Source: an uncultured bacterium | GTDB taxonomy: Bacteria; Omnitrophota; Gorgyraeia; Ghiorseimicrobiales; Ghiorseimicrobiaceae | DNA length: 54,185 bases | Assembly: GCA_913009335.1 (NCBI GenBank) | Contig: CAJVXN010000011.1 | Location: 1-54,185, forward strand | Direction: 5' to 3' | Part shown: positions 1-54,185 of the stretch, piece after piece | Layout of the letters: each line of letters opens with the position of its first letter | How positions within the stretch are numbered: the first letter of the stretch is position 1 | The notes under the pieces: model-generated | The model's database searches: none | Told to the model about the DNA's origin: nothing | Seen by the model: only the letters and a program-made list of their open reading frames with translations | Position numbers and translations under genes: made by a program

Positions 1-140
1 GAGATGATTTGATTGTATATGATGTGGTAAGCTATAGATAGGTCCACAAGTGATCTGTTTTCTGTTTTTTTTTTCAAGCAGAAGACGGCATACGAGATAA
101 AGGAATGTGACTGGAGTTCAGACGTGTGCTCTTCCGATCT
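1..140. other. Illumina adapter and read-through artefact
   Basis: Not genomic. Bases 75-98 match the Illumina P7 flow-cell primer, 99-106 (AAAGGAAT) is an 8-base index whose complement ATTCCTTT is the TruSeq index 27 barcode, and 107-140 is the TruSeq read-2 primer site ending in GCTCTTCCGATCT. The T-run at 65-74 is the complement of the poly-A that follows adapter read-through, so bases 1-74 are probably also non-biological. Genomic sequence starts at 141. Recognition of the adapter is from established knowledge of the kit sequence. Confidence 0.97.
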
Positions 141-836
141 AACGCTTTTCCTACCGCTTAAATAATTATTTTTTTTCTTCTTATGCAAAATACTTACAAA
201 AAACTGCTTAATAAAAAAAAGTGAAACTTTTGTTCTTCGAACCTTGTCAAAAAATATTATTTTTAAATTATATATCTTAAAATTGAGTTTATATTTAATT
301 TTATATCTGGGTGCCTTAATAAAAACTAATTTTGGCTTAGTCTTATATTGCCATTTCTGTAAAATGTGCCAAACTATATCATCATTAAACAGAAAACCTC
401 TTTCCTTCCTGGTCGCGCAAAGTACCTTAGGGCAACCATTGTGCAAATACGCCAATTCCGATACATCGTGATGTTTACATATTGCTTCCAGTCCATTTAA
501 TAAACGCGACAGACCCACACTAAATCGCTTAAAAAGATACCCAATTGTCGCCGACATTAACTTAACTTCAGATGAGCCCAGCATTTCAGAATAGGCCTGT
601 TTATTTTCATTGTCTAATACAGTCAATAGACTGTCGGCCATCACAAAAGAATTATCTGTAATTGATTGCAACTCTGACATATTTAAATAATCATAAATCC
701 CTATTACTTTTATAGACTTAGCTTCAAGAAAAGCACGTATCTTATTATTGAGTGCAATCGGTATATATTCGCTACTTAGCTTATTGTAGAAAAAATCTAA
801 ATAATCCAAACGATCTAAAATTACATATTTATTCAT
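141..836 (-). CDS. Unknown protein, 3' end lost at adapter
   Basis: An uninterrupted minus-strand frame of 232 codons starts at the ATG at 836-834 and runs into the adapter at 140 without a stop, so the gene is truncated at its C-terminus. It then stays open through the adapter, giving the familiar artefact peptide RSEEHTSELQSH. The visible protein begins MNKYVILDRLDYLDFFYNKL, is mixed helical for about 180 residues and turns strongly basic (Lys-rich) after that. I do not recognise the family. It is the last gene of the sugar operon, 44 bases after the methyltransferase stop, so a role in glycan assembly is a guess from position only. Confidence 0.75.
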
Positions 837-880
837 AACTATATCTTTAACTAATACTATTTCTTCACGGCTCCTACATA

Positions 881-1540
881 TTAATCTTTTATGCCAAATC
901 CAAGCAACATAATTTCCTTAGAAAATCGTATCAGTTTTATTTTTGACCTAGGACAAATAAATGATATTAAGCTTGAAACAGCATTTAAAACAGGAAATTT
1001 CCATAAAAAAGGTAATTGCCTGAATTTTTCTACCGTAATATCCTCAAAGCCGTGTATAGCATAGATATCCCTAAGTGAAGACACTGTAAATGGCGTTCTA
1101 TGCGTGTAATCCTCGTAAAAAATCTTGTAAACTGACTCCCAATCCGGTGTCATTAGAATAAGTTTACCTTTCGTCTTTACTATTCGATAAACTTCTTTTA
1201 CGATTTTTTCCGGATAATAAAAGTGCTCGATAAAAGATTTACAAAAAACAATATCAAATGAATTATCATCATAGGGTGCTCTTTCTTTTTCAAAATCTGC
1301 TATCTTTATCTCCATATCAGAACTTAAGCTGCTAGCACTATCACACCCGTCTACACCGCATACCTCTAAACCTAATTTTTTAAATCCTTTTGCAAACTCT
1401 CCCCGGCCACATCCTAAATCTAGTAATCGTTGTTTAGGACGCAATTTAAACCTATCAAATAAATATCGGCATAACTTATCGGGATATTGCGTATAAGGTC
1501 TTTTTCCCGCGGAATAAACAACCTTAAGATAATCATTCAT
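881..1540 (-). CDS. Class I SAM-dependent methyltransferase
   Basis: A 219-residue protein with a type 11 (UbiE-like) methyltransferase fold. The SAM-binding glycine motif LLDLGCGRGEF lies at about residues 39-49, followed by an acidic loop and the post-I motif region DIVFCKSFIEHF near residue 98. The substrate cannot be read from the sequence. The start overlaps the stop of the VOC gene by 4 bases (ATGA), showing translational coupling in the sugar operon, so methylation of a sugar or nucleotide-sugar is the most reasonable inference. Confidence 0.85.
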   Translation of the reverse strand: MNDYLKVVYSAGKRPYTQYPDKLCRYLFDRFKLRPKQRLLDLGCGRGEFAKGFKKLGLEVCGVDGCDSASSLSSDMEIKIADFEKERAPYDDNSFDIVFCKSFIEHFYYPEKIVKEVYRIVKTKGKLILMTPDWESVYKIFYEDYTHRTPFTVSSLRDIYAIHGFEDITVEKFRQLPFLWKFPVLNAVSSLISFICPRSKIKLIRFSKEIMLLGFGIKD

Positions 1541-1998
1541 GACTTATTCTCCCGCTTATCAAGCGTATCATCATTCAATTGCTCCACCAATTCAATAAAA
1601 TTACCATCTGGGTCGCGGCAAAACGCAACCTTTGCATATGCGTCAGGTGAGACACACGGCGCCCCATTAAAAACAACGCCATTGCTCTTTAATTCCGCGT
1701 AGCTCTTTTCGATATCATCCACTGAAAATGCTATATGTGAATATCCAATATCATTTATTTTCCTTGTTGCTTTTTGTGATTTAGGAGAATTATACTGTAA
1801 TAACTCTATCAGATTACCATCGCCTGATTTTAATTTTACTGTTCTAACTTCTACACCGGATAAACCTAATACCTTATCAATATAGCTGCCCTTTTCAGTA
1901 TTATCTTTATGAATGGATAATCCCAGTAAATCCCTGTAAAAAACAAGTGAATCTTCCAAGCTGCTTACCACTATCCCTGTATGTCTTATTTGTTTCAT
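1537..1998 (-). CDS. VOC (glyoxalase/dioxygenase) family protein
   Basis: A 153-residue protein with two beta-alpha-beta-beta-beta modules of the vicinal oxygen chelate superfamily. It has HTGIVVSSLEDSLVFY at the N-terminus and the matching second-module motif (YSHIAFSVDDIE, then DPDGNFIELVE) at about 103-138. Candidate metal ligands are the histidines and the final glutamate. It resembles methylmalonyl-CoA epimerase and lactoylglutathione lyase relatives, but the reaction is unknown. It lies between a class III aminotransferase and a methyltransferase, so it may act on a keto-sugar or similar intermediate (inference). Confidence 0.8.
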   Translation of the reverse strand: MKQIRHTGIVVSSLEDSLVFYRDLLGLSIHKDNTEKGSYIDKVLGLSGVEVRTVKLKSGDGNLIELLQYNSPKSQKATRKINDIGYSHIAFSVDDIEKSYAELKSNGVVFNGAPCVSPDAYAKVAFCRDPDGNFIELVEQLNDDTLDKRENKS

Positions 1999-2001
1999 GT
2001 T

Positions 2002-3336
2002 TTATATCCCCTGATCCGCCTCGGCTATAGATTCTTCTAATACATCAAGGCCCTCTAATAACGCATCATCGGCAATAGTCAAAGGCGGTCCCAGTTTTAT
2101 CGACTCCCGAGCCGTATAAACAACAAGAAGTCCTTTACGCATTGCCTTCTCAACAACCTTAGTTGCAAAAACAACATCAGGCTTACCGGCATCAGCCATA
2201 AGAATAGCTGCAACCATGCCTTTACCTAGAACGTGTGATATCCTATGCGGATATTTAACCGCAATCTGATTCAGGCATTGGTGCAAGAGCTTACCTTTAC
2301 GCTCTGATTCATAAACCAAATTTTCCGACTCTATTACTTCAAGATTAGCCAAGGCCGCAGCGCAGCATAACGGATTCCCGGAATGAGTACTGCTCATTGA
2401 TCCGGTTTCAGGAAGATCCAATAAATCGGCTTTGCCAAGTACAGCCGATAAAGGCAGACTGGAACTTGCTCCCTTACCTATACAAACAAGATCGGGGATA
2501 ACTTCATAATGCTCATAAGCAAAAAACTTGCCCGTCCGCCCAAATCCAGATTGTATTTCATCAAACGTAACTATTGCTTTATATTCTCCTGCGAATTTAA
2601 CCAATTCCTGGATATATTCTTTGGGATAGAATACTGCCCCCCACCCCTGGTATGATTCAATCATAAATCCGGCGATATTATTAAAATCCAATCCTTGTTT
2701 TTTAAGCCTGTCTATATCTCTATAAAAATGATCCTTCCAGTTATAATTATCCCCTTTTGCTAACCAAGGATAAGGAAAAGGTAAATGATATATATTCGGA
2801 TCTTTATAACCAATCCACTCTGATTTTTTTGAATCCCCAGAAAGCATCTCAGCACCCATGGTTCTTCCATGCATACTGCCGAAGAAGGATATAATAGCTA
2901 ATTTTTCTTTATTAATACTGATGCCGCGCATGCGCATCAATTTAAGAGCGCACTCCGTTGCTTCCGTACCCGCAGAAAGCAAAAATGCTTTTTGTAAATA
3001 GTCCGGTTTAATGCTAACTAATTTCTTAAGGAATTCAACCCTACTTCTATTAATAAAAGTATAGGAATGTAATAATTTTTTATCTAACTGCTTATGTAAG
3101 GCCTCAACAATATGCGGGTGGGCATGTCCTGCGTTAGCAACAAAAATCGTTGAAGTAAAATCTATCCACTGATTACCTTGATCATCAAAAACCTGGAAAC
3201 CTTTCGCGCAATCCCATAGAACAGGTAACTGCCCACGCATAGAGCGTGCCTCAGTTTCAGATAACTTACGCAGAAATAACTCAGTGCTTTCAGAGGGAAT
3301 ATCTGTATGGATTTTTCTATATTTTGTTTTAATCAT
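2002..3336 (-). CDS. Class III PLP-dependent aminotransferase
   Basis: A 444-residue fold-type I aminotransferase of the acetylornithine/glutamate-1-semialdehyde class. The PLP phosphate site SAGTEAT is at 121-127, the FDEIQSGFGRTG motif with the PLP-contacting Asp at 258-269, and the Schiff-base lysine at about K288 in CIGKG. Length is normal for the class. It overlaps the upstream cytidylyltransferase gene by 4 bases. Class III enzymes act on linear omega-amino or semialdehyde substrates rather than nucleotide sugars (which use DegT/DnrJ enzymes), so its presence in a sugar operon is unusual. It may make an amino-acid-like decoration or aminate an open-chain ulosonate (inference). Confidence 0.88.
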   Translation of the reverse strand: MIKTKYRKIHTDIPSESTELFLRKLSETEARSMRGQLPVLWDCAKGFQVFDDQGNQWIDFTSTIFVANAGHAHPHIVEALHKQLDKKLLHSYTFINRSRVEFLKKLVSIKPDYLQKAFLLSAGTEATECALKLMRMRGISINKEKLAIISFFGSMHGRTMGAEMLSGDSKKSEWIGYKDPNIYHLPFPYPWLAKGDNYNWKDHFYRDIDRLKKQGLDFNNIAGFMIESYQGWGAVFYPKEYIQELVKFAGEYKAIVTFDEIQSGFGRTGKFFAYEHYEVIPDLVCIGKGASSSLPLSAVLGKADLLDLPETGSMSSTHSGNPLCCAAALANLEVIESENLVYESERKGKLLHQCLNQIAVKYPHRISHVLGKGMVAAILMADAGKPDVVFATKVVEKAMRKGLLVVYTARESIKLGPPLTIADDALLEGLDVLEESIAEADQGI

Positions 3337-4088
3337 CTTTTAGGACGCTTATATTTTTTAAGCTCATCCATCAACGGCTTATAAATATTAGCATGTAATA
3401 ATTTCTTTACTATCTTTATATCACTTAGATTATCAATATCAGCAACCTTATCCGTAATAAGCGCCTTTATAAATTTCCCGTGCAATAAACCGGTCTTTAA
3501 TAAAGCTTTTGGTCTTATAATATCCACATACCCATTTGGATGATAAGTTACGGGGAATTTCTGCCTGGGATAATTATAGTATTCCTCATTTTTGCCAAAA
3601 TCTTCTTTGCCGAAAAAATCCCAGTAGGAGTTACTTTTCTTAAACAACTTATAAGGCGACTCCCGATCAAGCAATTCAGCGCTCCTTAGAGATGTTGCCT
3701 TTTTATCTTTTATAATTTCTGAAATTGCCTTATCTATAACTCTACAACTCCTTAAAGGAGTTGTAGGACGCAAATGCACGATTAAATCAGGGCAATAATT
3801 TTCATGTTTTTTAAGCCAAAGTAGCGCGTGTTGAAAAAATTCTATATCAAGAGAATTATCTTGCGATATGTTCTTTGGCCTTAAAAAAGGAACCTCTGCG
3901 CCATACTTCTTAGAAATATTAGCTATTTTTTTATCATCTGTTGTTACAATTATGCGATTAATATATCTGGATTTTTTTGCAGCTGCTATAGAATAAGCAA
4001 TCAAAGGATGGCCACCTACGTCTACGATATTTTTACGCGGTATTCCCTTTGACCCGCCTCTGGCAGGTATTAATGCTAAAATCTTCAT
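3333..4088 (-). CDS. CMP-nonulosonate-type cytidylyltransferase (NeuA-like)
   Basis: A 251-residue nucleotidyltransferase of the NeuA/KdsB/PseF group. The CTP-binding signature IPARGGSKGIPRKN is at residues 7-20, and a conserved LRPTTPLR segment is at about 106-113. Such enzymes activate keto-acid sugars (sialic, legionaminic, pseudaminic acids or KDO) to CMP-sugars. The canonical pattern with NeuB in the same operon supports a nonulosonate-like substrate. The exact sugar cannot be told from sequence. It is translationally coupled to the following aminotransferase. Confidence 0.85.
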   Translation of the reverse strand: MKILALIPARGGSKGIPRKNIVDVGGHPLIAYSIAAAKKSRYINRIIVTTDDKKIANISKKYGAEVPFLRPKNISQDNSLDIEFFQHALLWLKKHENYCPDLIVHLRPTTPLRSCRVIDKAISEIIKDKKATSLRSAELLDRESPYKLFKKSNSYWDFFGKEDFGKNEEYYNYPRQKFPVTYHPNGYVDIIRPKALLKTGLLHGKFIKALITDKVADIDNLSDIKIVKKLLHANIYKPLMDELKKYKRPKR

Positions 4089-4115
4089 AGATACTCCGCT
4101 TATATTAATCTAGCC

Positions 4116-4931
4116 CTACTTTGAAGATGTGGGCACACCCCAAAATTCACAATATGAACATAGAGGAATCTTATCTCGTCTTCCTTGTTTCTGATACTCA
4201 AGCCATTTCATACGCTTAGGACTATTCCATATTTGGGCCAACGGCTGTTTTTTTACGTTGCCGATTATACCTAACCCCTTCGGGTCAAACCGCACGCATA
4301 TAGAAACCTTTCCCTCCCTATTTATACAAAGATGATGCAGGAAATCCGTACAAATTCCTATCTCCGGTATCGTGGGATTTTTCTTGCGATAAGAAAAACT
4401 TCCCATGGGCGAATGAAGAATACGCCTTATAACTAAGGCGTCTAATTTTCTATATGGAGCATCGCTAACATTCCCTACTAGCCTTACGCTGGTAAACGGC
4501 TTTCTATCACCTTTTAACTTAAGGAATTTTTTAATTAGTTTGAGTTGCTCTTTGGCTAAATCATCATTCTCTATGATTGAAATTGAAATAGTATCTAAAT
4601 TATCTATTATCTCATCAGCCTTCTCAATCAGTAAAATACCGTTAGTTACAATATTCGTAATCTGGCTTTTAAATAGACGTACGGCTTTACCAAACTCAGG
4701 ATATAGCAATGCCTCTCCGTCTCTGTGAAACTGTACGACAATATTCTTAGGAACCTGCTCGGCAATCATCTTAACTAGCGCAAAATCCATATCTCCGTAC
4801 TTCATCACAAGTTCAGGATAATCCCTATCAACTTTCCTGCGTCCGCAGATCCAGCATTTCTTATTACAGCGGCTGGTAAGCTCAACATTTAAGCGCGCCA
4901 GTCCATATAAAGATTTAGCTTTTGTCCGCAT
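4116..4931 (-). CDS. Radical SAM protein with SPASM-like C-terminus
   Basis: A 271-residue radical SAM enzyme. The [4Fe-4S]-binding CX3CX2C motif is at C22, C26 and C29 (CNKKCWIC). A C-terminal cysteine cluster (two Cys around residues 195-205, one near 212, and CSYC near the end) is typical of SPASM/twitch auxiliary cluster domains, with the usual IGNVKKQPLAQIWNS linker. The substrate is unknown. Its stop overlaps the start of nothing downstream, but its own start shares a base with the NeuB stop (TAATG), so it is co-translated with the sugar synthase. This suggests a radical step on the sugar or on a carrier peptide (inference). Confidence 0.85.
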   Translation of the reverse strand: MRTKAKSLYGLARLNVELTSRCNKKCWICGRRKVDRDYPELVMKYGDMDFALVKMIAEQVPKNIVVQFHRDGEALLYPEFGKAVRLFKSQITNIVTNGILLIEKADEIIDNLDTISISIIENDDLAKEQLKLIKKFLKLKGDRKPFTSVRLVGNVSDAPYRKLDALVIRRILHSPMGSFSYRKKNPTIPEIGICTDFLHHLCINREGKVSICVRFDPKGLGIIGNVKKQPLAQIWNSPKRMKWLEYQKQGRRDKIPLCSYCEFWGVPTSSK

Positions 4932-5803
4932 TACTTAACTCGTCTTAATTTATTAATAATAGGAATTTCGCTATCGTAAATTTTGATATCCCCGTCTCCC
5001 TTTGCTAATTCCCAGGCTCTTATATCAGATATTAATTTACGAAATCCCTGAGGTTCAACAGACGCGGCCTGGTCACTTCCCCACATCGCTCTATCCAAAG
5101 TAATGTGCCTCTCTAAAACAGAAGCCCCTAAAACAGCCGCGGCATATGTCGTATATAGTCCGACTTCATGCCCGGAATACCCGATAGGAAGATTATATTT
5201 ATCAATTAAAGTATGTATCCCCTTTAGATTTAACTCCTCCGACTTAGAAGGATATGTGCTTGTGCAGTGCATAATAATTAAATCATCGAGCCCCAAGACA
5301 TCAACAGCTTGAGCAATAATCTTCATATCGCTCATACCCGTTGAAAGGATTATCGGCTTACCTTGTTTTCTGTGATGACGCAATAAATTATCATCCGTAA
5401 TGCTAGCCGAGGCAATTTTATAACACGGAAGATCAAACTGACTTATAAAATCTATTGCTTGTTCATCCCAACATGAAACAAACCAGGCAATGCCTTTTTC
5501 CTTACAATAAGAATCTATCTGGCGATATTCGTTTTCGCCAAACTCAAGCCCTCTTTTTAAATCGCCGTTGGTCGTACCGAAAGGATTTTCTCTTGGCTTA
5601 GCCAGTTCTTCAGCAGTATAGACTACCTCAACCGTACGCTTCTGAAACTTAACAGCATCGCAACCTGCATTAACTGCCTCATCAATTAACTTCTTGGCAA
5701 TATCCAGTGAACCATTATGATTAATGCCAATTTCGGCAATTACATAACATGGGCATTCACTACCAATAGCCTTATTTCCGATTTTTACTTTTTTAGACTG
5801 CAT
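4931..5803 (-). CDS. NeuB-family sugar-acid synthase lacking SAF domain
   Basis: A 290-residue TIM-barrel synthase of the N-acetylneuraminate/legionaminate/pseudaminate synthase family, which condenses phosphoenolpyruvate with an amino-sugar. Family hallmarks are AEIGINHNG (23-31), DAVKFQKR (49-56), KIASASITD (about 129-137), LSTGMS (about 153-158), and GYSGHEVG with the metal-binding histidine (about 208-215), then ERHITLDRAMWGSDQAAS. Typical NeuB proteins are about 340-350 residues with a C-terminal antifreeze-like SAF domain that closes over the partner active site. Here the protein stops after the barrel, so the SAF domain is absent. No NeuC-type epimerase is seen in the window. Confidence 0.88.
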   Translation of the reverse strand: MQSKKVKIGNKAIGSECPCYVIAEIGINHNGSLDIAKKLIDEAVNAGCDAVKFQKRTVEVVYTAEELAKPRENPFGTTNGDLKRGLEFGENEYRQIDSYCKEKGIAWFVSCWDEQAIDFISQFDLPCYKIASASITDDNLLRHHRKQGKPIILSTGMSDMKIIAQAVDVLGLDDLIIMHCTSTYPSKSEELNLKGIHTLIDKYNLPIGYSGHEVGLYTTYAAAVLGASVLERHITLDRAMWGSDQAASVEPQGFRKLISDIRAWELAKGDGDIKIYDSEIPIINKLRRVK

Positions 5804-6396
5804 TTTCTATTCCTCCCTGAACTTATTTTATATTCAATATCACAATCAGAACATTTCCATTTTTTATTACGTAAAACAATTTTATTTCCACATTTACACA
5901 TATGTCCCCTTACCCTGGCTGGGTTACCGCAGACAAGAACATAATCGCCCACATCCTTTGTAACAACAGAACCTGCGCCGATAAAAGCATACTTACCTAC
6001 TATATGCCCGCAAATAATCGTTGCATTAGCACCAATAGTAGCCCCCTCCCCTACTACGGTCTTACGAATTTCTTTCATGCGGGGGATTTCTGAACGCGGA
6101 TTAAACACATTGGTAAAAACACACGAAGGCCCACAGAAAACATGATCCTCTAAAACAACACCTCTATGCACAGAAACATTATTCTGTATTTTGACATTGT
6201 TACCGATTACAACATCCGGCCCGATAACAACATTCTGTCCGATTTTACAATTTCTGCCTACTTTTGCCCCTTTCATTACATGCGAAAAATGCCAAATCTT
6301 CGTACCTTTGCCGATTTTGACATCTTTATCAACATAAGAAGATTGATGAACAAAATAATTCTTTTTTCTCTTATTTAACTTTAACTGGTTTCCCAT
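5785..6396 (-). CDS. Hexapeptide N-acetyltransferase (WbpD-like) with zinc ribbon
   Basis: A 203-residue left-handed beta-helix acyltransferase. Hexapeptide repeats run from about residue 20 to 155 (for example VKIGKGTKIW, AKVGRNCKIG, VVIGPDVVIG). It ends in a small zinc ribbon with C167, C169, C182 and C185. It resembles WbpD/WlbB, which acetylates the 3-amino group of UDP-GlcNAc(3NH2)A. The WbpB- and WbpE-like genes just upstream support that reaction. The start overlaps the oxidoreductase by 26 bases and its end overlaps NeuB by 19 bases. Confidence 0.82.
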   Translation of the reverse strand: MGNQLKLNKRKKNYFVHQSSYVDKDVKIGKGTKIWHFSHVMKGAKVGRNCKIGQNVVIGPDVVIGNNVKIQNNVSVHRGVVLEDHVFCGPSCVFTNVFNPRSEIPRMKEIRKTVVGEGATIGANATIICGHIVGKYAFIGAGSVVTKDVGDYVLVCGNPARVRGHMCKCGNKIVLRNKKWKCSDCDIEYKISSGRNRKCSLKK

Positions 6397-7381
6397 TTGA
6401 TTCTAAAGACTCCTGCGCTGATTTTAGCACCTTTAAAACAGATAAACCGTTATCACCATCCGTAAAAGGCTGTTTATTATTTTTAATACAATCAATAAAA
6501 TGCGCGCATTCAATACGCAAAGGTTCCATCATATTAATCTGCGGTATTTGAATGCCGCCCTGACGAAGTGTTAAAAAATTATCGTAGCTACCGTAATTCT
6601 TCTGCCAATCAACTCCTTTATCGTAAATACGTATCTTCTCCGACGCTTCCATATCATCGAATACAGCCATTTTTTTCGAACCCACAACAGTAAATTTTCT
6701 TATCTTGTGAGGATCCAGCCAGCTGGCGTGTATATGCGCCATTGTGTTATTTTTAAAATTCAAGGTAACAAAAACCACATCCTGAATACCTTTTCTCAAA
6801 TAGGCATTTCCTGTAACCGCTATCTCTACGGGCTGTTGATTGAGCAAATAAATAGCCACAGAGATATCATGTGCCGTAAGGCTCCAAAGCGCATTTTCTA
6901 TTTCTCTAACCTGCCCAAGATTTACACGTGTCGAATATAAATAATGTATATTGCCCAACTCGTCATTATCAATAGCGGACTTTAGGTGCCTCACTGCCGG
7001 ATGATACAAAAGAAGATGACCTACCATCAACAGGCATTTATTAACCTTCGCGGCCTTAATCATTTCTTCAGCATCTTCTATATTCAAGGCCAGAGGTTTT
7101 TCGACAAAAACATGTTTGCCGGACTCAAGCGCCTTTATTGCTAAAGATGCATGAGTCTCAGGGAGTGTCGCGATAACAATTGCCTTAATATCAGAATCAT
7201 TTAACAAATCTTCAAAACTTGACGTAAGCTTTAGCTTAAGATCAGCCTGCGCCTTTAAAATTCCTAACACATCTTTATTCTTATCACAGCAAATTTTAAC
7301 CCGGCAATCCGGCAGACTCATAAAATTACGCAGCAGATTTCTCCCCCAAACCCCTACACCTACTTGGCCTATTGTAATCAT
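6371..7381 (-). CDS. Gfo/Idh/MocA oxidoreductase (WbpB-like)
   Basis: A 336-residue NAD(P)-dependent dehydrogenase with an N-terminal Rossmann fold (GVGVWGRNLLRN at about 8-19) and the family's EKPLA motif near residue 97, whose lysine is catalytic. In the 2,3-diacetamido-glucuronic acid pathway the WbpB/WlbA relative oxidises C3 of UDP-GlcNAcA before transamination. Neighbours encode the matching aminotransferase and acetyltransferase, so this is the most likely role. Substrate assignment is inference from context. Confidence 0.82.
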   Translation of the reverse strand: MITIGQVGVGVWGRNLLRNFMSLPDCRVKICCDKNKDVLGILKAQADLKLKLTSSFEDLLNDSDIKAIVIATLPETHASLAIKALESGKHVFVEKPLALNIEDAEEMIKAAKVNKCLLMVGHLLLYHPAVRHLKSAIDNDELGNIHYLYSTRVNLGQVREIENALWSLTAHDISVAIYLLNQQPVEIAVTGNAYLRKGIQDVVFVTLNFKNNTMAHIHASWLDPHKIRKFTVVGSKKMAVFDDMEASEKIRIYDKGVDWQKNYGSYDNFLTLRQGGIQIPQINMMEPLRIECAHFIDCIKNNKQPFTDGDNGLSVLKVLKSAQESLESNGKPVKVK

Positions 7382-7402
7382 CTCTAATGCCCTCTTTATT
7401 AA

Positions 7403-8512
7403 TTATTTATAAAAACTACTAACACACTTTACTACATACTCTACCTGCTCACGGCTCATCTCCGGATATAAAGGAAGAGCGATAATCTCGCTTGTTGCCA
7501 ATTCACTATTAGGAAAATCTCCTTTTTTATAACCCAAATTCTTATAGGCCTCCTGAAGATGCAGGCCCAAAGGATAATGAATAGCAGTGCATACACCTTT
7601 TGTTTGTAAAAATTCCTTTAACCTGTCTCTTTCTCTTGATCTCACGCAATAGAGATGATAAATATGCAAGCTACCCTCAACCTGCCGAGGTAATACTAAT
7701 TTTTCTTCTAGCCCCTGCTTCTTAAAATCTTCGGTGTAAAAGCCAGCATATCTTATTCTGGTTTTATTCCAATCGGCTAAATGTTTTAATTTTACTCGCA
7801 ATATTGCGGCCTGCAATTCATCAAGGCGGCTATTACGGCCAATTATACTATGCATATATTTCTTACTGCTTCCATGCGCACGTAAGAGGCGTAAATTATA
7901 AGCAATATCTTCACTATCAGTTACCACCATGCCGGCATCGCCATATGCGCCTAAATTTTTAGTAGGAAAAAAACTATAGCATCCACAATCACCATATGCC
8001 CCCAAACGCCTGCTCCCATATTCTGCTCCGATTGCTTGCGCGCAGTCTTCGATAATTTTAAGATTAAATTCCTTAGATATCCGGCATATCTTATCCATAT
8101 TACAAGTCTGGCCATATAGATGAACAGGGATAATCGCCTTTGTTTTTTTAGTAATTTTAGTTCCAAGCTTTTCCGTGTCTATATTGTAATCCTCAAGATT
8201 AATATCACAAAACACTGGCGTAGCACCCAAAAGAGAAATTACCTCGGCTGTTGCGATAAACGTAAAAGGGGTTGTTATTACTTCATCACCCTCTCCTATA
8301 CCCAAGGCCCGCAAAGACAGCTCCAGAGCATCAGTTCCTGACGCAACACCTATACCGAATTTTGCTCCGATAAAAGATGCTACTTCACTCTCGAAATGCT
8401 TAACATTATCTCCTAAAATAAAAAATCCACTGTCTAGTACAGACTGGATAGCCTCATCTATCTCCTTTTTAATATTCTGATATTGTTTTTTTAAATCCAA
8501 TAGTGGAATCAT
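7403..8512 (-). CDS. DegT/DnrJ/EryC1 sugar aminotransferase (WbpE-like)
   Basis: A 369-residue PLP enzyme that transaminates keto-nucleotide-sugars. It shows the substrate/PLP loop GVASGTDALELSL (55-67), the PLP-stacking region IIEDCAQAIGAEYG (about 153-166) and the Schiff-base lysine K185 in SFFPTKNLG. It is preceded by a strong GGAGGGATGT ribosome-binding site. Together with the WbpB- and WbpD-like genes directly downstream it forms a UDP-2,3-diamino-sugar module. Confidence 0.88.
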   Translation of the reverse strand: MIPLLDLKKQYQNIKKEIDEAIQSVLDSGFFILGDNVKHFESEVASFIGAKFGIGVASGTDALELSLRALGIGEGDEVITTPFTFIATAEVISLLGATPVFCDINLEDYNIDTEKLGTKITKKTKAIIPVHLYGQTCNMDKICRISKEFNLKIIEDCAQAIGAEYGSRRLGAYGDCGCYSFFPTKNLGAYGDAGMVVTDSEDIAYNLRLLRAHGSSKKYMHSIIGRNSRLDELQAAILRVKLKHLADWNKTRIRYAGFYTEDFKKQGLEEKLVLPRQVEGSLHIYHLYCVRSRERDRLKEFLQTKGVCTAIHYPLGLHLQEAYKNLGYKKGDFPNSELATSEIIALPLYPEMSREQVEYVVKCVSSFYK

Positions 8513-8577
8513 ACATCCCTCCGAACGATTACATGCAAAAAACTATAAACCTAGAAATATCTAATAATATATCTAAT

Positions 8578-9279
8578 TTATCCAAATAGATTATATTTTA
8601 TTATGCAACGCAATGCGGAAACCCCGTCCCTCCAACTGGCCTTTTTTCCTTCTGCGTATATTCTCCCATAATAAGAAATACCAACTTCATATATTCGATA
8701 TTTCTTTTTTGCAACTTTTGCTGTTATCTCTACTTCAAAACCAAATCTATTCTCTTTAATATCAATCGATTGTATTACTTCACGCTTGAATGCTTTATAA
8801 CATGTTTCTATATCGGTTAAATTTATATTTGCAAACATATTGGAAAGACTTGTCAAAAACTTATTCCCAATCATATGCCAGAAAAATACAGCTCTATGAG
8901 CTCCACTCCCCATAAACCTTGAACCATAAACAACCTCGGCTTTACCATCTAGAATAGGCTGTATAAGCTTAGGAATTTCATCAGGATCATATTCCAAATC
9001 TGCATCTTGAATAACCACAATATCCCCAGTTGCAACCTTTATTCCTGTTCGTAATGCAGCCCCCTTCCCAAAATTATGCTCGTGATATATTATCCTATCA
9101 ACTGCTGGTTCAATCTTATTTTTTAATTTTTCCCTAGTACCATCATTTGATGCATCATCAATAATAATTATTTCTTTTTTAGGGTATTGCAAATTTTTTA
9201 CTTTTGCTACTATATTTTCTATTGTATTAACCTCATTGTAGCAAGGTATAATAATACTTAATTTCATGTCACTTTTCAT
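8578..9279 (-). CDS. Family 2 glycosyltransferase, DPM1/DPG-synthase-like
   Basis: A 233-residue GT2 enzyme with a GT-A fold: IIPCYNEVNTIE near the N-terminus, the nucleotide-binding DDASNDGT, and the metal-binding DADLEYDP at about 92-99. There are no C-terminal membrane helices. This short soluble form resembles dolichol-phosphate mannose synthases and undecaprenyl-phosphate sugar transferases, so it probably loads a sugar onto a lipid carrier at the inner membrane. Two ATGs are possible, four codons apart. Confidence 0.83.
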   Translation of the reverse strand: MKSDMKLSIIIPCYNEVNTIENIVAKVKNLQYPKKEIIIIDDASNDGTREKLKNKIEPAVDRIIYHEHNFGKGAALRTGIKVATGDIVVIQDADLEYDPDEIPKLIQPILDGKAEVVYGSRFMGSGAHRAVFFWHMIGNKFLTSLSNMFANINLTDIETCYKAFKREVIQSIDIKENRFGFEVEITAKVAKKKYRIYEVGISYYGRIYAEGKKASWRDGVSALRCIIKYNLFG

Positions 9280-9288
9280 AAAATTGCT

Positions 9289-11697
9289 CTATTTACCGTA
9301 TCGTCTGAAATAATTTATGGCTTGTTCTAACCCTTCCTCAAGCTTAACTGCCGGCATCCACTTTAAGAGTTTTCTTGCCTTTGCAATATCAGGACAGCGC
9401 ACTTTCGGGTCATCCTGAGGCAAAGATTTAAATATAATCTTACTTCTACTATTAGTAAGCTTGATTATGATTTTAGCTAATTTTAATATTGTAAATTCTA
9501 CCGGATTACCCAGATTAACAGGATCATTAATTTTTGATTTCATTAAACGAAATATTCCTTCAACTAAATCATCTACATAGCAAAAACTACGTGTCTGGCC
9601 GCCTTTACCATAAACAGTAATATTCTTATTAGACAGTGCCTGCGAGATAAAATTCGGAATCGCCCGCCCATCATTCTTTCTCATTTTCGGGCCATAGGTA
9701 TTATGACAGCAAACGCCGTTGCCTGCGACAAAATTCTCTGCTTTTGGTACAGAAAAATCGTAAACGTATGAAGTTGGTCTGCATTTTTTTATTTTCCGAA
9801 CCATAGACCATATTAAATCCCCGCTCTTTTTTGCATTTAGCTTCTGAATAACCCCTTTATCCCACTTCTGAATATCAAATGTTGACAATTCGCATATCGT
9901 TATGCGATAAAATGGAAATTTTCTTTCGCCATATCTTTTTTTAAAAGTTGTTTTATATCTACCCACACAAGATACAATTCCAAAGCGAAGCAATAAATAC
10001 GTAAGATCATCTGCCAATTTTTTGCTTGTTGTATCAAAACATAATTCTTTTCCTAACTTTTTTCCACTATGTGTGCCATCTCCATCCTTAAAGCCTTCTA
10101 AGACATGTTTCAATCTTGATAACGGCAATTGAAATACCCATGAAGGAAACCCGTTCGCGCCTATAACCTTAAAAATTGTATTAAAAATAAAATAAAGTAC
10201 TTTTGAATGTATAAAAATTGCCGGACTTCGTTTCTTCTGATATGGAACTTCAATGATATGTACTCCAAAGTCCTCTTTCAGTATTCGCTTTGCCTTATTT
10301 AACAAGTAAGTATCCGAGGAAAATGTTAAAAAGCAACTCTTGTTTTTCTTATAATGCGAGGAGCCTTCTGCTATATAAAAACCAATCAGCCACAAAATCT
10401 CATTCGTAAGCTTTATGTAATTGGGAGTGATTATATGCGCACCTGCAGCGAAAACTCTTATTTTGGCATCTTGTGGAATATTTATATTTAACTTCTTAAT
10501 AATCCATAACGGTAAAGAAGATGTATGTATATATCTATTTGAAGCGCAGCCAATTGCATTACGCAGATATTTGGCTTTAAAACGCCGGCTCTCTAATAAA
10601 ATCTGACGAATCTCTTTTCTTTGTTTAATTATTGTTTCTTTTAAACTGGAACTGATTATTAAATATCCCCATAACTCCTCATCTTTGCAATTTTTTATTA
10701 CTTCTTGAGATATAGAGAATTTTTCGAAATCTCTTTCAATTGCTGGAAGCTTAGAAGGAATAGCCACATAGTCGCCTGTTTTAAGTCTACGAACGGGGAT
10801 AGGCACAGGCTGTCCATTTTTATCTTTCGTAAATAAACTATGATCCCCTGTAACCTTTACCCTTCTGCCATATCTTAATGAAACTTCGTAGCAATCAGTT
10901 GTGCAAGGATGCTTAATAACTGTTTCTACCCTATAAAGCGCCATCTTAGAAGTTTGCAAATCAAAGGCTGGAACAAAAATTTCGCTATCGGTTATTGTTT
11001 TCCTTTTTTCGAGCGAATCAACGTAATCCTTAATTGGCTCTAAATGTATTTTTTTATCATTAAATACTACTACCTTTTCATTAGCAAGGATACTATTAAA
11101 AATACGCACGATTTTAGTATCCATCCTATGGGTACGATGATAGGCAAGAGTCATTGCTTCAGCAAAACGTTTTGCTTCATCATAAACCCCGCGCGGGCCA
11201 ATGGGATTTACATTGCCCCAGTAACTTTCCGGCTGAGGATGTACTAACGGATCTCCGTAAACCTCAGAAGTTGACGCCAAGACAAAAACTGCCTTTTTAT
11301 CTTTAGCCACCCCCAAAGCATTATGCGTACCCAGGGCACCTACTTTAAGAGTCTGGATGGGATAATTGAGATAATCAATAGGACTGGCGGGAGAAGCAAA
11401 ATGTAATACATAATCTATTTTCTGCCTTAGCCTTATATATTTATAGACATTATGCTTAACAAATCTAAAATCCTTATTTTTTGCTAAATGCTTTATATTA
11501 CTAAACCTGCCTGTCATAAGATTATCCATGCATATGACACGATAACCTTCCCCAAGCAGTTTTTCACAAATATGAGAACCAATAAAACCGGCACCGCCGG
11601 TAACTAAGGCTGTTTTTTTCACCCCGTTAGAGATAGGCCGCTTAGTAAGCGCCCGTCTATTAGCTAAAATCCGCTTATATAACCTTCTATTTTTCAT
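9289..11697 (-). CDS. UDP-glucuronate decarboxylase-type SDR with intein
   Basis: An 802-residue precursor. N-extein 1-201 carries the Rossmann motif GGAGFIGSH (34-42), the catalytic YxxxK (Y172, K176) and ends ...RIFN. C-extein 667-802 resumes [17 protein letters not shown] with [14 protein letters not shown]. Joined, they rebuild the UXS/UDP-glucuronate decarboxylase signature RIFNTYGP. Residues 202-666 are an intein. Spliced length would be 337 residues, normal for the family after a 25-residue N-terminal extension. The ATG at 11697 has no clear Shine-Dalgarno; a GTG at 11622 ([10 protein letters not shown]) is a plausible alternative start and would remove the extension encoded by an inverted repeat. 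UXS makes UDP-xylose from UDP-glucuronate, which the adjacent ugd could supply. Confidence 0.88.
9700..11094 (-). mobile_element. LAGLIDADG-type intein in the SDR active region
   Basis: In-frame insertion of 465 residues (202-666 of the precursor) between Asn201 and a Thr at +1. It starts with Ser1 ([11 protein letters not shown]), has a block B histidine motif ([10 protein letters not shown]), two dodecapeptide endonuclease motifs ([14 protein letters not shown] and [14 protein letters not shown]), then block F ([14 protein letters not shown]) and block G ending VCCHN with the usual His-Asn. It is therefore predicted to splice and to encode a homing endonuclease. The inserted site is the conserved RIFN/TYGP motif, typical of inteins that target invariant residues. 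Confidence 0.92.
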
Positions 11698-11745
11698 AAT
11701 TGTTAATTTAATGTAACACTGTCGCGCCGTTATCTCTAACGGGGT
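11621..11745. repeat. 15-bp inverted repeat around the SDR gene start
   Basis: ACCCCGTTAGAGATA at 11621-11635 recurs as its perfect complement at 11731-11745, enclosing 95 bases that hold the ATG of the SDR gene. The outer arm begins a few bases after the stop of the LexA-like gene. In mRNA the two arms could pair and enclose the ATG at 11697. The inner arm is translated as PISNGVKK, which makes a non-conserved extension of the SDR. Confidence 0.8.
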
Positions 11746-11748
11746 TCA

Positions 11749-11988
11749 TTATTTTTTCCTTATCTTGTTTTGCGGTAAGAGTTTAATGCTTCTATGCTTA
11801 TTTATTTTTCTTCTTATATACCCTTTTCTCTCAAGGGCCACCAATTTATCAATAACAGATTTATGCGAATTTATAGCACAACCACTCTGAATTTCTTTCA
11901 GATACGGTGAATGTTTATTCCTGGCAAAGTAATCCTTCAAAAAGTCATAACACTGTGCCTGGCGTAACGTTAAGTGATTATTTCTCAT
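11749..11988 (-). CDS. LexA-type winged-helix DNA-binding protein, no protease domain
   Basis: A 79-residue protein matching only the N-terminal DNA-binding domain of LexA: LTLRQAQCYDFLKDYFARN, the recognition-helix region CAINSHKSVIDKLVALERKGYI, and a basic wing/tail. The peptidase domain with the Ala-Gly cleavage site is missing, so it cannot self-cleave. It has its own sigma-70 promoter and an AGGGGAG ribosome-binding site, and lies directly upstream of the intein-bearing gene. A regulator of the glycan operon is a reasonable inference. Confidence 0.75.
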   Translation of the reverse strand: MRNNHLTLRQAQCYDFLKDYFARNKHSPYLKEIQSGCAINSHKSVIDKLVALERKGYIRRKINKHRSIKLLPQNKIRKK

Positions 11989-12016
11989 AGAATCTCCCCT
12001 TTAGACAATAAATCAA

Positions 12017-12044
12017 ATGTTACCATATTTGGGGATAAAGTCAA
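12017..12044 (-). promoter_or_regulatory. Sigma-70 promoter for the LexA-like gene
   Basis: On the minus strand TTGACT (12044-12039) and TAACAT (12022-12017) are separated by 16 bases. Transcription would start about 20 bases before the ATG at 11988, leaving room for the AGGGGAG Shine-Dalgarno. It follows a terminator, so it starts a separate transcript for the LexA-like, SDR and downstream sugar genes. Confidence 0.7.
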
Positions 12045-12068
12045 GGTATTTCTGGGCCCTTAAAATGC

Positions 12069-12092
12069 AAAAAACCTATTATGCTTAATAGG
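12069..12092 (-). terminator. Rho-independent terminator after the UDP-HexNAc dehydrogenase
   Basis: The minus strand reads CCTATTA-AGCA-TAATAGG (perfect 7-bp stem, 4-base loop) followed by six T. It lies about 150 bases after the stop of the upstream dehydrogenase gene and just before the next promoter. Confidence 0.7.
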
Positions 12093-12239
12093 AATTTATT
12101 TATGTAACTTTATATTATACAGCTATTTACATTCCTGTCTTAAACTAAATAACCGCATACATTATCCTGATTTTAAAATGCGCAAACGACCAATAAACGA
12201 AAGGTTTAATGAGGCAAAAAATACAAAGCAAAATACTGC

Positions 12240-13544
12240 TTATATTCTAAAAATATTTTGGGATTTTAGCCCTTTAAAGACATTACGAGTATCAAAAATA
12301 GCTTTTGAATGTCTCTGGATGAGCTTATAATCAAAAGTTGAATGGGCAGCAGCAACTATCGCACAGTCAAATCCCGCTAATACCTTAGCGCTGAGTGCTT
12401 TTGATTTTAAGTTAATGGATTTAAATTTCAAGTAAGGAATCAAAGGATCAGAATAAGAAACTGACCCTGCTTTTTTTTGTAATAAATCAATAATATCTAA
12501 TGCCGGAGATCTACGTAGATCCTTTACATCTTTTTTATAAGTCGCCCCCAGCACTAAAATCTTAGCCTTACCAAGAGATACACCACGCGCGGAAACTATA
12601 TTTCCTACTCTCTCGACGATATAACTCGGCATATTTAAATTGGTATCCGATGCTAATTTTATAAATTTAGATATAAAACCGTGATGTTTTGCCTTCCAGT
12701 AAAGATACAAAGGATCATCCGGTATGCAATGTCCCCCCACTCCCGGACCGGGATAAAAAGGCATAAACCCAAAAGGCTTAGTATCTGCCGCAGAAACCAC
12801 TTCCCATATATCAATATTCATCTTTTCGCACATCATCGCAAGCTCATTTATAAAACCTATATTTATCAGGCGAAATGTATTCTCAAGCAGCTTAACAGTT
12901 TCAGCAACTCTCGCGGATGTAACAGGTACAACCTTAACAATCACTTTTAAATAAAGACTCTTAACTAAATCTGTAGACTTTTTTGTTATTCCTCCGACCA
13001 CCTTAGGAATTTTACGAAATGGGTATTTTTCATTGCCCGGATCAATCCTCTCGGGAGAAAAAGCCAGGAAAAAATCCTCGCCACAAACTAATCCCTTCTT
13101 TTCTAAAGCGGGTAAAATTACTTCATCAGTCGTGCCGGGATAAGTTGTGCTTTCCAGAATAACTAGCTGATCACGATGTAAATACTTAGCAATTTGTTTC
13201 ACCGCGCTTAAGATATAAGATATATCAGGCTGATTTTTTCTCTTAAGAGGGGTAGGGACACAAATTATTACAACATCCGCATCTTTTAAACAGCTAAAAT
13301 CAGTAGTGGGTATAAACTTTTTACCTCTTACCACTTTGTTTATTTCGGAAATTGGAACATCCAATATATAAGGAATGGAATTCTTGATATTGTTAACCCT
13401 ATCTTTATCTGTATCAATACCTACTACATTAAAACCGCCTTTGGCAAACTCAACAGCCAGAGGTAATCCTACATAACCCAAACCGATAACACACATATTG
13501 GCCTTTTTCTTATCTATTTTTTGCTTTAAAGTCTTATAGCTCAA
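12240..13544 (-). CDS. UDP-N-acetyl-hexosamine dehydrogenase (WbpA/WecC type)
   Basis: A 434-residue nucleotide-sugar dehydrogenase that oxidises C6 of a UDP-HexNAc to the uronate. It has the Rossmann motif VIGLGYVGLPLAVEFA near residue 19, the LESTTYPGTT region, FSPERIDPGN, and the catalytic cysteine in GPGVGGHCIPDDP. The GGHCIPxDP form is typical of WbpA/WecC rather than UDP-glucose enzymes. The likely start is TTG at 13544 preceded by AAGGAG. It would supply UDP-GlcNAcA for the WbpB/E/D-like enzymes downstream. Confidence 0.9.
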   Translation of the reverse strand: MSYKTLKQKIDKKKANMCVIGLGYVGLPLAVEFAKGGFNVVGIDTDKDRVNNIKNSIPYILDVPISEINKVVRGKKFIPTTDFSCLKDADVVIICVPTPLKRKNQPDISYILSAVKQIAKYLHRDQLVILESTTYPGTTDEVILPALEKKGLVCGEDFFLAFSPERIDPGNEKYPFRKIPKVVGGITKKSTDLVKSLYLKVIVKVVPVTSARVAETVKLLENTFRLINIGFINELAMMCEKMNIDIWEVVSAADTKPFGFMPFYPGPGVGGHCIPDDPLYLYWKAKHHGFISKFIKLASDTNLNMPSYIVERVGNIVSARGVSLGKAKILVLGATYKKDVKDLRRSPALDIIDLLQKKAGSVSYSDPLIPYLKFKSINLKSKALSAKVLAGFDCAIVAAAHSTFDYKLIQRHSKAIFDTRNVFKGLKSQNIFRI

Positions 13545-13561
13545 TTCCTATCTCCTTCTTA

Positions 13562-14869
13562 TTACCTGCCTATGGATAAATACTTTATACCTATCTTTTT
13601 CATATATTCAGGATCAAAAATATTGCGCCCGTCAATAATTAAAGGCTGTTTCATTATTTTTTTAATACGCTCAAGATCCATCGCTTTAAACTCATCCCAT
13701 TCTGTTACAATGACTAAACAGTCGCAACCTTTGGCTACATCATAAACGCCCTTAGAAAACTTTAATCTACTGCTTTTTATAATCTCGCCTGCCTTAGGCA
13801 TGGCCTGAGGGTCAAATGTCTTAATACATGCCCCCTCCGAAAGTAATCTCTCAATTATTTTAAGAGACGCTGCATTACGCAAATCATCCGTGCCCGGTTT
13901 AAAAGAAAGGCCCAAAACTCCGATGACCTTATCCTTTACGATCCAAAGGGAATCTTCAATCTTTTTTATAAACAGCCTTACCTGATCTGAATTTATACGC
14001 CGTGTCTCTGTTAAAATAGATAAATCACAACCATGTTTCTCGGCTATCTTAATAAACGCGTCTACATCTTTCGGAAAACAACTTCCTCCATATCCGATGC
14101 CGGCATCAAGAAAACTTTTCCCGATTCTCTTATCTAGGCCCACGCCACGCGCTACCTTTGTTATATCTGCCCCTACCTTTTCACAAAGCCTGCTAACAAC
14201 GTTTATAAAAGAAATTTTCATGGCTAAAAATGAATTGGAGGCATGTTTTATTAATTCCGCGGATTTTATATCCGTAACAACAATGGGTACCTTAAACGGC
14301 TTATATAACTTTGATAATAACTCTTCTGCCCGTTTTGTTTCAACACCTATAACTATTCTATCCGGATGCATAAAATCATATATTGCCTGGCCTTCACGTA
14401 AAAACTCAGGGCTTGAAGCAACATCAAACTTTAAATTTTTCTTTCCCCTGTCTTTAAGATTTACTTTTATAGTATGTTTTACCCACTCTCCCGTCTCAAC
14501 GGGAACAGTTGACTTATCTACGATCAAACAATAAGAGCTCATGTTAAGCGCAATCGATCTTGCGACATTTTCCACTGAAGTAAGGTCCGCCTCCCCGTCA
14601 TCCTTGGGAGGGGTGCTAACACAAATAAAAATAATCTCTGATTCCTTAACAGCCTGTTTTATGCTACTGGTAAATAAAAGCCTGCCTTCTTTAACATTGC
14701 GCCTTACAAGATCCTCTAAGCCTGGTTCATATATCGGCATAATAAGTTTTTTGAGATCCGCGATCTTTTTCTTATTATTATCAACGCAGGTAACCTTGTT
14801 GCCTAATTCGGCAAAACAGGTACCCGTAACCAAACCTACATATCCCGTACCAATAATTGTAATCTTCAT
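13562..14869 (-). CDS. ugd: UDP-glucose 6-dehydrogenase
   Basis: A 435-residue member of the UDP-glucose/GDP-mannose dehydrogenase family. It shows the N-terminal GTGYVGLVTGTCFAELGN, the SPEFLREGQA motif, the active-site cysteine in GIGYGGSCFPKD and the GLSFKPGTDDLRNA segment. It makes UDP-glucuronate, the substrate of the UXS-type SDR in the next transcription unit. The GAAGGGAAG ribosome-binding site lies just before the ATG. It is the first gene of the sugar locus. Confidence 0.92.
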   Translation of the reverse strand: MKITIIGTGYVGLVTGTCFAELGNKVTCVDNNKKKIADLKKLIMPIYEPGLEDLVRRNVKEGRLLFTSSIKQAVKESEIIFICVSTPPKDDGEADLTSVENVARSIALNMSSYCLIVDKSTVPVETGEWVKHTIKVNLKDRGKKNLKFDVASSPEFLREGQAIYDFMHPDRIVIGVETKRAEELLSKLYKPFKVPIVVTDIKSAELIKHASNSFLAMKISFINVVSRLCEKVGADITKVARGVGLDKRIGKSFLDAGIGYGGSCFPKDVDAFIKIAEKHGCDLSILTETRRINSDQVRLFIKKIEDSLWIVKDKVIGVLGLSFKPGTDDLRNAASLKIIERLLSEGACIKTFDPQAMPKAGEIIKSSRLKFSKGVYDVAKGCDCLVIVTEWDEFKAMDLERIKKIMKQPLIIDGRNIFDPEYMKKIGIKYLSIGR

Positions 14870-14925
14870 AACTTCCCTTCAAATTTATACGTTTATTCCT
14901 AAAAATCGATTTTTTCGAAAAAATA

Positions 14926-15135
14926 TGGCGGACGCGACTACAACCAATTCGAACCGCTTCAGTTATAACCGCGCATATCAAAATCCTGCCTGTACAGCAT
15001 ATTCCTTTATACCAAAAAATAGCCCAAAAAGCAACTAAATTACGCTTATTGGGAATGACTTATAAACAAATAGCTAAAGCCCTGAGAATCAACAAAAAAA
15101 CTGTCAAAAAAGCCTGTGAATTCGGAAAGAGATAA
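14926..15135 (+). pseudogene. tRNA 3'-end-like relic fused to HTH fragment
   Basis: The complement of 14926-14960 looks like a degraded tRNA 3' part: a GGTTCGAAT T-loop, acceptor-like CGTCCG and a terminal CCA (plus strand ATATGGCGGA, the same ten bases as at the 3' end of tRNA-Ser). Reading the plus strand onward without a start codon, 15010-15135 encodes a 41-residue helix-turn-helix (KLRLLGMTYKQIAKALRINK, then KTVKKACEF) ending in TAA three bases before the next ORF. A perfect 16-bp palindrome (ATTTTTTCGAAAAAAT) lies at 14909-14924. No intact gene is visible. Confidence 0.45.
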
Positions 15136-15138
15136 TTT

Positions 15139-15324
15139 ATGCAATTATTTAGTGTTTATAGACTGCTCTACCAAAAAGAAAGATATATCTGGGCTCAAAT
15201 CCGCATCTTGCACGAAACAGAAAAAGCTATATTGGTCTACTGCGGTAGTAAATTCTGGATTCCGAAATCGCAGATACGAAAGGTAAGATTAAGAAAGGAT
15301 GTTTTTGAGATTTATGTTAAGTAA
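15139..15324 (+). CDS. Small protein of unknown function
   Basis: A 61-residue ORF beginning MQLFSVYRLLYQKERYIWAQ, basic and beta-rich in character, with no recognised domain. It starts three bases after the stop of the HTH fragment, and a weak GGAAAGAG lies just upstream, so the two look like one small unit. It is one of the few plus-strand ORFs in this part of the window. It might be cargo or a remnant of a small mobile element. Coding status is uncertain. Confidence 0.45.
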   Translation: MQLFSVYRLLYQKERYIWAQIRILHETEKAILVYCGSKFWIPKSQIRKVRLRKDVFEIYVK

Positions 15325-15396
15325 ATCGTAGTTGGATAATTAAGCATTGTGTCTCTTGATTTATCTTTCCGTTTTCTCTGGTAGGCAACTTTGAAA

Positions 15397-16455
15397 CTAT
15401 TCTGAAACCTTGTAATAAGCACTCCTGCCTCTACCGACAAGTTCAATGAGCTTTACACCTATTAACTTATGAATTTCTTTAAGTATCGCCTGGCGAGTGA
15501 TTCCGAACATATCTCTTAAATCTTTATTAGTAGTCTTGCCTTTTTCTTTGATCCGCTCTAAGATTTTTATCTGCCTATTGGTCAACTCGAATCTTTCTCC
15601 TTCTCCTATTTTCGGAGAAAGCCCCATTTTTACGATAAAATCTTTGATCTTATTAATCGAATATAAAACACCATCCGTAAAATACTCAAGCCACTTTGTA
15701 ATATCGCCTTTACTAGTTTGTGCCGTTTTTAGAGCCGCATAATACGCTGCTCTATTTTCATCATAATAATCATCAAGCGCAAAAAATCTTCGATGATCGA
15801 ATCCGCTTTTATACAAAATAAGAGAAGCCATTAACCTTGCCGTCCTACCATTACCATCAATAAATGGATGAATCCGCGCAATTTCATAATGAACAATCCC
15901 TGCAAAAATAACCGAATTAATTTCCTTTCTCTTATCCGAGTTGAGCCAATCCAATAATTCATCTACCAGGCGAGATACATCTTTTGTCTCCGGAGGCATA
16001 TATTCCACTACCTCCTTAAAACTCGTGCCGTCAAATATACGCCTGCCAACAAAAACTTGCCGATTCCTAAAAACACCACAGTCTTTACTATTTTGTAAGG
16101 TTTCAGCCGTAATAGTTTTGTGAATTTTTAGAAAGAGCTTAACATCTATAGCTTTCTTACTTGCGTACCCGGGAATCGAACCTAACGCATTAAGATAGTT
16201 TAAAACTTCTTTTTTATCCTTCTCTGCAGCTACAACATCCCTATTCTCTGCTAGGGCCGCAACCTGCTCAAACGTTAATCTATTCCCCTCAATGCTCGTA
16301 GATGAATGGGCATTATGAATTTGGGCTTCTTTTTTTAATTTCAGTTCCCATTTAAGAATAATCTTAGATTGCTCAATAATTTCTCTCCCAGACATAATCC
16401 GAGAGATATTATTAAGTATTTTATTTGTAATTTTATATTTCGGATCAAGTGGCAT
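15397..16455 (-). CDS. Fic-domain protein with winged-helix C-terminus
   Basis: A 352-residue Fic protein, which transfers AMP (or another phosphate-containing group) to target proteins. The catalytic motif HPFIDGNGRTAR is at 196-207. The inhibitory helix motif SSTSIEGN is at 51-58, so this is a class II Fic with N-terminal self-inhibition. Residues about 290-350 form a winged helix (LTNRQIKILERIKEKGKTT, then GITRQAILKEIHKL) that could bind its own promoter. The promoter is immediately upstream and leaderless. It is isolated on the minus strand, flanked by relics and tRNA-Ser, consistent with an accessory gene. Confidence 0.92.
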   Translation of the reverse strand: MPLDPKYKITNKILNNISRIMSGREIIEQSKIILKWELKLKKEAQIHNAHSSTSIEGNRLTFEQVAALAENRDVVAAEKDKKEVLNYLNALGSIPGYASKKAIDVKLFLKIHKTITAETLQNSKDCGVFRNRQVFVGRRIFDGTSFKEVVEYMPPETKDVSRLVDELLDWLNSDKRKEINSVIFAGIVHYEIARIHPFIDGNGRTARLMASLILYKSGFDHRRFFALDDYYDENRAAYYAALKTAQTSKGDITKWLEYFTDGVLYSINKIKDFIVKMGLSPKIGEGERFELTNRQIKILERIKEKGKTTNKDLRDMFGITRQAILKEIHKLIGVKLIELVGRGRSAYYKVSE

Positions 16456-16461
16456 ATTGCT

Positions 16462-16508
16462 ATTATAACAAATGACAACCTAAATGACAACCTAAATGAC
16501 AACCTAAA
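16462..16508 (-). promoter_or_regulatory. fic promoter built on three 12-bp tandem repeats
   Basis: Three exact copies of TGACAACCTAAA (plus strand) occupy 16473-16484, 16485-16496 and 16497-16508. On the minus strand each contains TTGTCA. The middle copy lies exactly 17 bases from the -10 TATAAT (16467-16462), making a near-consensus sigma-70 promoter. Only 6 bases separate the -10 from the ATG at 16455, so the transcript should begin at or next to the start codon. The repeats could also be operator sites for the Fic winged helix (inference). Confidence 0.75.
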
Positions 16509-16570
16509 TAGCAACTAATTTTAGACGGGAAACCTATTGTGCTTAAAATAAATGATGAGCTAAAAAGATA

Positions 16571-16656
16571 TGGCGGAGGGCGAGGGACTTGAACTCTCAA
16601 GGGCTTTCGCCCGCCGGTTTTCAAGACCGGTTCCTTACCAATTAGGATAGCCCTCC
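16571..16656 (-). tRNA. tRNA-Ser (UGA)
   Basis: Complete class II tRNA on the minus strand: acceptor GGAGGGC/GCCCTCC, anticodon loop CTTGAAA within stem CCGGT/ACCGG giving anticodon UGA, a long variable arm (GGGC-GAAA-GCCC type), T-arm with GTTCAAGTC, discriminator G and an encoded CCA (TGG at 16571-16573 on plus). Confidence 0.96.
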
Positions 16657-16730
16657 AAATTAAACTAGAACCCAATGATAACATTAAAGTTACAGAATGT
16701 CAATCCTGTTTGATGCTTGTATTTATTTCA

Positions 16731-17420
16731 TTAATTAACCAGGAAAAACTGATTAAAAATGGCAGAATAGATATCAGTGGTCGCGACAGCAGATTTACGC
16801 AAAAACTCAACAAGAAATGCTTGTTCTGGTAATATCCGATCAATGGTTGCAGCAAGAATGACCAGATTGAACAGATAAATGAACAAAATTGCGAAAAAAT
16901 GGCTGGCGCGTAGGAAATCTGCCGGGCGCTGGCGCAAGGCATCAGCAGTATAAACAAGATGTAAGACTATACTAAATCCCGTTAAAAACAAAAGTATTCT
17001 CTGATGTGAAGAGATAGCGCCGAAAAACGCGACTGCCGCAGAAAAAATCAATATCAAAATCGTAAAAATCGGCAAGACAAAAGGCGCAAACTTAACTAAT
17101 GGAGAGAAAAAACTAAATAAAACCTCGACTATTTTTTGGCCCCGTTTATAAATGAAATTAAGCTTATATACTGCTAAATCTAAAACAAAAAAACTAAATA
17201 CTCCCGCCCAGAAATAAACCACCCAAACCCTATCCAGACTAGAAAGAACGCTTAAGAAACCAAAAGAATTCCCAAAGCTAAGGGGTAGAAGAAAGATAAC
17301 AATAATAAGCTTTATGATCGATACTGCTCTATTTGAACTAACAGAGGAGTTTTTCAAAAAGGAGCGACGCCCCTTCTGTGGAAGGAATTTATCTGCCTGT
17401 TTATTTTTATCTGGCTTCAT
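16731..17420 (-). CDS. Integral membrane protein of unknown function
   Basis: A 229-residue protein with a basic, Ser/Lys-rich 30-residue cytoplasmic start followed by about five or six hydrophobic segments (around 34-54, 65-83, 95-130, 140-158, 170-192). No catalytic or family motif is recognised. It starts 29 bases after the serS stop and is likely co-transcribed with it. tRNA-Ser lies just beyond its end on the same strand, a curious but probably coincidental serine pairing. Confidence 0.7.
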   Translation of the reverse strand: MKPDKNKQADKFLPQKGRRSFLKNSSVSSNRAVSIIKLIIVIFLLPLSFGNSFGFLSVLSSLDRVWVVYFWAGVFSFFVLDLAVYKLNFIYKRGQKIVEVLFSFFSPLVKFAPFVLPIFTILILIFSAAVAFFGAISSHQRILLFLTGFSIVLHLVYTADALRQRPADFLRASHFFAILFIYLFNLVILAATIDRILPEQAFLVEFLRKSAVATTDIYSAIFNQFFLVN

Positions 17421-17449
17421 ACTATCTTAGAATATAAATTTAACAGGCT

Positions 17450-18727
17450 CTATCCAATATGAGTTTTACCATCCATATAAGGAATCAAAACCTCAGGGAT
17501 AGCAACTCTGCCATCGGAGCATTGATAATTTTCTATTATAGCCGCGTAAGTCCTGGCCAAGGCAACGCCTGATCCGTTTAAAGTATGAACATAGTCACTC
17601 TTGCGCTTACCATCCTTATCTTGCAGCCGATATTTTATATTTGCGCGCCTGGCCTGAAAACCCTCAAAATTCGAACAGCTTGAAACTTCAAGCCATTTAT
17701 CTATTCCCGGTGCGTAGGCCTCTAAATCATAACACTTGCTGGCGGCAAAACTTAAATCACCGGTAGCAAGCATTACGCGCCGATAAGGCAGACGCAAAAG
17801 CTCTAAAACTTCTTCCGCATCACGAACTAATTTTTCCAATTCTTCGTATGAATTTTCCGGAGATACAAATTTTACTAATTCAACCTTATCAAACTGATGA
17901 ACCCGCATCAAACCCTTTGTATCTTTTCCATATGAACCTGCCTCACGCCTAAAACATGCCGTATAAGCGGCAAAACACAAAGGAAGCTTATCTTGTTCCA
18001 AAATATCATCACGAAAAATATTAGTGAGGGGAACCTCGGCTGTTGGCACCAGAAATAAATCATCATCCTGCAATTTATACATATCATCTTCTAACTTCGG
18101 AAGCTGACCCGTACCTGTCATAGAAGCCCTATTTACTAAAAAAGGCGGGAATATTTCAGTATAGGCGTGTTCTTTAGTATGCAAATCAAGCATGAAATTA
18201 AATAACGATCGTTCCAGCCGCGCCCCAAGCCCTTTAAATAGTATAAAATTAGAACCGGTAATTTTCGAGGCTCGCGCAAAATCAATTAAATCCAAACGCG
18301 CGCAAATATCCATATGAGTCGAAGGCTTAAAATCAAAAGAAGGCATATCTCCCCAACTATTTACAATCTTATTCTCGCTTATATCCCCTACAGGAATACT
18401 CTCATGCGGTATATTAGGAATAGTTAGTAAAATCTGACTTATTTTTTCCTGCAGGTCTTTCGATTTTTTTGCAAGCTCATCACCTAAAGACGCTGTTTCC
18501 TTCATTGCCGCTATTTCGTTTTTAGGATCTTTTTTTTCTTTTATTAATTTATTTATCTTTTGGTTGGCCGCGTTTTTCTTGGCGCGTAGATCATCTAATG
18601 TTGATATAACATCTCTTCTTTCGCAATCATATTTCAATAACGGCTCCAGATCTAATTTAAGGTTGCGATTTTTTAACGCTGTAATAACTTTATCTTTATT
18701 TTCACGGATGAACTTTATGTCTAACAT
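17450..18727 (-). CDS. serS: Seryl-tRNA synthetase
   Basis: A 425-residue class II aminoacyl-tRNA synthetase charging tRNA-Ser. The N-terminal coiled-coil arm that holds the long variable arm of tRNA-Ser spans about 25-100. The catalytic core follows with motif 2 (ACFRREAGSYGKDTKGLMRVHQF near 255-280) and motif 3 (NGSGVALARTYAAIIENYQ near 380-400). An AGGTGG ribosome-binding site precedes the ATG. Normal length for bacterial SerRS. No T-box was seen upstream. Confidence 0.97.
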   Translation of the reverse strand: MLDIKFIRENKDKVITALKNRNLKLDLEPLLKYDCERRDVISTLDDLRAKKNAANQKINKLIKEKKDPKNEIAAMKETASLGDELAKKSKDLQEKISQILLTIPNIPHESIPVGDISENKIVNSWGDMPSFDFKPSTHMDICARLDLIDFARASKITGSNFILFKGLGARLERSLFNFMLDLHTKEHAYTEIFPPFLVNRASMTGTGQLPKLEDDMYKLQDDDLFLVPTAEVPLTNIFRDDILEQDKLPLCFAAYTACFRREAGSYGKDTKGLMRVHQFDKVELVKFVSPENSYEELEKLVRDAEEVLELLRLPYRRVMLATGDLSFAASKCYDLEAYAPGIDKWLEVSSCSNFEGFQARRANIKYRLQDKDGKRKSDYVHTLNGSGVALARTYAAIIENYQCSDGRVAIPEVLIPYMDGKTHIG

Positions 18728-18891
18728 GTTTAACCACCTTTAATAAAAAACATTAATAATTACAATCACAATACTTTAAAAATTCATTAATTTAGGATTT
18801 TTTAGCGTACTCCCTCTTTCTTTATTTTAATCATAATATCATTTTTGTCCATTACTTTCTGACTCCAGCGGCAAAAAACTGTACTCCGTAC

Positions 18892-18912
18892 TGTTGAGGC
18901 TTAGCCTCAACA
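18892..18912 (-). terminator. Hairpin downstream of rtcB, possible terminator
   Basis: The 9-bp perfect stem TGTTGAGGC / GCCTCAACA with a 3-base loop lies 65 bases after the rtcB stop on the minus strand. After a second small GTAC-GGA-GTAC hairpin it is followed by a T6 run. It may end the archease-rtcB transcript before serS. The 249-base gap from 18728 to 18976 holds nothing else I can identify. Confidence 0.4.
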
Positions 18913-18976
18913 AAACTTTAAATCTGAAAACACGCAGAATAATTTACACTATCGACTCTTTTATTTATTTGATATA

Positions 18977-20434
18977 TCAACCTTTGATTACTCCCAATGG
19001 ACGCATGCGAACTACCTTTTTAGAAATACCTGCTTTATCTATTACACCAACAACGTCATTTACATCTTTATAGGCATCGGGAGCCTCTTCAACGATTGTC
19101 TTGCGTCCGGATGCTCTAACTATTATACCCTTAGATTCCAATGTCTTTAAAAGTTTATTATAATCTATAGTCCGCGCTGCCTCGGTGCGGGACATAACCC
19201 TGCCTGCTCCGTGGCAGGCACTATAAAAAGTCTCACTAGCCTTTTTTGTACCTACCAAAAGATACGAATTCCTGCCCATATCCCCGGGTATAATCACAGG
19301 CTGTCCTGTTTTCTTGTATCTATCCGGCAATTCAGGATGATCTGGGCCGAAAGCGCGCGTTGCGCCCTTACGATGAACGCAAAGCTCCTTATTTTTACCA
19401 TTAACAACGTGCTTCTCTATTTTTGCAATATTATGAGCAACATCATATATCAAGCTCATGCCCATATTCTGCCAACTCTTAGAAAATGTTTTCTCAAATA
19501 CCTTACGCACACGATACATAAGGCACTGGCGATTCACCCAGGCATAATTCGCAGCAGCCCTCATCGCGCCTAAATATTGTCTGCCTTCAATTGATTTAAC
19601 GGGCGCGCAAGCAAGCTGCCGATCAGGCACATTGATATTATATTTAGAAAGAGATTTAATCATCCGCCTTGAGTAATCATCGCATACCTGATAGCCCAAA
19701 CCGCGCGAACCGGAATGAATCATAATTGTTAACTGCCCCAGCCTTAGACCAAACGCATCAGCTATATCCTGATCATAGACTTGATCTATAACCTGTAATT
19801 CTAAAAAATGATTTCCGGAACCTAAAGTACCGGATTGCGCCTTTCCTCTCTCGTAAGCTCTATCAGATACTGCATCCGGATCAGCGCCGGATATTGCGCC
19901 ATATTCTTCCGTGCACTCTAAATCATCTTTTACGCCAAAACCTTTAGCAACAGCCCATCTTGCGCCTTTTAGAAATAATTCTTTTTCCTCTCTGCGACTT
20001 ACGCGAATATCACCCTTAGAGCCCACTCCCGACGGAACATCTGAAAATAATCCTGCGACCAAACTACTAATTTTATCTTTAATTTCATCATAGGTAAAAT
20101 CCGTTCTCAATAATCTGATCCCGCAATTTATATCAAAACCAACCCCTCCCGGCGAAACCACTCCCCCTTCTTCAATATCTGTTGCCGCCACCCCGCCGAT
20201 AGGAAAACCATAGCCCCAATGTATATCAGGCATAGCCAAAGACGCGCCTACGATGCCGGGTAAAAACGCTACATTAGATACCTGCTCCATGGCTTTATCC
20301 TGACGGATACTTGCTATTAACTTATCATCGGCATAAATAATACCATCAACACGCATACCCTTTTTATAACTCTTAGGTATGCGAAAACGGTAATCATCGA
20401 TTTTCTCTAAAGGCCCCTGCCAAAGATTAGACAT
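18977..20434 (-). CDS. rtcB: RtcB RNA ligase
   Basis: A 485-residue GTP- and Mn-dependent 3'-phosphate RNA ligase that joins 2',3'-cyclic phosphate or 3'-phosphate ends to 5'-OH ends, as in tRNA repair. Metal-site motifs are present: GGVGFDINCGIRLL with the conserved Cys, LGSGNHFLE, HSGSRGLG, and the guanylate-binding region HRKGATRAFGP. The C-terminal MRPLGVIKG is also typical. It follows the archease gene by 14 bases, forming the classic RtcB-archease pair, and sits beside a tRNA cluster containing duplicated tRNA 3' ends. Confidence 0.96.
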   Translation of the reverse strand: MSNLWQGPLEKIDDYRFRIPKSYKKGMRVDGIIYADDKLIASIRQDKAMEQVSNVAFLPGIVGASLAMPDIHWGYGFPIGGVAATDIEEGGVVSPGGVGFDINCGIRLLRTDFTYDEIKDKISSLVAGLFSDVPSGVGSKGDIRVSRREEKELFLKGARWAVAKGFGVKDDLECTEEYGAISGADPDAVSDRAYERGKAQSGTLGSGNHFLELQVIDQVYDQDIADAFGLRLGQLTIMIHSGSRGLGYQVCDDYSRRMIKSLSKYNINVPDRQLACAPVKSIEGRQYLGAMRAAANYAWVNRQCLMYRVRKVFEKTFSKSWQNMGMSLIYDVAHNIAKIEKHVVNGKNKELCVHRKGATRAFGPDHPELPDRYKKTGQPVIIPGDMGRNSYLLVGTKKASETFYSACHGAGRVMSRTEAARTIDYNKLLKTLESKGIIVRASGRKTIVEEAPDAYKDVNDVVGVIDKAGISKKVVRMRPLGVIKG

Positions 20435-20448
20435 ATTTTTTCCTTATC

Positions 20449-20868
20449 CTAAACATCAAATATTACTTCAGCTTGCCACTTACCCTGTTTCTCTTCTATT
20501 TTTAAGTCGTGATAGGTTGCGGCTTTAATTTCAGTATTTACCTTGTAATTCTTTAAACTCTGTCCCCATGCTATAGCCTTAATGCCTTTACTATCTATTT
20601 TTTTTATATCAAAATCATCAAAGATTAAATCTTTGATTGCCGAAAGTGACAATAATTCATTGAGCCAGTTTATAAAGAGCTCATCCAAGTCATTTGCCTC
20701 CTGGGCTATCTCAATTTTCTCACGACGAGAATTTACTTTTTTTTCTTTTTGAGCAATAATATCAAACATGGCTAAAGCAGCATTTTTAAATAGTTCTTTT
20801 AAATTACCCCCTTCTAGCTTAACACCTAAATCTGCCGTATGGTCAATTAGCTTATAATCTTTCATCAT
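20449..20868 (-). CDS. Archease, RtcB activator
   Basis: A 139-residue archease. The conserved start YKLIDHTADLGVKLEG contains the family Asp residues, and the acidic middle DELFINWLNELLSL and the C-terminal aspartate in AEVIFDV complete the metal-binding cluster. It resets RtcB for multiple turnovers by aiding guanylylation. It is directly upstream of rtcB in the same operon. Two adjacent ATG codons are possible starts. Confidence 0.94.
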   Translation of the reverse strand: MMKDYKLIDHTADLGVKLEGGNLKELFKNAALAMFDIIAQKEKKVNSRREKIEIAQEANDLDELFINWLNELLSLSAIKDLIFDDFDIKKIDSKGIKAIAWGQSLKNYKVNTEIKAATYHDLKIEEKQGKWQAEVIFDV

Positions 20869-20946
20869 CTTTTTAATAAAAAAGGCAGAGAGTAAAGAAA
20901 ATCTATTTTTTCCCTAATACTCACTGCCCCCTACTCTCTATATATG

Positions 20947-21148
20947 TATAAATATTTAGTGAGCCGCGAAGGAATCAAACCGTCGGAGCTATCGCTCCTC
21001 CTCATACCCCGCCTTTGGCGGGGTCACGATGCTCCTCGTTTACACTCGTCGCTGTCACCCCGCAGCATAACAAAGAAGCTATTCTTGAGGGGAAATTTTT
21101 TCCCCTCAAACTCCCCATTAGGTTCGCTTCTGTATTATAAATATTTAG
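20947..21148 (-). repeat. tRNA-linked hairpin element A (after tRNA-Lys)
   Basis: Non-coding 200-base segment directly 3' of tRNA-Lys. A 35-base direct repeat (20947-20981 and 21136-21170, one mismatch) contains the last 22 bases of the tRNA (T-loop to discriminator) plus 13 bases of flank. Between them lie a CCCCGCC-TTT-GGCGGGG hairpin (21007-21023) and an 11-bp stem (TTGAGGGGAAA / TTTCCCCTCAA, about 21085-21109). Sequence between the hairpins matches elements near tRNA-Gln and thiL. Confidence 0.75.
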
Positions 21149-21221
21149 TGAGCCGCGAAGGAATCGAACCTTCAACCTTGACCTTAAGAGGGTCCTGCTC
21201 TGCCAGTTGAGCTAGCGGCCC
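21149..21221 (-). tRNA. tRNA-Lys (CUU)
   Basis: Minus-strand tRNA with acceptor GGGCCGC/GCGGCTC (one G-U), D-arm AGCTCAACTGGCAGAGC, anticodon loop CTCTTAA (anticodon CUU), T-arm GAAGG-TTCGATT-CCTTC, discriminator A. CCA is not encoded. The anticodon stem has a G-A mismatch at its outer end (27-43). Confidence 0.93.
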
Positions 21222-21276
21222 GTGAAAACGGTTATATTATACCACAAGTTTCGTTTTTTAAAAGAAGAGATAAAAG

Positions 21277-21470
21277 CGCGCCTGGTAAGGACTCCGCTTC
21301 GCTTGAACCTGTCGAAGCATATGCTCCTCCTTAAGAAAAAACCCTGATGGTTTTTCCTTAATGTTCCTTTTCCTTCCGCAAGGAGCAAATACCCCTTAAG
21401 AGGGAACTACCTTCCCTCTTAAGAATCTCCTTTTTGGTTCTCGTCCTGCTTGGACTTTATTATTATTTAT
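21277..21470 (-). repeat. tRNA-linked hairpin element B (after tRNA-Arg)
   Basis: Directly 3' of tRNA-Arg. The far end (21277-21311) holds a diverged copy of the tRNA 3' end: CGCGCCTG then AGGACTC, interrupted in the T-loop by CGCTTCGCTT before GAACCTG. Internal structure: a 12-bp stem CTTAAGAGGGAA / TTCCCTCTTAAG (about 21395-21423) and an AAAAACC / GGTTTTT hairpin (about 21336-21356). The layout matches element A but the stem sequences differ, which suggests that structure is conserved. Confidence 0.65.
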
Positions 21471-21543
21471 CGCGCCTGACAGGACTCGAACCTGCAACAC
21501 CTAGTTCCGAAGACTAGTGCTCTATCCATTGAACTACAGGCGC
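21471..21543 (-). tRNA. tRNA-Arg (UCG)
   Basis: Minus-strand tRNA: acceptor GCGCCTG/CAGGCGC, anticodon stem CTAGT/ACTAG with loop CTTCGGA (anticodon UCG), T-arm GCAGG-TTCGAGT-CCTGT, discriminator G, CCA not encoded. Confidence 0.95.
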
Positions 21544-21599
21544 ATCATTCTCTATATCCTATCCAACACCTGCACAGAAATAAATCACTTCGCAGACTT

Positions 21600-21740
21600 A
21601 TCAGAAATTTTTCGCGCTCTCGTTGACGCTCATTCTCCATAGGGGCCAGCCCCTCTGGCGTTCACCTTCGGTTCACTGTCACCCCGGAAACATGGGGAAA
21701 AATCTTTCCCCATACCCCTTTATGTTTTTGCAATAGGAAA
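21600..21740 (-). repeat. Orphan hairpin element C
   Basis: Between thiL and tRNA-Arg. It shares GGTTCACTGTCACCCC and a 9-bp ATGGGGAAA / TTTCCCCAT stem (about 21689-21710) with the elements at tRNA-Lys and tRNA-Gln, and has AGGGGC/GCCCCT in place of the CCCCGCC/GGCGGGG hairpin. No tRNA 3' copy is seen on either side, so it is either decayed or inserted elsewhere. The whole 21544-21807 gap contains no gene. Confidence 0.6.
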
Positions 21741-21807
21741 TTTATGATTCGTCTTGTATCCGCCTTCGGCGAATAATTGCCAAAAACATCCATCTACAAT
21801 CATACTA

Positions 21808-22719
21808 TCAAAAATGCCGGAAACCTTTTATTTTTAGCGATTTTACTTTGTGTTTTTTATCTACAAATAATATTTCCTTAGGTTTTTTTATTATCTGACC
21901 CATGATAAAAAAATTCATACCCTTAGGATGACTTGCTTTTATAAACTTTTTCGCTTGTTTTTGGGGCATAGTAAATAAAAGCTCAAAATCTTCACCTGAA
22001 TATAAAACATCATTTAATGATTTGGCATCTTTATTCCTAGGGATAAGCTCCTCATAAATAACAGCTCCCACATTACTTCTTGTAATAATATGCCCTAAAT
22101 CCGCTACCAATCCGTCGGATATATCAATCATAGAATTAAGTTTAAAATTATTTACCAGATACCTGGATTCCGCGAGTCTCGGCACAAACCTTAAATGATG
22201 TCCTGATTTTAAAGAACCTCCTAATCTACCTGTTATAAGAATAAAATCGCCCTCTTTGGCACCGGATCGCAGAACCAATCTTTTTTTATCTATCACCCCT
22301 ATAATTGTCATATCTATTGTCAATTTATCTGAAGCGTTCGTATCGCCTCCGCATATACTAACATTAAATTTACCCGCCAACTTAATTATCCCCTTATAAA
22401 TTTTATCAATATAGCTAAGCGTTGTATTTTTTGGCAGACCGAGAGAAATAAACGCATATTTAGCTACCGCACCCATAGCCGCGATATCGCTAAGTGAAGC
22501 AGCTAATGCTTTATGTCCTATATTATTTGGCTTATCAGTCTTTAAAAAATGCCTACCTTCAATAAGCATATCAGAAGTAACAACTAAATACTTATCTTTG
22601 ATTAATTCTATAACTGCCGCATCATCCCCTATGCCGCAAATAACGGATTTATCTACTTTTATATTTTTAGATAAACGCTTAATCAAACCAAGCTCTCCTA
22701 TATCCTTAATTCTACGCAT
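21808..22719 (-). CDS. thiL: Thiamine-monophosphate kinase
   Basis: A 303-residue ATP-dependent kinase that phosphorylates thiamine monophosphate to the diphosphate cofactor. The N-terminal GIGDDAAVI Mg-binding motif is at about 30-38. Further motifs are GGDTNASD, the ITGRLGGS region and MIDISDGLVADLGHI, all diagnostic of ThiL/PurM-like kinases. It is the last gene of the long pyrE-to-thiL operon, 15 bases after mtnA. No TPP riboswitch is seen nearby. Confidence 0.93.
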   Translation of the reverse strand: MRRIKDIGELGLIKRLSKNIKVDKSVICGIGDDAAVIELIKDKYLVVTSDMLIEGRHFLKTDKPNNIGHKALAASLSDIAAMGAVAKYAFISLGLPKNTTLSYIDKIYKGIIKLAGKFNVSICGGDTNASDKLTIDMTIIGVIDKKRLVLRSGAKEGDFILITGRLGGSLKSGHHLRFVPRLAESRYLVNNFKLNSMIDISDGLVADLGHIITRSNVGAVIYEELIPRNKDAKSLNDVLYSGEDFELLFTMPQKQAKKFIKASHPKGMNFFIMGQIIKKPKEILFVDKKHKVKSLKIKGFRHF

Positions 22720-22734
22720 AGTTTTAAATAAGTC

Positions 22735-23769
22735 CTACTTTAATTTCACGAAATTTTTAATAAAGGGCGGCTTGGTAATTCCTTTTTCAGTTATAATCGC
22801 GGTAATTAACTTATGCGGAGTTACATCAAAAGCAGGATTATAAACTTTTACCCCGACGGGAGCAATACGCTTTTTGCCTATTAAGGTTACCTCTTCTTCG
22901 CGGCGCTCTTCAATAGGAATATCTTTACCGGACTTGATACTTAAATCAAACGTTGATTTGGGAGCTACAACATAAAATGGTATTTTATGATAACTTGCTA
23001 AAACCGCTAAGCTGTAAGTACCGATTTTATTTGCCGTATCTCCATTCGCGGCAATACGATCCGCCCCTACAAATACCTTATCTATTAGGTTTCTTTCCAT
23101 CAGACTCCCCGCCATATTATCGCAGATTAACGTTACGTCAATATGCGCCCGCATTAACTCCCATGTCGTAAGACGCGCACCCTGAAGCAAAGGGCGCGTC
23201 TCAGAAGAATAAACCTTAAAATGCTTTTTTTCTTTCTTTGCCTGATAAAAAACACCTAGGGCCGTACCAAAATCAGCAGTAGCCAGTGCTCCGGCATTAC
23301 AAATAGTTAAAACCCTGTCTTTATTTTTAATAAGCCTGGCACCACTTCTTCCCATTGCGCGGCAGATATCTTTATCCTCATTTAATATCCTGACGGATTC
23401 ATCATACAAAACATCCTTTATGGCCTTTATGGATTTATCGCGATTTAAAAATACACATTGCCTCATCCTCTCCAGCGCCCAAAATAAATTAACCGCTGTG
23501 GGACGAGATGTGGCCAAATATTTAACAACCCTTTCCAACTCTTTATTAAATTCTGTAAAATTACGCGCCTTTGAATTCCTCATACCCAAAACAACTCCAC
23601 AGGCCGCGGCTATACCGATTGCAGGGGCTCCTCTAACTTTGAGTTTCTTTATTGCCTGCCAAATAGTCTTTACATCACGGCAATTAATATATTTCAACTC
23701 ATTGGGTAATTTTGTTTGATCTATTAATTTAACGTTTTGTTTTTCCCACTCAATTGTCGCAATCGCCAT
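22735..23769 (-). CDS. mtnA: S-methyl-5-thioribose-1-phosphate isomerase
   Basis: A 344-residue methionine-salvage isomerase (eIF2B-alpha-like fold) converting 5-methylthioribose-1-phosphate to the ribulose form. Family motifs include RGAPAIGIAAACGV (46-59), TICNAGALAT with the catalytic Cys, and GADRIAANGDTANKIGTYSLA with the catalytic Asp. It is separated from the DUF362 gene by 3 bases. No other methionine-salvage genes are in the window, so it may serve salvage of 5'-deoxyribose compounds too (inference). Confidence 0.94.
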   Translation of the reverse strand: MAIATIEWEKQNVKLIDQTKLPNELKYINCRDVKTIWQAIKKLKVRGAPAIGIAAACGVVLGMRNSKARNFTEFNKELERVVKYLATSRPTAVNLFWALERMRQCVFLNRDKSIKAIKDVLYDESVRILNEDKDICRAMGRSGARLIKNKDRVLTICNAGALATADFGTALGVFYQAKKEKKHFKVYSSETRPLLQGARLTTWELMRAHIDVTLICDNMAGSLMERNLIDKVFVGADRIAANGDTANKIGTYSLAVLASYHKIPFYVVAPKSTFDLSIKSGKDIPIEERREEEVTLIGKKRIAPVGVKVYNPAFDVTPHKLITAIITEKGITKPPFIKNFVKLK

Positions 23770-23772
23770 TTT

Positions 23773-24906
23773 TTAACCTCTCAATCCTAAAATTTTTGCC
23801 ACCAGGCTCTTTTTAATTGCTATAGCTCGCTCAGGACATACCTCAAGACAACAAAAACATTTAATGCAGTTAGAATAATCTATTTTATGTTTTCTTTTTA
23901 TATCTATTATCTTCTCGGGACATGCGATCTCGCACTTGCCACACTTAACACATACCTTGCTATTTATTACGGGATAATATTTTATTAAGCCTGTTAAAAA
24001 ACTAAATAACCCTCGCGGTATCTTCTGTACTATTGAAGGCTGCGGCAGTTTAAAATCCGGTATTATAACATCATTTAAACTTTCCCCTCTTAACGTAATA
24101 GATTCTAAATCGCTATTACCCAAATTACGCTTCCTTGCCTGCCTTATTGTGGGAATATCTTCCGGATCAACACCAATTAATCTGGCTAATATACTATCAA
24201 TTGCTATCGCGTCATTTCCCGCTAAGAGCAAACCAACATGCCTGAGATCTCCACCTGTCCCCGGACCGTCTCCCTCCATGGCATCTACAGCATCAACAAT
24301 ATTCAAACATGGCTTTACCAGTTCATAGATATCTACCAGTCTCCCGGCAAAATCGTCAATCTTAAAATGTTTCTTGTGAAGCTCACTTTTATATAACCCG
24401 GGAATTAACCCAAATAAATTCTTTACCGCAGCTGTTAATGTCATAAGACCATGAGTCTTAAGCTTTGAAATTGAAATAACACAATCTACATTATTCAAAA
24501 ATGATGTTAGGAGTAAATCATTCTTTAAGCCTTTTGCGGTAAATTCAACTAATTCAACGCCTTCGCACTCGGCGAGTGCCGCTATCCCGGAACGCCTGTA
24601 TACCTCTTTTAATTCCTGAGATTTACCCCATACACTGGGAGAATCACCTATGTAAATTTTTGCGTCAACTTCTTTTAACAGTCTAATCGTCGCCCTTATC
24701 ACTTCCGGATGAGTGATAACGCCGCTTTCCGGTTCAATAGCCATTAATAGATTAGGCTTTAGTAAAACACGCGATTTAGGCCGAACAAATTTTGATATTC
24801 CTCCGATTAAATCTACTGCGTTTCTAAGGGCTGCTTGAGTATTGACACTTTTATAGTCCTTACATTTTACGCATGAAACAACAGATTTTTTGTTTTCCTG
24901 TAGCAC
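23773..24906 (-). CDS. DUF362 protein with C-terminal 2[4Fe-4S] ferredoxin domain
   Basis: A 377-residue protein. Residues about 40-300 are a DUF362 domain (RVLLKPNLLM, INPV-like ISKLKTHGLMTLTAAVKNLFG). Residues about 320-368 are a bacterial ferredoxin with two cluster motifs, CVKCGKCEIACPE and CIKCFCCLEVCPE. Function is unknown; the family is often called iron-sulfur cluster-binding or anaerobic redox protein. The GTG start overlaps the stop of the M48 gene (TAGTG). Confidence 0.9.
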   Translation of the reverse strand: MLQENKKSVVSCVKCKDYKSVNTQAALRNAVDLIGGISKFVRPKSRVLLKPNLLMAIEPESGVITHPEVIRATIRLLKEVDAKIYIGDSPSVWGKSQELKEVYRRSGIAALAECEGVELVEFTAKGLKNDLLLTSFLNNVDCVISISKLKTHGLMTLTAAVKNLFGLIPGLYKSELHKKHFKIDDFAGRLVDIYELVKPCLNIVDAVDAMEGDGPGTGGDLRHVGLLLAGNDAIAIDSILARLIGVDPEDIPTIRQARKRNLGNSDLESITLRGESLNDVIIPDFKLPQPSIVQKIPRGLFSFLTGLIKYYPVINSKVCVKCGKCEIACPEKIIDIKRKHKIDYSNCIKCFCCLEVCPERAIAIKKSLVAKILGLRG

Positions 24907-25703
24907 TATTTAATCTCTTCCTGAGTATTAATATAATCCGTAAAGCTTATACTTTGACCTATCGCCTGCTTAACTGTTTTTATTCTATCGGCAGTGAAAG
25001 GATGAGTGCGATTATAAGAAAAAGCAGTGATGGGCTTCTTGCGTCTATCCTCTTTTAATTTTTCAAGAAAAGTAAGCATTGCTTCGGGTTTAAAACCTGC
25101 TTCTTTGGCATAACCCACGCCTACCCTATCTGCTAAAAGTTCATCCTGCCGGGAATAGCCCAACATAATCTGGCCGAATGCCGCGTCTGCTCCATACCCT
25201 ACCCCTGGACTTCCAGTCTGAGCAGCCAAAATCCTAACCAACATATAACCCATTGATGCCTGAAGCTTTTTCATGCTGTGGCGGGCAACAACATGTACAA
25301 TCTCATGCGCGAGAACACAGGCTATTTCATCATCTGTGGCAATATCAACAAGCCCTTTATTTAAATAAATATACCCCCCCGGTAATGATACAGCGTTGGG
25401 TTCTTCTTTATCTAAAACTTGAAAATAATAAATAATATCTTTCCTATCGCTTACAGCGGCAACCTTCTCCCCTATTTGTTCTACTCTGCGGCGCACTGAT
25501 GGATCATTTAATACTTTATATTCTTTTTCAATTTGTCTCGCTATAGACCTGCCTAATTTTATTTCTTTTTCTGTTGAATAAAGCAACACCTCTTCCTTGC
25601 CGGTTGCAAGATTATACTCTGAGGCACACCCAAAGAAGCAACCAGCCATTACTAAACAAATAATAACAATTAAATAATGTGAGGCTATATGCTTATTTTG
25701 CAT
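24906..25703 (-). CDS. M48-family metalloprotease lipoprotein (BepA/YcaL-like)
   Basis: A 265-residue periplasmic protease. An N-terminal hydrophobic signal ends in a lipobox-like MAGC, suggesting lipid anchoring at Cys21 or nearby. The zinc motif is HEIVH (in LAHEIVHVVARHS, about 137-141), with a third ligand in ELLADRVG. Relatives degrade or quality-control outer-membrane proteins, fitting the BamA block elsewhere in the window. It overlaps maf by 19 bases. Confidence 0.9.
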   Translation of the reverse strand: MQNKHIASHYLIVIICLVMAGCFFGCASEYNLATGKEEVLLYSTEKEIKLGRSIARQIEKEYKVLNDPSVRRRVEQIGEKVAAVSDRKDIIYYFQVLDKEEPNAVSLPGGYIYLNKGLVDIATDDEIACVLAHEIVHVVARHSMKKLQASMGYMLVRILAAQTGSPGVGYGADAAFGQIMLGYSRQDELLADRVGVGYAKEAGFKPEAMLTFLEKLKEDRRKKPITAFSYNRTHPFTADRIKTVKQAIGQSISFTDYINTQEEIK

Positions 25704-26269
25704 TTGTGAAGAAGTTTATAGAGCTTTGCCAGAGGAAGCCCAACAACATTATAGAAACAACCTTCTATGCGCTCAATAAAAAGACTTCCTTTACCTTGCG
25801 CGTCAAAACCCCCGGCAAAATTTAAGTGCGCGTTATCTCTACGAAACAAATATTTACTTATCTCTTTATTCGAAAGTTTAGATACCCAAACTTTCGTTAC
25901 GGCATAATCGGTATATGTTTTTCTACTCCTGATATCTAAAACGGAAATTCCCGTATAAACATAAGAAGGCTTTGAAGATAACCTTTTTATCGTAGTAAAT
26001 GCTTCTCTTTTATTAGCGGGTTTTCCAAATATAACCTTATCTTGCAAAACTAGTGTATCAGCCCCAATAACCACACCGTCTCGAAAATGCTTACCTGCAT
26101 CCTCTGCTTTGAGTACAGCATTACGAATAACTACCTGTTTAATCAAGGAAACATTCCGCGGTTTTATCTCTTTGACATTAGGCACACAAATCTTAAATTT
26201 AAATCCGCATTTTTTAAGCAATTCAGCTCTTGCTTTAGACTTAGAAGCTAAAATGATCTGTCTCATCAT
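25685..26269 (-). CDS. maf: Maf-family nucleotide pyrophosphatase
   Basis: A 194-residue Maf protein that hydrolyses dTTP/UTP or modified nucleotides. It has ILASKSKARAELLKKCG at the N-terminus (normally ILAS.SPRR), VVIGADTLVL with the catalytic Asp, and GFDAQGKGSLFIERIEGCFYNVVGLPL at the C-terminus. The SPRR motif is changed to SKAR, a mild oddity. Two adjacent ATG codons exist. It lies downstream of a 64-bp tandem duplication. Confidence 0.9.
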   Translation of the reverse strand: MMRQIILASKSKARAELLKKCGFKFKICVPNVKEIKPRNVSLIKQVVIRNAVLKAEDAGKHFRDGVVIGADTLVLQDKVIFGKPANKREAFTTIKRLSSKPSYVYTGISVLDIRSRKTYTDYAVTKVWVSKLSNKEISKYLFRRDNAHLNFAGGFDAQGKGSLFIERIEGCFYNVVGLPLAKLYKLLHKCKISI

Positions 26270-26286
26270 GAATAAAATAACTCGTA

Positions 26287-26414
26287 GGTAAATTGTGTAT
26301 TTTGCGCCGCAAAAGTATTTGCGGCATCAACAAAAATTTAAGCACCAGTTGGTAAATTGTGTATTTTGCGCCGCAAAAGTATTTGCGGCATCAACAAAAA
26401 TTTAAGCACCAGTT
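26287..26414. repeat. 64-bp tandem duplication spanning the pyrE end
   Basis: Two identical 64-base units, 26287-26350 and 26351-26414. Each contains the final bases of pyrE including its TAA stop and an 8-bp hairpin (GCCGCAAA-TACT-TTTGCGGC). A third partial copy starts at 26415, inside pyrE. The result is a doubled pyrE 3' end and hairpin before maf. Confidence 0.95.
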
Positions 26415-27001
26415 GGTAAATTTTTGTTGAAATCGGAAGATTTAAAAATAGAAATAAGAGGGCAATCAATCCCGGCAAGAACCTCCTTAGCACCTTCGCA
26501 TCTGTCGATTATAACGATAGCGCCGCAAACCACTATTCCTTCATTTCTTAGAACCGAAATACAATCAACAAGAGACCCCCCAGAAGTAGCTACATCGTCT
26601 ATTACAACGACTTTATCCCCTTTAGCTAGTGGTGGACCCTCAATTCTTCTGGCCGCACCATGCTTCTTGGGAGTTTTACGAACGATAAATGTATTTAGAG
26701 GCTTGTTATCAATAAATGATAACGCCGAAATCGCACCCAGGAATGGATCAGCGCCTAAGGTGGGACCACCTACGGCAGATATATCAGAGGCACCAAACTC
26801 CGCATGCGTTCTGACCAAATGCAATATAATAGAGGCGGAAAGAAATGCCCCTTCGGAGCTTAAAGTTACTACTCTTGCGTCTATATAGTAATTTGCAACC
26901 TTACCCGAAGATAAAACTACCCGCCCTTCTTTATAGGAATATTTTTTAAGCAGTTTAAACAGATCCTCTCTTAATTTATGTATGTTCTTCTCTTGGTTCA
27001 T
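26402..27001 (-). CDS. pyrE: Orotate phosphoribosyltransferase
   Basis: A 199-residue enzyme that makes OMP from orotate and PRPP in pyrimidine synthesis. The PRPP-binding motif VVVIDDVATSGGS is at about 122-134, with the Lys/His loop KTPKKHGAARRIEG before it. The ATG at 27001 is chosen: an upstream in-frame TTG at 27037 coincides with the -35 box and lacks a ribosome-binding site. The promoter ends 7 bases before the ATG, so the mRNA is probably leaderless. First gene of the pyrE-maf-M48-DUF362-mtnA-thiL run. Confidence 0.94.
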   Translation of the reverse strand: MNQEKNIHKLREDLFKLLKKYSYKEGRVVLSSGKVANYYIDARVVTLSSEGAFLSASIILHLVRTHAEFGASDISAVGGPTLGADPFLGAISALSFIDNKPLNTFIVRKTPKKHGAARRIEGPPLAKGDKVVVIDDVATSGGSLVDCISVLRNEGIVVCGAIVIIDRCEGAKEVLAGIDCPLISIFKSSDFNKNLPTGA

Positions 27002-27008
27002 GGGACAT

Positions 27009-27037
27009 ATTTTACTATCCCTACGGCAACCTGTCAA
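27009..27037 (-). promoter_or_regulatory. Leaderless promoter of pyrE
   Basis: TTGACA (27037-27032), 17-base spacer, TAAAAT (27014-27009). Seven bases follow before the ATG at 27001, placing the expected start of transcription on or next to the A of ATG. No Shine-Dalgarno can exist on such an mRNA. Confidence 0.8.
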
Positions 27038-27139
27038 TTAAATTAACCCCGCCATTCTCTATCCTAAAATACGTACTTAAAATAAAAACAAGGAACAATT
27101 TTGAATAAATAAGCATACGGCAAAAGAAGCTTAATAAGG

Positions 27140-27168
27140 TTGACAAATGCAACTCTGTATTGTAATAT
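27140..27168 (+). promoter_or_regulatory. Leaderless promoter of comF
   Basis: TTGACA (27140-27145), 17-base spacer, TAATAT (27163-27168), then 8 bases to the ATG at 27177. There is no purine-rich ribosome-binding site in between. It is a near-consensus sigma-70 promoter, divergent from the pyrE promoter about 100 bases away. Confidence 0.8.
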
Positions 27169-27176
27169 AAACCATT

Positions 27177-27878
27177 ATGCTACATGGTCTTTGGGTAAAT
27201 CTTATCAATATTATCTACCCTGCGCAGTGTACGATTTGCCATAAAGCGGTTTCACCTGAGATTATTCTTTGTCAAGACTGCACTAAAGCAATAGAGCTAA
27301 ACGTAGCGCCATTTTGCGCGCATTGCGGGCGCAGCCTAAGCAATTATGTATGCCAAAATTGCAAAAAACTTATTTTTCATTTCGACCGCGTCTGGAGCGC
27401 GTGCCGCTATAAAAATATAGCCGCCACTTTAATACACCTATTTAAGTATAAAGGTAAACATAAGATAAAAAATACGTTAATAAAAGTTATCACTAATTTT
27501 ATAAAAGAATCTCACATACCCATGCATACTATCGATATAATTACACCTATTCCGCTGCATCATTCGAAATTAAGAGAAAGAGGATTTAACCAGTCCTGCC
27601 TCTTATCTGAAGATCTAGCAGGAGCCTTTAATATTACTCATTCAGCTAAAAACCTGATTCGTATTAAAAATCAAAACACCCAAACTAAACTTAACGTAAA
27701 TTCCCGCTTTAAAAATATTGAAGGGGCGTTTAAAATAAAAGATAGCGAGAGCTTTAAAAATAAAAATGTTCTTCTCATAGATGATGTCTTAACTACAGGG
27801 GCGACAACTTCAGAGGCTTCCAGGATACTAAAGAAAGCGGGAGCTAAGAAAGTATTCGTACTTACTTTCGCAAATTAA
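27177..27878 (+). CDS. ComF-family amidophosphoribosyltransferase-like protein
   Basis: A 233-residue ComF/GntX homologue. An N-terminal zinc-binding region carries CTIC, CQDC, CAHC and CQNC pairs (about 18-63). The C-terminal phosphoribosyltransferase domain has VLLIDDVLTTGATTSEA (about 197-213). ComF is linked to natural transformation and DNA uptake, but many ComF proteins lack other com genes, as here. It is the first gene of the plus-strand block. Confidence 0.9.
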   Translation: MLHGLWVNLINIIYPAQCTICHKAVSPEIILCQDCTKAIELNVAPFCAHCGRSLSNYVCQNCKKLIFHFDRVWSACRYKNIAATLIHLFKYKGKHKIKNTLIKVITNFIKESHIPMHTIDIITPIPLHHSKLRERGFNQSCLLSEDLAGAFNITHSAKNLIRIKNQNTQTKLNVNSRFKNIEGAFKIKDSESFKNKNVLLIDDVLTTGATTSEASRILKKAGAKKVFVLTFAN

Positions 27879-27970
27879 ATAAATAATGGATATTAACCTA
27901 CTCCTTGCTTAAGCGCTTGTAAATTTCGGAAGAAATTTACTACGCAAGCTGCGGAGATAATTCGCGCAAA

Positions 27971-28001
27971 TAATTTAGGTCAGCTTTACCTCCCTAAATT
28001 A
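27971..28001 (+). promoter_or_regulatory. Hairpin just before the first permease start
   Basis: TAATTTAGG (27971-27979) and CCTAAATTA (27993-28001) form a perfect 9-bp stem with a 13-base loop ending 12 bases before the ATG at 28014. No clear Shine-Dalgarno is present. A second inverted repeat, GTAAATTT / AAATTTAC, lies about 50 bases earlier. This may be an mRNA structure affecting translation or a relic repeat. Confidence 0.4.
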
Positions 28002-28013
28002 TGGGCTCATTAT

Positions 28014-29108
28014 ATGAAAATTCTAAGACGATATGTATTAACCGAATTCATAAGGCCTTTTTTTCTTTCATTAGGCGTATTGCTATTTATATTTTCCCTT
28101 ATATTTCTCACGCAATACACTACGCTGATAATAAATAAGGGCGTAGGGATTGGCTCGGTCGGAAAGCTCTTCTTTTTTTCTTTATTTTACCCTTTAAGCT
28201 ATATAATGCCTCTTGCGATATTTACCAGCGTCCTTTGGTCGCTGGGAAGAATTTCATCCGATAATGAAATAATGGCAATTAAGGCTGCCGGCATTAACCT
28301 CATACACTTGATTATGCCGATTGTTACTCTGGGCCTCTTATTTAGCCTATTTATGGTTATTTTTAACGGAAATTTCATGCCTGGCGCAAACTATCAAAGA
28401 AGAAAAGCGCTTACGGATATCGGAATAAAAAACCCCACTGCGGCACTTGAGGCGGGAACTTTTATTAATTCCTTCCAAAAATATATCTTATTTATTTATA
28501 AAATTGATGGTAATAAACTTACCAATATCCGCATATACGAACCTCAGGGCCCGGGAAAACCGGCGCGTACTATCATTGCAAAAAAAGGAGAGTTTATTTC
28601 AATGCCGGATAAAGGCATAATAAAATTAAAACTTATAGACGGCTCAAGTGACGAGCCCAACCCTACGAATCCCAATGTTTTTTATAAGCTGAATTTTAAA
28701 ACATACTTTATGAATTTAAATATTGAAAAAATGCATGAGGGCAAGGTAAATAAAAAACCAAAGGACATGACTCTAAAAGAGCTTCGGGATAAAATCAGCG
28801 AAGTTTCATCCACCGGCATAGATTCAACCCCCCTGATTACCGAAGTACACAAAAAAATATCTCTTGCCTTTGCCTGCTTGGTCCTAGTGTTAGTCGCCTG
28901 CCCCCTAAGCATAATCACCAAACAAAAGTTAAAATCAGTAAACATGGGGTTAGCCCTGCTCATATTCGGCGTCTATTATCTTCTTATCTTAGGCGCAAAC
29001 GCGTTAAGCCTGCAGGGATATCTCCCTCCGCAAATTTCGATGTGGCTGCCTAATATTATTTTCGGACTCCTGGGGATAACTCTCACATTCAATATATGCG
29101 CATTCTAG
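28014..29108 (+). CDS. lptF: LptF/LptG-family LPS export permease
   Basis: A 364-residue YjgP/YjgQ permease. Three N-terminal transmembrane helices (about 14-35, 53-80, 98-122), a periplasmic beta-jellyroll-like domain (about 130-265) and three C-terminal helices (about 285-362). It would form the inner-membrane part of the Lpt transporter that moves LPS to the outer membrane with LptB. Which of LptF and LptG it is rests on gene order only. It overlaps the next permease gene by 13 bases. Confidence 0.85.
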   Translation: MKILRRYVLTEFIRPFFLSLGVLLFIFSLIFLTQYTTLIINKGVGIGSVGKLFFFSLFYPLSYIMPLAIFTSVLWSLGRISSDNEIMAIKAAGINLIHLIMPIVTLGLLFSLFMVIFNGNFMPGANYQRRKALTDIGIKNPTAALEAGTFINSFQKYILFIYKIDGNKLTNIRIYEPQGPGKPARTIIAKKGEFISMPDKGIIKLKLIDGSSDEPNPTNPNVFYKLNFKTYFMNLNIEKMHEGKVNKKPKDMTLKELRDKISEVSSTGIDSTPLITEVHKKISLAFACLVLVLVACPLSIITKQKLKSVNMGLALLIFGVYYLLILGANALSLQGYLPPQISMWLPNIIFGLLGITLTFNICAF

Positions 29109-30187
29109 ACAGGTATATAACAAAATCGATGCTTTTTTCTTTTTTCTCTTGCATCTTTATATTCTTATTCCTGTATATCATTGTTGATTTATTTTCACAC
29201 TTAGATGATATCCTGCAAGAAAAAATAGCACTTTCTGTTTTGATCAACTACTACTTATCATTTCTGCCGTTAATATTTATACAAGTCTCCCCCATAGCCT
29301 GCTTATTGAGCTTACTTTATTCAATTGGTACATTGTCGAAAAACAATGAAATTATCGCAATCCGCGCAAGCGGCTTAAGCATTTGGAATATCACCCGGCC
29401 CGTGATTATATTCGGGCTCTTAGTAAGCGCTTTCATCTTCATGTTAAATGAACGTTTCCTGCCCAGCGCTCAAAGCCTCAATTATCAGATAAAACAAGAG
29501 ATGTTTGAAAAAAATAATCCCCCGAAGAATAAAAAAATATACAATCTTGCTATCTATGGACAAAATAACAAACATTTTTTTATCGATATATATTACCCTG
29601 AGCAACAAAAGATGGAAAATGTGATTATACTGCAGCATGATAAAAACCAAAACGTCATCTCAAAAACCGTCGCAAAAGAGGCTTACTTTCAAAAAGGAAG
29701 ATGGTTGTTCCGTAAATGCCTCATATATTATTTTGATTCGGATGAAAAATTACTGGGTGAGCCATTTTATTTTGAGAATAAATTTATGCGCCTGGAAGAT
29801 AAACCCGCGGATTTCTTACGCCAACAGGCGAAAACCATGTTTATGAATATCGCGCAACTAAGAGATTATATAAACAGGCTTTCTAAGAGTGGCGCTGCTG
29901 CGGTATTAAGAAACTTAAAAGTTGATTTATATAATAGGTTTACCTTTCCGTTTACAAGCTTTATCATAATTCTGGTAGGAATCCCTTTTGCCTTAGGTGG
30001 ACAAAAAAGAGGACAAACTATGGCCTCATTGGGACTATGTATAGGAATTAGTTTTATATATTATGTCTTTAACCAAACAAGTGTTGCTTTGGGGAAATTA
30101 GGCGTTATCACACCTCTAGTATCTGCGTTTTTAAGCCACGGTTTCTTTTTTATTTTAAGCGTAATCATGATTAGAAAACTACCTTAA
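29096..30187 (+). CDS. lptG: LptF/LptG-family LPS export permease, second copy
   Basis: A 363-residue permease with the same plan as the preceding gene: starts RILDRYITKSMLFSF, three membrane helices, soluble domain, then three helices (with PFTSFIIILVGIPFALGG). LptF and LptG act as a heterodimer, and the overlapping tandem pair fits that. Assignment as LptG is by order. The gene ends 41 bases before a convergent terminator. Confidence 0.85.
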   Translation: MRILDRYITKSMLFSFFSCIFIFLFLYIIVDLFSHLDDILQEKIALSVLINYYLSFLPLIFIQVSPIACLLSLLYSIGTLSKNNEIIAIRASGLSIWNITRPVIIFGLLVSAFIFMLNERFLPSAQSLNYQIKQEMFEKNNPPKNKKIYNLAIYGQNNKHFFIDIYYPEQQKMENVIILQHDKNQNVISKTVAKEAYFQKGRWLFRKCLIYYFDSDEKLLGEPFYFENKFMRLEDKPADFLRQQAKTMFMNIAQLRDYINRLSKSGAAAVLRNLKVDLYNRFTFPFTSFIIILVGIPFALGGQKRGQTMASLGLCIGISFIYYVFNQTSVALGKLGVITPLVSAFLSHGFFFILSVIMIRKLP

Positions 30188-30227
30188 TCTTTTGTCTTTA
30201 TATTACAGGTTTAATTAGTAAAAATAA

Positions 30228-30253
30228 AAGGAACAGGATTCAACCTGTTCCTT
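30228..30253. terminator. Bidirectional terminator between lptG and alr
   Basis: A 10-bp perfect stem, AAGGAACAGG / CCTGTTCCTT with a 6-base loop, lies between convergent genes. On the minus strand it is followed by TTTATTTTT (strong for alr), and on the plus strand by TCATATTT (weaker for lptG). Confidence 0.8.
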
Positions 30254-30294
30254 CATATTTACACAGCTCTGTCTCAATAAAAAAAATAACACAA

Positions 30295-31419
30295 CTAATC
30301 CGTATATATCCGAGGAATCCTATTGCCTATCCCGCAGACAATCTCATAACAAATTGTATCAGAAAGCGCTGCCAAATCTTCCGCGCGAATAATATTTTCC
30401 TTATTTTTACCTATTAAAGTAACCGTATCCGCTGTTTTTACATTCTTAATATGCCCTACATCAATCATAATCTGATCCATACAAACCCTGCCCACAATAG
30501 AGGCCTCTTGGCCCCTTATTAAAACCTTTGCCTTATTAGACAAAGCTCTGGGATAACCATCTCCGTAACCCACGGGTAAAGTAGCAATCATTGTGTTTTT
30601 CTTAGTTACAAAACTCCTGCCATAACTAATGCTTCTCCCTTTAGGGGTCTTTTTAATATAGATAATTTTTGTTTTAAGACTAAGTACCGGCTTTACTTTA
30701 ACCTGTATACCAAAAGAAGGTATTAATCCATAAATAATAATACCGGGCCTGACAAGGTTATAGTGACTAGATTTAAAATCTATTAAACCTGCGCTGTTTG
30801 CAGCATGCCTTAGGCGAATATTTACACCGCGAGACTCAAGCTTCCTTAAAATAGTATCAAAGATAGCTATCTGTTCGTTAGTAAAATCAGTGTCTGAATC
30901 AGCACTTGATAAATGAGTAAATACCCCTTCCATATCAATAAAGGCTAAATTATTTATTTTATCGATAAAAGAAAGAGCATCGCGATGCCATACACCTAAC
31001 CTACCCATACCCGTATCTACTTTTATGTGAACGCGGGCTTTAGAATTAGCGCGTTTAGCAGCCATATTTAACGCACGAGCCACACTCTCGGTATATACAG
31101 TCTGGGTTAAACCATATCTAATGATTGCCTCGGCATCCTGCGGCAGTATCCCCCCTAGAACAAGGATAGAAGACTTTATTCCACTATTACGTAACAATAC
31201 CGCCTCATCAATACTTGCAACCCCTAAATAATCTACTGACTGGCCAACTAATGTCTTTGACACGGGTATTATTCCATGCCCGTAGGCATCGGCTTTTACA
31301 GTTGCCAATATCCGGGTATCCTTTGATACAATCTTACGAATAGAGTTTATATTATAAACAATGTGCTTTAGATTAATCTCTGCCCATGTTGGCCTATAAC
31401 CAAAAGTATTCTTTTCCAT
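30295..31419 (-). CDS. alr: Alanine racemase
   Basis: A 374-residue PLP enzyme that makes D-alanine for peptidoglycan. The N-terminal PLP lysine is in TVKADAYGHG (about K43). The second catalytic residue, Tyr, is in SISYGRSF (about 268-275), and the cofactor and substrate loop is VGRVCMDQIMIDV. Length is normal. It is 57 bases after tsaB and ends at a strong terminator. Confidence 0.95.
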   Translation of the reverse strand: MEKNTFGYRPTWAEINLKHIVYNINSIRKIVSKDTRILATVKADAYGHGIIPVSKTLVGQSVDYLGVASIDEAVLLRNSGIKSSILVLGGILPQDAEAIIRYGLTQTVYTESVARALNMAAKRANSKARVHIKVDTGMGRLGVWHRDALSFIDKINNLAFIDMEGVFTHLSSADSDTDFTNEQIAIFDTILRKLESRGVNIRLRHAANSAGLIDFKSSHYNLVRPGIIIYGLIPSFGIQVKVKPVLSLKTKIIYIKKTPKGRSISYGRSFVTKKNTMIATLPVGYGDGYPRALSNKAKVLIRGQEASIVGRVCMDQIMIDVGHIKNVKTADTVTLIGKNKENIIRAEDLAALSDTICYEIVCGIGNRIPRIYTD

Positions 31420-31476
31420 TATATTATTAGTTCAAGGCTTAGGCCGATATTCTTATCTCTAAACCTCAACCTTATC

Positions 31477-32148
31477 CTATCTTTTCCTAATCTGACACTC
31501 CTTAGAATAAAGATACGTAGGATGTAATTTCACGATATCATCCGCACCGTATTTTAAAAATCTCTCATAACCCAAACTTATAATATTTACAGCATCCGGA
31601 TACCATAGCCTCTCTCCAAGGGCAATAATATTCTTATTTTTAGATACTATATCTGCGTAAGCTCCTAAGGCATCACCCAAGACAAAGGTTTTTTCACTGA
31701 CCGCATTTAGCCAATCATTAACGCAAGATAATCGAGGCGAACTTATCATTTTAAGTTTAGAATTTTTATTCTCGTAGTCTGCAGTATAAACATTACCGCG
31801 TCTTGCATCTAAAACCACAGAGATACTACCTTGCTGGTTTACATTTTTTGCTATTGCATCCAGGCTTGATACGCCCAAAACGTCTTTCTTGAGCCCTAAG
31901 GCAAATGCCTTAATAGTTGATAAAGAAATCCTTAATCCTGTAAATGATCCGGGGCCTAAACCTACGCAAAATAAATCGATATCAGAAGGCTTTATGCCAT
32001 TTTGCTTAAGCAATCTATTGAGCTCTGCCAAGAGCCTAACAGAATGCCGCGTTCCTAAATTTTGCCTGTAGCGAAATACTGTTTTTTTATTTACGCTTAA
32101 GGCAAGTGCGAGGAATTTCGTTGAAGTATCAATCCCTAATATCTTCAT
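31477..32148 (-). CDS. tsaB: tRNA t6A37 synthesis protein TsaB
   Basis: A 223-residue ASKHA-fold protein, partner of TsaD in making the threonylcarbamoyl modification of ANN-reading tRNAs. It starts ILGIDTSTKFLALAL and has the diagnostic VGLGPGSFTGLRISLSTIKAFA (about 62-83). It lies 16 bases after tsaE. tsaD is not in the window. Confidence 0.93.
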   Translation of the reverse strand: MKILGIDTSTKFLALALSVNKKTVFRYRQNLGTRHSVRLLAELNRLLKQNGIKPSDIDLFCVGLGPGSFTGLRISLSTIKAFALGLKKDVLGVSSLDAIAKNVNQQGSISVVLDARRGNVYTADYENKNSKLKMISSPRLSCVNDWLNAVSEKTFVLGDALGAYADIVSKNKNIIALGERLWYPDAVNIISLGYERFLKYGADDIVKLHPTYLYSKECQIRKR

Positions 32149-32164
32149 ATCTTATCATTTAAAA

Positions 32165-32587
32165 TTAAATATCAATTCTCTGATTAATTTTAATTACACG
32201 TTTATTATCACCCTTTATATAAAAATTAACGCGCAAGCAATCCTTAGGCAAATCATCTTTAATCCTGTCTGCCCACTCAACAACACTTATTCCATTACCG
32301 TAAAAATATTCTTCAAACCCTAGATGAAGCACATCAGTTTTCTCTATCCGGTATAAATCAAAATGATAAAGAGGTATCTTAGTTTTATACTCACGCATCA
32401 ATACAAAAGACGGACTTAACACATTTTCTGCTTTTCCACCCAGCGCTTCTGCAATCCCCTTAACCAAAACGGTCTTACCTGAACCTAAATCACCAAAAAG
32501 AGCGACTATCGACGACGGGATCAATGTTTTAGCAATCCTTCTGCCTAATTCTATAGTCTCTTGTGTATTTTTTGTAATTACTTGCAT
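32165..32587 (-). CDS. tsaE: tRNA t6A37 synthesis ATPase TsaE
   Basis: A 140-residue P-loop ATPase with the Walker A GDLGSGKT (about 32-39), LSPSFVLM, and the C-terminal VVEWADRI typical of TsaE/YjeE. The start at ATG 32587 (MQVITKN) is preferred to an upstream in-frame start at 32617, which lies inside a palindromic repeat. It acts with TsaB and TsaD. Confidence 0.93.
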   Translation of the reverse strand: MQVITKNTQETIELGRRIAKTLIPSSIVALFGDLGSGKTVLVKGIAEALGGKAENVLSPSFVLMREYKTKIPLYHFDLYRIEKTDVLHLGFEEYFYGNGISVVEWADRIKDDLPKDCLRVNFYIKGDNKRVIKINQRIDI

Positions 32588-32605
32588 AATAATCCAAAAC
32601 CTTAA

Positions 32606-32645
32606 GCCAGAAGGCAATGGTTTGGCTATCGGTTGCCAAAGCCAT
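32606..32645. repeat. Palindromic repeat copy at the radical SAM stop
   Basis: Contains TTTGGCTATCGGTTGCCAAA (32621-32640), whose arms TTTGGC/GCCAAA are inverted repeats, plus GCCAGAAGG-type outer sequence. The same core occurs twice inside the neighbouring radical SAM gene. This copy fills the gap between its stop codon and tsaE. Confidence 0.8.
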
Positions 32646-33449
32646 CTAGACTACTTCACAATTAGCCCCTAGAATATTTTTTATTTTTCTAAGGGTATTT
32701 TTATCCGGGGCCAAAACTCCAACTTGCGAGGCACACCTTTTAGGTGTATTAAGATGAATTTTATCCGGCTTAATCTTTACTAGTAAATCATTTAACTTCT
32801 TAAAATTATCTATTTTATCATTTATCCCTTTAATTACCATTACTTCTAAATAAATCTTGCCCTTAAATTCCCGGCGTAGATTAACCAAGCCATCAATTAT
32901 GCTTTCAACGCTGCCAGACCCTTCTGGCTTATAGCTTTGGCTATCGGTTGCCAAACCATCGCCTTCTGGCTTATAGCTTTGGCTATCGGTTGCCAAACCA
33001 TCGCCTTCCGGCTTATCAATTGCGACATAGGTATCTTTATCTATTGCATCTAAAGAAGGTATGATTAAATCAACATCTAGAATCTCTCCTCTTATATCTT
33101 TACGGGATAAAAAATAAGCATTAGTTATCAAAGCAATAGGAATAGGTGTAATTTCCTTTATCTGCTTAATTAAGAGAGAAATCTTTGAATTCAGAAGAGG
33201 CTCTCCTGTTCCGGATAAAGTAATATAGTCAATATGCATATTTTTAAAATCAGGCGTTCGGACAAAAGACTTAAGTTCCGTTAATATATCTTTAATCTTA
33301 ATATATTCTTTCCTCTGTGTCGTCTTCTTCGTCGTATGGCCTAATTGACAATATATGCAGTCATAGTTACATAATTTATAAGGAACCAGGGATAGCCCTA
33401 AGGAATAACCGATTCTTCTTGATTTTACAGGTCCGTAAATATATTTCAT
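32646..33449 (-). CDS. Radical SAM protein, COG0731 type
   Basis: A 267-residue radical SAM enzyme of the COG0731 group (relatives of the archaeal wyosine enzyme), function unknown in bacteria. The [4Fe-4S] motif CNYDCIYC is at C27, C31, C34, followed by LSGTGEPLL (79-87), a SAM-binding GGEP-like motif. Residues about 146-178 are a low-complexity insertion: two 14-residue units KPEGDGLATDSQSY and a third start. It is encoded by a palindromic DNA repeat. Remaining length matches the family. Confidence 0.88.
   Translation of the reverse strand: MKYIYGPVKSRRIGYSLGLSLVPYKLCNYDCIYCQLGHTTKKTTQRKEYIKIKDILTELKSFVRTPDFKNMHIDYITLSGTGEPLLNSKISLLIKQIKEITPIPIALITNAYFLSRKDIRGEILDVDLIIPSLDAIDKDTYVAIDKPEGDGLATDSQSYKPEGDGLATDSQSYKPEGSGSVESIIDGLVNLRREFKGKIYLEVMVIKGINDKIDNFKKLNDLLVKIKPDKIHLNTPKRCASQVGVLAPDKNTLRKIKNILGANCEVV
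32920..33016. repeat. In-frame 42-bp palindromic repeat array
   Basis: Two exact 42-base units (32920-32961, 32962-33003) plus 13 bases of a third. Each holds the palindrome TTTGGCTATCGGTTGCCAAA (32936-32955, 32978-32997). Because 42 is divisible by three the host reading frame is kept, giving the KPEGDGLATDSQSY repeats in the protein. Not CRISPR: no unique spacers. Confidence 0.92.
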
Positions 33450-33463
33450 TGCATCATCCGAAA

Positions 33464-33490
33464 ATAAAAAAGGATAGCTGGCTATCCTTT
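33464..33490 (-). terminator. Terminator after lpxI
   Basis: On the minus strand AAAAGGATAG-CCAG-CTATCCTTTT (10-bp stem) is followed by TTATTTT. It lies 35 bases after the lpxI stop and just before the radical SAM gene. Confidence 0.8.
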
Positions 33491-33524
33491 TATTGAAAAT
33501 ATTAAAAAGTGAATGCGCGGAAAT

Positions 33525-34328
33525 TTAAACTGTTGTAATAATAATACCTTTTTTATCCGCAAGCTTTATACACTTTTCTCTATCTAGCAGAAGAGTCTTA
33601 CCTGCCTCAATAGCAAGACAACTTATACCGGCTTTAATTAAATTTTTTATTGTCGTAATACCCACAACTGGCACATCAAAACGTATATCCTGCTGAGGCT
33701 TACTTACTTTTATAACTATTGCGCCCTCTCTTCCTATAATCCCGCCTCTTCGTATGGTAATATTTGTACCTTCTAACGCCTCAACAGCTAAAACAGCCCT
33801 CTCCTTAACAACTATAGTCTGACCGATATCTAATCCGGCAATTTTTTTAGCCATATCCAAGCCAAAAACTATATCCTTCTCTTCTTCCTCGCTTGGTTTT
33901 TTCTTTGTTAAAACTCCCTTTCCCGGAAGATAATCAGAGAGGAAACTTAAAGAACTTATCAATTCTACGCCCTCACTTTTTAATTTATCAGCGATTGCCC
34001 CGAAAATAGTATCGGCTTTTTTATCTTTTATATTCTTTAACAAACTTTCAAGTTCCGGACCAAAATTACTGGACTTACTAAACAACCTGCGCGGATTAAT
34101 CTGCCCTGCCATTACTGCCTGAGATATACCTTCTTTTTTAAATATTGCCGATATTTTATTGAACTGGCTTATCTTTAACCAAAAAAATTTATCGACGCGT
34201 CCTTTCAACTTAGGTGAAGTATCGCCCCTTACAGCAATAGCAACAACATCTACGCCTCGTTTTTTTGCTTGGGTTGCAAACAAAATAGGGAATCTACCCG
34301 AACCTGCTATAAGACCTATTTTATTCAT
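33525..34328 (-). CDS. lpxI: UDP-2,3-diacylglucosamine pyrophosphatase LpxI
   Basis: A 267-residue LpxI (DUF1009) enzyme that cleaves UDP-2,3-diacylglucosamine to lipid X in lipid A synthesis. It starts KIGLIAGSGRFPILFA and has the conserved VMAGQINPRRLF, a linker, and the C-terminal GREGAIVIKVSKPQQDIRFDVPVVG. The start at 34328 is chosen since 18 further upstream residues are not conserved. It replaces LpxH, a pattern seen in several Gram-negative phyla. Confidence 0.93.
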   Translation of the reverse strand: MNKIGLIAGSGRFPILFATQAKKRGVDVVAIAVRGDTSPKLKGRVDKFFWLKISQFNKISAIFKKEGISQAVMAGQINPRRLFSKSSNFGPELESLLKNIKDKKADTIFGAIADKLKSEGVELISSLSFLSDYLPGKGVLTKKKPSEEEEKDIVFGLDMAKKIAGLDIGQTIVVKERAVLAVEALEGTNITIRRGGIIGREGAIVIKVSKPQQDIRFDVPVVGITTIKNLIKAGISCLAIEAGKTLLLDREKCIKLADKKGIIITTV

Positions 34329-34382
34329 AATTAATCTCGCAAGTGACAAATAAACACAAGTAATCTTTAACTTACTACACAA

Positions 34383-34434
34383 GAAACCTCATCCGTCTTA
34401 GGCGGACTCGAAACCTTCCTCACGAGGTTTCAGT
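34383..34434. other. Complex inverted repeat upstream of lpxI
   Basis: GAAACCTC near 34383 and GAGGTTTC near 34424 form an 8-bp outer stem that encloses a TCCG-TCTTAGG-CGGA hairpin and a GGACTCGAAACC segment reminiscent of a tRNA T-arm. No gene is seen. Possibly a decayed copy of the tRNA-linked elements or an mRNA leader structure. Confidence 0.35.
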
Positions 34435-34496
34435 GGTTAGGAAAATGTTTTACTTGTTCTCATAAAAATATACTTTCCTATACCATAAAAATAATT

Positions 34497-35273
34497 CTAA
34501 CGGGATTTACAAACGCCTCTTTGAGAAGTAGCCATAAAATCAATCAATTGGGAAAGATAAACTGATTCCGGAATTTCTTTTTTTATCAATTTAATTGCAT
34601 TAAGCTTGGTATGCCGAGAAAAAAACATAATTTTAAAGGCTTTTTTTAATTGAAGGATTATTTTAGCATCAACTCCTGAACGCTTAAGACCTATTGAATT
34701 TAATCCATAAAGGGCGGCGGGACGTCCATCACAGGTAGAATACGGCGGGACATCCTGAACAACCTTAGAACATCCGCCAATAATAGCTAATTTTCCGACG
34801 CGAGTAAACTGATGTATTGCTGCTAGCCCGCCAATTATAGCCTTATCAGCAATTTCTACATGTCCGGCTAAAGTGCCGGCATTTGCAATAACGCACTCAT
34901 TGCCGACTCTACAATCATGCGCAATATGTGAATAGGCCATAATCAAATTACCCGAACCAATTATTGTCTTACCATTATCTCCAGTACCAAGATTAATAGT
35001 ACAATACTCACGGATGATATTATCATCTCCAATAATTAAAGAGCTTTCTTCTCCCTTAAATTTTAGATCCTGGGGGATGCTTCCTACAATCGCTCCCGTA
35101 AAAATCTTACATCGCTCCCCTATAGTAGTATTGCCGCAGACATGAGCATGCGCTTCAATCTCAGAGTCCTTCGCAATAGTAACTCCGTCATCAACTATAG
35201 CAAAAGGCCCGATTTTAACGCTATGCCCTATCTTAGCCTTTTTGGAAACTATTGCGGTAGGATGTATCTGCAT
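34497..35273 (-). CDS. lpxA: UDP-N-acetylglucosamine acyltransferase LpxA
   Basis: A 258-residue left-handed beta-helix enzyme catalysing the first step of lipid A synthesis. Hexapeptide repeats run from IHPTAIVSKKAKIG. The catalytic His lies in AYSHIAHDCRVGNECVIAN (about 113-131), with GGLAAIHQFTRVG following. The C-terminal helical domain starts near 190. It is part of the bamA-to-lpxA block but is separated from lpxC/fabZ by 329 bases. A TATAAT lies 4 bases before the ATG. Confidence 0.95.
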   Translation of the reverse strand: MQIHPTAIVSKKAKIGHSVKIGPFAIVDDGVTIAKDSEIEAHAHVCGNTTIGERCKIFTGAIVGSIPQDLKFKGEESSLIIGDDNIIREYCTINLGTGDNGKTIIGSGNLIMAYSHIAHDCRVGNECVIANAGTLAGHVEIADKAIIGGLAAIHQFTRVGKLAIIGGCSKVVQDVPPYSTCDGRPAALYGLNSIGLKRSGVDAKIILQLKKAFKIMFFSRHTKLNAIKLIKKEIPESVYLSQLIDFMATSQRGVCKSR

Positions 35274-35602
35274 ATTTATTATAAATTAAGGTTCTTTCGT
35301 AAATTTTGTAAATGTTTAGCGATAGATAGCTAGTAAAATTTTCTTTTTATTCGTCTTGATGCCCGTAAAAACTTACCGCATGCGTGAAGCCGCCGAAACT
35401 TTATCTGCGTAAAAAAAGCATTAAATTCAGCAATGGTTTCAAGAGCTCATATGCGGATAAAAAAAACTAATTTTGCTAAGCATCTATCACATTATTTACG
35501 AATAGCTCTAAATTAATAGCCCATTATCGAAACCTTCAAATTATCTATCGACTATGGACTATTACTACCTGCTCACCCATAAAGAAAAAATAATAGATTC
35601 TT
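35274..35602. other. Gap without recognisable gene
   Basis: 329 bases between lpxC/fabZ and lpxA. All frames are interrupted and I see no RNA gene, repeat family or clear terminator. Position suggests an internal promoter region for lpxA; a TATAAT on the minus strand lies 4 bases before the lpxA ATG but its -35 is not obvious. Confidence 0.5.
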
Positions 35603-36973
35603 TTATGAATCAACAAGCGCAAACATTAAAGTTGCCTCTGCAACGACTTTACCGCCTACAAGAGCCCTTGCCTGAACCCGCCCCGTCTTAGCTTTTATCC
35701 TGATTGCCTCGGCCTCTAAAATAAGCTGATCTCCCGGCAAAACAGTCTTCCTGAATTTAACTTTATCCGCTGCCAAAAAATAAGCAAGCTTACCTCTGTT
35801 TTCATCAGGAGCAAGCATCATAACACCACCAATCTGCGCCATCGCCTCTACTATCAAAACACCCGGCATAATCGGTTTCCCGGGAAAATGCCCCGTAAAA
35901 AAATTATCATTTATAGTAACATTTTTTACCCCTACAACGCGTTTACCGGGCTCAAGCGATAAAACTCTATCTACAAATAAAAATGGATAACGATGCGGAA
36001 GTATTTTCATAATTGTCTGCGCGTCCAACTCCTGCTCTCCATTATAATTAAAGGTACTTATAGATTTAACTCCCGCTCTTTCATGTCTGTCTTTTTGCTG
36101 ATATATTTTTTTTAGTAACTTTATATTTAGAGGATGTCCGCTTTTTAAAGCAATTACATGCCCCCTTAACGGCAGACCGAGTAAATACAAATCTCCTATC
36201 AAATCTAAAACTTTATGCCTGGCAAATTCGTCATCAAAACGTAATTTATTCTTAATTACATCTTTCTTCCCCACCACTAATGTATTATCGTAATTTGCCC
36301 CCTTGCCTAATCCCTGATCCCGTAATATGCTTGCTTCTTCTTCAAGACAAAAAGTACGCGAGGAAACAATATTCTCCCTAAAACTATCGCAATCTATGCT
36401 TGCATCAAAATACTGATCTTTAAGTAATGGGTGATTATAGCTTAAAGTGTAAGATACGCGAAAATCAGCAGCAGGAACAATTACAAGCGATGCATTATCC
36501 TCTTCTGCCCAAACCGGATCTTTTACAAGGAAATACTTACGCACTGCGTCTTGTTCCATAATTTGAGCGTTTTTTAAAATATCCAGAAATTCTAACCCAC
36601 TGCCATCAAGGCCGGGAACCTCATTGTTATCCATTTCAATAAAAATATTATCAATACATAGTCCTGCGAATACCGCCATGAGATGTTCAATGGTATGAAT
36701 CTCAGCCCCGTCGCAAGATATAGATGTACGCCGAGGACTCTTGACTAAATCAAGAAGATTATTAACCTCTGCCTTAATAACCGGTTTACCAGGTAAGACC
36801 CATCCTTTCAATGCATCAGGCTGGTCTATCCCTGTGGATAAATCCACCCTGACAAAATTTATACCGGAATTTACAGGCGCAGGCTTAAATTTAACTATAA
36901 CTGCATTACCTGTATGTAAACCTATTCCCTTTATGCTAGCTTCTTTTCCTATTGTCCTCTGTTTCTCGTTCAT
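35603..36973 (-). CDS. Fused LpxC deacetylase / FabZ dehydratase
   Basis: A 456-residue bifunctional protein. Residues 1-300 are LpxC, the zinc UDP-3-O-acyl-GlcNAc deacetylase, with zinc ligands at H97 ([10 protein letters not shown]), H253 and D257 ([16 protein letters not shown]). Residues about 312-456 are FabZ, the 3-hydroxyacyl-ACP dehydratase, with [10 protein letters not shown] at 327-336 and the catalytic His362 and Glu376 in [20 protein letters not shown]. The fusion joins the committed lipid A step with fatty-acid supply and is known from Bacteroidetes and some PVC lineages. It overlaps lpxD by 38 bases. Confidence 0.96.
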
Positions 36974-38012
36974 CTATTGCCCTTTCTTCCAATTCAGCAA
37001 CCCTACGTTTTAAATCATTAATTGTTTTGTATAAACTGGGTAATTTCTGCACACAGGCATTTACGCGCTTGGCTATATCGTGAGGTTTTGCCGGATAACC
37101 TGAAACTTTCACATTTGCCGGTATCGATTTAGTAACTCCGGCCTGTGCGGCGACTACAGCACCATCACCTATTTTGATATGTCCTACAATTCCTGCCTGA
37201 CCTGCTAAAATAACACTATTACCAACAATCGTACTTCCGGAAATTCCTGCTTGCGCTATAACAATAGAATTTTCTCCTATTACTACGTTATGCGCAATCT
37301 GTACAAGATTATCGATTTTTGTCCCTTTGCCTATTATTGTCTTATCAAAACGCGCCCTATCAATTGTAACATTAGCCCCGATTTCCACATTATCTTCAAT
37401 TAAAACAGTTCCAATCTGGGGAATTTTTTCATGCATCCCGTGAACAATAGCAAAACCGAAGCCGTCCGAACCGATAACGCTGCCACTATGAATAATAACC
37501 TTATCCTTAATAACTATTCTCTCGCGGATAGATACATTTGGATAGATAAGAGCATTTTTACCTATAGAAGAATGGTGTCCGATATAACATCCGGAATATA
37601 TTACCGAATCATCACCTATTGAGACTCCATCTTCCACTACAACGCAAGAACCAATTGCCACATTCTTGCCTAACTTTACATTTTTACCCAATACAGCAGT
37701 AGAATGAATACCCTGATGATGCATTGCATGATTAGGTGATATTAAAGAAATCATCTTAGCAAAGGCTAAAGACGGATTTTCTGTCTTAATTATTGGTTTT
37801 GAGGCGGATTCAATTTCCCTGGATGTAATAATGGCGGAAGCGTGAGTATGCTCAATCAAAGGTACATATTTTGAATTAGCTACAAAAGTCAAATCACCGT
37901 CTTTTGCCTCTTTTATGCCACAAACACCGGTAATAAGAGTATTTGGCTCACCGACGATTTCCCCATCAATAAGTTTAGCAACCTCACGCAATGTCTTTTT
38001 AAATTTAAGCAT
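36936..38012 (-). CDS. lpxD: UDP-3-O-acylglucosamine N-acyltransferase LpxD
   Basis: A 358-residue hexapeptide-repeat acyltransferase acting third in lipid A synthesis. It has an N-terminal uridine-binding domain ([16 protein letters not shown]), beta-helix repeats from about 100 to 300, the catalytic His region [14 protein letters not shown], and a C-terminal coiled coil ([20 protein letters not shown]). The stop overlaps lpxC/fabZ by 38 bases. Confidence 0.95.
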
Positions 38013-38029
38013 GTTAAAACAATTCTTAT

Positions 38030-38533
38030 CTATTTCTTTTTATTAACCAGGGCAATAATTGCATCTGTTATATCATTACCTTTATCTTGATAAACTAACA
38101 CCCGATCATTAAATACTAAGGTGTATCCTTGCGCCTTGGCATACTTACGGATAGTTTCTTCTATGTACTCCAATATCTCTCTAATCTTTTCATCTCTTTC
38201 ATTTCGTAAATCCAGCCTTTTATTTGTATCGTATTCCTGAAAAGATCTTATTTTTCCCTCTATCTCTTTAGTCTTTTTTTCTTTTTGTTTTTCATTTAGT
38301 AAAACAAGTTTATCTTGTAGCTTCTTTATCTCGTTGGCCTTCTTCTCGCGCTCTCCTTCATAGGCTTTCTGTTTACCCTCTAGCTTTTTATCGTATTCTT
38401 TAGTTTTACTGTATTCATTAAAAATCTTACTTAAATTTACATAGCCTATTTTTTCAGCTGCATAAAGCTTCCCATTAAATAAACATATCGCTATAAATAT
38501 TGCTAGGAATACAAATGTTACCTTTCTCATCAA
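38030..38533 (-). CDS. OmpH/Skp-family periplasmic chaperone
   Basis: A 167-residue Skp-like protein. A signal peptide spans residues 1-25 ([23 protein letters not shown]) and is followed by [14 protein letters not shown], then a long charged coiled coil (about 45-115) forming the Skp tentacles. It is expected to hold unfolded outer-membrane proteins for BamA, which is the gene immediately upstream in the same operon. Confidence 0.9.
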
Positions 38534-38586
38534 TTTCTCCTTTCTACCATTTATAATATTAAAATACTTCCTATATTTATTTGCTA

Positions 38587-41004
38587 TTAAAACCCGCGGC
38601 TTACGCTAAAATGGAACTTACCTGACTTCGTATCTTCCCCGGGCTCAGTATCCAGAGGATAACCGTAATCTAATTTTATCGGGCCGATAGGCGTCTTAAC
38701 CCGCACACCTAAACCTATCCCGGATTTAAAACCACCGTTACCCAAATCACCGGAATCAGACCATACATTACCTACGTCATAGAAAACAGCACCTTTTATA
38801 AAATCCAGTAACGGATGAGTATATTCAACGTTAGCTAAAAACATTGCCTCCCCGCCTAAAGGATCCTCTGTAAATGTATCAATAGGACCAATCTTTCTCT
38901 CATTATACCCGCGGATACTGTTTGATCCGCCAACGTAGAACCTTTCATATATAGGCACACTATTAGAATCATCAAACTCATCCACAATACCTGCGCGTAA
39001 TCTAAATTCTAATACGGAATATTTGGCATCTTCTTTTCGTTTCGTTTTGCCAAATCTAAAAATAGGAATATCATAAATACCGCTCCCGATGATTCTAAAG
39101 AAATCCTTATCTCCTCCAAATGGCCCTCCGGCCACTTCAAATGAACCGCTCAACACAGTACCCCGAGTTGGGCTAAATTTGTTATCACGGGTATCACGCG
39201 TCAGCCTAAGGCCCAAACTACTTATTAAATTTTTTCCTTCTTCATTCTTTAAATCATTTGTTGCGTCAGTTGGTACACTGCTTATTTCTACGTTATCTAT
39301 TCTGTAAGTTAGGCCCGCGCTTATAAATTCACTTATTTCCTTGGTAAATCGTATATTACCCCCGCTTTTATTTTCATCGTATCCATACCCAACATCACTT
39401 GCTCGAGCATGCTCTGTTTTATACGCGTCAAAACCGAAAGATAAAGGATAATCAAAAATCCACGGTTCAGTAAAACTCAACTCAAAACTACTACTTACAG
39501 AGCCTAACTGAGCCCTGAGCCGTAAATCCTGTCCTGCCCCCGTAAAAGTGTTAAAGTTCTTAAAGTCAAAATTTCGCTGGGCAACTTCCAAAAAACCAAT
39601 TAATTTATCTACCGAACTATACCCGCCACCAAAACTAAATTCACCTGTTTTAGATTCCTTAACATCAATAATTAAATCTTTACTATCTTCCCGGTCAGTA
39701 TCCGACATATCAAAACCGACTTCTTCAAAGAATCCCAGATTATAAAGCCGCTCTTTGCTTCTACGTAATTTTTTCCCGTCAAACTGCTCTCCGGGATTAA
39801 TGCGTAATTCGCGTCGAATGACTTTATCTTTAGTCTTAATATTCCCCCTAATATTAATACGGTTAATATATGCCACTTCGTTTTCAACTACCGTATAGAC
39901 TATATTTACCTGGCTTGTATCTGGATTTAGAAAGGTACTAAAATCTATCCTGGCAAAGATATAACCCTTATCAAAATAATAAGCCTGTATATTTGCCGCA
40001 TCATTTCGCACATCGGATTCAGTATAAACATCACCTTGCGATATATATAATTCCCGCTCTAAAGCAAAAGTATCGGCAATAACATTACCTTTTATCCGAA
40101 TATTACCTATTCTGTATTGCTGTCCTTCATCTATTATGATTGTAATATAAATATGGCCGGCTGCCATATCTCTATCTATATCTTTACTGACCTCGACATC
40201 TATAAAACCCTTAGCGCGGTAAAAAGCGGTAATTCTTTCTATGTCTTCGGCTAAAACATCTTCTTTAAGAAGACCGGCGCTAAACCACCAGCTCTTCTTT
40301 TTTGTTTTCATTAGTTTTAAGATTCTTTTTTCTTTAAAACTAATCGCCCCCTCAACAATAACTTTTCGTACCTTTATCCTTTTCCCTTCATCAATTACAA
40401 ATTCTATATTTGCGTTTTCTTCTGTATTATCCAAGGACACATTATGCTTGATGGAAACATTAGAAAAGCCTTTATTGGCATATAGGGCTTTTATTTCCTT
40501 GATATCCTGTTTTAGCTTAAGATAATCAAGGTGTTGATTAACCCTGGAATTAATTACACTTAGTGTTTTCTTCTGTCCTACAGATTTTAGACCTTTAAAA
40601 CTGATCTTCTTTATTATAGGATTTTCTGTAACAAGGAAAATGACTTTTACCCCATCTTTAAAATCTTCCAGTTCTATTCTAATGTCACTAAAGAAACCGG
40701 TATTATAAAGCCTTTTAATATCATCTCTTGCGATATGGACAGAATAATTATGATTCAGGCGGGTTTTTATCTTAGATAAAATAACACTCGTGCTTATGCC
40801 TCGATTACCCCTGATATCTAAAGCAGTAACCTTTTTTTCCTCTTTGACTATATTTACAATGCCCGACCCCTCCTGGGCCCCTTCCTGAGCGAAGGAATAA
40901 GAAGCAAAAACAACTCCAAGCATAAACCCTGCAACAGAGAATTTTACCCCAAGCCAAAATAGCTTTCTAAAACTGTAACTTCCGGATAATAAGTTGAAAT
41001 TCAT
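38587..41004 (-). CDS. bamA: Outer membrane assembly factor BamA
   Basis: An 805-residue Omp85 protein. Signal peptide to about residue 39 (ASYSFA), then five POTRA domains (about 55-125, 126-205, 206-295, 298-375, 378-450) and a C-terminal 16-strand barrel ending HFSVSRGF with a terminal Phe. The VRGY-like substrate motif appears as SIRGYNERKIG (about 693-703). It inserts beta-barrel proteins in the outer membrane and heads the bamA-ompH-lpxD-lpxC/fabZ run. Its promoter ends 7 bases before the ATG. Confidence 0.96.
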   Translation of the reverse strand: MNFNLLSGSYSFRKLFWLGVKFSVAGFMLGVVFASYSFAQEGAQEGSGIVNIVKEEKKVTALDIRGNRGISTSVILSKIKTRLNHNYSVHIARDDIKRLYNTGFFSDIRIELEDFKDGVKVIFLVTENPIIKKISFKGLKSVGQKKTLSVINSRVNQHLDYLKLKQDIKEIKALYANKGFSNVSIKHNVSLDNTEENANIEFVIDEGKRIKVRKVIVEGAISFKEKRILKLMKTKKKSWWFSAGLLKEDVLAEDIERITAFYRAKGFIDVEVSKDIDRDMAAGHIYITIIIDEGQQYRIGNIRIKGNVIADTFALERELYISQGDVYTESDVRNDAANIQAYYFDKGYIFARIDFSTFLNPDTSQVNIVYTVVENEVAYINRINIRGNIKTKDKVIRRELRINPGEQFDGKKLRRSKERLYNLGFFEEVGFDMSDTDREDSKDLIIDVKESKTGEFSFGGGYSSVDKLIGFLEVAQRNFDFKNFNTFTGAGQDLRLRAQLGSVSSSFELSFTEPWIFDYPLSFGFDAYKTEHARASDVGYGYDENKSGGNIRFTKEISEFISAGLTYRIDNVEISSVPTDATNDLKNEEGKNLISSLGLRLTRDTRDNKFSPTRGTVLSGSFEVAGGPFGGDKDFFRIIGSGIYDIPIFRFGKTKRKEDAKYSVLEFRLRAGIVDEFDDSNSVPIYERFYVGGSNSIRGYNERKIGPIDTFTEDPLGGEAMFLANVEYTHPLLDFIKGAVFYDVGNVWSDSGDLGNGGFKSGIGLGVRVKTPIGPIKLDYGYPLDTEPGEDTKSGKFHFSVSRGF

Positions 41005-41011
41005 ATCTTAT

Positions 41012-41040
41012 ATTATAAGAAAATCTTTAATAATAGTCAA
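41012..41040 (-). promoter_or_regulatory. Leaderless promoter of bamA
   Basis: TTGACT (41040-41035), 17-base spacer, consensus TATAAT (41017-41012), then 7 bases to the bamA ATG at 41004. The predicted transcript starts at or beside the start codon. There is no ribosome-binding site. Confidence 0.82.
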
Positions 41041-41152
41041 ACATTTTAACGCTTTTTCGCCAAATTCACAAAATAAATTTAAACCATCCTGACGCTAATT
41101 ATATAGATTATATTCTTTTTGGACTTAACCAAAAAGTTACACTGATTAATTA

Positions 41153-42493
41153 TTATTCAAATCCGCGCGCGGAATCCTCAAATTTTGTATATTCTTTTAA
41201 AAAAGTGAGCTTAATAGTACCAACAGGACCATTTCTTTGCTTAGCTATTATTATATCTGCTAAGCCTTTATTAGTTTCCGTAGGATTATAATATTCTTCA
41301 CGGAATAAAAAAGTAACCACATCCGCATCTTGCTCAATAGCTCCGGATTCACGTAGATCCGAAAGCATGGGCCTATGATCAGTGCGAGATTCAACTGCGC
41401 GGGAAAGCTGACTTATGGCAATAACAGCCACGTTTAACTCACGGGCGAGCGCCTTAAGTGAACGGGATATCTCGGATATCTCCTGTTGCCTTGAATCCTG
41501 ATTTTTCCCTCCTCCTCGCATAAGCTGCAAATAATCTACTATAAATAATTGAATATTATGCTGTGCCTTAAGCCTGCGAGCTTTTGCGCGTAGTTCCAAA
41601 ACTGAAAGAGCGGGAGTATCATCAATAAAAATGGCCGACTCAGAAAGCTTTCCTGCGGCCGCGGTAATCTTGGGCCAATCAGACGTAGATAAAAACCCGG
41701 TCCGCACGCTATGCGCGTCAACTCTCGCATGAAGACATAAAAGACGCTGGACTAATTGTTCCCTGGACATCTCCAGGCTAAAAAGAGCCGTGGGTATTTT
41801 TTCCTCCACCCCAAGATGGTTTGCAATACATAAAGCAAAAGCGCTCTTCCCCATTGATGGACGAGCAGCAATAATGATTAAATCCGCGGGCTGAAAACCG
41901 GCAGTTTTGCTATCGAAATCAGTAAATCCGGAAGGTAATCCCGTAACCTGGGATTTATTCTGATAAAGCTGATCTATTTTTTCTACTGCTTCGTTTACCA
42001 AATCTTTTATGGGCAATAATCCGCCCTCTACTCTTTTATCTGTGATTTCAAAGATTGTTCTCTCGGCCCTATCTAAAAGTTCATCTACTCTACTATCAGC
42101 CTCATAGCTTTCTGTAATTATCTGGGTAGATTTATTTATCAAAAGACGCAAGATACTCTTTTCCTTAACTATGCGCGCGTAATTTACAACATTAGCAGCC
42201 GTAGGAACAGCATTAACTACATTTGTTAAATAGCTAGCTCCTCCTATTGCCTCGAGTGAATTTATCCGCTTTAACTCATCAGTCAGAGTAATTAAATCAA
42301 CGGGTTTGCTTTGATTAAAAAGAGTAACTATGCAATCAAAAATTTTGGTATGAGCATCTTTATAAAAATGGCTCGAGTCCATTATTTCTATTGCGTCGTT
42401 TATAGCATCCTCTTCAAGAAGCATGGAGCCCAAAACAGCCATTTCTGCTTCAATATTTTGTGGTGGGATTTTTTCTAATATTATATCAGCCAT
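41153..42493 (-). CDS. dnaB: Replicative DNA helicase
   Basis: A 446-residue hexameric helicase. The N-terminal DnaG-binding domain (PPQNIEAEMAVLGSMLLEE) is followed by a RecA-like ATPase with Walker A IIAARPSMGKSAFAL (about 207-221), Walker B LFIVDYLQLM and the ISQLSRAVESR motif. No intein is present here, although DnaB is a common intein host. It is the last gene of the conserved rpsF-ssb-rpsR-rplI-dnaB order. Confidence 0.97.
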   Translation of the reverse strand: MADIILEKIPPQNIEAEMAVLGSMLLEEDAINDAIEIMDSSHFYKDAHTKIFDCIVTLFNQSKPVDLITLTDELKRINSLEAIGGASYLTNVVNAVPTAANVVNYARIVKEKSILRLLINKSTQIITESYEADSRVDELLDRAERTIFEITDKRVEGGLLPIKDLVNEAVEKIDQLYQNKSQVTGLPSGFTDFDSKTAGFQPADLIIIAARPSMGKSAFALCIANHLGVEEKIPTALFSLEMSREQLVQRLLCLHARVDAHSVRTGFLSTSDWPKITAAAGKLSESAIFIDDTPALSVLELRAKARRLKAQHNIQLFIVDYLQLMRGGGKNQDSRQQEISEISRSLKALARELNVAVIAISQLSRAVESRTDHRPMLSDLRESGAIEQDADVVTFLFREEYYNPTETNKGLADIIIAKQRNGPVGTIKLTFLKEYTKFEDSARGFE

Positions 42494-42562
42494 ATCTAAT
42501 TAATGCTCGGTGCATAACGCAATAGTAAAAATATTAAATACTAAACGCTGCACGTTATTACG

Positions 42563-43012
42563 CTATCCGTTATTTTTTACAACCCAGACTTTCAGCTTTG
42601 CTTTTACTTCCGGATGAAGATCCACCTCAATATCGTATATTCCCAGTTTTTTTATGGGTTCATCTAACACGATTTGTTTTTTTTCCAACACTACACCGTC
42701 TGCCTCAAGCGCAGAAGCGATATGAGCGGCAGTAACACTACCGTATAACTCATCATCCCCATGCACATCCACAGAAACAGTACAGGACAGGCTCGATAAC
42801 TTCTTGGCAAAATCTTCTGCCTTTTTCTTATCCTCTTCGGATGCTTGCGCCGAAAGCTTTAATCTTTTTTCAATTGTCTCAAGATTAGCCGATGTTGCGC
42901 GAAGCGCCTTTTTTTGAGGAAGTAGAAAATTACGCGCAAAACCGTCTTTAACATCCACAACTGTTCCTTTTTTACCTAAACTTTTCACATCCTGCTGCAA
43001 TACGACTTTCAC
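42563..43012 (-). CDS. rplI: 50S ribosomal protein L9
   Basis: A 149-residue two-domain bL9. The N-terminal rRNA-binding domain reads MKVVLQQDVKSLGKKGTVVDVKDGFARNFLLP, followed by the long connecting helix and C-terminal domain. Normal size. It follows rpsR after a 167-base gap with no feature seen. Confidence 0.97.
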   Translation of the reverse strand: MKVVLQQDVKSLGKKGTVVDVKDGFARNFLLPQKKALRATSANLETIEKRLKLSAQASEEDKKKAEDFAKKLSSLSCTVSVDVHGDDELYGSVTAAHIASALEADGVVLEKKQIVLDEPIKKLGIYDIEVDLHPEVKAKLKVWVVKNNG

Positions 43013-43179
43013 GATATATTACCCCCTTATAAAACCATAACTTACGCCTATTGCTCAAAATCAAATATCCTCTAAGCATCTATCAAGTTACGGTCTGCTT
43101 TTAACAGTTAAAAACACCTTAAACTACTTCTAAAATATTTTGGCGCTAAAAATAAAATTGGCCGATAAACCTCTAAAAA

Positions 43180-43473
43180 TTATCTTACGTAAGGCAATAG
43201 TGCTAAAAATCTTGCTCTCTTTACCAAAACCGCTATTTTTCTTTGGTGCCTTGCGCAATTACCGGTAACACGCCGGGATAAAATTTTACCTCTCTCATTT
43301 AAAAATCGTTCTATTCTTTTTACTTCCTTATAGTCAAAATTTACCCCATCATCCCTACAAAATCTACAAGTTTTCTTTTCTACAACCCCTATGCGCTCTC
43401 TTGCTGCCCCTCTCCTACCTTTACCCTTTCCTGCTTTACCTCTACGCGATCCAAATGATCCAATCAAAACCAT
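43180..43473 (-). CDS. rpsR: 30S ribosomal protein S18
   Basis: A 97-residue bS18 with an extended Gly/Lys/Arg-rich N-terminus (about 28 residues), then the conserved CRFCRDDG, DYKEVKRIERFLNERGKILSRRVTGNCARHQR core and the LALLPYVR end. The CxxC plus downstream Cys and His make it the zinc-binding form. Confidence 0.97.
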   Translation of the reverse strand: MVLIGSFGSRRGKAGKGKGRRGAARERIGVVEKKTCRFCRDDGVNFDYKEVKRIERFLNERGKILSRRVTGNCARHQRKIAVLVKRARFLALLPYVR

Positions 43474-43568
43474 ACCCTCCTTTTATCTACAAATGCTATT
43501 TTTTAGTTATTAATTAAAATTACTCAACTCCCACTATTTTAAAAGATACATATCTTAGCTATCAACCT

Positions 43569-44027
43569 TTAACCCTCTTCGCTTGGCCAGGGAACTGCAT
43601 CCTTATTTTCACTAGAAAAGTTATCCATATTCTTATCTTCTTTTTCTGTTGCGGGTAAAATATTACTATCGTCCCCTGATCTTGCTCCTGCCTGCTTTTG
43701 ACTATTCAAAAATTGCACGCGCTCTGCCCTTATTTCTATTGTATTGCGCTTTGTGCCGTCTGGAGCATCCCAAGAACGTGACTGAAGCCTTCCTTCTACA
43801 AACACAGAACTCCCTTTGTTAAGATACTGATTGCACGCCTCAGCTTGCTTATCCCAAACTACCGCTGTAATAAAACAAGTTTCTTCTTTTTGCTCACCGG
43901 CCCTATCGCGAAAACGCCGATTTACAGCAACTCGCAAATTAACTACGGCTGTACCAGAGGGAATATAACGCAATTCAGGGTCACGGGTTAAATTACCGAT
44001 TATAAGTACTTTATTTAAACTAGCCAT
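43569..44027 (-). CDS. ssb: Single-stranded DNA-binding protein
   Basis: A 152-residue SSB. The OB fold covers 1-110 (LNKVLIIGNLTRDPELRYIPSGTAVVNLRVAVN, FVEGRLQSRSWDAPDG). The linker is short and acidic, and the protein ends in VPWPSEEG. The usual acidic DDIPF-type tail is therefore modified (proline and glutamates, no terminal Phe). A GAGGAGG ribosome-binding site lies just downstream of alternative hairpins. Confidence 0.95.
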   Translation of the reverse strand: MASLNKVLIIGNLTRDPELRYIPSGTAVVNLRVAVNRRFRDRAGEQKEETCFITAVVWDKQAEACNQYLNKGSSVFVEGRLQSRSWDAPDGTKRNTIEIRAERVQFLNSQKQAGARSGDDSNILPATEKEDKNMDNFSSENKDAVPWPSEEG

Positions 44028-44048
44028 TTTACAGCCTCCTCAATGAAT

Positions 44049-44077
44049 CCCGCCTTCGGCGGGGCGAATTACCCCGC
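44049..44077 (-). promoter_or_regulatory. Mutually exclusive hairpins between rpsF and ssb
   Basis: CCCGCC-TTC-GGCGGG (44049-44063) and GCGGGG-7 nt-CCCCGC (44059-44077) share the central G-rich strand, so only one can form at a time. They lie directly before the GAGGAGG ribosome-binding site of ssb, within a 212-base intercistronic gap. This layout is compatible with translational control of ssb, but a repeat origin is also possible. Confidence 0.4.
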
Positions 44078-44239
44078 AAATTCTAAATAAATTTCACGGG
44101 GATAAATTAAACATATCAATATACAATATACTACCGTTTAATCATTCACTCAAACAAATTAAGATTTCTGACGTAAATTCAACTTAAGCTTCAGGATAAA
44201 TCCAGACGTATAACTTGAATCAATTTACTCTTTTGTAAA

Positions 44240-44542
44240 TTACACCCCCAGCTTATTTTCTAAATTTGAAATTAATAACCTTAATATGTTTTCGTTTAGG
44301 CGATAATTTTTCTTTAAAATATCTATTGCGCTGGTTACAATCTCAAAATTTACCTTATAATAAATTCCCTCATGATACTTCTTTATGGGAAAAGTAAATT
44401 TCTTCTTACTTAGCCAGACCTCGCTAGTGCTAACCGTACCTTTATTTTTTATTATCGGTTCGGTTATGCTCTTCGCCATAGAATCTATTTCTTCCTGACT
44501 TAAATTTGGTTTTAAAATAAAAATTGCTTCATATTTTCTCAT
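44240..44542 (-). CDS. rpsF: 30S ribosomal protein S6
   Basis: A 100-residue bS6: MRKYEAIFILKPNLSQEEID, the KKKFTFPIKKYHEGIYYKVNFE core and LRLLISN near the end. The ATG at 44542, placed 5 bases after GAGGAG, is preferred over an upstream in-frame start at 44557. It leads the rpsF-ssb-rpsR-rplI-dnaB group and follows pth by 24 bases. Confidence 0.96.
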   Translation of the reverse strand: MRKYEAIFILKPNLSQEEIDSMAKSITEPIIKNKGTVSTSEVWLSKKKFTFPIKKYHEGIYYKVNFEIVTSAIDILKKNYRLNENILRLLISNLENKLGV

Positions 44543-44566
44543 TCCAACTCCTCTCAATTATAATAA

Positions 44567-45133
44567 TTACTTTCGATTAAACTTATTCATCGCAGAGTTA
44601 ATGCCGCACTTAATCCATATTTTTAAACACTCAATACTCATTGCGGCTATATCGCAAAGCTCTCTATCCTCATGCTTGGTAAAATCAGACAAAACATACT
44701 TGCTTAAATCAGCTACCTTGCTTCTATTTCTTATTCCAATCCTTAACCTGGTAAACTGATTAGTTCCTAGCTCCTCAGCTATCGAGCGCAGACCATTATG
44801 CCCGCCGCTTGAACCGCCTGGCCTTATCCTTATTGTCCCAAAATCAAGATTTATATCATCGCAGACGACTATTAAATTACCAGGTTTAATCTTTTTTTTA
44901 TACTTTAGTAATTTGACGGCCCTACCCGATAAATTCATATATGTAAGTGGTACGGCTAACATGACATCTTCATCATTCGCCTCTGCCTTAGCAATAAAAC
45001 TTTTAAGGGTAATTTTTCTTTTAAAAGAACAATCTAACTCTTTAGCCAACTCTAAAATAACTCTCGTACCTAGATTATGTCGAGTTTTTATGTACCTAGA
45101 TCCTGGATTACCTAAACCTACAATTAATTTCAT
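44567..45133 (-). CDS. pth: Peptidyl-tRNA hydrolase
   Basis: A 188-residue hydrolase that releases tRNA from peptidyl-tRNA. It has IVGLGNPGSRYIKTRHNLGTRV with catalytic His19, PLTYMNLSGRAV (residues about 63-74), and the RIRPGGSSGGHNGLRSI substrate loop. It follows rplY (L25/Ctc), the common pairing. Confidence 0.96.
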   Translation of the reverse strand: MKLIVGLGNPGSRYIKTRHNLGTRVILELAKELDCSFKRKITLKSFIAKAEANDEDVMLAVPLTYMNLSGRAVKLLKYKKKIKPGNLIVVCDDINLDFGTIRIRPGGSSGGHNGLRSIAEELGTNQFTRLRIGIRNRSKVADLSKYVLSDFTKHEDRELCDIAAMSIECLKIWIKCGINSAMNKFNRK

Positions 45134-45150
45134 TTAGCAATAGACCGAAA

Positions 45151-45876
45151 TTAAGACTTTTCTTCTTTCTTCTCCTGAGGTTTACTCTCTTTAGGCTTAA
45201 CCTCTTTTTGCTCTTTAGCCTCTGAAGCCTCTCCTTCTTTTTTCTCCTTAATAACTTCCGGTTCAGCTCCTTCTTCACCTAAAGCTTCTTCCTCTTCTAC
45301 CTCTTCTTTTGCCGGAGGCGCAACAGATAAAACTATCGCATCCGCCTCATGCTTTACAGTAACACCTTGAGAAAACTTTATATCTTTTACATGAATAGCA
45401 TCCCCTATCTTTAGGGCAGATACATCCACTAGAATAGATTTCGGCATATCTTTCGGCAAACATTCAAGTTCTAATTCCCAGAGAATATGATTCAATGACC
45501 CGCCATCAGCCTTAACACCTTCAGCTTCACCTTTTGCCTCAACCGGAACTTTAACCGATATCGCCTGTGTCAGAGATATTTTATTAAAATCAAGATGAAT
45601 TATTTCTTCACTTACCGGATCATGCTGCATTTCTTTAATCATCACGGTATTATCCTTTGACTTGCTTTTTTCTTCGGCAACTTCTAAATTTATAATTACA
45701 TTTTCACCTTTATGCTCGTGTAAAAATTTAATAAATGATGATCTTGTAATTTTTATAGGAAATGCCTTGCTACCGCCATAAACTATACCGGGAATAAAAC
45801 CTTCCCTTCTAAGCTTTTTTAGCTGCCTTGAACCAATTTCTTCCCGTAGATTTGCACTTAAAACAACTTCTTTCAT
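45151..45876 (-). CDS. rplY: 50S ribosomal protein L25, Ctc/TL5 long form
   Basis: A 241-residue L25. The N-terminal 5S rRNA-binding domain (LSANLREEIGSRQLKKLRREGFIPGIVYGG) is followed by the TL5 C-terminal beta domain (about 95-185) and an acidic, Lys/Glu-rich low-complexity tail from residue 190. It stands between prs and pth as in many bacteria. Confidence 0.95.
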   Translation of the reverse strand: MKEVVLSANLREEIGSRQLKKLRREGFIPGIVYGGSKAFPIKITRSSFIKFLHEHKGENVIINLEVAEEKSKSKDNTVMIKEMQHDPVSEEIIHLDFNKISLTQAISVKVPVEAKGEAEGVKADGGSLNHILWELELECLPKDMPKSILVDVSALKIGDAIHVKDIKFSQGVTVKHEADAIVLSVAPPAKEEVEEEEALGEEGAEPEVIKEKKEGEASEAKEQKEVKPKESKPQEKKEEKS

Positions 45877-45934
45877 TTTGATTTTCTCCTATTCTTATAA
45901 TACAGCTTGTCTCTTGATTTTTATTCGTAAAAAT

Positions 45935-46882
45935 TTACTGTGTCATATCGCCAAATAAAGAACTCACGGATTCCTCTTTATGGATTCTTTTTACTGCTTC
46001 AGCTAAGAGCTCTGCCACAGAAAGCACTGTTATCTTTTTGTCACATTTAGATCTATTCAACGGAATCGTATCCGTAATCAATAATTCTTTTATATCTGAG
46101 GCGGCGATATTTTCGCATGCATTCCCCGATAATACACCATGTGTAATCGCGGCATAGACTTCCTTTGCCCCGGCTTTCTTTATTGCTTTAGCTGCTTCGC
46201 AAAGGGACCCTCCCGTTGCAACTAAATCATCTACAATAACAGCAACCTTATCTTTTACTTCACCTAAAATATTCATTGCCTCGGACTTCTCGGGAGAAAT
46301 CCTGCGCTTATCAACAATCGCAAGCCTTGCCGAGAGTCTCTTAGCATAAGCCCTTGCCATCTTAATTCCACCTACATCAGGAGAAACAACTACCAGATTT
46401 TTAAACTTCATATTTAATATATGATCCACTACAACGTTTATGGCAAATAAATGATCAACGGGAATATCAAAAAATCCCTGAATCTGTCCGGCATGCAAAT
46501 CCATCGTAAGGACCCTGCCTGCCCCTGCATTGTATAATAAATTTGCTACCAGCTTTGCCGTAATCGGAACACGCGGCTGATCTTTTCTGTCTTGACGGGC
46601 GTAGCCGTAATAAGGAATAACAGCCGTAATCCTACTGGCTGATGCCCTTCTTAATGCGTCAATTAAAATAAGCAGCTCCATTAAATTCTCATTAACAGGG
46701 GAACATGTAGGTTGAATAATAAAGACATCCTTTCCCCTGACATTCTCTTTTATCTGAACCCGTATTTCTCCCTCGCTAAACCTGCCCACCAATACCTCTC
46801 CTAATTTTACACCTAAAAATTTACATATATCTTTTGCGAGCTTCGGATTCGCATTACCGCTTACGAGCATTATTTTATTCAT
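45935..46882 (-). CDS. prs: Ribose-phosphate pyrophosphokinase
   Basis: A 315-residue PRPP synthase. The start MNKIMLVSGNANPKLAKDIC at 46882 is chosen; upstream in-frame codons belong to the glmU end, with which it overlaps by 8 bases. Motifs are RFSEGEIRVQIKENVRGKDVFIIQPT, YYGYARQDRK, and the PRPP loop VIVDDLVATGGS (about 219-230). It supplies PRPP, including for PyrE and HisG in this window. Confidence 0.96.
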   Translation of the reverse strand: MNKIMLVSGNANPKLAKDICKFLGVKLGEVLVGRFSEGEIRVQIKENVRGKDVFIIQPTCSPVNENLMELLILIDALRRASASRITAVIPYYGYARQDRKDQPRVPITAKLVANLLYNAGAGRVLTMDLHAGQIQGFFDIPVDHLFAINVVVDHILNMKFKNLVVVSPDVGGIKMARAYAKRLSARLAIVDKRRISPEKSEAMNILGEVKDKVAVIVDDLVATGGSLCEAAKAIKKAGAKEVYAAITHGVLSGNACENIAASDIKELLITDTIPLNRSKCDKKITVLSVAELLAEAVKRIHKEESVSSLFGDMTQ

Positions 46883-48155
46883 CTTTCCCTTTCTTATATA
46901 ATTTTGCAGGAACACCGAATGCAATTGCCTTATCCGGAACATTTTTATGTTTTGTAACAACGCTTCCCGCTCCGGTCACAGCTGATTTGCCTACCCTTAC
47001 AGGAGCAACTAAAATTGTATCGGATCCAATAAACGCATTATCTGCTACGACTGTCTTATTTTTATTCTTACCGTCAAAATTAGCCGTAACCACGCCTGCT
47101 CCGACATTAACATTATTACCCAGCTTTATATCTCCCAAGTAAGAAAAATGTTTAATCCGGGTATTATTTCCGGCATAAACGCGATTTAATTCAGCGAAGC
47201 TTCCCACAATAACATTATCTGCAATTTTACTGCCGCCTCGTATATGGCAAAAAGGACCAATAGTGCAATTTTTACCTATTTCTACCTCACTGTCAATATA
47301 AACAAAAGGTTTAATAACCGTATCTTTTCCGATTCTAACATCATGATTAATAAATGTTGTCTGGGGGCTGGATACTGTAACTCCGTTATCGAGAAATTTA
47401 TTTATTGTACGCTGATTTAAAATCTGCTCTAAATCTACCAAGTCAGAACGGGAATTAACACCCAAGACCTCATCTGAGCTACTTGCTGATGCTGATGATA
47501 TTTTTTTATTTTCCCTGTAAAACAAACCCACAACATCAGTTAAATAATACTCCTTTTTCTTATTATCAGGTTTTATATCTTTTATAACCCTTAATAATTC
47601 TTTCTTTTTAAAAACGCAGCTGCCGGCATTAACTTCTTTTAATTCTATATTGTCCCATGTCAAATCCAAATCTTCACAAATCCTAATAATATTATTGGCC
47701 TTATCACGTAGAACTCTTCCGTATCCTGTCGCGTCATCAATCTCTGCAGTGAGTAATGTTAAAACAGAATTATTTTTATAATGCGTGTTTAGTAGATTTT
47801 TTACTGTTTCTTTAGTGAGCAACGGCTGATCGCCATAAAGAACTAATAAATCCGTGATATTGGCGGATAACATGGATTTAGCCGATAAAACCGCATCCGC
47901 CGTACCACAAAGCTTTTTTTGCTGTACAACTTTAATCTTCTCTTTTTTATAATCCGTCTTGATATAATCAATTATCTTTTCTTTATCATCTCCAACTACT
48001 AAGATAATCTGCCCTGGCCGAAGACTCAAAGCCGTATCTATGGAATAAGAAAGCATGGGCTTACCGCACAACTTATGCAATACTTTCGGCAAGCGCGAAT
48101 TCATTCGCTTTCCTTTGCCTGCGGCCAATATTATAATTCCTAAATTATGCTTCAT
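46875..48155 (-). CDS. glmU: Bifunctional GlmU (uridylyltransferase / acetyltransferase)
   Basis: A 426-residue enzyme making UDP-GlcNAc, the feedstock for both lipid A (LpxA) and peptidoglycan. The N-terminal pyrophosphorylase has ILAAGKGKRMNSRLPKVLHKL (residues 9-29) and a VLYGDQPLL motif. The C-terminal beta-helix with hexapeptide repeats starts near 255. It is somewhat shorter than E. coli GlmU (456). It overlaps prs. Confidence 0.94.
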   Translation of the reverse strand: MKHNLGIIILAAGKGKRMNSRLPKVLHKLCGKPMLSYSIDTALSLRPGQIILVVGDDKEKIIDYIKTDYKKEKIKVVQQKKLCGTADAVLSAKSMLSANITDLLVLYGDQPLLTKETVKNLLNTHYKNNSVLTLLTAEIDDATGYGRVLRDKANNIIRICEDLDLTWDNIELKEVNAGSCVFKKKELLRVIKDIKPDNKKKEYYLTDVVGLFYRENKKISSASASSSDEVLGVNSRSDLVDLEQILNQRTINKFLDNGVTVSSPQTTFINHDVRIGKDTVIKPFVYIDSEVEIGKNCTIGPFCHIRGGSKIADNVIVGSFAELNRVYAGNNTRIKHFSYLGDIKLGNNVNVGAGVVTANFDGKNKNKTVVADNAFIGSDTILVAPVRVGKSAVTGAGSVVTKHKNVPDKAIAFGVPAKLYKKGKDE

Positions 48156-48184
48156 TTTAATGTTCCATTACCATTCTTGCTAAT

Positions 48185-48213
48185 ATTCTATAAAACTTAA
48201 TATCTATTTACAA
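48185..48213 (-). promoter_or_regulatory. Sigma-70 promoter of glmU
   Basis: TTGTAA (48213-48208), 17-base spacer, TAGAAT (48190-48185). The expected start lies about 20 bases before the glmU ATG. It sits right after the far end of the tRNA-Gln linked element. Confidence 0.6.
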
Positions 48214-48218
48214 TTATG

Positions 48219-48386
48219 GCTGGGACGCCTGGACTCCGCTTCGCTCTGAACCTGTCGCTTGCGCTCCCCATACCCCGCCTTTGGCGGGGTCAAGGCGTTC
48301 CTCACTTACATTCGTCACCGTCACCCCAACAACATGGGGAAAGAATTTCCCCATCCCCCTTTCGGTTCTCACCCAGGCAACATTAG
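48219..48386 (-). repeat. tRNA-linked hairpin element D (after tRNA-Gln)
   Basis: Directly 3' of tRNA-Gln. The far end carries 18 bases identical to the tRNA 3' end (GCTGGGACGCCTGGACTC at 48219-48236 versus 48386-48403), then an 11-base insertion (CGCTTCGCTCT) before GAACC, interrupting the T-loop. Inside: CCCCGCC-TTT-GGCGGGG (48273-48289) and a 9-bp ATGGGGAAA / TTTCCCCAT stem (48333-48353). The segment between the hairpins is very similar to element A. Confidence 0.8.
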
Positions 48387-48457
48387 CTGGGACGCCTGGA
48401 CTCGAACCAGGATACCAAGACCCAAAATCTTGTGTCCTACCATTAGACGACATCCCA
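48387..48457 (-). tRNA. tRNA-Gln (UUG)
   Basis: Minus-strand tRNA: acceptor TGGGATG/CGTCCCA with one T-G pair, anticodon stem CAAGA/TCTTG and loop TTTTGGG (anticodon UUG), T-arm CCTGG-TTCGAGT-CCAGG, discriminator G, CCA not encoded. The U1-A72 weak first pair is characteristic of tRNA-Gln. Confidence 0.95.
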
Positions 48458-48651
48458 ATAGTATTAATAAATTATCTTTTAATAAAGCTGACACGCCTAA
48501 TACTACTCTGGCGATGGGCAAGAATACTTAGGAATCTTATCTACTAAGTAGGCAGATATTTCTATATTGGAAAAATCAATTTTTCCCCGGGAATGAAACA
48601 GACAAAATAGCTTTTTAACCAGCTAACGCTGCAACTTGCTTGATTCCCTCC

Positions 48652-49056
48652 TTAAGATACATTATGTAAACCTAAATTACCGCCCGAACCTGCTTTTTCT
48701 TTTTCGTATGCCTCTAACACTTTCTTTTGGAGCTGTCCCCGGAATTCCTGGGTAATAGGATGCGCGATATCTTTATGTTCTGATTGTCTATCATTGTCGG
48801 TAGTAGGAGTTACACTCACGGGAAGTTGTCCGCCGCAATGATTACAAAATTTGCTGCGTAATTCATTTTTGAAGTTACATTTAGGACATGATTGCTTAAT
48901 TCTTCTTGACGGCATAGCAATAAACAAACCATTATTTCCTTCAATTACCTTGATATTTCTCACAACAAACACATTATCAAATGTAACGGCAGCATAAGCT
49001 TTTAGTTTTTTATCCTCTTCATTCCTCACAAAAACCCTAACCTCTGTTATGTCCAT
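48652..49056 (-). CDS. spoVG: SpoVG-family protein with inserted zinc ribbon
   Basis: A 134-residue SpoVG, a nucleic-acid-binding regulator family. The normal core is present in two parts: [23 protein letters not shown], then [18 protein letters not shown] (about 35-52), and [23 protein letters not shown] (95-117). Between them, residues 53-94 replace the usual short loop with a zinc ribbon (C57, C60, C71, C74) and a flexible linker. It lies upstream of tRNA-Gln and downstream of ispE, the classical ispE-spoVG neighbourhood. A GGGAGGGG ribosome-binding site precedes it. Confidence 0.93.
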
Positions 49057-49082
49057 AAGCTAGCCCCTCCCTTACCCTCTAC

Positions 49083-49111
49083 ATTACAGCATTGCTCCAT
49101 ATAAAACACAA
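49083..49111 (-). promoter_or_regulatory. Sigma-70 promoter of spoVG
   Basis: TTGTGT (49111-49106), 17-base spacer, TGTAAT (49088-49083), giving a leader of about 20 bases that contains the GGGAGGGG Shine-Dalgarno. It contrasts with the leaderless promoters elsewhere in the window. Confidence 0.6.
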
Positions 49112-49179
49112 TCTTCGATAATATTCTGCTATAAAGATATTCTTCTAGTATATACTTCTCAAAAAAACAAGCGTTATAC

Positions 49180-50043
49180 TCAAAACGTTCTGACAACAAT
49201 AACCCTGACCCCTTTGATTTTATCAACAGATCCTTTTATTTTTTCTGCCTTAGCGCGTGTTGAAGTAATGCCAAACACAGTAGGACCACTACCAGACATT
49301 CCGGAAATACTACCTAAATCTCTCAGCGTATTTATAATTTTACGGATACGCCTATAACGTTTTATAGTTACACGTTCAAGATCATTATAGATAAAAGGTT
49401 CTATATCTAACAGTTTGCCTTTACTTAAGATGCGAGTTATTATTGTAGTATTAAATACGGGTTTTGTCAATCTCAAATCTTCTTTATATTCCTGGTATGT
49501 GCCCCTGGTAGAAACCGCCAAATCAGGCACAACTAAAACATGCCACAGCACTTTCTTGATATTTAACGGACGAATGTTATCTCCGCGCTCTGTGCCTATG
49601 GCAAAAGACTTGTTATTGACAAAAAAAGAGACATCGGCACCAATTTTTTTGGCATATTCAATTATGACTTTTTTAGTTAACTTTAAGCCCCACAAACGGT
49701 TTAACCCCAAAAGAACATACGCAGCATTACTTGACCCGCCGCCTAAACCCGCGGCAACGGGAATATTCTTCTTTATATTTATTTCTACTCCACAGGCAGA
49801 CGCAAAATCTTCTCTTAGCAGCTTTGCAGCAATAAAGGCAAAATTAGCCGCACCATTTGGAACAAGAGGATTATCACAGTATACTTTTATTTTATCCGAA
49901 GTCGTGGTTTTAAAAGTTATATAATCATAAATACTTATTCTTTCAAATAAGGTGCTTATATCGTGATAACCGTCGGATCTTTTACCTTCAATTTTAAGAT
50001 AGAGATTAATTTTGGCAGGAGACTTAAGAATTAAGGTCTTCAT
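49180..50043 (-). CDS. ispE: 4-diphosphocytidyl-2-C-methyl-D-erythritol kinase
   Basis: A 287-residue GHMP kinase of the MEP isoprenoid pathway. It has SPAKINLYLKIEGKRSDGYHDI (8-29), the ATP loop PVAAGLGGGSSNAAYVLLGLN (about 91-111) and the C-terminal MSGSGPTVFGI. It starts 16 bases after the transketolase C-half stop and is probably co-transcribed with it. Confidence 0.95.
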   Translation of the reverse strand: MKTLILKSPAKINLYLKIEGKRSDGYHDISTLFERISIYDYITFKTTTSDKIKVYCDNPLVPNGAANFAFIAAKLLREDFASACGVEINIKKNIPVAAGLGGGSSNAAYVLLGLNRLWGLKLTKKVIIEYAKKIGADVSFFVNNKSFAIGTERGDNIRPLNIKKVLWHVLVVPDLAVSTRGTYQEYKEDLRLTKPVFNTTIITRILSKGKLLDIEPFIYNDLERVTIKRYRRIRKIINTLRDLGSISGMSGSGPTVFGITSTRAKAEKIKGSVDKIKGVRVIVVRTF

Positions 50044-50059
50044 TTATTAATAAGAGCTA

Positions 50060-50998
50060 CTACTTGGCTCCACTAAAAGCTTTCTTAACTACAGATATCA
50101 CATCCCTATCGGTTAAGTTATATTCTTTAAGTAATTCTTGAGGATCTCCGGATTGCCCAAATTTGTCTCTGATGCCAATCCTTAAAACCCTGGTAGGGCA
50201 ATTTTCTGAAACTACCTCATCTACTGCCGCAGCAAGACCCCCTTGCACCGAATGTTCTTCAGCGACAACAATTGCCTTAGTCTTACGGGCTGCCTTAATA
50301 ATAGCTTCTTTATCTATAGGTTTTATGGTGTGCATATTTATAAGCTGACAGGATATCTTTGATAGTTCCTTTGATTTTATTGCTTCTTGGGCAATTTGCA
50401 CCATTTGCCCGCATGCAATAATAGTTATATCCTCACCCTCGCATACTATATCAGCTTTACCTAATATAAATTTCCCTTTGCCTTCAACAGTAGACACTTT
50501 GGCCCTGCCTAATCGAACATAAAAAGGACCCGGATGCTTAAAACTGGCTTTCACCGCATCGCGCGTCTGAGGCCCATCACAAGGAACAACAACCGTCATA
50601 TTAGGCAAAACCCGCATAATAGCGATATCTTCCAGGGCCTGATGCGTTGCACCGTCAGGGCCAACTGTAATGCCGCTATGCGTAGCTACAATCTTTACGT
50701 TAAAGCCGGAATAAACAATTGATGCTCTTATTTGATCCCAGGCACGGCCTGTAGCAAATACAGCAAAAGTTGAGACGAAAACAATCTTACCGCAACTTGC
50801 CAAACCCGCTGCTGCTGCCATCATATTTTGCTCGGCAACACCAAAATTAAAAAACCTCTCAGGATAAGCTTTTGCGAACATTTGAGTTCTGGTAGAACTT
50901 GATAAATCCGCGTCCAAAACAACAATATCAGAATTATCTCTACCTAGCTCAACTAATGTTTCTCCGTATACATTACGTTGATATAATAATTCCGCCAT
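50060..50998 (-). CDS. Transketolase, C-terminal half
   Basis: A 312-residue polypeptide with the pyrimidine-binding and C-terminal domains of transketolase (NFGVAEQNMMAAAAGLA with the catalytic Glu, GPDGATHQALEDIAIMR, and VVVAEEHSVQGGLAAAV). It acts with the N-terminal half encoded 2 bases upstream as a split transketolase, moving two-carbon units in the pentose phosphate pathway. Split forms are widespread in anaerobes, so this is not a frameshift. Confidence 0.94.
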   Translation of the reverse strand: MAELLYQRNVYGETLVELGRDNSDIVVLDADLSSSTRTQMFAKAYPERFFNFGVAEQNMMAAAAGLASCGKIVFVSTFAVFATGRAWDQIRASIVYSGFNVKIVATHSGITVGPDGATHQALEDIAIMRVLPNMTVVVPCDGPQTRDAVKASFKHPGPFYVRLGRAKVSTVEGKGKFILGKADIVCEGEDITIIACGQMVQIAQEAIKSKELSKISCQLINMHTIKPIDKEAIIKAARKTKAIVVAEEHSVQGGLAAAVDEVVSENCPTRVLRIGIRDKFGQSGDPQELLKEYNLTDRDVISVVKKAFSGAK

Positions 50999-51000
50999 AT

Positions 51001-51822
51001 CTATTCTAACTCCTTAAGAGCTATTTCTGTCTCTTCTTTTGTGGGAGCCTTTCCATGAAAATCAGCTGTATTTTCCATGAATGATACTCCTTTACCTTTT
51101 ATAGTTCTGGCAATAATAATCGTCGGCTTATTTTTTATAGTCTTTGCTAAATCATACGCCTCAACAATCTCTTTCATATTATGTCCGTCTATTTCTATTG
51201 TATGCCAACCAAAAGCGCGCCACTTATCTACCACAGGCTCAAGGCCCATAACATCCTGAATGCTTCCGTCAATCTGAAAACCGTTATAATCCAAAATCGC
51301 GCAAATATTATCACATTTATAATGCGCGCACGCCATTGCCGCTTCCCAAACATTACCTTCCTGTATTTCACCGTCTCCTAGGAGACAATAAACATAATAA
51401 TCTTTTTTATCTATCCTGGATGCTAAGCTCATACCTAAAGAAACAGATAACCCCTGCCCCAAAGAACCAGATGCAACCTCTACTCCCGCTGTGCGTCTAT
51501 CCGGATGCCCCTGAAGGCAACTGCCCAACTGTCTTAATGTAGAAAGCTTATCAGAAGAAAAATATCCGACTTCTGCTAAAACAGCATACCATAAAGGACA
51601 ACAATGCCCCTTTGACATATGAAACCTATCCCTATCAGGCCAATCAGGCCTCTTGGGATCAAATCTTAATTTTGTAAAGAAAAGTGCGACAATTAAATCC
51701 GTGGCAGATAAACTCCCGCCAGGATGACCGCTTCCCGCGCAGGAAATCATTTTTACGATTTCCCGGCGAATCTTGAGTGCTTTTTGTTCTAGTTCCTTAA
51801 TCTGGTTATTTATGTAAAGCAT
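51001..51822 (-). CDS. Transketolase, N-terminal half
   Basis: A 273-residue thiamine-diphosphate-binding subunit: SCAGSGHPGGSLSATDLI (27-44), LGQGLSVSLGMSLA, and the cofactor/Mg motif GDGEIQEGNVWEAA (about 145-158). It pairs with the C-terminal half just downstream. The start overlaps the TPR gene end by 17 bases. Confidence 0.94.
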   Translation of the reverse strand: MLYINNQIKELEQKALKIRREIVKMISCAGSGHPGGSLSATDLIVALFFTKLRFDPKRPDWPDRDRFHMSKGHCCPLWYAVLAEVGYFSSDKLSTLRQLGSCLQGHPDRRTAGVEVASGSLGQGLSVSLGMSLASRIDKKDYYVYCLLGDGEIQEGNVWEAAMACAHYKCDNICAILDYNGFQIDGSIQDVMGLEPVVDKWRAFGWHTIEIDGHNMKEIVEAYDLAKTIKNKPTIIIARTIKGKGVSFMENTADFHGKAPTKEETEIALKELE

Positions 51823-52804
51823 CTAATTTCTCTCTTATTTTTTCCTGATCCGGATCAAGCTCTAATGACCTCTCCCACTTATCAATTGCCTCCGCATACA
51901 TACCTTTAACAGAATAGGCATCGCCCAAATGATCATAAATTACCGGATCCTCTAAAATTCTAACGGCCCTTTCCAAATACTTAACAGCCTGATCAAACAA
52001 ACCCTTCTTAAAATATATCCATCCAAGGCTATCAATATAGGCGGCATTATCGGCATCACTTTTTAAAGCCTCCTGAACTAGAATTAAAGCCTCATCTAAA
52101 TTCTTATTATTCTCAGCATAAATATAACCTAGTGAATTTTGCGCTTCGGCATAATCAGGCTTAATCTGGAGTGCTTTTTTTAACTGCTTGATACCGCCAT
52201 CAATATCTCCCGTTTCACTTAACATCGTGCCTAAAAACAAATAAGCCTCCGCCTTATCCGGCATAAGCTTAGTTAACTTCCTGTATTGTTCTATTGCCTC
52301 GCTAATTTTTTTCTGCTGATGATATAGCTTAGCCAGAGAAACAATAATATCTATATTATCCGGCTCCTCTTCTAATTGCTTGCTAAGAATAAACTCGTAT
52401 TGCTCAGCGGCAAGATCATCTTTTTTAAGCGAAGAATAAACCAGGGCAAGAAGAAACCTGCTATCTAGATTATCGCTGGATAACTCAACTGCCTTTTCCA
52501 GCTCGACAACAGCCAAATCAAGATTATCTAATTTTATGTAATCAGCAGCTAAGTTTAGATGTATATCGCTAGATTCAGGATCAAATTTAATTGCCTTCCT
52601 ATACTCATCTATTGCGCCTTCGACATTATCCTGCCTGTCAAATATCGCCCCCATTAAATAATGCAGATAAACCTGTTTATCCTGCTTGATTGTAGAGGCA
52701 AACAAAAAATTAAAGCACAAAACAAGAAGACTAAAAACAAACAAAGCCGTAAATATTAAGTTTATTATTTTATTTTTATAAAAACCCATAATTATAGATA
52801 TCAA
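51806..52804 (-). CDS. Secreted or membrane-anchored TPR protein
   Basis: A protein of about 327-332 residues. An N-terminal hydrophobic segment (IINLIFTALFVFSLLVLCFNFLFAS) acts as a signal or anchor. About eight tetratricopeptide repeats follow from residue 45 (for example AIDEYRKAIKFDPESSDIHL, GIKQLKKALQIKPDYAEAQN). It is presumably a periplasmic scaffold. The TTG at 52804 or the ATG at 52789 may be the start. A TATAAT sits immediately before that ATG. Confidence 0.85.
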   Translation of the reverse strand: MISIIMGFYKNKIINLIFTALFVFSLLVLCFNFLFASTIKQDKQVYLHYLMGAIFDRQDNVEGAIDEYRKAIKFDPESSDIHLNLAADYIKLDNLDLAVVELEKAVELSSDNLDSRFLLALVYSSLKKDDLAAEQYEFILSKQLEEEPDNIDIIVSLAKLYHQQKKISEAIEQYRKLTKLMPDKAEAYLFLGTMLSETGDIDGGIKQLKKALQIKPDYAEAQNSLGYIYAENNKNLDEALILVQEALKSDADNAAYIDSLGWIYFKKGLFDQAVKYLERAVRILEDPVIYDHLGDAYSVKGMYAEAIDKWERSLELDPDQEKIREKLDALHK

Positions 52805-52844
52805 TTTATCTCTAACAACAAAACGCTTTTTTAAAAACCCTAGC

Positions 52845-52952
52845 TTACTTTGCTCCCCACGCTCTTTTTTTCAAATGTCGAAGCTTGCGTTTCATTTTTT
52901 TTCTTTTATGTGTTCTTATTTTTCGTTTTTTACGCTTCTTACCACAAGGCAT
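52845..52952 (-). CDS. Tiny basic protein, AURKAIP1/COX24 (mS38/bS22-like)
   Basis: A 35-residue protein, MPCGKKRKKRKIRTHKRKKM followed by KRKLRHLKKRAWGAK, with more than half Lys/Arg. It matches the bacterial AURKAIP1/COX24-domain type: short KKRKRK-x-x-THKRKK-x-x-K sequences related to mitoribosomal mS38 and mycobacterial bS22 on the small subunit near the decoding centre. An AGGAG ribosome-binding site lies 10 bases before the ATG at 52952. Sixteen aligned basic residues make chance coding unlikely. Confidence 0.85.
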   Translation of the reverse strand: MPCGKKRKKRKIRTHKRKKMKRKLRHLKKRAWGAK

Positions 52953-53050
52953 GTTTAACTTACTCCTTTCATAATAAATGGTTACAAGCAATAACCCATA
53001 AAAAAAAAGTTTTTACTTTTTCATGAAATCTTGCAGTGTAGGTCGGAAAA

Positions 53051-53090
53051 TAATATCATTGACCTTCCTTGCTAGTGGAAGTCAATATTA
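53051..53090 (-). terminator. Imperfect hairpin at the hisG end
   Basis: TAATATCATTGACCTTCC (53051-53068) pairs imperfectly, with two single-base bulges, with GGAAGTCAATATTA (53077-53090), overlapping the hisG stop codon. On the minus strand it is followed by TTATTTTCC. Possible terminator. Confidence 0.45.
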
Positions 53091-53957
53091 TATAATTTTA
53101 TTAAGAGGATATTCAATTATACCCTCAGCACCAGTATTTTTGAGCTTAGGAATGAGAGATCTTACAATTTTCTCTTCCACGACCGTCTCAATAGCGTACC
53201 AATCCCCTCGGCTCAAAGAAGAAACGGTAGGATTCTTCAAGGCAGGCAAAAGCGAAATAATTCTTCCGAGATCCTTTTTCTGAACGTTCATTTTAAGACC
53301 CACCTTACCCTCTGCAGCTATAGCGCCAGATAATAACATTACCAACTGATCTATCTTATTTTTCTTCCAGGTATTTTTAAAAGCACTCTTATTAACAATA
53401 AATTGTGTAGTGGAAAAACATACCGTATCCACTATACGTAAGTTATTCGCGCGTAACGTTGATCCGGTTTCGGTAAGTTCAACTATCGCATCTACCAACC
53501 CCGCTCTTACTTTTACTTCAGTCGCACCCCAGCTAAATTCAACCTGGGCAGATACTTTGTGCTTCTTCAGATAATCCTTGGTAACCTTCACTAATTCTGT
53601 GGCTATACGCTTATTCTTCAGGTTTTTTACACTTTTTATATTTGATTCCTCAGGTACTGCCAAAACCCACCTAACCGGCGCCATAGTCTGCTTCGCGTAA
53701 GCAAGATCGGCAATTTTGACAACTTTAGATTTATTCTCTAATATCCAATCATTTCCCGTTATGCCGCAATCCAAGACTCCGCTTTCAACATATCTAGATA
53801 TTTCCTGGGCGCGTATCAAGAAAGGCTCGATCTCAACATCATCTATCACCGGCACGTATGAACGCGAGCTGATTCTTGTTTCAAAACCTGCCTTATTAAG
53901 CATATTAAGAGTTGCAGCTTGCAAACTACCCTTGGGAATTCCTAACTTTAATTTCAT
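53088..53957 (-). CDS. hisG: ATP phosphoribosyltransferase, long form
   Basis: A 289-residue enzyme catalysing the first step of histidine synthesis. The start is set at ATG 53957 ([13 protein letters not shown]), behind a GAGG ribosome-binding site; the in-frame upstream stretch is AT-rich and unconserved. Motifs are [21 protein letters not shown] (about 60-72) and the PRPP loop [21 protein letters not shown] (about 156-176). The C-terminal regulatory ACT-like domain (residues about 210-289) makes this the HisZ-independent, feedback-regulated form. No other his gene is in the window. Confidence 0.95.
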
Positions 53958-54012
53958 CTTATTTTCCTCTACTTTGTAATTAGTACATATGGATACCTCA
54001 ACAAGGATACTT

Positions 54013-54041
54013 ATTATACAATTTCGAATATTATTTGTAAA
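54013..54041 (-). promoter_or_regulatory. Sigma-70 promoter of hisG
   Basis: TTTACA (54041-54036), 17-base spacer, consensus TATAAT (54018-54013), giving a leader of about 48 bases that ends in a GAGG Shine-Dalgarno. A GTATCC direct repeat lies in the leader. Confidence 0.7.
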
Positions 54042-54058
54042 GAAAAATATATATTGAC

Positions 54059-54117
54059 TGTCAAGCCAAAGTAGAAATGTCTTATTGTTACCAAAGTAAG
54101 AATGTCCTATTTTGTTA
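54059..54117 (+). mobile_element. Possible insertion-sequence end at the contig border
   Basis: TGTCAAG (54059-54065) is followed by two near-identical tandem units: CCAAAGTAGAAATGTC then TTATTGTTA (54066-54090), and CCAAAGTAAGAATGTC then CTATTTTGTTA (54091-54117). Terminal TGTCAAG plus repeated subterminal motifs is the layout of transposase-binding ends in IS families such as IS21 or IS481-like elements. No transposase is visible before the window ends at 54185, consistent with a repeat-induced contig break. Family unassigned. Confidence 0.35.
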
Positions 54118-54185
54118 ATGAACGAGTAGTAGTTCTTTTTCTTTTTTGTTACTTTTTTCTTTTTGTGAATAAACATAGTTCTGTG

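Follow-up and report, generated by a model that had tools for sequence, protein, structure and literature searches.

Stable RNA genes in the source genome and in its relatives carry a family of small structured elements that is very probably mobile and non-autonomous, and whose insertion duplicates the end of the gene that is entered. One such family with target-duplicating insertion is the best explanation overall and one that we consider likely, whereas recombination as single-strand hairpins is proposed with less confidence. Its most unusual feature is an inverted, target-specific left arm, which was overlooked in the preliminary description of this DNA. No description of the family was found in the libraries of RNA families and papers that were searched: no Rfam family (HEARO included) matched the elements at either the gathering or a permissive threshold, the only hits being tRNA, rRNA and a separate group I intron, and the literature search found no named family with such a layout, in agreement with what had been supposed from the sequence. 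In the following, G numbers denote genomes sampled, L numbers denote loci examined, and the window is the whole stretch of 54,185 nt that was analysed.

Layout and distribution of the elements

The elements are about 110-210 nt long, fold strongly, contain no genes and have a core of 100-150 nt that is common to the different targets. Read on the tRNA strand, the order is the tRNA, including T-arm and acceptor end (copy 1), a native flank of ~4-60 nt in which the terminator is often included, the left arm, the core and a second tRNA end (copy 2), which spans the T-arm (or the variable loop) through the 3′ end and often includes the start of the flank again. The duplication in these tRNA-type copies is roughly 30-80 nt and varies in length. 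Among the 63 elements with a tRNA at most 100 nt upstream, copy 2 matched at 14 or more of 17 bases in 52, while only 1.4% reached this level when the same tRNA ends were compared with the flanks of other elements. The orientation was that of the tRNA strand both where a tRNA lies upstream (63/63) and where it lies downstream only (9/9). In some copies (L053, L089 and L117) the second tRNA end or a good arm is missing. The preliminary description had proposed integration into the T-loop with restoration of the 3′ end. This reading is supported, except that the T-loop is not the insertion point in every case, the point varying between variable loop and T-stem. In addition, 5S rRNA, tmRNA and protein-gene ends are targets, with one insertion lying antisense to 5S rRNA (L118).

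In the window, 3′-end elements lie behind tRNA-Lys, tRNA-Arg and tRNA-Gln (Table 1). The layout recognised earlier at Lys and Arg is real, but the account was incomplete in that the Gln element and a core upstream of tRNA-Arg were missed. The Lys duplication is as claimed, including the 13 bases past the tRNA, and the corresponding 36-mer matched at 34/36 bases compared with a best of 20/36 across 200 flank shuffles. The Lys core was detected with covariance model R1 at 126 bits (E=4.1e-27), although this core was also in the training set. The diverged Arg copy with its split T-loop is likewise present, the split being caused by GCTTCGCTT, a small hairpin at 21296-21304. Inserts of this kind split the T-loop of copy 2 at many other loci, and where the left arm reads ..GAGAACC a small hairpin is often found there. 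The Arg core is ~91% identical to the core behind tRNA-Arg(ACG) on contig C56. In the extra core, which is of the U-type, the left arm CAAAAACAT pairs with ATGTTTTTG. The only ORF in the window unit is a chance ORF overlapping the tRNA.

Table 1. Positions of the tRNA-associated elements and their parts in the window
Feature	Position	Strand	Support
tRNA-Lys (CTT), intact host gene of Lys element	21148/21149..21221	-	ARAGORN; Rfam tRNA 61 bits
Lys direct-repeat copy 1: T-arm to tRNA-Lys 3′ end + 13 nt flank	21136..21170	-	
Lys left arm GAAGCGAACCT, near reverse complement of Lys T-arm AGGTTCGATTC	21120..21130	-	
Lys core: hairpin 1, GGGGTGACAGCGA segment, internal hairpins, terminal GGAGCGATAGCTCCGAC	20982..21119	-	
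Lys copy 2: tRNA-Lys 3′ end + flank, 34/35 identical to copy 1	20947..20981	-	
tRNA-Arg (TCG), host gene of Arg element	21470..21544	-	ARAGORN, Rfam
Arg left arm GCAGGACGAGAACC, near reverse complement of Arg T-arm	21436..21449	-	
Arg core, class B, two long hairpins	21313..21435	-	
Arg copy 2: tRNA-Arg 3′ end, diverged	about 21277..21312	-	
Extra core, U-type, upstream of tRNA-Arg 5′ end	21619..21729	-	covariance model E=1.1e-12
tRNA-Gln (TTG), host of the third 3′-end element	48386..48457	-	ARAGORN
Gln core	48254..48370	-	covariance model 97.9 bits, E=2.2e-20; also training sequence
Gln copy 2: tRNA-Gln 3′ end, exact 18/18	48219..48236	-	

U-type copies elsewhere (L056, L094, L107, L146, L155, L157, L144, L159, L161 and L062) lie upstream of a tRNA, directly abutting its 5′ end, and have promoter-like DNA in the loop of the last hairpin. 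Other features of the window were observed alongside the elements. An RtcB-like RNA ligase gene and an archease-like gene (by eye; 18977-20868) directly adjoin tRNA-Lys and its element, and the 12-nt tandem repeat AAATGACAACCT is found directly behind tRNA-Ser (16470-16515). An NAD-dependent epimerase of 802 aa (9289-11697) is apparently interrupted by an intein (by eye; the long insert ends before TYGPKMR), and at 32646-33449 the in-frame repeat KPEGDGLATDSQSY lies within the coding sequence of a Radical-SAM-like ORF.

The source genome has 42 tRNA genes (Rfam model), at least 8 of which (Met, Asp, two Arg, Ala, Lys, Gln and Trp) display the layout, here with elements of 150-210 nt. A covariance model gave 21 core copies in this genome, of which the 11 used to build the model match by construction. 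The core is also found behind 5S rRNA, behind a tmRNA-like end and in front of protein genes, where it ends directly before the Shine-Dalgarno site. At the genus level the search set was the source genome alone, and in genomes of the same family the element occurs behind tRNA-Thr, Val, Met, Leu and Ala. In the class sample, 68 of 384 genomes had a match at E<=1e-5, which is a lower bound since only eight candidates per genome were scored. The search for further copies at tRNA 3′ ends thus found them in dozens of related genomes. An exact two-box pattern applied to the GTDB species representatives returned 65 stretches, mostly titled Omnitrophota; the remainder include Rokubacteria, Geothrix, Holophagaceae, Marinamargulisbacteria, FCPU426, Methylomirabilota and a 'Clostridia' MAG, and the taxon of single MAG contigs should be treated cautiously. 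No match was obtained in an exact-pattern scan of IMG/VR. On a Marinamargulisbacteria contig, a separate group I intron (L175:2106-2373, 90.6 bits) is located just upstream of the element at a tmRNA-like end, and another bacterial MAG, UBA9089, has minimal GGGGTGACAGCG..GCGCCA units in tandem arrays (L194, L206 and L223).

Target-matched arms, insertion and fold

The left arm immediately precedes the core, is ~7-15 nt long and reads as the reverse complement of the beginning of copy 2, that is, of the start of the duplicated target. Target-derived arms in inverted orientation therefore surround the core (..GGACTTGAACC-core-GGTTCAAGTCC..). Arm complementarity was higher to the own tRNA (median 9) than to other isotypes (5; paired Wilcoxon p = 2e-11), with clear cases at tRNA-Trp (L120, AGGACTTGAACCT), tRNA-Asp (L109, GGGATTTGAAC) and tRNA-Ala (L087, TCCTGACCCC). 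In the window the arm pairs with the T-arm at both the Lys and the Arg locus; for Lys the complementarity was 8.5 against a control median of 6, and in comparison with other isotypes the own tRNA ranked in the top 3%. Exact arms of 10-15 nt were found at 5S rRNA and other non-tRNA targets (14-15 nt at 5S), and the arm at the 5S rRNA end in the source genome, CTACCTACTCTCCCA, matches at 15/15. Matching arms at targets other than T-arms also occur in G171, at an antisense 5S hairpin, and in G053, at a gene end. U-type and coding-type copies carry an element-borne left hairpin, so that the target does not supply the whole arm in every copy. We tentatively suggest that each insertion may copy a part of the target, inverted, into the element and so give rise to a complementary arm specific for that target. 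If true, the recognition arm of such a mobile element would be rewritten from each site entered, with the hairpins of stable-RNA genes as landing sites throughout the phylum.

Empty sites in relatives connect the duplication to the insertion. The tRNA-Thr(TGT)/tRNA-Tyr locus is occupied in G267, while G297 (same genus), G158, G301 and G376 are without the element and have a single tRNA end. The flank of the empty site resembles both flanks of the G267 site, and ~15 nt of flank is duplicated as well. The duplication therefore came with the insertion, and the concern raised in the preliminary description, that the duplicated ends might predate the element, is thereby removed. Adjoining an empty site in G297, an intron-like insert was observed in the tRNA-Tyr gene (L299). 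Decayed remnants are found in G366 and G281, and at tRNA-Arg(CCG) in G258.

The nearest core was found at a different anticodon for 58 of 65 tRNA-linked cores, and cores therefore move between tRNAs. In G362 the Thr, Arg and Asp cores are 92-93% identical and the Pro core is also closely similar. At tRNA-Arg(CCT) the arms are kept among related genomes while the core classes differ, and tandem units are present at L063, L110 and L142. The units thus behave like cassettes, which occur in tandem and in which arms stay and cores are exchanged. A dispersed subfamily in G258 has ~36 matches with terminal inverted repeats TAGTGCnCCGTTAAnTTAATT and a flank duplication of the CTAN type. The flank base N is equal in 10/11 and an internal base is complementary to N in 9/11, which is the arm rule in miniature. 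Single-end and partial-end matches in G258 were examined for an autonomous version, and none of these flanks a transposase.

The fold of the core is conserved. In the alignment of 52 short-class cores the GGGGTRACAGCGA and GCGCCAKAGGGGC boxes are conserved and two-sided covariation is evident (hairpin 1; columns 64/95, with C-G 32, U-A 14 and G-C 4). Fold energy was lower on the tRNA-sense strand in 98% of the copies, and G-U pairs made up 10% on this strand compared with 4% on the complement. The greater stability and G-U content of the sense strand indicate selection on one strand, as RNA or as single-stranded DNA.

Mechanism, enzyme and alternative explanations

A hypothesis which may explain these observations, and which we favour with reservation over a route through RNA and reverse transcription, is that a folded single strand is recombined at hairpins of the target. 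The element would act in the tRNA-sense orientation through a single-stranded intermediate, and its ends would be recombined into the target hairpin (T-arm, 5S, tmRNA or gene end) by a trans-acting enzyme, presumably a recombinase. The handling could be comparable to that of an integron attC site, with arms around a variable structured tip, or of an HUH element. On insertion the host tRNA stays intact, since the stretch from the T-arm (or variable loop) to the 3′ end is duplicated together with a few to some tens of nt of flank, and the core comes to lie between both target copies. In the favoured scheme the arm would be templated from the target at insertion.

The preliminary view that the elements are non-autonomous is supported, given that the units (~200 nt) have no ORF of their own and encode no enzyme, and that several carrier genomes lack a reverse transcriptase and several lack a Y1 transposase. 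No enzyme consistently linked to the elements was found among the loci examined. The Y1/RAYT transposase was rejected as an obligate partner: it is absent from 3 of 14 carriers (G053, G340 and G384; drafts, ~90% complete), and 30 Y1 loci had no core nearby, while the sole core beside a Y1 stretch belongs to the tRNA-Arg element of L148. A longer autonomous version carrying a recombinase, as envisaged in the preliminary description, was sought and none was confirmed. The only recombinase-linked case among the loci examined is in G114 (contig C2, L122:1187-2653), where a large serine recombinase with the Pfam domains Resolvase, Recombinase and Zn ribbon lies at tRNA-Arg between two units of 169 nt that are 98% identical. 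Because this gene ends within the tRNA copy and none of the other loci examined has one, we think that an independent recombinase element entered a tandem array, rather than that this is the autonomous version, although a gene-bearing relative is also conceivable.

It is also conceivable, if rather unlikely, that a joint transcript of the element and its host gene returns to the DNA by target-primed reverse transcription. After a nick in the bottom strand at the T-arm and reverse transcription of the RNA, the cDNA end would snap back on its own primer to yield the inverted left arm, and the long duplication would represent the gap between two nicks. Such a route would accommodate the sense direction of all tRNA-linked copies, the better and G-U-richer fold of the sense strand, the variable length of the duplication and the fact that the left arm and copy 2 begin at the same target position. 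A retron-type reverse transcriptase protein is expressed in Velamenicoccus (PMC13153191), which was also counted in its favour. However, 11 of 15 carrier genomes (drafts, ~90% complete) yielded no RVT_1 protein, among them G362 with its young copies, and a resident reverse transcriptase is accordingly unsupported as an obligate partner. Neither poly-A nor any other signature of reverse transcription was found, and the insertion antisense to 5S rRNA (L118) argues in the same direction.

An immobile origin, by local duplication of tRNA ends around a conserved structured DNA and with arms perfected by quasi-palindrome correction (template switching at an imperfect hairpin), is already disfavoured and appears very improbable. 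The T-arm itself is a near palindrome common to all tRNAs, so that imperfect arms could be corrected, and at tRNA-Gly (L105) the arm fits Asp better. An immobile origin does not account for the exact arms at targets unrelated to the T-arm (14-15 nt at 5S, gene ends), for similar cores at different tRNAs in one genome and empty sites in relatives, or for the dispersed G258 matches with their terminal inverted repeats and flank duplication.

The covarying fold, the sense orientation and the copies just before Shine-Dalgarno sites would also suit a resident structured RNA (tRNA trailer, attenuator or sRNA) that is kept for regulation and spread occasionally, and the copies between tRNA-Leu and tRNA-Gly in G000, G258 and G340 are probably orthologous. 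Patchy presence among sister species, the decay of orthologous sites (G366, G281 and G258) and the dispersal over unrelated genes in no fixed position speak against this explanation, which we regard as highly improbable. Finally, tRNA-targeting integrative elements are classically recognised by a duplicated tRNA 3′ end (PMC9897764), which might, with the G114 locus, suggest gene-stripped scars of a phage, ICE or serine-recombinase element, but this is scarcely probable, since a conserved 100-150-nt core common to more than 12 tRNA isotypes and to non-tRNA targets is not expected of decay products from unrelated islands and G114 is a single case among the loci examined.

Comparison with known systems

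The elements resemble MITEs and other non-autonomous insertion elements in being small, gene-less and dispersed, and the G258 and Geothrix-type subfamily has terminal inverted repeats and a short target duplication. The tRNA-type copies have instead target-derived arms and the longer duplication that restores the tRNA, and the family differs from MITEs also by its conserved multi-hairpin core, by the target-matched internal arm and in that no partner transposase is known. With integron attC sites and gene cassettes, CALIN arrays included, the elements have in common complementary outer arms, GTT/AAC-like ends, a variable structured tip, tandem units and similar cores with different flanking cargo. 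In contrast to integron cassettes, the 'cargo' here is a tRNA 3′ end and the targets are many tRNA isotypes. The paired R''/L'' and L'/R' boxes of attC were not found: the outer arms pair, but the two ends of the core, AAAGGGG and GGGGAG, do not complement one another, and the core is therefore not an attC site.

Like tRNA-targeting integrative elements (tyrosine recombinase islands, prophages and ICEs), the elements have a direct repeat of the tRNA 3′ end, an intact and functional tRNA, and empty sites in relatives. They differ from these in comprising ~200 nt without genes or integrase, and in that one core family is found not only at many isotypes but also at 5S, tmRNA and gene ends. REP/REPIN sequences with RAYT (Y1) and IS200/IS605-type PATEs are similar in their single-strand hairpins and GGAG-like foot, and Y1 genes are common in the carrier genomes, but, as described above, Y1 is missing from some carriers and not linked to cores; REP/RAYT and IS200/IS605-type systems are not known to make a target duplication. 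Casposon-type elements also insert at tRNA 3′ ends with target duplication, but the elements here have no casposase and different ends, and casposons are not known to have a target-matched arm. No Rfam model of a group I or group II intron matched the elements. Integrons, REP/RAYT, introns and classical integrative elements are thus each at variance with the family in at least one tested feature.

The element family explains odd tRNA 3′ fragments in Omnitrophota genomes and is a warning for the annotation of tRNAs and genomic islands. The many natural pairs of target and arm in this poorly studied phylum make the insertion rule testable. If the present reading is true, an element that carries no genes, can enter many tRNA isotypes, 5S rRNA and tmRNA harmlessly and has an arm matched to each target would represent an unusual solution to safe insertion.
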